Shown: positions 1 to 33,326 of the stretch, piece by piece
How the letters are laid out: every line of letters starts with the position of its first letter
How positions within the stretch are numbered: position 1 is the first letter of the stretch
DNA from: Chitinophagaceae bacterium
Lineage (GTDB): Bacteria > Bacteroidota > Bacteroidia > Chitinophagales > Chitinophagaceae
DNA: 33,326 nucleotides
Assembly (NCBI GenBank): GCA_019247775.1
Contig: JAFBAN010000065.1
Span: 1 to 33,326 of the forward strand
Direction of reading: 5' to 3'
Position numbers and translations under genes: made by a program
The notes under the pieces: model-generated
Told to the model about the DNA's origin: nothing
The model's database searches: none
The model's input: only the letters and a program-made list of their open reading frames with translations

Positions 1-288
1 TGTAGTTCCTGTATAGGCTGTGGACTGCGCGGCATTATTCACAAAAATAAAATTGCCCTGGGCATAGAGCCCCGTCCGGGATTGGAAACCGATCGACGGA
101 AAAAGTCCGCTGCTTTTAAGGCTGTCCGTGCGGCCGAAGTAGTGCAGGGCAGACTGGTAATTGACCGATGCAGAGAATTCGTCTTTCTGTGCAGTTTTTT
201 TGTCATTGCCGTCCTGTGCAGACAGGAACAGGGGAATGGAAATGCCTGTTACGAGCAAGAACCTGCAGATAGCTTTTTTCATATCCAT
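1..288 (-). CDS. Partial CDS running off the left edge; secreted or outer-membrane protein with a signal peptide
   Basis: Reverse-strand translation read by hand: M(DM)KKAICRFLLVTGISIPLFLSAQDGNDKKTAQKDEFSASVNYQSALHYFGRTDSLKSSGLFPSIGFQSRTGLYAQGNFIFVNNAAQSTAYTGTT, open to the window edge. Start codon at 288 or 282. N-terminal signal peptide. Absent from the ORF track because it has no stop in the window. Confidence 0.7.
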   Translation of the reverse strand, partial: MDMKKAICRFLLVTGISIPLFLSAQDGNDKKTAQKDEFSASVNYQSALHYFGRTDSLKSSGLFPSIGFQSRTGLYAQGNFIFVNNAAQSTAYTGTT

Positions 289-360
289 GAGTTTATATTT
301 TTGGAACGCACAGTCCGCGTTGCCGGGGACCGTGCGTATCCAGAATATAGTTGAACCGGA

Positions 361-954
361 TTATTGTTTGCCGGCCTTTACAGCGCCCTCGGCTTTTACA
401 TCGGCTTCCGCTTTTGCTGAAGGAGTTGCGCTTTTAACTTTGGAATTGGCTTTGGCAGCCTCTTTTACAGCCGCGCCTTTTGTTTTTGCTGCTTTTGCTT
501 TGGCAGTCTCGGCAACTGAGCTGGCGTTTTCATTTGCTTCATTTTTGGCATTGTGTACATCTGCCTTCTCGTGCACATTTACATCGGCCTCAGTAGAAGA
601 AGAAGCTTTTACTGCCTTTTCATCTGATGAGCTGCCCGCATTAGTTTTGGCGTCGGTCTTAACTGAGGCATCTGCATCCGCATTTACTTTAACGCTGTTG
701 GCTGTTTTCTGACTTGCCTGCAGGGTGGCATTGGTGGTGCTCTTCACCGCATTGGTAGTTGCTTTAACCGCATTGGTGGTTGCACTGGTTACCTTGTTGG
801 TCGCGTTTACTGCGGCGTTGGTAGCTTTTGTGGCATTGAGCGTAGCATTGGTTGATGCGCTGGTAGCGGATCTTACACCGAGTACCTGGGCCTGACTGGC
901 ATTGAAGAACAGGATAGCGGCTGCTGCTACAGCAGATCTGATAAGCATTTTCAT
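361..954 (-). CDS. Low-complexity Ala/Lys/Thr/Asn-rich secreted protein (LEA/phasin-like composition)
   Basis: ORF 361..978; likely start at MKMLIRS (954) or MLIRS (948). Signal peptide AAAAILFFNASQAQ, then repeats such as TTNAVKATTNAVKSTTNAT. Confidence 0.7.
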   Translation of the reverse strand: MKMLIRSAVAAAAILFFNASQAQVLGVRSATSASTNATLNATKATNAAVNATNKVTSATTNAVKATTNAVKSTTNATLQASQKTANSVKVNADADASVKTDAKTNAGSSSDEKAVKASSSTEADVNVHEKADVHNAKNEANENASSVAETAKAKAAKTKGAAVKEAAKANSKVKSATPSAKAEADVKAEGAVKAGKQ

Positions 955-1213
955 AAAATAGATGTTAGGGGTTAACAATGGATTTTCGTCCGCAATGGTC
1001 CAAACACTATGCCAGTGTGCAGAAAAGGTTTAAGACCACAGGATCAAAAAAATGTTAAAGAAATTTTTCGGCAGGTTAGGCAGCGCAGGAGTTTCAACAA
1101 GTATCGCTGCGCTCTGCCATTCTTAACCGGTATTCTCCTCTTATCACAGATACATATTTGTGTGATTGTTACCCGTTGTAAGCGCAGGGATATTTGCGCT
1201 CTAAACAAAAAAC

Positions 1214-1978
1214 ATGAACCTGAAACACCCACTCAAATTAGTAACGGTACTTCTGCTCTCTGCACTTACTGCCTGCGAAAAGAAAGCAGACACTCCGGTA
1301 AATACGCCTGTATCCCGGCTCAGTAAGATCGAATACGATAACAATTATGCTGAAGTGAATTATAACGCCGATGGCAGCATCGCTTCCATAACCGATAAGC
1401 TGAGCAATGGAATGCCCAACATCGCTTATACCTTCCAATACTCAAATGGCAACCTGTCAGAGATCGGCTTTGGTGGGAAATGGAAATACACGTATACGGA
1501 CGGGAAGATCACCAAAGTGGAAACCGCCAATGAAACGGGTGTCGTTAAATACCAGGCAGACCTTGCATACACCGGAAACAAACTGACAGAAAAACTGGAA
1601 TCCTTTGTCAGCCTTGTCGGACTGAAGCCTTATATGCGCACTGTGTTTACTTACTCCGCTCAGGGCAATCTGGCAAAAAAGGAATTGTTCCAGTATATTA
1701 ACCAGGAGTGGAAAAAATCGGAAGAACTTCAATATCCCGAATACGATAACCATCCCAACACAAGCGAACACCTGGAAAGAACCCCCTATTTGCCCCTCGG
1801 ACTGTACTCTGTGAACAACCCTTTAAAACAGGTTTACCTGGATGAGAACGGCGCTGTGCTCGGTAATACGGTGTTCAACTATACCTACGATAATCTGGGC
1901 CGGCCGCTTACCCGAACCTCTGTTGAAAAATTCATTGGCTTTCCCGAAACAGTAGAGACGATCAAACTTTACTACTGA
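1214..1978 (+). CDS. Putative lipoprotein with YD/RHS-like beta repeats (DUF4595-like)
   Basis: Lipobox LLLSALTACEKK; repeated motifs YNADGSIASI, YTYTDGKITKV, YTYDNLGRPL. Confidence 0.75.
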   Translation: MNLKHPLKLVTVLLLSALTACEKKADTPVNTPVSRLSKIEYDNNYAEVNYNADGSIASITDKLSNGMPNIAYTFQYSNGNLSEIGFGGKWKYTYTDGKITKVETANETGVVKYQADLAYTGNKLTEKLESFVSLVGLKPYMRTVFTYSAQGNLAKKELFQYINQEWKKSEELQYPEYDNHPNTSEHLERTPYLPLGLYSVNNPLKQVYLDENGAVLGNTVFNYTYDNLGRPLTRTSVEKFIGFPETVETIKLYY

Positions 1979-2030
1979 TCTCTGCGTCTCCGCGTCTCTG
2001 CGGTATAATTTTTATCGCAGAGGCGCGGAG
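1979..2030. terminator. Bidirectional hairpin filling the convergent 3' intergenic gap, built from 8-nt units
   Basis: TCTCTGCG/TCTCCGCG/TCTCTGCG (1979-2002), loop GTATAATTTTTAT, CGCAGAGG/CGCGGAG (2016-2030). The 15-bp stem 1988-2002/2016-2030 has one T-G pair. Flanking stops are at 1976-1978 (+) and 2032-2034 (-). Confidence 0.7.
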
Positions 2031-2031
2031 T

Positions 2032-4380
2032 TTATTTTATGATCATGAGTTTTGCGTAATTGAGCATGATCTTTTTCTCGCCGTTAAGATCGAAATTGAT
2101 CGTCGCTACGGGATTATGTGCCGAGCCTTCGATCGATACGATATTGCCGAACCCGAATTTCTGGTGCTCTACCTGCTGACCGGCCTGCAGCTCTTCGGTA
2201 TTGCTGGCAACAAAATTGGCGCTGGGGGTATGCTCCACCACTTTGGCAGAAGGCGGAGTTACGGGCAGGTATTCGGGTTTTTTATTTCTGTTGTCGGGCC
2301 TTGGCGGCGCGCCATACCTTCTTTCTGCCTGCGCAGTATCGCCATAGCCGAAGCCGCGGTTCATACGCTCGAATGCGCCGCCCAGGTTGCCGCTGTTATT
2401 ACGGGCGCCGCCGCCGGCAAAACTTTTATCGATATAGGCTTCCGGCATTTCTTCAATGAATCGGCTCGGCTCATTCTGCACCAGTTGCCCAAAACGGTAA
2501 CGGGCATTGGCATAGCTCAGCCAGAGTCTTTGCTTGGCGCGGGTAACGGCCACATAGAAAAGCCGCCGCTCTTCTTCCAGCTCTTCACGGGTGTTAATGC
2601 TCATGGCATTCGGGAACAGCGTTTCCTCGAGCCCGCCCACGAATACGCAGGAAAATTCGAGACCCTTGGCTGCATGGATGGTCATCAGCTTTACGGCATC
2701 TGCATTTTCTTTTTCTTCATCCGCATCGGTAAGCAAAGTGATCTGTTGCAGGTAACTGCCGAGTGATTTATCGCCCAGTTCGCCGTCTTCATTGGACGGG
2801 CTTTCTGTCCACTCCTTGATAGAGTTGAGCAGCTCCTGGATATTTTCATAACGTGCAAGTCCTTCGGTAGTCTTGTCGCTGAACAGTTCTTTTACGAGGT
2901 TGGTATGCTTGCCTACCTGTATCGCCACATCATAAGCATTCTTATCGGTAAGCATGCTCTGGAAATAGCGGATCATCGTGACAAAATTCTGCAGCAGTTC
3001 CAGGGTTCCGGCCTTGAATCCGAACTCCGCCGCGCGTCCCATTATATCATACATAGACAGGTTGCGCTCATTCGCAAAAATTGCCAGCTTTTCTATCGTG
3101 GTCTTGCCGATGCCGCGCGCAGGGTAGTTGATGATGCGCTTGAGTGCTTCGTCATCCTTTGTATTCACGATCACCCTCAGGTAGGCCAGCAGGTCCTTGA
3201 TCTCTTTGCGCTGATAGAAACTGATACCGCCATAAATGCGATACACAATTCCCATCCGCCGCAGGCTTTCTTCAAAAGACCGGCTCTGGGCATTGGTGCG
3301 GTACAGGATGGCGAAGTCGCGATTATAATAATGATTGCGCAGCTTCTGTTCCTGGATGGTATCGGCCACGAATTTCCCTTCGTCATTATCGGTCATGGTA
3401 CGCACCAGGCTGATCTTCTCGCCCACGGCGTTCTCGGTCCAGAGGTTTTTCTGGATCTGACCTTTGTTATTCCCGATCACTTCATTGGCAACGTTGAGGA
3501 TATTCTGACTGCTGCGGTAATTCTGTTCCAGCTTCACCACCTTCACATCCTCGTAGTCTTTCTGGAACTGCAGTATGTTCTCGATAGTGGCGCCGCGGAA
3601 ACTATAAATGCTTTGCGCATCATCGCCCACCACGCAGATATTCTCATGCACTGCAGCCAGCAGTTTGGTGATCTGGTACTGCACGGGGTTGGTATCCTGG
3701 TACTCGTCGATCAGGATATATTTGAACTTATGCTGGTATTTATGCAAAGCCTCCGGAAAATCTTTCAGCAGCTCATACATCTTCAGCAGCAGGTCATCGA
3801 AATCCATTGCGCCATTCTTGAAACATCTGGCCGCATACGCCGCATAGATCTGCGCGATGGCCGGGCGGTTGGAGCGACTGTCTTCCTGCTGGATAAAACT
3901 GTCCGCAGCATATTCTGCCGGACCAACCAGGGCATTCTTTGCCGAGGAAATACGGTTATGAACTACGCTGGGCTTATAATGTTTATCGTCAAGGTTCAGC
4001 TCGTTAACGACACTCTTGATCACTGAGCGGCTGTCATCCGTGTCATAGATCGTAAAATTGTTGGGATAGCCGATGCGATGCGCTTCGGCGCGCAGTACGC
4101 GGGCGAACACGCTATGGAAAGTTCCGATGTATAAGTTGCGGGCCTCGGTGTTGTGCAGTATCCGCTCCACCCGTTCTTTCATTTCCGCAGCCGCCTTATT
4201 GGTGAAGGTAAGGGCGAGTATATTGAATGAGTCTACCCCGTTGGCCATCAGGTGGGCAATGCGCGTAGTGAGTACCTTGGTCTTGCCGCTGCCCGCGCCG
4301 GCAATGATCATCAGTGGTCCGTTAATATGGGTCGCCGCTTCGAGCTGTGGCTCGTTCAATCCCTTCAGATAGTCTTGCAT
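2032..4380 (-). CDS. uvrD: UvrD/PcrA-type superfamily 1 DNA helicase
   Basis: Walker A GAGSGKT, DEYQDTN, GDDAQSIYSFRGA, LEQNYRSS, VTRAKQRLWL motifs; 782 aa; C-terminal PcrA-like tail (QHQKFGFGNIVSIEG region). Confidence 0.95.
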   Translation of the reverse strand: MQDYLKGLNEPQLEAATHINGPLMIIAGAGSGKTKVLTTRIAHLMANGVDSFNILALTFTNKAAAEMKERVERILHNTEARNLYIGTFHSVFARVLRAEAHRIGYPNNFTIYDTDDSRSVIKSVVNELNLDDKHYKPSVVHNRISSAKNALVGPAEYAADSFIQQEDSRSNRPAIAQIYAAYAARCFKNGAMDFDDLLLKMYELLKDFPEALHKYQHKFKYILIDEYQDTNPVQYQITKLLAAVHENICVVGDDAQSIYSFRGATIENILQFQKDYEDVKVVKLEQNYRSSQNILNVANEVIGNNKGQIQKNLWTENAVGEKISLVRTMTDNDEGKFVADTIQEQKLRNHYYNRDFAILYRTNAQSRSFEESLRRMGIVYRIYGGISFYQRKEIKDLLAYLRVIVNTKDDEALKRIINYPARGIGKTTIEKLAIFANERNLSMYDIMGRAAEFGFKAGTLELLQNFVTMIRYFQSMLTDKNAYDVAIQVGKHTNLVKELFSDKTTEGLARYENIQELLNSIKEWTESPSNEDGELGDKSLGSYLQQITLLTDADEEKENADAVKLMTIHAAKGLEFSCVFVGGLEETLFPNAMSINTREELEEERRLFYVAVTRAKQRLWLSYANARYRFGQLVQNEPSRFIEEMPEAYIDKSFAGGGARNNSGNLGGAFERMNRGFGYGDTAQAERRYGAPPRPDNRNKKPEYLPVTPPSAKVVEHTPSANFVASNTEELQAGQQVEHQKFGFGNIVSIEGSAHNPVATINFDLNGEKKIMLNYAKLMIIK

Positions 4381-4435
4381 CCCGCGAAGATAAATAGCCG
4401 CCCCGGTAAAAATTGCTTTGTGAATATTATTAGGG

Positions 4436-4478
4436 AGCTGTTGGCTATTAGCTGGGAGAAAAAAAGCTAACAGCTGGT
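4436..4478. terminator. Hairpin of heptameric units immediately 3' of the hydrolase gene
   Basis: Left AGCTGTT GGCTATT AGCTGGG (4436-4456), A-rich loop, right AGCTAAC AGCTGGT (4465-4478). It ends 1 nt from the hydrolase stop codon (4480-4482). Confidence 0.6.
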
Positions 4479-4479
4479 T

Positions 4480-5310
4480 TCAGGGCTTGTCCAGGAATGC
4501 AATCACTGTCCTGATCAGCGAAGCTCGTTTATTGGTAAAGGGATGATCCGTATCCCATACCTGGTAAGAAAAATAGGCACGATTGGCCTGTTGTATCGTT
4601 CTGGCAAGCGCCGCGTTTTCATGGTGTTCGTCCAGCATGATCAGTTGTTTGCCGGATAAGCCCCGCGCCGTATTGACCAGGTTATGATAACCGGGATCTG
4701 CCAGCACCGGTGCAAACAGATCTTTGCCCGACCGTTTATTGAGAACAAAATATCCATCGGCTTCTTTTTCAAGCTCGTTCAGTTTTCCATTTTTCGATTT
4801 GTTGCTGGCATCGGCATACAGGTTCCAGGCAGAGAGCGCAAAGCCCTTTTTGATACCGGGGTTTTCAGCCAGGGCTTTCAGGCACACAAAGCCGCCCATA
4901 CTATGCCCGAACAAAGCGATATTGTTCATATCGATCTGAAGCCTTGCGGCGTTCTGCCCACACCATGTGATCAGGTTCCTGACATCTTCCACGCAATGGC
5001 GGAAAGAAAATTCGCCCTGGCTGCCCCAGCTGCCGCGATAATTGAAATAGATCACGTTCCAGCCATGCGCCCTCACCGCCTGTGCCAGATCCAGATTGCG
5101 TTCATTGCCGGGATAACCGTGCAGCAGCAATAAAGTAGGATGCGGTTTAGACCCATTGGCCTTGTACATAAAACCCTGCAACAGGCTGCCGGCAGAATTG
5201 ATCTGCAATTCGACCATACCGGCAGGGGAATCTTTTGTCCAGACCAGGTCAGACTGAGCAGACAACCGAATGGAGGAAACGATAAGGGCGAGGATAAGCA
5301 GTTTTTTCAT
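4480..5310 (-). CDS. Secreted alpha/beta hydrolase (S9/dienelactone hydrolase-like)
   Basis: LLLHGYPGNE oxyanion region, GHSMGG nucleophile elbow, C-terminal DTDHPF; N-terminal signal peptide. Confidence 0.85.
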   Translation of the reverse strand: MKKLLILALIVSSIRLSAQSDLVWTKDSPAGMVELQINSAGSLLQGFMYKANGSKPHPTLLLLHGYPGNERNLDLAQAVRAHGWNVIYFNYRGSWGSQGEFSFRHCVEDVRNLITWCGQNAARLQIDMNNIALFGHSMGGFVCLKALAENPGIKKGFALSAWNLYADASNKSKNGKLNELEKEADGYFVLNKRSGKDLFAPVLADPGYHNLVNTARGLSGKQLIMLDEHHENAALARTIQQANRAYFSYQVWDTDHPFTNKRASLIRTVIAFLDKP

Positions 5311-5671
5311 AAAACAGATTGAACGGTAAAATAGGGATTTGAGATGGAAGATTTATCGGCCAGATCGAAATCCATTTTCAAATCAAAATTATTCAGCCTC
5401 ACATCTTCGATCCCGGATCCAAAATCAGGTAATAAACCCTTTAAAAAAGCAGTAATAAACCCTGCAAAAAAGGGATTCAAAAACTATTTGATCTGGCATT
5501 AAAAAAAACGCTCATGCCAAACAAAATACATAAGGAGATTTTAACAAATTATTTATTGACTGTCAACTAGTTAGATAAGCGTTTTCGAATATTTTAACAT
5601 TAAAGAATAAGGGCGATGTTAAAGCTGATTTCCGTAACATCTCATTAACCCCCAATCTGGGGTAATCGATC

Positions 5672-5679
5672 TACATTTG
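5672..5679 (+). promoter_or_regulatory. Candidate Bacteroidota -7 element (TAnnTTTG) upstream of the YkuD_2 gene
   Basis: TACATTTG at 5672-5679, preceded by the inverted repeat CCCCA-ATC-TGGGG (5650-5662). Confidence 0.4.
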
Positions 5680-5710
5680 TGTCTCGGAATTGATGATCAA
5701 ACTGCTGCTT

Positions 5711-5730
5711 TTAGTAACACTTAGTAACAC
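5711..5730 (+). repeat. Perfect tandem decamer TTAGTAACAC x2 in the 5' leader of the YkuD_2 gene; possible operator
   Basis: TTAGTAACACTTAGTAACAC read directly, 19 nt before the start codon at 5749. Confidence 0.6.
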
Positions 5731-5748
5731 AAAAAAAACAACATCACG

Positions 5749-6513
5749 ATGCAACAATTCAAGCAAAAACTGAGGAACTTTCAAAAGGCGATCTTAATGG
5801 GAATGCTGGTATGTATGAGCTTTTCATTTGCACGCCCCGATGCTGCACATGATCTGAAAAAGAATATTGTGGCTGCCGCTACCACCGTAGTAAGCGCCAA
5901 ATCGGCTATAGAAGAAAAAATGGGTCTGTACGATAGTCTGGAACTGGAATCAAAAGGTCTGTCGCGCCAGGCTTTTGAATATGCCCTTGAAGGTTACAAT
6001 AAGCTGCTGAACAGCGGTAAACTGGCTAAGGATAACCTGCTTTCCATCCTCGATTTTTCTTTGCCTTCCAGCAAGAAAAGATTGTTCATCGTTGACCTCG
6101 CTACCGGACAACTGGTATTTAATACCTATGCCGCTCACGGACGTGGTTCAGGCGAAACCATGGCTACCAAGTTCTCTAATGAACCTAACAGTTACCAGAG
6201 CAGTCTTGGTTTCTATGTAACCGGCGAAACCTACAACGGTAAGCATGGTGAATCCCTTCGCCTGAATGGTGAGGAAGAAGGTTTCAACGACAATGCACTC
6301 GCAAGAGGTGTGGTAATGCACAGCGCCGCTTATGTAGATGAGAGTGTTGTTGCGTCACAAGGTCGTATCGGTCGCAGTCAGGGTTGCCCGGCTATACCCG
6401 AGAGTGTGACCAAAGAAATTATCACCAAGATCAAGAACGGCAGCTGCCTGTTCCTGTACAGCCCGGATAAGAACTACACTTCTCATTCAAAACTCCTGAA
6501 CGAGAATAGTTAA
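5749..6513 (+). CDS. Murein L,D-transpeptidase catalytic domain family protein (YkuD_2-like)
   Basis: VVMHSAAYVDESVVASQGRIGRSQGCPAIPES contains the HSAAY...S-x-GCPA catalytic signature; signal peptide. Confidence 0.85.
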   Translation: MQQFKQKLRNFQKAILMGMLVCMSFSFARPDAAHDLKKNIVAAATTVVSAKSAIEEKMGLYDSLELESKGLSRQAFEYALEGYNKLLNSGKLAKDNLLSILDFSLPSSKKRLFIVDLATGQLVFNTYAAHGRGSGETMATKFSNEPNSYQSSLGFYVTGETYNGKHGESLRLNGEEEGFNDNALARGVVMHSAAYVDESVVASQGRIGRSQGCPAIPESVTKEIITKIKNGSCLFLYSPDKNYTSHSKLLNENS

Positions 6514-6535
6514 GACAGCGAATACCACTTACATA

Positions 6536-6571
6536 AAAACGGCCCGGTAGCACCGGGTCGTTTTTTATTTT
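6536..6571. terminator. Intrinsic terminator between convergent L,D-transpeptidase genes
   Basis: AAAAACGGCCCGGTAGCACCGGGTCGTTTTTTATTTT: GC-rich stem CCCGGT-AGC-ACCGGG followed by a T run, A run on the other side (works on both strands). Confidence 0.85.
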
Positions 6572-6588
6572 ACCTATCGATCTATAAA

Positions 6589-8205
6589 CTAGTTGAACAT
6601 TTTATTGGCCACAGCCGAATCATTGCCATATACATCCTGGCGGAAATTCAGTTTATTGGTCTCATCCACCCAGGCCGTATAGTAGGTAATGATCACCGGC
6701 ACGGGATGTTTCAGCTTCACCGTTTTTTCATTTCCGCTGTTCATCGCCTCATCGATTTTTTCAGGGGTCCAGTCGGGCGAATCCTTAAGCAGGTAGTTCG
6801 CCATCCAGGTAGGATCTCCGAGACGGATACAGCCATGGCTATACGCGCGGTTGTCTTTTTCGAACAGGTCCTTGGCCGGCGTATCGTGGAAATAAATGTT
6901 GAAGCTGTTGGGGAAGAGGAATTTCACTTTGCCAAGCGAGTTCTGGGGGCCAGGGCGCTGACGGATGCCGCCATCCGGCGTTCTTTCCATATCCTTTTCT
7001 GCAAGATAATTGCTGTTTCTGGCAAGCGCAGGCATGATCTCATTCTTCACGATGCTTGGCGGCACATTCCAATAGGGGCTGAATACCACATACTCCAGAT
7101 CGTCGGAGAACATCACCGTTGTATGCCCTTCTTTTCCCACTACTACAGGCATATGCTCCACATGGTTATTGCCCTCTGTTACATGCAGTGTGAACTCCGG
7201 GATATTCACCATGATCAGCTTGCCTTCCTTATGCGTGGGCATCCACCGCATGCGCTCCATGTTCACGAGCAACTGTTTTACCCTGTCGGTGGCAGATACG
7301 TTCAGGCTCTTGATCAGTGCCGGCGTTATTTTACCATCGGGGGTAATGCCATGCGTGGCCTGGTAGTCCTTGATGGCCTGTTCCAGTTCGGCGGTAAACA
7401 CCGTAGTGGTATCTGCAGCCGCCAGTTCTCCGCTCGCATGCAGCCTGTTCTTGAAATGAATTATTTCGGGGAAATTTTTACCCACGGTGTATTTTGATTT
7501 CGACTTCGACGCAGGTATCGTATCCCAGTTGCCGTTCTTGGCTATGGGCAGATAGGTTTTCAATTGTTCGCGCAATTGTGCATAGAAGGGATTAATAGCT
7601 GCATATTTTTCGGCATCCTCACTTTTCCTGGACAGAAGCGAATCGGCGAGTTGGAACGCGGGCAGTTTTTTGATCGGCACAAAGGTTTCCAGATCGTGCG
7701 GGTTAATACCGTTCCCCTTGTAGGCATCCAGGATGAATTGTACGAACCGGCGTGTGAGCTGCAGTTCCAGGTTCATAATGGATGCATCTCCCTCGCTTAC
7801 CGAGGTTTCATGCAACAGCAGGTTGTCAAGCCGCTGATCCATCTGCTTGTTTACGCTATCGGTTGCGTATTTGTATAAACTGCGAAAACCGAGTGCCGGC
7901 TCATTCAGTCCTTTTGAATCGAACCAGGCGTATTCGAAGTTGCGGGTATTATAGAAGTCCCGCATATTACTGGCAACGGTATCATCTATCTTATTACTGA
8001 CCACGAATTTCTCAAACGTGGCGCTGTCGAGGAACAGGTCGTTATAGGCATTGGCTTTGGTGACCGAATAGTCCCGCGGTACCGTTGCATCTTCCGCCAC
8101 TTCCGCATTGCCTGTTTTATGCCAGATCCGCCTGGACATCTTACTCTTACAACTTCCACAAATCACCAGCGAAAAGATCGCCAGGTACACTATTTTCTTT
8201 ACCAT
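6589..8205 (-). CDS. L,D-transpeptidase (YcbB/LdtD-like) with a peptidoglycan-binding domain; lipoprotein
   Basis: ORF 6589..8253; likely start MVKKIVYLAIFSLVICGSCKSK at 8205. YkuD motif YSHGCIRLGDP; PG-binding region EQAIKDYQATHGITPDGKITPALIKSLN. Confidence 0.88.
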   Translation of the reverse strand: MVKKIVYLAIFSLVICGSCKSKMSRRIWHKTGNAEVAEDATVPRDYSVTKANAYNDLFLDSATFEKFVVSNKIDDTVASNMRDFYNTRNFEYAWFDSKGLNEPALGFRSLYKYATDSVNKQMDQRLDNLLLHETSVSEGDASIMNLELQLTRRFVQFILDAYKGNGINPHDLETFVPIKKLPAFQLADSLLSRKSEDAEKYAAINPFYAQLREQLKTYLPIAKNGNWDTIPASKSKSKYTVGKNFPEIIHFKNRLHASGELAAADTTTVFTAELEQAIKDYQATHGITPDGKITPALIKSLNVSATDRVKQLLVNMERMRWMPTHKEGKLIMVNIPEFTLHVTEGNNHVEHMPVVVGKEGHTTVMFSDDLEYVVFSPYWNVPPSIVKNEIMPALARNSNYLAEKDMERTPDGGIRQRPGPQNSLGKVKFLFPNSFNIYFHDTPAKDLFEKDNRAYSHGCIRLGDPTWMANYLLKDSPDWTPEKIDEAMNSGNEKTVKLKHPVPVIITYYTAWVDETNKLNFRQDVYGNDSAVANKMFN

Positions 8206-8267
8206 GTTCAGCAAAATACAAAAGCTGTGCCTGTATACCGGGGCAGTAATCATACTATCTTTAAGGG

Positions 8268-9143
8268 GTGCAGCATATAGAGTTCATCCATACCAGTCAT
8301 TTCATCGACAACTATCACCGGGCAAAGGCGCCGGCGCACCTGTCGCTGTTCATCGAGTTTTTCTGGGAAACGGACTTTGATGGCATCTGGGCCGGGTACC
8401 CGGAGGGGTTTTCCGATATCCTGTTCCCCAACATAGGCTATACTTACCTGCTTAACCTGGGTACGCCTTTCATCATGCAGGTGGGCGATAAGAAGTTCCC
8501 GATGAAGACGGATGGGTTTCTGCCCAGGCAGAAAGCGCTGGAATGTTACCACAAGCCGGGTAACCAGCTGTTCGGCATCAAGTTCAGGACTTCGCCGATC
8601 ATGTTCGAGAAAAAAGTGAATTTTGCGGAGTACAGGGACTCGATATTTCCCCTCAGCTATCTTGCCGATGCCGGCGTGCTGCGGGATGCAAAGGCTGCCG
8701 GCAGTTTCGAAGAACGTGTAGAAATCCTGTCACGATATTTTTATAGCCTGATCAAACAATACGAGGGCTCCCTGCAGCCCATCCGCATCGTTACAGAGAT
8801 CCTGGCCGATTGCAACCGCGACAACTCCTTTTCCCGCCCGGTAGAAGAACTGGCCGCACAGTACGATATCTCAACCCGTACCCTGCAACGGTATTTCGAG
8901 ATCAATACCAGCATTAGCACCAAGCAGGCCCTGCAGATCATGCGCATCCGAAAAGCCACGGAGCATCTCGTGAATGCGCCCGCCAGCTTTCATTTCTCCC
9001 AATATGGCTACTACGACCATAGCCATTTTTACAAACACCTGAAGCAGTTCCTCCAGAAAAAGACCCTCGAAAAAATGGAGCCGCACCTGGAGCTTTTGAA
9101 AAAACTGCATGCAACCGAAAAACGCGAAACGCGAAACGGCTAA
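8268..9143 (+). CDS. AraC-family transcriptional regulator with DUF6597-like N-terminus
   Basis: GTG start at 8268. HTH region FSRPVEELAAQYDISTRTLQRYFEINTSISTKQALQIMRIRKATEHL...YYDHSHFYKHLKQF. Confidence 0.85.
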   Translation: MQHIEFIHTSHFIDNYHRAKAPAHLSLFIEFFWETDFDGIWAGYPEGFSDILFPNIGYTYLLNLGTPFIMQVGDKKFPMKTDGFLPRQKALECYHKPGNQLFGIKFRTSPIMFEKKVNFAEYRDSIFPLSYLADAGVLRDAKAAGSFEERVEILSRYFYSLIKQYEGSLQPIRIVTEILADCNRDNSFSRPVEELAAQYDISTRTLQRYFEINTSISTKQALQIMRIRKATEHLVNAPASFHFSQYGYYDHSHFYKHLKQFLQKKTLEKMEPHLELLKKLHATEKRETRNG

Positions 9144-9180
9144 CGAATTCTCGTTTCACGTTTCGCGTTTGCGTTTTCCG
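9116..9180. repeat. ~30-bp near-perfect inverted repeat of ACGCGAA-type heptamers spanning the 3' end of the AraC gene
   Basis: Left CGAAAAACGCGAAACGCGAAACGGCTAACGA (9116-9146), loop ATTC, right TCGTTTCACGTTTCGCGTTTGCGTTTTCCG (9151-9180). Confidence 0.85.
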
Positions 9181-9211
9181 TTCCTTGTTCCTTGCTCGTC
9201 GGTTCCTTGTT
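9178..9211. repeat. Tandem GTTCCTT heptamer array 3' of the TonB receptor gene
   Basis: CCGTTCCTTGTTCCTTGCTCGTCGGTTCCTTGTT; a closely similar array lies at 32018-32055. Confidence 0.65.
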
Positions 9212-11665
9212 CTAATTCCCTGCCCGCTGCCGCTCTTCTTCCGAACCCGTAGTTCTTCTTCTTGCGGCCTGCACAGTATTCTTTCCGAAGCGATAGGTAA
9301 ATACCAGGTTGGCTACGCGGGTCTCGCGGTAAGCATGCCATTTCTCCACGTAGTTGGTATAAGTGATCACTGCTTTGGGCAGATTGGTCCAGAAGATATC
9401 TGTGACATTAAAACGAATAGTGCCTTTGTTTTTCAGCACCGATTTCTGCACACCGGCAGCAATGCCCCATTGCGGATCGAGTACCATGAAGCCATACTGG
9501 CCGCCGGTGGTCAGGTTGCCGTTCAGCTCCAGCACCCAGCCCTTATCGAGCGTAAACGTATTGTTCAGGCGGTAATCGAATGCGGGCTTGCCGTTGTTGA
9601 GCGTAGTGCCACCGAGCTGCCCGTTGAATTTATTATAGTAGATATTGGCATTGTGGATCATGTTCCAATGCTTATTCACGCGCAGGGGCGCCGACATGGT
9701 GAGACCATAATAATCCGATGATTTCAGGTTGATCGGGATCTGCACGGTAACATTATCTGCCGAAGGAATATTCGGGAACACATCTTTGAACCTGGCGATC
9801 GCGATGTTCTGGCTATTGGTGGTATGACTGTAACCCAGTGTGAAATTGATGCTTTTCACCGTATAGTTCAGTTCATACGACCAGGTGAACTGCGGCAGCA
9901 GGCCCGGACTTCCCGTAGAATAGGTGGTTACATCGATCAGGAACAGGAATGGGTTCAGCTGTGAATAACCCGGCCTGTCTATGCGGCGGCTGACAGATAC
10001 GCCAAGGGTCTGGTCTTCCTTGATCTTGTAGTTAAAGAAAGCGCTGGGGAACAGTTGGAAATAACTGCTGTCAAAAAAAGTATTCCCTTTCACCTGGTGC
10101 GTTTTCACATGAGTGTGCTCCCCGCGCAATCCCAACTGGAGGTTGAACTTCTTGAATTCCTTACTGAAATTCAGGTAACCGGCATTATTGGTTTCTTCAT
10201 AGAAAAAGCGGTTCGTTTTGTTTACATCGTCTACCGGGGTTCCGCTGCTCATATCGAAGAATTTGGCATCGTTATCCGAAGACACATAACTCGTTTTAAA
10301 ACCTGTTTCGAACTTTGCGCCGTTCTTCAGCGGATTTACATAATCCACTTTACCTGTTTTCAATTTCAGGTTCCCGGTCTGATCGCCGTTGAGGATATAC
10401 GAAGGTTGCTGGCTGCTGCCATTCAATTTGTAATATTGGGTGGAGGTCGTCGATACCGAGCCAGAGTGATATTCTCCATAGTCCAGGTCGGCAGTAAGTT
10501 CCTGGCCGGGCGCGGCGAACGAATGCTTGAAATTAAGGTTCACCACGAGGTTGTTATTGTCTCCATCATTCGTCGCCTGTGTCTGGAAAGTGGAGGCAGA
10601 TTGGTGCTGGGCATCTATAACCGTAGAATTGTTGAGCGTGCGCGGCGCAAAGTCGCTGATATTTTTAGTGAGCACGAAGCCTATAATATTTTTCTTGTCG
10701 GGAAAAAAATCTGCCCCGGCGCGGATCGCATGAAAATTGGAAGGGATCTTGGTGTAATTGTCTTTCAGATCGCCGCCCACATATGCCCCGTTGGTGTAGA
10801 AGTTCCGGTCCAGGATAAGGTGATTCAGGCCCATACGGTACGAATAGTTATAATTACCGAACAGGTTCAGTTTTTTGTCGCGGAAGTTGAAAGTGGTGCC
10901 TGCATTCGCTTTCGGATAAATGCCTTGTCCGTAACCTGCCGTAGCTGTTCCGTTAAAACCAAGACGCTGGTCTTTTTTCATGCGGATATCGATAATGCCG
11001 GAATTGCCCGATGCATCATATCGCGCTGAAGGATTGGTGATGATATCGATCCTTTCGATGGCACTGGAAGGAAGACCGCGTAAATAATTGGCAAGATCGG
11101 CGCCGGTGAGCGGAGTGGGTTTTCCATCGATCATGATGATCACACCCTGGCGTCCGCGCAGACCGATCGCATCGTTCTGGTCTATTGATACCCCGGGAGC
11201 CCGCTCCAATACATCCATCGCTGAGCTGCCGGCGCTTACTATGCTATTCTCCACGTTTACCACCAGCCGGTCCGTGAGCTTTTGAATGAAAGGCTTGCGG
11301 CCGGTAACCGTAACTTCTTTTACTTCCGCCGAGGTTGCCGTCAGCGCCATTGCCGGCAGTTTGATATTTGCATCCGAAGCACTGAGCGTAAACACACTGC
11401 TGTATCGTGTCGCGAAATTCAGCACCGACACTTTTATAAGATAAGATCCGAAACGGATATTATCGAACTCGGCCAGACCCGCTTTGTCGCTGATCGCTAC
11501 TTTAACGAGGGAGGAGTCTTTGGATTTCAATAATTCCACCGTCGCATTTTCTACAGGCTGTTGCTGGGTACTGGTAACCGGTACTGAAATCTTTCCGCGT
11601 TCGGTCTGTGCCGCTGCAGCCGCAACTATAAAAAAACCGGCGAAGGCCATGATCGTCTTTCTCAT
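9212..11665 (-). CDS. TonB-dependent receptor / outer membrane beta-barrel family protein
   Basis: Signal peptide; N-terminal CarboxypepD_reg-like beta-sandwich; plug region DVLERAPGVSIDQNDAIGLRGRQGVIIMIDGKPTPL; IERIDIITNPSARYDASGNSGIIDIRMKK; beta-barrel C-terminus. Confidence 0.9.
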   Translation of the reverse strand: MRKTIMAFAGFFIVAAAAAQTERGKISVPVTSTQQQPVENATVELLKSKDSSLVKVAISDKAGLAEFDNIRFGSYLIKVSVLNFATRYSSVFTLSASDANIKLPAMALTATSAEVKEVTVTGRKPFIQKLTDRLVVNVENSIVSAGSSAMDVLERAPGVSIDQNDAIGLRGRQGVIIMIDGKPTPLTGADLANYLRGLPSSAIERIDIITNPSARYDASGNSGIIDIRMKKDQRLGFNGTATAGYGQGIYPKANAGTTFNFRDKKLNLFGNYNYSYRMGLNHLILDRNFYTNGAYVGGDLKDNYTKIPSNFHAIRAGADFFPDKKNIIGFVLTKNISDFAPRTLNNSTVIDAQHQSASTFQTQATNDGDNNNLVVNLNFKHSFAAPGQELTADLDYGEYHSGSVSTTSTQYYKLNGSSQQPSYILNGDQTGNLKLKTGKVDYVNPLKNGAKFETGFKTSYVSSDNDAKFFDMSSGTPVDDVNKTNRFFYEETNNAGYLNFSKEFKKFNLQLGLRGEHTHVKTHQVKGNTFFDSSYFQLFPSAFFNYKIKEDQTLGVSVSRRIDRPGYSQLNPFLFLIDVTTYSTGSPGLLPQFTWSYELNYTVKSINFTLGYSHTTNSQNIAIARFKDVFPNIPSADNVTVQIPINLKSSDYYGLTMSAPLRVNKHWNMIHNANIYYNKFNGQLGGTTLNNGKPAFDYRLNNTFTLDKGWVLELNGNLTTGGQYGFMVLDPQWGIAAGVQKSVLKNKGTIRFNVTDIFWTNLPKAVITYTNYVEKWHAYRETRVANLVFTYRFGKNTVQAARRRTTGSEEERQRAGN

Positions 11666-11801
11666 TTTCTGTTCTTTGACCCAATATTCGGAAAGACGAT
11701 CCTGTTCGTAGAAGCCGTTTATATCAATCGCTTAATGGAGTAGATGAAAGGGTTGAAGCCAAAAAACTGATGGCGGATTTTTACATGAGCATAGTAGGGT
11801 T

Positions 11802-12026
11802 CAATAAAAGAAGAACGAAGTGAAAAAGAAAAGTTGGTGGTGGTAGCTGCTGAAAGGGTTTCGCTAAGAGCCAAGGAGAAAAAGAGGGTAGCAGGAGTGA
11901 GTTCTCCTTGGCTCCTTTACTCTTATCCACTCCTGGCGAAACCTATTCGCGTTCTGCACCGGATCGGGCTGATCGTACAATGAACAATCCTTTTTCTTCT
12001 TTTTCGACTTCGTTCTTCTTCTATTG
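11802..12026. repeat. ~225 bp intergenic inverted-repeat element (family G, copy at locus 1)
   Basis: Ends CAATAAAAGAAGAACGAAGTGAAAAAGAA (11802-11830) and TTCTTTTTCGACTTCGTTCTTCTTCTATTG (11997-12026) are inverted copies. Inner inverted blocks GGGTTTCGCTAAGAG / CTCCTGGCGAAACC and CCAAGGAGAA / TTCTCCTTGG. Confidence 0.8.
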
Positions 12027-13094
12027 CCTGAACGGATCACTGTATTTCACATCCGCTATCGTTGTTACATCCGTCAGTGTCTGCAGGAAGGCCAGCAGTT
12101 TCTGACGATCCTGCGGAGCAACTGTATGCTGCGGAATGGGCGCAGTACCTGCAGCGCCCAACATAGCAGTAAGGCTCGGTACGCTGCCATTGTGAAAATA
12201 CGGAGCGGTATTGGCAATATTGCGCAGGCTGCCGGATTTGAACCGGTGCTGGTTGTTGATACCGGCATCAGTGGGGTCCGCTAACGCAAATGGCGCCTGC
12301 GGACTGGACGTAAGGAACATAGGCGGCGCATGACAACCTGCACAGGTAACATTGCCTGCGGTAAGGAACAAAGTCTCGCCATCGCGCTCATCAGCTGTGA
12401 AACTGGCCTGGCCCTGTTTTACAAGATCGTATTTGGATTGATACGTGATAATGGAACGAACGAACTGCGCCAGGGCTTTGGAAATCCTGTCCGAATTGAT
12501 ATTGCTGCTGCCGAATGCTTTCTGGAACAGTGCAGGATAATAAGAGATGCCCGCCACTTTTGTTTCGAGCTCCGTCAATGTCATACCCATCTCCACTGAG
12601 TTCTGGATAGGCATCAGCACCTGCTCTTCCAGTGAATTGGCACGCTCATCCCAGAACATTTTTCCCGATCGATAGAACCGGGTATTCAGCAAGGCCATGG
12701 AGTGCCGCGCCGTGACGCCGCCTTCGAAGCCTTTGCTTTTTATGGCCGAATCGGAAAATGAGAGGTCGGGCCGGTGACAACTGCCGCAACTGACGCTGTT
12801 GTTCTTCGAGAGCGATTTATCATAGAACAATACCCGGCCCAGTGTGGCGCCATCATTGGTAACGGGATTGGTGGCTGGCGTATTATCGTCTGTTGCCAGG
12901 CAGGCCAGGATATGACTCGGCAAAGGCAGATTGCTGTAATTGAACGCAGCGGCCGGCAATTGCGGCGTGGCGCTCGCAGTAAGGGTGCTCCCAGTGCCTG
13001 TTACCGTGCCCGAACTCCCCGACTTAGAACAATACTGAAATAACGATGCGCCTGCGATCAGGCAGCAGATGACCCCCGGTGTTTTATATTTCAT
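12021..13094 (-). CDS. Di-haem cytochrome c peroxidase / MauG family lipoprotein
   Basis: Two CxxCH motifs (CGSCHRPDLSFSD, CAGCHAPPMF); ALLNTRFYRSGKMFWDERANSLEEQVLMPI; lipobox near the N-terminus. Confidence 0.92.
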   Translation of the reverse strand: MKYKTPGVICCLIAGASLFQYCSKSGSSGTVTGTGSTLTASATPQLPAAAFNYSNLPLPSHILACLATDDNTPATNPVTNDGATLGRVLFYDKSLSKNNSVSCGSCHRPDLSFSDSAIKSKGFEGGVTARHSMALLNTRFYRSGKMFWDERANSLEEQVLMPIQNSVEMGMTLTELETKVAGISYYPALFQKAFGSSNINSDRISKALAQFVRSIITYQSKYDLVKQGQASFTADERDGETLFLTAGNVTCAGCHAPPMFLTSSPQAPFALADPTDAGINNQHRFKSGSLRNIANTAPYFHNGSVPSLTAMLGAAGTAPIPQHTVAPQDRQKLLAFLQTLTDVTTIADVKYSDPFRQ

Positions 13095-13339
13095 AATGCA
13101 GATTGTACAGAACCTGGGATTGGCCTGGCGGGCACCGGATCAAACGCACATTTTACCAGGCAAACAATCCAATTGCTGTACATGAGATACATTTTGCGGC
13201 CAAAACCTACGCCGTTAACAAAAATTTACAAGGCTGAGCTTCCCGGCTGTAAGATGGACCGGCCGTTTATCCCAACCACATCAATATGTGATAGCTCAGG
13301 GCTTTCGATTAATGCAGTTTTGCGGGATAAGATTATCAG

Positions 13340-14017
13340 ATGGATCAGTTACGATTTAATCCTTTTCACCAGATACACCAGGGACTCCGCGCACTGCTTT
13401 ATGAAGCATCGATAGCGGTGCAGCATACCAATTTCACCAACGCCTACCGGGTCGGCATTACGCTTGGTCTTGTAGAAGAAATGATTGAACTGTTCGAAAG
13501 CCATGCGCATACGGAAGACAATCTTGTGTTCCCGATGGTCGCAGCTTTTGCACCGGATGTGGTAGATGCTTTTGAAGCGCAACACCTGCGCGATCACGAA
13601 TTAAGCAGGGAACTGACGGAATGCATCGCGCTATGCCGCACGGCCCCATCTGATACCGGGAAGCGGTTGGCAGGACAGCAGCTGCAACGCGCACTTGGCG
13701 AGTTCACCGCATTCAACCTTTCGCATATGAACCAGGAAGAGTCGATGGCGCTGGAGTTAATGCGGCAGCATTATACGGATGAGGAGCTGTATGCGAAAGA
13801 AGCCGAGATCGTAGCTTCTTTATCGCAGGAACACAAAGAACGCTCTGCCCGCTGGATGCTGAAAGGCCTTGCTGAGCACGAGATCGTGGCCTGGTACCGC
13901 AGGTTGAAAACGAACGCGCCGTCATTCACATTTGAGAGCTATCTGAAACTGGCGAAGAACGTATTGGACGAGGAAAAATTCAGGCGGGTGACGGAAGAGC
14001 TGGTGCTGGCGGGGTAG
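13340..14017 (+). CDS. Hemerythrin-like domain protein
   Basis: Spaced His/Glu ligands: FHQIHQGLR, ESHAHTEDNLVFP, EAQHLRDHELS, LSHMNQEES. Confidence 0.75.
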   Translation: MDQLRFNPFHQIHQGLRALLYEASIAVQHTNFTNAYRVGITLGLVEEMIELFESHAHTEDNLVFPMVAAFAPDVVDAFEAQHLRDHELSRELTECIALCRTAPSDTGKRLAGQQLQRALGEFTAFNLSHMNQEESMALELMRQHYTDEELYAKEAEIVASLSQEHKERSARWMLKGLAEHEIVAWYRRLKTNAPSFTFESYLKLAKNVLDEEKFRRVTEELVLAG

Positions 14018-14021
14018 TTTA

Positions 14022-16424
14022 TCAGTTTTTCCGCAGCGAACGATACACACCTGTATAATGCAACACTACTTTGAACAGGTCTTCCGGAATGAACGGCTTC
14101 ACGATAATATCATCGATCCCCATTCCCTTTACCCGGTCTTCAACTTCTTTGGGAAGACTGGCAGTTAATGCCACGATCGGGATCCGTATCCCCTGCTCGC
14201 GCATTTTGCGGGTGGCATCATAGCCATCCATCACCGGCATATGCATGTCCATTAAAACCAGTTTGTATTGTTTTTGCTGTACCATATCGAGCGCTTCCTG
14301 ACCGTTCAGCGCCACATCGATCTGCGCACCCCAGCGTTCGAGAAAAGTGCGGGCTACAAGGATATTCACTTCATTGTCTTCCACCAGCAGGATCGACTGG
14401 CCAGCGAGGGGTTGACTTTCTTCGGTGGGCATTTCATTGCCTGCCTGTTCCAGTTGCTCGGCAGTTTCGTAGGCCTTGGTAAAATGCTGGGTGAAATAGA
14501 AAACGGATCCCTTATCGGGTGTACTTTCCAGATGCAGTTCGGAGCCCTGCAGTTCCAATAGCTTTTTGCAGATAGCCAGCCCAAGGCCGGTTCCTCCAAA
14601 ATGCCTCGAGGTAGAAGCATCTGCCTGGGTGAACTGTTCGAAGATCAGTTTCTGTTTTTCCTGGGCAATACCTATCCCGGTATCTTCTATAGAGATCGTA
14701 AGCGCTATGCTGGAACCGGTCTGCGATTCCACTTTCACATTCAGTGCCACATACCCTTTGCGGGTGAACTTGATCGCATTGCTGAGCAGGTTGGTGAGCA
14801 CCTGGCCAAGACGGTGAGGATCGCCGATCACACGGCTGCGCAGGCTGTTGTCGATATTCAATCGGAGCTCGATCCCTTTTTCTTCCGCTGCCGTGCGCAG
14901 ACCGGAATGGATATTCTTGAACACGGCCACGATATCCATATCGATCGATTCGAAATTCACCTTGCCAGCTTCTATTTTATTGTAGTCGAGGATGTCGTTC
15001 ACGATCGCCAGAAGATTATTGGCGGAAAACAGGAGTACGTTCAGCTGTTCTTTCTGCTCACTGCGTGGATTATCCCGGAGGATAAGATGCGTCATGCCCA
15101 GAATGGAATTCAACGGCGTGCGGATCTCGTGCGACATGGTAGACAGGAATTCGTTCTTCGCCTTCAGTCCCTGCTCCGCCTGCAGCTTCGCCTGTTTGAG
15201 CGCATAAGCGAAACGGAACGACAGGATAAGCGATTGCAGGAAAAAGAAAGCGATATAACCCGCGAACAGGATCCCTTTCTGTGCTTTCACGATACCGAAA
15301 TACTGCAGGTTGATGACTATGAACACCAGCAGTACCACTCCGGTGCTCATCAATGCATAACCCGCCCCGATGCGCTTATGCCGCATGGCCTGGATATACA
15401 CATAGAATGCATAGCCGATCACCCCGAACATCACCAGCAGAAAAGGATTGATGAGCTGGGTAAAGATCGCGGGAGGCGTTGCAAGCACCACAGCCGACAA
15501 TGCCAGGCAAAGGATCACCTGCCATCGTGTTACATGCTTGCTGGATTCATCGGGGTAAAGGTGTTTGGTGTACAGTGCAAAAAAAGCGATGCTGATAAAA
15601 AGGCTCAGGTATTCGAAATGCAGGGTCAGAGACCAGGGCAGGTCCGGAAAAATAGTATGCAGCACATACTGCCGCGCGCCGATGATGCGGTAACTGTAGG
15701 TCATCGCAAACAGCGCAAAATAAAGAATGGATCTATCGTGCCGGCCGAACAGGAACAGTCCGAAAAAGAAAAGTCCGCCCATAAAAAGACAGCCGGTAAG
15801 AATAAGGTCGAGCGCGGAATCCACATCGCGCTTGTGGAAGAGCTGGTCTTTATCGCCCAGCAATATTTCTTTGTAAGGCCCGCCTTTCGAATGCCAGAAA
15901 TTGGCAACATGTAATACCAGCTGCAGGGTGTCGGCGGGTTGCGTGATCTCTATTGTTTTGTTGATCCATTGCGGCGAGGCATTTTTTTCGAGACTATCGG
16001 GGTTTCCCGCGGCGGCGAACTCCTGGCCGTTCACGAAAAGCCTGTAGCTGGTATACGTATCAGGAAGCTCGAGCGCCAGCCGGCTGCTGTGCTTTGGAAG
16101 TAAAACGGTGAGTTTGTAACTGGCGTAGCCGGTAGAAGGAAGCAGCAACCCATTCACCGAAGTCTTATGCCAGAGTTTAGGAAAGGGAACAAAGGCCAGC
16201 GGCGGCGTAAGTGTATCGGCCGGAACGAGCAGCCGGTTCCAGTACAGGGCCCAATCGCCGGAAAGCGGAACAATATTGTGCTTAAGATCTGTATTGCGCA
16301 GATCGATCACACCCTTTGCGGCCACCGGACCGGAAGTTTGCGCATGACCTGCTGAAAAGAACAGCAAGGACAGGCTGAACAGCACGATATGATAGGGCCG
16401 GTATGTTTTGGTTATGCCGAACAT
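14022..16424 (-). CDS. Hybrid histidine kinase: 7TMR-DISM sensor + HisKA + HATPase + REC
   Basis: Extracellular 7TMR-DISM-like N-terminus, seven hydrophobic segments, H-box STMSHEIRTPLNSILGMTH, N-box LLSNAIKFT, G-boxes GTGLGLAI, C-terminal receiver LLVEDNEVN...LVLMDMHMPVMDG...ALTA. Confidence 0.93.
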   Translation of the reverse strand: MFGITKTYRPYHIVLFSLSLLFFSAGHAQTSGPVAAKGVIDLRNTDLKHNIVPLSGDWALYWNRLLVPADTLTPPLAFVPFPKLWHKTSVNGLLLPSTGYASYKLTVLLPKHSSRLALELPDTYTSYRLFVNGQEFAAAGNPDSLEKNASPQWINKTIEITQPADTLQLVLHVANFWHSKGGPYKEILLGDKDQLFHKRDVDSALDLILTGCLFMGGLFFFGLFLFGRHDRSILYFALFAMTYSYRIIGARQYVLHTIFPDLPWSLTLHFEYLSLFISIAFFALYTKHLYPDESSKHVTRWQVILCLALSAVVLATPPAIFTQLINPFLLVMFGVIGYAFYVYIQAMRHKRIGAGYALMSTGVVLLVFIVINLQYFGIVKAQKGILFAGYIAFFFLQSLILSFRFAYALKQAKLQAEQGLKAKNEFLSTMSHEIRTPLNSILGMTHLILRDNPRSEQKEQLNVLLFSANNLLAIVNDILDYNKIEAGKVNFESIDMDIVAVFKNIHSGLRTAAEEKGIELRLNIDNSLRSRVIGDPHRLGQVLTNLLSNAIKFTRKGYVALNVKVESQTGSSIALTISIEDTGIGIAQEKQKLIFEQFTQADASTSRHFGGTGLGLAICKKLLELQGSELHLESTPDKGSVFYFTQHFTKAYETAEQLEQAGNEMPTEESQPLAGQSILLVEDNEVNILVARTFLERWGAQIDVALNGQEALDMVQQKQYKLVLMDMHMPVMDGYDATRKMREQGIRIPIVALTASLPKEVEDRVKGMGIDDIIVKPFIPEDLFKVVLHYTGVYRSLRKN

Positions 16425-16534
16425 GAGGGTACAAAGCAGTGGCCGCTAAGTTACCGAAACCATAGCGGAAAATGGTTGCAACTGTTCTTTCGGATTTAAT
16501 TTTAGCAAGCTTTAGCTTTATCTTGCATAGCTCG

Positions 16535-16551
16535 TAGTAACATCACTACTA
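16535..16551. promoter_or_regulatory. Operator-like inverted repeat TAGTA-N7-TACTA upstream of the beta-lactamase-like gene
   Basis: TAGTAACATCACTACTA, 12 nt before the ATG at 16564. Confidence 0.35.
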
Positions 16552-16563
16552 AAACATATCGTT

Positions 16564-17424
16564 ATGAGAATACCCGGCTTATTATGCTGCCTGTTCCTGC
16601 TCAGTTCTGCCTCTGCCCAGCGCACCGATAAGCGGCTGGAGCGCGAGATCGCTTCATTGCTGAGCGGCTTCCATGGCGATATCGGAGTGTATGTGCACGA
16701 TCTGAAGAAAAATAAAATTGCCGCCATTAATGCAGACACCGTATTCCCAACAGCCAGTATGGTTAAAGTGCAGATCCTTACCGGCATCATGCGGAAGATA
16801 GAAGACAGTGCGCTGCAATATCACCAGGTCTTTACGTACAAGGATTCGTTGTTGTATGAAGGAGTGGATATTTTAGGCTCATTCAAGAACAATGAAAAGA
16901 TCGAATTGAGTAAGCTGATGATGCTGATGCTTACCATGAGCGATAATACGGCCAGCCTCTGGCTGCAAACGCTTGCCGGCACCGGTACGCGCATCAACGA
17001 ATTGATGGATGGCCTCGGGTTGAAATACACCCGGGTGAACAGCCGCACCCCCGGCCGCGAAGCCAATCGCAATATGTATGGCTGGGGACAGACCACTCCG
17101 AAGGAAATGGTAATGCTGCTGGAAAAGATCGTGAAGAAAGAAGTGATCAGCCCGGCGGCAAGTGAAAAAATGCTGCGGCTGCTGGGGCGCAACTATTGGG
17201 ATGAAGAAGCCATCTCGCAGATCCCTTCCGATGTATTCATCGCCAGCAAAAGCGGCGCCGTCAACGCCACCCGCGACGAAGTGCTGTTCGTCAACGGCAA
17301 AAAATGCAGCTATATCTTCTGCATCTGCACCAAGAACAACAAAGACACAAGCTGGGAAAGCACCAACGAGGCATGGGAACTGACGAGAAAGCTCTCTAAA
17401 TTATTGTGGAACTACTATAATTGA
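16564..17424 (+). CDS. Class A beta-lactamase-fold serine hydrolase
   Basis: S-x-x-K in TASMVKVQIL; SDN in MSDNTAS; KSG triad in ASKSGAVNATRDEV; signal peptide ending SASAQ. Confidence 0.85.
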   Translation: MRIPGLLCCLFLLSSASAQRTDKRLEREIASLLSGFHGDIGVYVHDLKKNKIAAINADTVFPTASMVKVQILTGIMRKIEDSALQYHQVFTYKDSLLYEGVDILGSFKNNEKIELSKLMMLMLTMSDNTASLWLQTLAGTGTRINELMDGLGLKYTRVNSRTPGREANRNMYGWGQTTPKEMVMLLEKIVKKEVISPAASEKMLRLLGRNYWDEEAISQIPSDVFIASKSGAVNATRDEVLFVNGKKCSYIFCICTKNNKDTSWESTNEAWELTRKLSKLLWNYYN

Positions 17425-17537
17425 GTCTGGAGTCTGGAGTTAGGAGTCTGGAGTAGAGAGTAAGATTTTTTAGGGTTACTCCAAACCACAAATCTACTCC
17501 AGACTCCAGACTCCAGACTCCTAACTCCAGACTTTAC
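17424..17537. repeat. Inverted arrays of AGTCTGG heptamers between convergent genes (terminator-like)
   Basis: Left units 17424-17465: AGTCTGG AGTCTGG AGTTAGG AGTCTGG AGTAGAG AGTAAGA. Right units 17496-17530: ACTCCAG x3, ACTCCTA, ACTCCAG. 24-bp exact match between the arms. Confidence 0.9.
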
Positions 17538-18178
17538 TACAACGCCACCAGGCCTTGTCGTATCGCTTCCAGCGCCAGTCCAACCCGGCTCTGGACGTTC
17601 ATTTTGTTGAACAGTACTTCGCGGTAGCCGTCGATGGTGCGTTCGGAGAGGTGCATGAGTGCGGCGATCTGTTTGTAGGTGAGATCGGAGCAGGCATATT
17701 GCAGAAATGCTTTTTCCTTGTCGTTGATAGCCACGGTTTCCTTTGCAACGCCGGCATTCGGCGCCCTGCGGGCCTGGGTATTGCTGGCATCGGCGTTGTA
17801 ATAGCCTTTGGTATCGATCTCGTGCAACGCTTTTTCAAGCTCGTCGGGATGCGTTTCCTTCAGCATATAGGCGCAGCATCCGGCTTTGATCATATCGATG
17901 ATCACTTTCTCGTCGTCGTTCATCGAAAGCGCCACCAGTTTCATCTGCGGGTAGTTGTTGTTGAGCCAGCGTGCGGTGTCCATCCCATTCATCACCGGCA
18001 TATTTACATCGATCAGCATGATAGATGGGATCTTTCTGCCTTTGCCGATCTTGTCCTGCAGGTCCATTCCATTCAACGCTTCAATGGTTACCTCGTAGTT
18101 GCCGAAGCTGTCCAGCATCAGTCCGAGTGATTTGGAGAACAATACATGGTCGTCTATTATGCCGATGGTTGTTTTCAT
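17537..18178 (-). CDS. NarL/LuxR-type response regulator
   Basis: REC domain IGIIDDHVLFSKSLG...MLIDVNMPVMNGMDTA; HTH LTYKQIAALMHLSERTIDGYREVLFNKMNVQSRVGL. Confidence 0.93.
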   Translation of the reverse strand: MKTTIGIIDDHVLFSKSLGLMLDSFGNYEVTIEALNGMDLQDKIGKGRKIPSIMLIDVNMPVMNGMDTARWLNNNYPQMKLVALSMNDDEKVIIDMIKAGCCAYMLKETHPDELEKALHEIDTKGYYNADASNTQARRAPNAGVAKETVAINDKEKAFLQYACSDLTYKQIAALMHLSERTIDGYREVLFNKMNVQSRVGLALEAIRQGLVAL

Positions 18179-18960
18179 GCGATAGCCTGGTTAACCGGTA
18201 ATTCAATGAGGACCACCGTGCCCTTGTATCCGGCCGACTGCCATACTACCGAACCCCCGAGCAGATGGGTGCGATGCCGGATATTGCGGATGCCCATCCC
18301 TTCCTGCACGGCATCGGGGTCGAAACCGCTGCCATCGTCTGAAAGCGTGAGCTGCAGTTTGCCGGGAAACTTGGTGATCTTGATATAGAAATGTTCGGCC
18401 TGTGCATGTTTGATCGCGTTCTGCACCAGTTCCTGCACAATTCGGAAAAGAATGATCTGCTCATTCGGTTTCAGCGGCAGGCTCTCCGGCCTGGTAAGGA
18501 AAATATGAAGCGTACGCGAAGAATTGATACGGCTGATCTCTGCTTCCAGGTTCTGGATAAAATTGAACTGAGAAAGCCATTCCTTGTCGAGGGATTTGGA
18601 CAAAGACCGCAGTTCCTGGATGGCCAGCCCCAGGGTTTCATTGGCGGTTACCAATGTGTCGGGCGGATCGCTCAGACTGCGTTGCGTTACACCGATCAAT
18701 AGCTTGGTACTGTTCAGAAGCTGGCCGATATTGTCATGCAGCTCCTTGCTTAACATGCTCATCGTCTCTTCCTGGGTTTCCAGTTGCGATTGCATCAATT
18801 GTTGGTCGAATTCACTCGCCATGATCCTTTTCTCCTCAAAATGCTTTTTCTTACGGTCGTTGTACATCCGCACATAGGTCAGCAATGCAGCAGCTGCAAC
18901 AACCAGGCTGCACGTGAAAATGATAACTATGAAGATGATATTTTGCGCCGATACCTGCAT
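18175..18960 (-). CDS. Sensor histidine kinase (HisKA_3/NarX-type) with one N-terminal TM helix
   Basis: ORF 18175..18981; likely start MQVSAQN at 18960. HisKA_3 motif KELHDNIGQLLNSTKLLIG; HATPase ELVQNAIKHAQAEHF, GSGFDPD, GMGIRNIRHR. ATGA overlap with the response regulator. Confidence 0.9.
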   Translation of the reverse strand: MQVSAQNIIFIVIIFTCSLVVAAAALLTYVRMYNDRKKKHFEEKRIMASEFDQQLMQSQLETQEETMSMLSKELHDNIGQLLNSTKLLIGVTQRSLSDPPDTLVTANETLGLAIQELRSLSKSLDKEWLSQFNFIQNLEAEISRINSSRTLHIFLTRPESLPLKPNEQIILFRIVQELVQNAIKHAQAEHFYIKITKFPGKLQLTLSDDGSGFDPDAVQEGMGIRNIRHRTHLLGGSVVWQSAGYKGTVVLIELPVNQAIA

Positions 18961-19571
18961 ACGAAAGAGTAACTCCAGCAACCGTAAAGCATAAAGTTAA
19001 GTATAGTAAAAATGATAAACCGAACGGGTATATGCTGTTTGCGGTAGATATCTGCAAGGTAATCGAAGAACAGATTGCAGGCAGTGCCGCCAAGATAAAA
19101 AAAGAACAGCGCCGTAATGATCCAGAACGGTGCGTGTTCATAAATATTCACATACTCATCTTTCTTCAGGAAATGATAGAAATACGAAACGCAGATGATG
19201 AGGATGCCCAGCGCGGCAACACTGTTACTCTGTACGCTGTACCTGTCGAAATGGTTGGTGATGCCTTCGAAGATATAGAGCGCCACAAATAATACCAGGA
19301 ACGGAATGATCCAATACGTTACCCTGAAATAAGAACGGCATAGCCGGTACAGGATATAATATTTGAAAAACATTTCTACCGGCAGATAAAGATTGTACAG
19401 ACCATGATTGACCTTGCCCTGCATCAACAGCACATAACCGATGGTTTCGACCACCACGGTAAAAACCATGAACCACCGGAATGAACCCCAGTAATTTTCT
19501 TCCCCTGCAAGGAACCGGAAAGCGAACAGCATACACACGATCTCGGCAACAAGGCCCAATGGTAACAGCAT
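18927..19571 (-). CDS. Polytopic membrane protein of unknown function, overlapping the kinase gene
   Basis: Several hydrophobic helices across 214 aa; stop lies inside the 5' end of the kinase ORF. Confidence 0.75.
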   Translation of the reverse strand: MLLPLGLVAEIVCMLFAFRFLAGEENYWGSFRWFMVFTVVVETIGYVLLMQGKVNHGLYNLYLPVEMFFKYYILYRLCRSYFRVTYWIIPFLVLFVALYIFEGITNHFDRYSVQSNSVAALGILIICVSYFYHFLKKDEYVNIYEHAPFWIITALFFFYLGGTACNLFFDYLADIYRKQHIPVRFIIFTILNFMLYGCWSYSFVCRYRRKISSS

Positions 19572-19583
19572 AGACAGGATGGC

Positions 19584-20063
19584 TTATGGATATGAATTGC
19601 CGGTGTCGAATGAATCATCGCCAACTGGGGGATCGGTTGGGTCATCCCCGCCTTTCAACGGCGCTTTTTTGGCAGTCTTTGTTTTTTTGAGTGGTTTGAT
19701 ATGGATGCCGGTAACCGGGTTATTGATGGTGATGATCTTGCGGGTAACCGGATCGGCAGTGAAGCGGGTTGCTACCAGCATATAAGTTACGTTCCCCCCG
19801 CTGTATCCGGGTATGATCGCAATACCTCTTTCGGCAACGGGCACGGGGTCGGCAGGGTTAGGATTGATCGTTTTTTCTGCAGAATCCAGGAAAGCGCGGA
19901 TCTCCTCAATGGTATGCACCACCGCTTCCGGAAATTCCGGTGCATCGGTAGCGGCATCCATCCGCTTGTAGAACGCATTCATCATTTTCTTGGCTTGTCC
20001 GGGGGGCAATCCGCCACGCAAACCATTCGCAGCGCTGGGGGCTGTTTTCTTAGCTTTGGCCAT
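19584..20063 (-). CDS. Hypothetical basic protein, 159 aa
   Basis: Intact ORF starting MAKAKKTAPSAANGLRGGLPPGQAKKMMNAFYKRM, 12 nt upstream of the membrane protein gene. Confidence 0.65.
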   Translation of the reverse strand: MAKAKKTAPSAANGLRGGLPPGQAKKMMNAFYKRMDAATDAPEFPEAVVHTIEEIRAFLDSAEKTINPNPADPVPVAERGIAIIPGYSGGNVTYMLVATRFTADPVTRKIITINNPVTGIHIKPLKKTKTAKKAPLKGGDDPTDPPVGDDSFDTGNSYP

Positions 20064-20122
20064 GTTACAGTTAGTTTTGATGTTGAACCCCCAATATTGA
20101 AATATTTATCCGGAATTGAAAG

Positions 20123-20136
20123 CGGGAAATTTCCCG
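20123..20136. promoter_or_regulatory. Perfect 14-nt palindrome CGGGAAATTTCCCG in a divergent intergenic region
   Basis: Read directly between the divergent starts at 20063 (-) and 20183 (+). Confidence 0.45.
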
Positions 20137-20182
20137 TTTTTGGAAAACGCGCCGGAATCACAGTATCTTTTGATGCAATCGA

Positions 20183-21460
20183 ATGAATAAGACAACAACA
20201 CCCCGTCGTTTAAAGGCTATTCTCAGCGGATCGGTCGGTAACCTCGTAGAATGGTACGACTGGTATGCCTACGCCGCTTTTTCCATTTATTTCGCGCCGG
20301 TATTTTTTCCCGGAAAAGACGCCACGGCCAATCTCCTGAATACCGCCGGAATTTTTGCCGTAGGCTTCTTAATGCGACCTATCGGCGGATGGCTATTCGG
20401 CAGCCTGGCCGATCGTAAAGGGCGCAAATGGGCCATGACCTTATCGGTACTGCTGATGTCGTTCGGCTCGCTTACCATAGCGCTTACGCCGTCCTATAAA
20501 CAGATCGGCATCGCCGCGCCGGTGCTGTTGTTGCTTGCCCGGTTGCTGCAGGGGTTGAGCGTTGGCGGCGAATACGGAACCGCCGCCACTTACCTCAGCG
20601 AAATGGCTTCGACGGAACGGCGCGGGTTCTATTCCAGCTTCCAGTATGTGACGCTGATCGGCGGGCAGCTGATCGCTGTCGGCGTTCAGTTGCTGATGCA
20701 GTATGTTTTTTTCAGCGCCGAACAACTCAGCGCCTGGGCCTGGCGGATCCCTTTTGTGATCGGGGCATTGTTATCGGTTACCGCTTTTTACCTGAGACGA
20801 AGCATGGAAGAGACCGAAGCCTTCCGCCATACGGGCGATCAGCCTGCCGCCAAAAAAGGCTCGGTGCGGGAGCTGTTCAGGCATCCCAAAGCGGTGCTGA
20901 CGGTAGCCGGACTTACACTCGGCGGAACGCTGGCATTCTATACCTACACTACTTACATGCAGAAGTTCCTGGTGAACACGGTGCATCTCGCCAAAGAGAA
21001 AGCCACCCTGCTCAGCTTCCTGAGCCTGTTCATCTATGCAGCGATACAGCCTTTGTTCGGCTTATGGTCTGACCGCATCGGCCGCCGCCCGCTGCTGATC
21101 GGGTTCGGGATACTGGGTACCATCTGTACGGTGCCTATCATGACGGCGATCGCCCATGAACAAAACCTCTGGATGATCTTCCTGCTGATGATGGCGGCCC
21201 TGGTGATCGTGAGCGGATACACTTCCATCAATGCCATCGTAAAAGCTGAATTATTTCCTGCGGAGATCAGGGCGCTTGGCGTTGGTTTCCCTTATGCAAT
21301 TGCAGTGGCATTATTTGGCGGTACGGCGGAATATCTTGCGCTGTGGTTCAAAAATGCCGGCAATGAAACCGGCTACTACTGGTACGCCTCAGGCTGTATT
21401 TTTATTTCACTGATCGTATATCTTTTTATGAAGGATACAAAAAAGACCTCTCTGATATAA
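20183..21460 (+). CDS. MFS transporter, metabolite:H+ symporter family (KgtP/ProP-like)
   Basis: GNLVEWYDWYAYAAFSIYFAPVFFP; GFLMRPIGGWLFGSLADRKGRK; RLLQGLSVGGEYG; about 12 TM segments. Confidence 0.9.
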   Translation: MNKTTTPRRLKAILSGSVGNLVEWYDWYAYAAFSIYFAPVFFPGKDATANLLNTAGIFAVGFLMRPIGGWLFGSLADRKGRKWAMTLSVLLMSFGSLTIALTPSYKQIGIAAPVLLLLARLLQGLSVGGEYGTAATYLSEMASTERRGFYSSFQYVTLIGGQLIAVGVQLLMQYVFFSAEQLSAWAWRIPFVIGALLSVTAFYLRRSMEETEAFRHTGDQPAAKKGSVRELFRHPKAVLTVAGLTLGGTLAFYTYTTYMQKFLVNTVHLAKEKATLLSFLSLFIYAAIQPLFGLWSDRIGRRPLLIGFGILGTICTVPIMTAIAHEQNLWMIFLLMMAALVIVSGYTSINAIVKAELFPAEIRALGVGFPYAIAVALFGGTAEYLALWFKNAGNETGYYWYASGCIFISLIVYLFMKDTKKTSLI

Positions 21461-21480
21461 CGCTGATAAACCTCCTTATT

Positions 21481-21937
21481 TTCTTTTTCTCTTCGTTCTT
21501 CTTTTATTGAAACTTGCTGCGAGTGAGGTAAGGTTTCGCTAAGAGTGGATAGGAGCAAAGGAGCTAAGGAGGGGTCACTCCTGCTACCCTCATTCACTCT
21601 TTTGACCTCCTGGCGAAACCCTTTCGGTGCTAACACATCCAAGGGTTCTTTTTCTCTTCGTTCTTCTTTTATTGAAATTTGCTGCGAGTGAGGGAAAGGT
21701 TTCGCTAAGAGTGGATAAGAGCAAAGGAGCTTAAGAGGGACCACTCCTGCTACCCTCATTCACTCTTTTGGCCTCTTAGCGAAACCCTTTCGGTGCTGAC
21801 ACATAGAAGGGTTCTTTTTCTCTTCCTTCTTCTTTTATTGAAACTTGCTGCGAGTGAGGGAAAGGTTTCGCTAAGAGTGGATAAGAGCAAAGGAGCTAAG
21901 GAGGGATCACTCCGTGACACTTATTTGCTCTTTGAGG
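21481..21937. repeat. Tandem array of 2.75 copies of a ~165 bp element (family G, locus 2)
   Basis: TTCTTTTTCTCTTC(G/C)TTCTTCTTTTATTGAAA starts at 21481, 21646 and 21812 (periods 165 and 166). Each copy contains GGTTTCGCTAAGAG; copies 1-2 end in (T)GGCGAAACC / TTAGCGAAACC. Confidence 0.92.
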
Positions 21938-21939
21938 TT

Positions 21940-24054
21940 CTACCTAAACAAATGATACACCGCAAAGCTCATCAGATAAGCGAGTCCGGTCATGTAGATA
22001 AACTGGAACACCGGCCATTTCCAGCTGCGGGTTTCGCGGCGCACTACCGCCAATGTGCTCATGCATTGCATGGCCAGCACATAGAACACCATCAGCGACA
22101 GGGCGGCAGGCAATGTGTACACCTGGCTTCCATCAGGCTTTCGCGCAGCCTGCATTTTTTCGCGCAGCGAGGCATTATCCGTTTCCTCCACGCTGTAGAG
22201 TGTGGCCATAGTGCCCACGAAAACTTCTCGCGCCGCGAATGACGTGATCAATGCAATACCGATCTTCCAATCGTATCCCAAAGGGGAAATAACAGGCTCG
22301 ATGGCATGCCCTAAAATACCGGCATAGGAATTCTGAAGTTTTTCTGCAGAGAACTGCCGGTCGAGTATTTTTTTCTGGGCAGGCTGCTGCTGTTCCAGCA
22401 ATGCATATTTCGCCTCTACCTGTTGCATGCGGTGGCCCGGGCCGAATGAGCTGAGGAACCACAGCAGCAGGCTGATGACCATGATCACTTTGCCGGCGTC
22501 GGTAACGAAGATCTTTGCTTTTTCCACCATGGTGATCCCGACATTCTTCCAGCGCGGCGAACGGTAAACAGGCAGTTCGAGGATGAAGAAACTTTTTTCC
22601 TTGATGTTCACGAACCATCTCATCACATAACTCACTATCAGGGCCATCACGGTACCGAGCAGGTAGAGCGCCATCATCACCAGCCCCTGCAGGCTGAGAA
22701 AACCCAGGTAGTACCGGTCTGCAATGACCAGCGAGATCAAAATGGTGTAAACAGGTAATCTCGCACTGCAACTCATCAATGGCGTTACAAGTATGGTGAG
22801 CAGCCTTTCTTTTTTATTCTCGATGTTCCGCGCACTCATGATGGCCGGCACTGCGCAGGCGAAACCGCTGATCATCGGCATCACACTTTTTCCGTTGAGC
22901 CCTACTTTGCGCATCAGTTTATCGCTCAGGAAACTGATCCTGGCCATATAGCCCGTGTCTTCCAGTATCGTGATCAGTCCGAACAGGATCATGATCTGCG
23001 GTACGAATACCAGGATGCCGCTGAGTCCGGCAACAAGCCCGTTGATGATAAGATCGCTCCACCAGGCCTGCGGCAGAACATGGCCCAGCCACCCACCCGC
23101 TTCCTTGAACATCCATTCGATACCATCCATCGGAAACCGCGCCAGCCAGAAAATGCTCTGGAACAGCAGGAAGAGTACGCCCAGCAGGATCAGGTAACCC
23201 CAGGTCTGGTGCAGGAGGAGATCATCAAGCTTATCAGTGAACAATTTTTTCTCCAGCGGTCCGGGTTCCACTACATGCTGCTGCATGATCTGGCGGATGC
23301 GCGTGTAGCGCTGCATGATCTCCTCGGCCTGCGTTTTGGTGGGATTGAACTGGTTATCGATCTCCACCTGTTCTATCGCGGTTTGCGTGGAATCGTTGAG
23401 CGGAAAATTTTCATGACTGATCAGGTAATGAATAGACATGTAGTCGCTCATCTGCGGAAACATGCGCTGGATGCCGTCGATAGCGGCAGGCGCCAGTTTT
23501 TTTGTCTGCATGAATTCGCGTGGTGACAGGCCCTGGTTCATTTTGGCGGTATGGGCCAGTACTTTTTTCAGTTCGCCAAGACCTTTGTTCTTTCTCGGAT
23601 TTACCGCCACTACCGGGATGCCCAGCTCGGCTTCAAGCCCGCTGATATCGATGCTGATATCTTTTTTGGCGGCGATATCGTTCATGGTGAGCGCTATCAC
23701 CAGCGGGATCTTGAGGTCGATGATCTGGCTGCAGAAAAGCAGGTTGCGTTTGAGGTTGCTGGCGTCTGCCACCAATAGCACCAGGTCGGGCTGGATATCG
23801 GCATCGGCGCCCATCAGCACTTTATAGGCCACCCATTCGTCGCCACGGCGGGGATAGAGGCTGTAGGTGCCGGGCAGATCGATCAATGTGGCCTGAAAAC
23901 CTTCTTCCAGTTTCAGGTGGCCGGTCTTTTTGTCGACGGTAACGCCGGGAAAATTGCCCACTTTCTGGTTCAGTCCGGTAAGCGCATTGAACAGTGAGGT
24001 CTTTCCGCTGTTGGGATTACCGACCAGTGCGATATGTAGCGCAGGTTTTGACAA
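21940..24054 (-). CDS. feoB: Ferrous iron transport protein B
   Basis: G-domain GNPNSGKTSLFNALTGLNQKVGNFPGVTVDKKTG; DLPGTYSL; core motifs PMISGFACAVPAIMSAR, LVTPLMSCSARLPVY. Confidence 0.95.
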   Translation of the reverse strand: MSKPALHIALVGNPNSGKTSLFNALTGLNQKVGNFPGVTVDKKTGHLKLEEGFQATLIDLPGTYSLYPRRGDEWVAYKVLMGADADIQPDLVLLVADASNLKRNLLFCSQIIDLKIPLVIALTMNDIAAKKDISIDISGLEAELGIPVVAVNPRKNKGLGELKKVLAHTAKMNQGLSPREFMQTKKLAPAAIDGIQRMFPQMSDYMSIHYLISHENFPLNDSTQTAIEQVEIDNQFNPTKTQAEEIMQRYTRIRQIMQQHVVEPGPLEKKLFTDKLDDLLLHQTWGYLILLGVLFLLFQSIFWLARFPMDGIEWMFKEAGGWLGHVLPQAWWSDLIINGLVAGLSGILVFVPQIMILFGLITILEDTGYMARISFLSDKLMRKVGLNGKSVMPMISGFACAVPAIMSARNIENKKERLLTILVTPLMSCSARLPVYTILISLVIADRYYLGFLSLQGLVMMALYLLGTVMALIVSYVMRWFVNIKEKSFFILELPVYRSPRWKNVGITMVEKAKIFVTDAGKVIMVISLLLWFLSSFGPGHRMQQVEAKYALLEQQQPAQKKILDRQFSAEKLQNSYAGILGHAIEPVISPLGYDWKIGIALITSFAAREVFVGTMATLYSVEETDNASLREKMQAARKPDGSQVYTLPAALSLMVFYVLAMQCMSTLAVVRRETRSWKWPVFQFIYMTGLAYLMSFAVYHLFR

Positions 24055-24259
24055 GAGACAATAATAGTGGCAAATGTAAGTTGGGATAAATGGCCGGGGT
24101 TACGGGATCGGGAACAAGTGAAGTAGAATAACCAGCCTTTAACAGCTGGATTTTCGTTGGGCAGGATCAGGTTTATGAAAAGCGAAACTTTCAGCCGGAA
24201 AGCAAAACTATCACACAAACACCGCAGGTTGCATTCCGCACTGTATTTTTGTTGCACAA

Positions 24260-25912
24260 ATGAGCTGTATGAAAAAGATCCTGCCGGTGTTGATGCTGGT
24301 ACCCGTGTTGGGCCTGGCCCAGAGCAAAAGAAAGAAACGGCAAATGGATGAAAAAGCGAATGCGGAGCTGGTAACTCATCTCAGATCGCATATTCAATAC
24401 CTGGCAGACGATAAACTGGAAGGCAGACGCGCGGGCACCAGGGGCGAGGAGCTGGCCATGCAGTATATCGTTGCCCAGTACGAACAAATGGAATTGCCTG
24501 CGGCCGGCAGCCAGGGTTATGTGCAGGAATTCGAGATCGATGAAGGCAAACAGGTAGATGCGGTTACCAGTTTAACCGTGGATGGAAAAAAGCTGGAGCT
24601 GATGCGGGACTATATTCCGCTTGCCTACAGCGCCACCCGAAAAGTTACAGGCTCGCCCGCCATGGCACTCACAGAACCCCGCCAACCCTGGTTCATGGAC
24701 TTGAAGGAGCTGCTCGAGGAGAACAAGAACAATCCGCATTTCGATGCGGAAGAAGAGATCAAAAAGCAGGCAGATAAAGCGGCCGGCAAAGGCGCCACCG
24801 CGCTGTTCGTTTACAATACTTCCAACCTCGTCGATAACATGGCCTTCAACCGGAACGATAAAAGCGCGGCGCTGAAAATTCCGGTCGTGTATATCACCAA
24901 AAGCGGCTATGAACATTTTTTTTCCGATCATGATGCCACCCTGCCGCTGGAACTGAATATCAGTTTTTCCCAGAAAAAAAGAAAAGCGCGGAATATTGTG
25001 GGCTTTATCGATAACCATGCCGCCAATACCATCATACTCGGTGCGCACTATGATCATCTCGGTTACGGTGAAGACAAGACCGCGCTGGACACTATTCATG
25101 CCGTACACAATGGCGCCGACGACAATGCCAGCGGAACGGCTGCGCTGATAGAACTGGCGCGTATGCTCAAAAGATCCGCCCCGGCCGGCAATAATTACCT
25201 CATCATTAATTTTTCGGGCGAAGAGCTGGGCTTGCTGGGCAGTAAATACTGGCTCGAACATCCGACGGTGGCGATCCAGCCCAATTACATGATCAATATG
25301 GACATGGTAGGCAGATATGATACCAGCCATAAACTTACGATCGGCGGCTATGGTACTTCGCCAATATGGGGGCCGATATTCACTGCCGAAAAAAATTCCC
25401 TGCTGGTAAAATTCGACAGCACCGGCAGCGGCCCCAGCGATCACGCCGCATTCTATCGCAAGGATATCCCGGTATTATTCTTTTTCACCGGCAGCCACAG
25501 CGATTACCACAAAGCCACCGATGATTGGGATAAGATCAATTACGATGCGGAAAAAGACATCGTAAAACTCGTCTACCATATTGTGGAGACCACCAATGAT
25601 AAAGGCAGACTTGCGTTCACCAAGACCAATGATCCGCAGATGGGCAGAACGGCGTTCAAAGTTACCCTCGGCGTGATCCCCGATTACGGTTACAGCGGAA
25701 ACGGCATGCGCATCGACGGTGTTAGCCCGGGCAAGCTCGCCGAAAAGATCGGCCTGCAGGCTGGCGATGTGCTGATCCAGCTCGGCGATTACAAATTCGC
25801 CGACGTGTATGCCTACACCAAGATCCTGGCAAATTTCAACAAAGGAGATAAAACCAAGTTGCGTATAAAAAGAGGAACGGAAGAGAAAGTGTTCGATGTG
25901 GAATTTCAGTAG
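24260..25912 (+). CDS. M28-family aminopeptidase with PA-like insert and C-terminal PDZ domain
   Basis: ILGAHYDHLGYG, NGADDNASGTAALIELAR, NFSGEELGLLGS, MINMDMVGR, GSGPSDHAAFYRKDIPVLFFFTGSHSDYH; PDZ GMRIDGVSPGKLAEKIGLQAGDVLIQLGD. Confidence 0.92.
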   Translation: MSCMKKILPVLMLVPVLGLAQSKRKKRQMDEKANAELVTHLRSHIQYLADDKLEGRRAGTRGEELAMQYIVAQYEQMELPAAGSQGYVQEFEIDEGKQVDAVTSLTVDGKKLELMRDYIPLAYSATRKVTGSPAMALTEPRQPWFMDLKELLEENKNNPHFDAEEEIKKQADKAAGKGATALFVYNTSNLVDNMAFNRNDKSAALKIPVVYITKSGYEHFFSDHDATLPLELNISFSQKKRKARNIVGFIDNHAANTIILGAHYDHLGYGEDKTALDTIHAVHNGADDNASGTAALIELARMLKRSAPAGNNYLIINFSGEELGLLGSKYWLEHPTVAIQPNYMINMDMVGRYDTSHKLTIGGYGTSPIWGPIFTAEKNSLLVKFDSTGSGPSDHAAFYRKDIPVLFFFTGSHSDYHKATDDWDKINYDAEKDIVKLVYHIVETTNDKGRLAFTKTNDPQMGRTAFKVTLGVIPDYGYSGNGMRIDGVSPGKLAEKIGLQAGDVLIQLGDYKFADVYAYTKILANFNKGDKTKLRIKRGTEEKVFDVEFQ

Positions 25913-26041
25913 TGAATGGTGAATGGGGATCGTGAAGCGTGAGACGTGAGACGGCAGTCGGTCACTCCAGGAAACAGCCACCTGTTCACCAATCACGTCT
26001 CACGCCTAACGCCTCACGCCTCACGTCTCACGCCTGCCGCC
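25913..26041. repeat. Inverted heptamer arrays (GCGTGAG/TCACGCC units) between co-directional genes
   Basis: Left TGAATGG TGAATGG ... GCGTGAG ACGTGAG ACGGCAG (25913-25957). Right TCACGTC TCACGCC TAACGCC TCACGCC TCACGTC TCACGCC TGCCGCC (25993-26041, seven consecutive units). Confidence 0.88.
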
Positions 26042-26042
26042 C

Positions 26043-26477
26043 ATGAAGCTTCGCCTCAACATAGAAGAACTGAACGACGACTTCTTCGAAGACACGCGGC
26101 TATTGGGTATTACGGCGCCTATGAAGAATTATCAGTTCTGCCTGCAACTGAATAACCTGCTGGGCTATAATTTCAGGCTGAATGCCGATATCGAGATCCA
26201 CCTGCGGAAAAAGGGCAGGAGCTATTATTTTCCGATCTATCAGTCCAGAGAACCCAATAGCTTCCTGGTCCACTATTTGTACCATAACCAGTTCGATGGC
26301 GAATACCTGCTGCCCGAATTCAAGCATATGGATTTTCTCTGGCTGATGAAGGGCGACCTGGTGGATGATAACAGGTGTGAATGGATCAAGCAGTCTGTGA
26401 AAAACCTGAACGGCGTTCAGCTCGTGGCCGAACTAACCAATGAGCAGATCAGGAACAAAGGCAATATGGTTTTCTAA
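26043..26477 (+). CDS. IPExxxVDY family protein
   Basis: [37 protein letters not shown]...[12 protein letters not shown] resembles the Bacteroidota-restricted IPExxxVDY family. Confidence 0.75.
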
Positions 26478-26515
26478 ATCTGAAATCAGCATTCTCCAAT
26501 CTAAAATTCCTGCCC

Positions 26516-26746
26516 ATGTGGACCGAACAGAACAACACGCTTTACCGCAAATTCGAATTCCGGGATTTCTCGGAAGCATTTGCCTTCATGACCCGGGTAG
26601 CGCTGGAAGCGGAAAAAATGAACCATCATCCCTTATGGACCAATGTCTGGAACAAAGTGGAGATCTGGTTGAATACCCACGACGCGGGGGATATCATCAC
26701 CGAGAAAGATCATAAGCTGGCGAAGAAGATCGATGGTTTGATATAG
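26516..26746 (+). CDS. 4a-hydroxytetrahydrobiopterin dehydratase (PCD/DCoH)
   Basis: [61 protein letters not shown]; conserved HHP and DxxxxxxxD-LA pattern. Confidence 0.9.
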
Positions 26747-26749
26747 TCC

Positions 26750-26818
26750 CTTTTGCTTTTATCCACTCCTGGCAAAACCGGCGGCTTCGCAATAGAAGAG
26801 GAACGAAGGAAAAGAGCA
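26750..26818. repeat. Degenerate/half copy of the family G element (locus 3)
   Basis: TTTTGCTTTTATCCACTCCTGGCAAAACC...CAATAGAAGAGGAACGAAGGAAAAGAG matches the reverse complement of the locus-2 unit. Confidence 0.7.
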
Positions 26819-26840
26819 ATATGCGGCTTAAGGCTGATAG

Positions 26841-27893
26841 CTAGGTATTCACCTGAATTATTTTATCTCCCACAGACTTCATCACCCCAATGGGCAACAT
26901 AAAGTCTGATAACCCATGATCAGCAAATACTTTTTTTAACTCATCAACTGCTGATTCAGCAACGGCGATCAGCAGGCCGCCGTTCGTTTGCGGATCTGGC
27001 AGGATATTGAATGCTTCCATCACATTCACGCCCGGCGCAAACCCAACTTTGGCGCTGTAGCTGTTCCAGTTCCGGTAAGTAGCGTCGGGAACGATGCGTT
27101 GCACCAGGTATTCTCTGGCCGCTTCCAGTATGGGGATCTGCGAATAGTTGAGTTCGGCAGATAAGCCGCTTCCTTCAGCCATTTCTATCAAATGTCCGAG
27201 CAGCCCGAAGCCGGTGATATCCGTCATGGCATGCACGCCGCCGATGCCGCCCAGTGCTTCACCTGCTTTATTCAGCCTGCCCAGTTGTGCGAGCAGCAGG
27301 GAAGCGTGTTCGGGTTTCAGCAGATCCCGTTTCTGCGCGGTGGCGAGTATGCCAACGCCTAGGGGTTTGGTGAGAAAAAGCAGGTCGCCTTCCCGGGCAG
27401 TATTGTTCTTTTTGAGGCTGACGGTATCAACCAGTCCATTCACCGCCAGTCCGAAAATCGGTTCGGGGGTATCGATGCTATGACCGCCGGCCAGGGGAAT
27501 GCCTGCTTCGGCGCAAATGCTTCTCGCGCCCTCGAGCACCTGCTGCGCCAGTTCGGCCGGCAGTTTATCCACCGGCCATCCAAGGATGGCGATGGCGAGT
27601 ATGGGCTTCCCGCCCATCGCATATACATCGCTGATGGCATTGGCGCCGGCGATCTTGCCGAATGCAAAAGCATCATCCACGATCGGCGTAAAAAAATCGG
27701 TGGTGCTGATCAGGGCCGTGCCATTGTTCAGATCATATACCGCTGCATCGTCCTTACTGCCATTACCAACCAGTAATTGCTTGAAAGAAGCCGCCGCCGT
27801 ATTGCTTTTAAGAATGGTATCCAGCACCGAGGGTGCGATCTTGCAGCCGCAGCCGGCGCCATGAGAGAACTGGGTGAGTCTGATGGGGGTCAT
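26841..27893 (-). CDS. selD: Selenide, water dikinase
   Basis: MTPIRLTQFSHGAGCGCKIAPSVLDTIL; LISTTDFFTPIVDDAFAFGKIAGANAISDVYAMGG; Cys rather than Sec at the active site. Confidence 0.95.
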   Translation of the reverse strand: MTPIRLTQFSHGAGCGCKIAPSVLDTILKSNTAAASFKQLLVGNGSKDDAAVYDLNNGTALISTTDFFTPIVDDAFAFGKIAGANAISDVYAMGGKPILAIAILGWPVDKLPAELAQQVLEGARSICAEAGIPLAGGHSIDTPEPIFGLAVNGLVDTVSLKKNNTAREGDLLFLTKPLGVGILATAQKRDLLKPEHASLLLAQLGRLNKAGEALGGIGGVHAMTDITGFGLLGHLIEMAEGSGLSAELNYSQIPILEAAREYLVQRIVPDATYRNWNSYSAKVGFAPGVNVMEAFNILPDPQTNGGLLIAVAESAVDELKKVFADHGLSDFMLPIGVMKSVGDKIIQVNT

Positions 27894-27985
27894 AATAACT
27901 GAATAAGGCGCAAAATACGATCAATCACGGTATGGCCTGAAATGAAGAAAGCTGCAGTTGATGCAGCTTCCTTACCCCCAATTTA

Positions 27986-28000
27986 TTACTGATTTAGTAA
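27986..28000. promoter_or_regulatory. Operator-like palindrome TTACT-N5-AGTAA upstream of the propeller kinase
   Basis: TTACTGATTTAGTAA read directly in the divergent selD/kinase intergenic region. Confidence 0.4.
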
Positions 28001-28172
28001 CAGCTGTAAATTGCTCCATTTCCGCCATCCAACCCCCGCGCTTTCACCAGCGCCCCGTTTTTTTACACGAAGCCCCGGCTTTATTTTTTGAGAATCCGGA
28101 TCTGTTGTATAAGGATAAAACGGTGAATAATCGGGCTGCAGCCATTAACTTTAAATTCACTGCTGCTTATTC

Positions 28173-31124
28173 ATGCGAAAACTGATCTGCGTTTTATACT
28201 GTATGGTGCAATGCCTGTGCTATGGGCAGTATCCGTATGTAAAGAAGCTCAACTACCCGGAGCAGATGCCCACGCAGAAAGTGTTCGACATGCTCACCGA
28301 TTCCAAGGGTTACATCTGGATCGGTACGGACAAAGGGCTGTTCAGATCCAATGGACAAAGTTTCACCCCCATCCCCTTCACCAATACCACCCTGGTATCG
28401 GTAAGTTACCTGCAGGAAGACAGGGACGGCACGGTCTGGTGCATGAATTTTCATAACCAGCTTTTCTATTACCGCAACGATAGCCTCCATCGTTATGCGA
28501 TCGATCCAAACCTGTCAAAAAATGAGTATTCGTTCACCAATGTGGTGGTCGGCAACAGTTTTATCTGGTTCAACACTTTCGACAGCATTTATAAGTTCGA
28601 TAAGGCCACTCATGCCAAGCTGCAGGTATTCAGGACACCCGGTAAGCATGATCCGATCATCGCCTCCAGTCTTCGGAACAATACATTTCATGCGCTGTCG
28701 AGCAAGGGCTTTTTCTTCGATGACAAACTTCAGGCAAATAAGAAATGGGTGATCGTCGACAAGCAGTTCGTTACTGCCCGGCTGATCAATACGTCGGAAG
28801 GTATCATTGCGCTCGGCACTTCGCTCGACCGGGAAAGCCCTGTGCATATTCGCAACGGTATCGGCACTGCGCTACGGCCGGTGCAGCTGCCGCCGGATAT
28901 CATCATTTTCCAGGCTGTGAGCCTGGATGGAGATCAGTACTGGCTTTGCACGCAGAATGGAGCGTATACCTGGGATCCGGCTACCGGCACCACGCATTGT
29001 TATCTTCCAGGTGAACGGGTATCCGATGTGGTACAGGATTACCAGGGAAATTTATGGTTCAGCACGCTTGATAACGGGATATTCATCTGTCCGTCCTTAT
29101 CCAATAAGCTGCTTAAAATATACAATGATCCGCTGCAGGATAATTTTACCCGGCTGGAAGCGCTCCCTTCAGGCAATATCCTTGCAGGCAACAGCCAGGG
29201 ACTCCTGACAAGGGTCAATTTAGATAAGCACGAAATATTTCACTACGAGCAAAAGAAAGCGCGGGAAACCGAGTTCATCCATTACGATACGCTCGACAAG
29301 ATCATCTTCACCGAACGCGGTACGATGACAGAATTCAGCAAAAAGCAGCTGACAAGCCTTTATTACAGCAAAGGTGTAAGCCGCGACAGGTATAATAACC
29401 TGCTGGTTGCGGTATACAATGCCGCATTGGTCATGAACAACAACTACAACAGCATTGAACGGCTGCCGGCCCTGAACAACCCGCTATACCGGAAGATCGA
29501 GGAGGAGCGGCCGCATACTTTGTATGATGTGAATCACCGCGTATTGCAGGTGCGGGCCAAACGTTCGCTGTCTATCCTGGGCGCCCAGGCGAAAGATGTT
29601 TTCTGGATCGCGTATGAGGATGGGTTATACCAGTATAATTATAATGGCGATATACGGTTACTTGAAGACAGGAACGGCGGTTCTATCATCGGAAAATGTC
29701 TGGTACAGTTGCCCGATGACCGGCTGGTAGTAGGCACATCCAACAAAGGCGTCCTCATTCTGAAAAACGGGTTGGTCAGTAAAGCCTACAATGTTGAAGA
29801 TGGGCTCAGCAGCCAGAACGTGAGCAAAATACTCGTGAAGGGTCATTATATCTGGGTGCTTACCAATTCCGGTTTCGACCGCATCGATCTGTTGACCAAT
29901 TCGGTGACCAACTATCTTGATGAATATGGCCTCAGCAATATCATCATCAACGACGTGATCATGCAGAACAATAAACTGCTGTTCGCCACGCCGGCCGGTA
30001 TCCTCGTGCGCGATAACCTGAAAGGAGCCAGCCGGAATATCATCCGGTTCCCCCTGTTGCGTGCAAGCAGCGAGGGGTTGCCGCTAAATGACGGTGCGGT
30101 ACTGAGAGCCGGTGATCGCGAGATCAGCTTTTATTTCGAGGCGCTGCATTATACCTCGCCGGGAGCTTTGACTTATCGGTACCGGCTCAACAACGGCGAC
30201 ACCGTATGGCATACAGTGAACAATCTCGGCAACCAGGCCGTATTCAATGCACTTGCCCCGGGAAATTACAGGTTTGAAGTGCAGGCCCTGGCGGGGTTGC
30301 AATACAGCAGCGAGATCCGCAGCTTCCGTTTTACCGTTCAGAAAATGATCACCCAGAAATGGTGGTTCTGGGGGTTAGTATTGTTCATTCTGATGACGGG
30401 CTGCTGGCTATTCCTGCGCAACTGGAAAGAAAGGGTACTGGCCCGCCAAACACTAAAGGAGCACCTGCTCAAAAGCCAGTTGACCGCCATCCGCGCCCAG
30501 ATGAACCCGCATTTCCTGTATAACGTACTCAATACGGTACAGGGTCTTGTATACGGCAACAGGCGCGCGGCAGCCGGCGAACTGCTGGGTAATTTCAGCG
30601 ACCTGATGCGAAAAGTGCTTCAATCGAGCGATAAACAACTGATAACACTGAAGGATGAGATCGAAAACCTTCGCCTATATCTCGAACTCGAAAAAGCCCG
30701 CTTCGACGAAGGCTTTTCCTACACGATCGATATGGTCAATATGGGAGATACCTCGCGCATCCTGGTGCCCTCACTGCTGTTGCAGCCTTTTGCAGAAAAT
30801 GCCATCAAACACGGACTGATGCATAAGCGCGGCATCAAAACCCTGGCGGTGCTTTTCGAAAAAACAGCCGGCGGGCTGATCGTCGTGATCGATGATAATG
30901 GGATCGGCAGGGCACGGTCCATGGAGATCAATCGCCGCAAGCCCAATAAACCGGCCGCTTTTGCAACAGTGGCACTCAACGAAAGGATGGAACTGTTCAA
31001 CCGCCTGTACAATAACCAGATCAGTTGCGAGGTAACAGATAAAATAGATAATGACGGAAATCCTGCCGGCACCCGTGTAGGGCTATACATCCCCGATTAC
31101 CATCCGGGTGAAGGCGCTTTATGA
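28173..31124 (+). CDS. Two-component-regulator-propeller sensor with LytS-type histidine kinase domain
   Basis: Propeller repeats (GYIWIGTDKGLFRSNGQ, GNLWFSTLDNGIF), Y_Y_Y-like domain FYFEALHYTSPGALTYRYRLNN, one TM, His_kinase RAQMNPHFLYNVLNTVQGL, C-terminal HATPase. Confidence 0.92.
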   Translation: MRKLICVLYCMVQCLCYGQYPYVKKLNYPEQMPTQKVFDMLTDSKGYIWIGTDKGLFRSNGQSFTPIPFTNTTLVSVSYLQEDRDGTVWCMNFHNQLFYYRNDSLHRYAIDPNLSKNEYSFTNVVVGNSFIWFNTFDSIYKFDKATHAKLQVFRTPGKHDPIIASSLRNNTFHALSSKGFFFDDKLQANKKWVIVDKQFVTARLINTSEGIIALGTSLDRESPVHIRNGIGTALRPVQLPPDIIIFQAVSLDGDQYWLCTQNGAYTWDPATGTTHCYLPGERVSDVVQDYQGNLWFSTLDNGIFICPSLSNKLLKIYNDPLQDNFTRLEALPSGNILAGNSQGLLTRVNLDKHEIFHYEQKKARETEFIHYDTLDKIIFTERGTMTEFSKKQLTSLYYSKGVSRDRYNNLLVAVYNAALVMNNNYNSIERLPALNNPLYRKIEEERPHTLYDVNHRVLQVRAKRSLSILGAQAKDVFWIAYEDGLYQYNYNGDIRLLEDRNGGSIIGKCLVQLPDDRLVVGTSNKGVLILKNGLVSKAYNVEDGLSSQNVSKILVKGHYIWVLTNSGFDRIDLLTNSVTNYLDEYGLSNIIINDVIMQNNKLLFATPAGILVRDNLKGASRNIIRFPLLRASSEGLPLNDGAVLRAGDREISFYFEALHYTSPGALTYRYRLNNGDTVWHTVNNLGNQAVFNALAPGNYRFEVQALAGLQYSSEIRSFRFTVQKMITQKWWFWGLVLFILMTGCWLFLRNWKERVLARQTLKEHLLKSQLTAIRAQMNPHFLYNVLNTVQGLVYGNRRAAAGELLGNFSDLMRKVLQSSDKQLITLKDEIENLRLYLELEKARFDEGFSYTIDMVNMGDTSRILVPSLLLQPFAENAIKHGLMHKRGIKTLAVLFEKTAGGLIVVIDDNGIGRARSMEINRRKPNKPAAFATVALNERMELFNRLYNNQISCEVTDKIDNDGNPAGTRVGLYIPDYHPGEGAL

Positions 31125-31167
31125 GAGAAACCCCGGTAGTTATGGGATGCAAGCCAGCAGCAGTAAA

Positions 31168-31188
31168 AATCCCTCCTGTTGTGCAGGG
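31168..31188 (+). terminator. Small intercistronic hairpin between kinase and LytTR regulator
   Basis: CCTCCTG-TTGTG-CAGGGGG, 7-bp stem with one T-G pair, in the 85-nt gap; no T run. Confidence 0.3.
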
Positions 31189-31209
31189 GGTCCGCTATCT
31201 TCGAACCCA

Positions 31210-31956
31210 ATGTCAAAGATCAGAGCGATCATAGTAGACGATGAACCCAATGCACGGGTAGCATTGCGCGGAATGCTGGAGGAAAATTTTTCAGAAGTGG
31301 AAATACTGGCCGAATGCAAAGATGTTCCCGAAGCGGTAAAGGCGATCAATAAACTCAGGCCGGCAGTCGTATTCCTCGACATAGAACTGCCGGGCTACAG
31401 CGGTTTCGAATTGCTCGATTTCTTCGATGAAAAGCAGATCAATTTCAAGATCATTTTCGTAACAGCGTACAGCGAACACTCGCTTCGGGCGTTTGAGGCC
31501 TCGGCGGTAGACTACATCCTCAAGCCTGTACGACTGGAACATATTGCCCGGGCGCTCAAAAAGATCCAGCATGCAGACCAGGCCGGAGAAAGCAGGCAAT
31601 ACCAGTTGCTCAAGGAGAATTTCACCGCGTCGCCGGATCGTAAGATCGTACTGCAGACCGCCGAAACCATATTCGTGGTGCGGCTCGATGATATCCTGTA
31701 CCTGCAGGCCGAAGGCAGCTATACCCGTTTCTATACCACTTCACACGGGGTACTCACGATCACCAAAAAACTGATCGACTTCGAATACCTGGAGAGCAAT
31801 GGCGGTTTTTTTAGAACCCACCGCAGCTATATCGTTAACCTGAACCAGATCAAGAAAGTAGACAAGAAAGAGTTCATCCTGATCATGAACAATGATGCCG
31901 AAGTTTATCTCGCGCAGGATAAAAAGAACCAGTTGCTGGAGAAGATCACGCAGTAA
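31210..31956 (+). CDS. LytTR-type response regulator
   Basis: ORF 31108..31956; likely start MSKIRAIIVDDEPNARVALRGML at 31210. REC plus LytTR (DILYLQAEGSYTRFYTT...FFRTHRSYIVNLNQI). Confidence 0.93.
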   Translation: MSKIRAIIVDDEPNARVALRGMLEENFSEVEILAECKDVPEAVKAINKLRPAVVFLDIELPGYSGFELLDFFDEKQINFKIIFVTAYSEHSLRAFEASAVDYILKPVRLEHIARALKKIQHADQAGESRQYQLLKENFTASPDRKIVLQTAETIFVVRLDDILYLQAEGSYTRFYTTSHGVLTITKKLIDFEYLESNGGFFRTHRSYIVNLNQIKKVDKKEFILIMNNDAEVYLAQDKKNQLLEKITQ

Positions 31957-31966
31957 CCCACCCCCC

Positions 31967-32002
31967 CCAGCCCCCTGAAGGGGGAGTTAGGCTTTTTTTT
32001 AT
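31967..32002 (+). terminator. C-rich/G-rich hairpin terminator after the LytTR gene
   Basis: CCAGCCCCCTGAAGGGGGAGTTAGGCTTTTTTTTATT: CCCCC-TGAA-GGGGG stem (31971-31984), T8 tract at 31993-32000. Confidence 0.7.
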
Positions 32003-32017
32003 TCAGCGATTATTCTT

Positions 32018-32055
32018 CGGTTCCTTGCTCATCTGTTCCTTGTTCCTCTGTTCCT
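32018..32055. repeat. GTTCCTT array 3' of birA (same family as 9178-9211)
   Basis: CGGTTCCTTGCTCATCTGTTCCTTGTTCCTCTGTTCCT. Confidence 0.65.
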
Positions 32056-32059
32056 ATCC

Positions 32060-32848
32060 CTATTCCCACTCCACTTCTCCGAACCTGAAACTGTTTCCGC
32101 CCGAGACCAGCAGTTCGCCGGTGCCGGTCACTTTTTCGATCACGCAGTTAAAAACAATGCTTCCTTTTTTCAGTCTTGCTTTTTGTCCGGCTTTGTACAG
32201 GTGCAGATTGTATTCTTCGAGCATGGTCTCGAACCCCCCCTCCCGCAATGAACTGTAGCGTTGCTGCAGGCAATCGCATAGCTCCCGCGCCAACTGTACC
32301 GGTTCCAGTTGCCGGCCTGTGATCTGCAGCAGGGAAACCGCTTTTCGCATCAGTCCCGGAAACCCGGCCTGGTTCACATTGACCCCGATCCCTGTAAGCG
32401 ACCAGGGCCATTGGCGGCCACGAAAAACATTCTCGATCAGGATACCCCCTGCCTTTCTGTCACGCCAATACAGGTCGTTTGGCCATTTGAGCGAAGTTTC
32501 ATCGCCGGCATATTTGCTAAAAAAATCATAAGCCGCAAGTGCTGCCGCCACGCTCCATTGAAAAGGATTGGATATAGGGATAAAGGAACTATCTGTAACG
32601 ACGGTTAATGCGATACCGGTACCTGGCTCCGACTGCCAGCTTTTGCCGCGCTGGCCCTTTCCTGCGGTCTGGTGGTGCGCAAAAAATGCGGCGCCATGGA
32701 CGGCCCGGTTGGCCTGCAGCTGTTCCATGGCATACATATTGGTACTCTCAACCTCAGTTAATTCGATAAACGGTTGCCCGATAGCAGTTTTGGCGGGGGA
32801 GGCTGGCAAAGAATTACTATTTTTGACAAAGTTAAACCGGCAAAGCAT
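32060..32848 (-). CDS. birA: Biotin--[acetyl-CoA-carboxylase] ligase
   Basis: ELTEVESTNMYAMEQL, HHQTAGKGQRGKSWQSEPGTGIALTVV, SLKWPNDLYWRDRKAGGILIEN, TGIGVNVNQ. Likely start MLCRFNF at 32848; the ORF upstream to 33124 is antisense to rsfS. Confidence 0.9.
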   Translation of the reverse strand: MLCRFNFVKNSNSLPASPAKTAIGQPFIELTEVESTNMYAMEQLQANRAVHGAAFFAHHQTAGKGQRGKSWQSEPGTGIALTVVTDSSFIPISNPFQWSVAAALAAYDFFSKYAGDETSLKWPNDLYWRDRKAGGILIENVFRGRQWPWSLTGIGVNVNQAGFPGLMRKAVSLLQITGRQLEPVQLARELCDCLQQRYSSLREGGFETMLEEYNLHLYKAGQKARLKKGSIVFNCVIEKVTGTGELLVSGGNSFRFGEVEWE

Positions 32849-32894
32849 TGGCCGGGCAGCGAACCGAATTATAACACTTAAACCCGAACGATTA

Positions 32895-33299
32895 TTGGAA
32901 CCTCTTTCTGTTTTACAAACCCGTGAGAAAAGGACGATTAGCAGGCTGACGCGCAGTTCTAAAATCTTCAAAACAATCATCAAAGCCATACAGGATAAGA
33001 AGGGCGAGAATATTGTGAGCCTGGACCTTCGAAAGATACCGGAAGCATCCGCCGATTTCTTCATCGTGTGTGAAGCCTCCAATACCACCCAGGTAAAAGC
33101 CATTGCCGACTCTGTGGAAGACAAGGTAAAAAAAGAGTGCGGCGAACTGCCTTACAAACATGAGGGCAGGCCGTCGGCCCAGTGGGTGCTGATCGATTAT
33201 GTGAACGTGGTGGTACATGTGATGCATCCGGAAACCCGGAAGTTTTACAAACTCGAGGAGATGTGGAGCGATGCGGAATCGAGAATGCATGATTTATAA
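32895..33299 (+). CDS. rsfS: Ribosome silencing factor
   Basis: IFKTIIKAIQDKKGENIVSLDLRKIPEASADFFIVCEASNTTQVKAIADSVEDKVKK...GRPSAQWVLIDYVNVVVHVMHPETRKFYKLEEMWSDA. Start uncertain (TTG at 32895 or downstream). Confidence 0.88.
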   Translation: MEPLSVLQTREKRTISRLTRSSKIFKTIIKAIQDKKGENIVSLDLRKIPEASADFFIVCEASNTTQVKAIADSVEDKVKKECGELPYKHEGRPSAQWVLIDYVNVVVHVMHPETRKFYKLEEMWSDAESRMHDL

Positions 33300-33326
33300 A
33301 AAGCTTTAAAATATCAGCCATCGCTG

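Follow-up and report, generated by a model that had tools for sequence, protein, structure and literature searches.

A candidate REP-like 3'-end hairpin of AGTCTGG heptamers between two facing stop codons, one copy of a genome-wide array family in a Chitinophagaceae bacterium

Two convergent genes of a Chitinophagaceae bacterium, encoding a serine beta-lactamase-like hydrolase and a LuxR-family response regulator, are separated by two opposed arrays of the heptamer AGTCTGG, which raises the question of what this element is and why it sits between two stop codons. The whole element, with six left and six right units of the pattern AGTNNRR (17424-17533), measures about 110 nt in a stop-to-stop gap of 112 nt, and its coordinates within the window, that is, the entire 33,326-nt stretch of DNA analysed, are collected in Table 1. 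The first base of the left array is also the last base of the hydrolase stop codon. The right array, read on the minus strand from 17533, consists of five clear units and a degenerate sixth (AGTAGAT), and its edge lies 3 nt short of the response regulator stop codon. The preliminary description had reported six in-phase left units beginning on the hydrolase stop codon, five in-phase right units ending just before the facing stop and an exact 24-nt arm common to both sides. All of this was confirmed, with the degenerate sixth unit added on the right.

Table 1. Features of the focal gap, its neighbour genes and two further inverted heptamer arrays in the window
Feature	Position	Strand	Basis and remarks
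Serine beta-lactamase-like hydrolase (left neighbour)	16564..17424	+	ORF; PF13354, Pfam E 1.9e-45; stop TGA 17422-17424
Left heptamer array, AGTCTGG AGTCTGG AGTTAGG AGTCTGG AGTAGAG AGTAAGA	17424..17465	+	in-phase units read from sequence
24-nt exact arm AGTCTGGAGTTAGGAGTCTGGAGT	left copy 17431..17454; reverse complement 17510-17533	+ (left copy)	inverted-repeat search
Loop between arrays, 26 nt, with TTTTTTA and ACTCCAAACC remnant	17466..17491	.	sequence, folds
Right heptamer array, outer to inner AGTCTGG AGTTAGG AGTCTGG AGTCTGG AGTCTGG AGTAGAT	17492..17533	-	sequence
LuxR-family response regulator (right neighbour)	17537..18178	-	ORF, Pfam; stop TAG 17537-17539
HisKA_3 sensor kinase, next after response regulator	18175-18981		ORF, Pfam
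Inverted GTGAGAC/GTGAGGC (GTGAGRC) array, second class member	25931..26035	.	tandem gap
Inverted AAACGCG array, third class member	9120..9176 (short-period arrays to 9212)	.	convergent gap

The sequence AGTCTGGAGT occurs seven times in the window, each time within the focal element, where 0.05 occurrences are expected by chance. An inverted-repeat search of the window gave focal arms of 31-39 nt with 82-90% complementarity. The RNA fold of the element had an energy of -64.6 kcal/mol on the plus strand and -65.6 kcal/mol on the minus strand (z = -8.4 and -8.6, respectively), and no shuffled sequence folded as well on either strand. An Rfam search of the window returned zero family matches. The inverted heptamer array between the two facing stop codons is real.

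The array had also been proposed to fill its convergent gap as a member of a class, and the further period-7 arrays in the window bear this out. Two are inverted arrays of other words (Table 1). Further intergenic short-period arrays lie at 1979-2002 and 32020-32055, with TCTCTGCG and GTTCCTT words. A different kind of repeat occupies another convergent gap of the window, at 21481-21913, where a 166-nt period is repeated in 2.6 copies at 92% identity with internal inverted repeats.

The host assembly is one draft genome of 4.04 Mb in 248 contigs. With up to two mismatches allowed, AGTCTGGAGTCTGGAGT had 536 placements in the assembly, overlapping placements inside a single array being counted separately, and the reversed control had 0. 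In 0.49 Mb of contigs picked regardless of content, we counted 83 period-7 arrays and between 0 and 5 arrays at each of the periods 5, 6 and 8-11, that is, about 170 arrays per Mb for period 7 versus 0-10 for other periods. This density extrapolates to roughly 700 period-7 arrays in the whole genome. A larger sample of 1.5 Mb contained more than 40 consensus words, some of them close variants of each other, including AGTCTGG, GTGAATG, GTGAGAC, GTCCATG, GTTTGGG, GGTCTGT, AATTAAT, TTAGCTN and AAACGCG. Densities from this sample were not used, because about half of its stretches had been picked for AGTCTGG matches; structural counts from it are independent of that choice. Some arrays were nested, with an inverted pair of one word lying within the loop of another word's pair (L067 1215-1544, L079 12846-12955 and L109 13842-14029), and these look like successive insertions.

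The AGTCTGG arms followed a stereotyped plan. The 153 arms ranged from 2 to 12 units, and 94 had exactly four. Within these 94, the first unit was AGTCTGG in 89 and the last in 81, and the arm continued into AGTA in 69. Only 2 of the 66 four-unit arms made wholly of standard words were pure AGTCTGG; the other 64 carried an AGTTAGG or AGTTTGG variant unit, nearly always in mid-arm. Neighbouring arms were arranged head-to-head in 54 cases and tail-to-tail in 1. The pair loops were 12-132 nt long, and inspection for a common loop sequence revealed none that was obvious. Inspected by eye, unrelated words such as AATTAAT and GTTTGGG formed arrays of 31-33 nt, likewise head-to-head and with one deviating middle unit, and array length for non-AGTCTGG words peaked at 31-32 nt. 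Two arms of about 4.5 heptamers face each other, and in this genome the arrays lie directly behind stop codons, whatever the word.

The preliminary description had noted that unit number and order differ between copies, which is seen across the AGTCTGG arms, and had suggested that individual arms may gain or shed units without giving up their complementarity. The first part of that suggestion agrees with the range in unit number and sits less easily with the sharp peak at four. As for complementarity, both arms of a locus tended to carry the same kind of variant unit (22 A/A and 8 T/T versus 3 discordant; Fisher p 2.7e-5), whereas arms swapped between loci paired almost as well as arms of the same locus (mean duplex energy -50.4 swapped versus -51.4 own; p about 0.06, borderline). 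Complementarity is therefore mainly a by-product of the common word. No rule was found for the positions of the variant unit in the two arms (2/3, 3/2, 2/2, 3/3 and 2/1; n = 10).

The position of the arrays was analysed against gene calls from a home-made hexamer model. Where an AGTCTGG edge faced a stop codon, the median distance between them was 3 nt, with 43 of 54 edges within 10 nt and many overlapping the stop codon by one base; where it faced a start codon, the median was 54 nt, and 5 of 44 edges came as close as 10 nt (p 5.5e-9). Arrays of other words behaved in the same way, at 4.5 nt from the stop versus 50 nt from the start (p 2e-8), and 12 of 266 arrays were located inside called genes. 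Residual gaps no longer than 20 nt held 15 of 49 AGTCTGG pairs, yet they offer just 1% of insertable positions. Convergent gaps were enriched relative to divergent gaps (odds ratio, 2.1; p 0.012) but not significantly relative to tandem gaps (p 0.13), and therefore the common factor is the stop codon and not convergence. Divergent gaps, which lie apart from stop codons, held 7 of 54 AGTCTGG pairs. For the pairs in tandem gaps, the fold of the sense strand was not more stable than that of the antisense strand (18 of 30; p 0.18).

The history of individual gaps was followed at three loci. The convergent gene pair of the focal site is kept in eight genus relatives, with stop-to-stop gaps of 0, 6, 7, 13, 15, 16, 30 and 77 nt versus 112 nt here, and none of these eight gaps contains an array. 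The 0-nt gap is that of G071, which a tree of rnc and the neighbouring epimerase gene places as sister to the host genome (support 98/98), and a search of the G071 genome for AGTCTGG found no array anywhere. The empty, short gaps of the relatives, together with the 0-nt gap of the sister, point to a precise, lineage-specific gain of the focal hairpin, the simplest account being that it was cleanly acquired where the two stop codons lay side by side.

The second locus is the convergent gap before a putative MacB/FtsX-like permease gene, named from its sequence. The host carries an AGTCTGG element there, while G106, G159, G092, G150, G083 and G095 carry inverted GTGAGTN-type arrays near both stops; the same gap measures 0 nt in G021 and G097 and 4 nt in G010 and G065. 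At the third locus, between the epimerase gene and rnc, species carry AGTCTGG, GTTTGGG, TTGGCTN or other heptamers, some of them one-sided, or nothing, and in several of the species compared a small reading frame apparently lies between the two genes. In G010 and G065 (L385 and L388), a different palindromic repeat, of GAGCGTAGCCGAGGGATCTC type, is found in this gap where others have heptamer arrays. A further gap, L113, had no synteny in relatives. At these three loci, the differing words in orthologous gaps may have come about either as separate gains or through replacement of an array that the ancestor already had.

Across genomes, the distribution of AGTCTGG was patchy. The word was found in 10 of 147 genus genomes, with 257 placements in the host, 88 in G159, 47 in G092, 33 in G083 and 0 in the sister G071. 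Three exact AGTCTGG units also occurred, among the matches listed, in Acidobacteria, Planctomycetes, Cyanobacteria, Chloroflexi, Nitrospirae, Bacteroidota, proteobacteria and archaea, and several loci among those matches had the same head-to-head pairing. Long perfect AGTCTGG arrays were seen in Enterobacter cancerogenus (80 nt; L133 7281-7360) and Erwinia sp. (73 nt; L136 5998-6070), neither with an inverted partner within the examined stretch. The relative G017 has 28 period-9 arrays in 4 kb (L235 7645-11486), which are probably a collagen-like Gly-X-Y coding region.

On the strength of this comparative analysis, we tentatively favour the view that the inverted heptamer arrays found throughout the genome, the focal one among them, are putative REP-like, stop-codon-proximal 3'-end hairpins. 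An inverted repeat would form a hairpin on both strands, so that each neighbour's transcript would carry a hairpin of 30-40 bp directly after its stop codon. This hairpin would be a 3'-end structure common to both genes, blocking 3'-to-5' exonucleases. It may in addition affect the terminating ribosome, as REPs of E. coli that lie no more than 15 nt from a stop codon affect translation (PMC12306157), and may restrict how far transcription reads through into the facing gene, with Rho helping rather than a U-tract. Selection is proposed to act on the stem and its position and not on the word, so that words would be replaceable. The empty orthologous gaps, the position of array edges at stops, the 54:1 orientation, the fold z scores and the presence of another word at the permease gap all speak for a 3'-end hairpin. 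Relatives that have no hairpin at all in the focal gap speak against it, as do the lack of a U-tract, the lack of a sense-strand stability excess, the marginal difference between own and swapped arm pairing and the 7 of 54 pairs in divergent gaps.

The main rival to the 3'-end hairpin is a selfish or purely mutational element, a parasite that would spread or form by a DNA process and survive mainly where it is harmless, just behind stop codons, with no host function. We consider this possible. It would account for the patchy spread of a word present in 10 of 147 genus genomes and absent from the closest sister, for more than 40 words in one genome, for nested arrays of differing words and for relatives whose focal gap is empty with no substitute. 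However, neutral insertion should track intergenic length, whereas 15 of 49 pairs lie in gaps that hold 1% of positions, and array edges face stops and not starts; the stereotyped arm length and variant middle unit also speak against it. If RNA structure alone were selected, the sense fold would be expected to be more stable than the antisense fold; the absence of this difference is a point for the parasitic element or for a role at the level of DNA. Such a role, as a binding or structural site for a nucleoid or gyrase-type factor or as a G-quadruplex, appears improbable: the equal stability of sense and antisense folds is what it predicts, and the G-quadruplex proposed for the Xanthomonas GGGAATC repeats is a precedent (PMC4692102), but AATTAAT, TTAGCTN and GTGAATG have the same layout without G-tracts, a point against G4 as the feature that unites them, and the arrays offer no common sequence to a single protein. 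A strong symmetric hairpin in a convergent gap does resemble a classical bidirectional intrinsic terminator serving both genes. Termination of this classical kind is not supported, since neither strand has a U-tract after the focal stem, and a T-run of at least 4 follows 3.7% of stems versus 10% of random intergenic sites; the missing T-run makes a simple intrinsic terminator improbable. A terminator scan, which permits short loops only, had no match overlapping the element, convergent gaps are not significantly enriched relative to tandem gaps, and most relatives' gaps, at 0-16 nt, leave no room for a terminator.

Mobility by a Y1 or DDE transposase, in the manner of a REP/RAYT or MITE-type element, is very unlikely. 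REP palindromes are tied to RAYT transposases, and the arrays share with such elements an inverted, interspersed, intergenic, high-copy occurrence in a host genome with two Y1-transposase matches. However, Y1 genes are not commoner in the host than in relatives, the Y1 gene examined (on contig C148) has no AGTCTGG array within several kb, and more than 40 different words, with loops of 12-132 nt lacking an obvious common sequence, also speak against it. In terms of membership, the more than 40 words and the Y1 surroundings do not show the conserved 20-40 nt palindrome, GTAG/CGTC tag and flanked RAYT gene of REP/RAYT elements, and the varying loops do not show the conserved full-length element of a MITE. 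Repeats made by a reverse transcriptase (telomerase-like, DGR or retron) were considered as well, and the host genome had 0 RVT_1 matches. A more speculative idea, which we regard as doubtful, is that in this genus the hairpin position behind stop codons is kept while the word is swapped wholesale between species. Inverted arrays, each arm about 4.5 heptamers long and varied in its middle unit, would then be laid down at the 3' ends of genes by a process dedicated to this task, which would have no link to known transposases or reverse transcriptases and would act whatever the sequence.

The class of heptamer inverted arrays is itself already known, from Xanthomonas, the Nostoc trnL P6b stem-loop, cyanobacteria and Beggiatoa. 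An excess of heptamers in bacterial genomes has long been noted, with the 7-nt unit left unexplained (reviewed in PMC4692102), and the heptameric repeats GGGAATC of Xanthomonas and GGGGAYT of Nostoc were described by Rehm et al. in 2015 (PMC4692102). The present arrays share with the Xanthomonas GGGAATC type exact 7-nt tandem units far above other periods, about four units per array (94 of 153 arms), close inverted pairs in one fixed orientation (54 versus 1) and an intergenic position near the stop of the 5' neighbour (12 of 266 in genes; median, 3 nt). They lack the GGG per unit that underlies a G-quadruplex, AGTCTGG having GG only, and the assignment to this class is by architecture and not as a G4 repeat. 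Compared with the repeats of Rehm et al., many words are present here and one there, most words here are without a G-quadruplex tract, the arrays are tighter to stops (median, 3 nt), and empty orthologous sites and differing words per gap are demonstrated here. In the P6b stem-loop of the Nostoc tRNA-Leu(UAA) group I intron, 7-nt repeats of Class I (TDNGATT) or Class II (NNTGAGT), two unrelated words, form the same structure, and evolution has repeatedly put one in place of the other (PMC4476775). The hairpin arms of 7-nt repeats are alike, and Class II resembles the GTGAGTN words seen here; however, P6b is a single cyanobacterial intron locus, whereas here hundreds of arrays lie mostly at the 3' ends of protein genes.

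MacGregor (2015, PMC4679880) described direct TAACTGA repeats in Beggiatoaceae, cyanobacteria and some Bacteroidetes, with indels between close strains occurring mostly in 7-nt increments. These are likewise genome-wide 7-nt arrays with a patchy distribution across phyla. They differ in being mostly direct, of a single word and, in the genome on which that work centred, located for the most part ahead of start codons. The STRR repeats of cyanobacteria also consist of heptanucleotides in tandem. For Calothrix, PMC4692102 mentions three heptanucleotides. The likeness to STRR lies in the tandem heptanucleotides, inverted pairing and a stop-codon position not being reported for STRR in the accessible portions of that literature. 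Enterobacterial REP/BIME elements, families of 20-40 bp palindromes (PMC3733652), resemble the arrays as interspersed hairpins behind stop codons but have no 7-nt periodicity. REP-like palindromes of another sort, GGACGCTTCCAGCGTCC and GGCCTTCAGGCCGTGG, were observed near a Y1-transposase gene (L282 16110-16490 and flanks), and these are unlike the heptamer arrays.

A literature search for heptamer hairpins in convergent gaps or in Bacteroidetes found no closer description. As far as the literature was searched, the number of words in one layout, the tightness to stops, the empty sites and the differing words in orthologous gaps appear to be new. With a genome of more than 40 words, several words in one layout, clean empty sites and orthologous gaps occupied by differing words, the material of this genus separates sequence from architecture, and both the function of the arrays, as a 3'-end hairpin or a tolerated parasite, and the origin of the 7-nt steps become testable.
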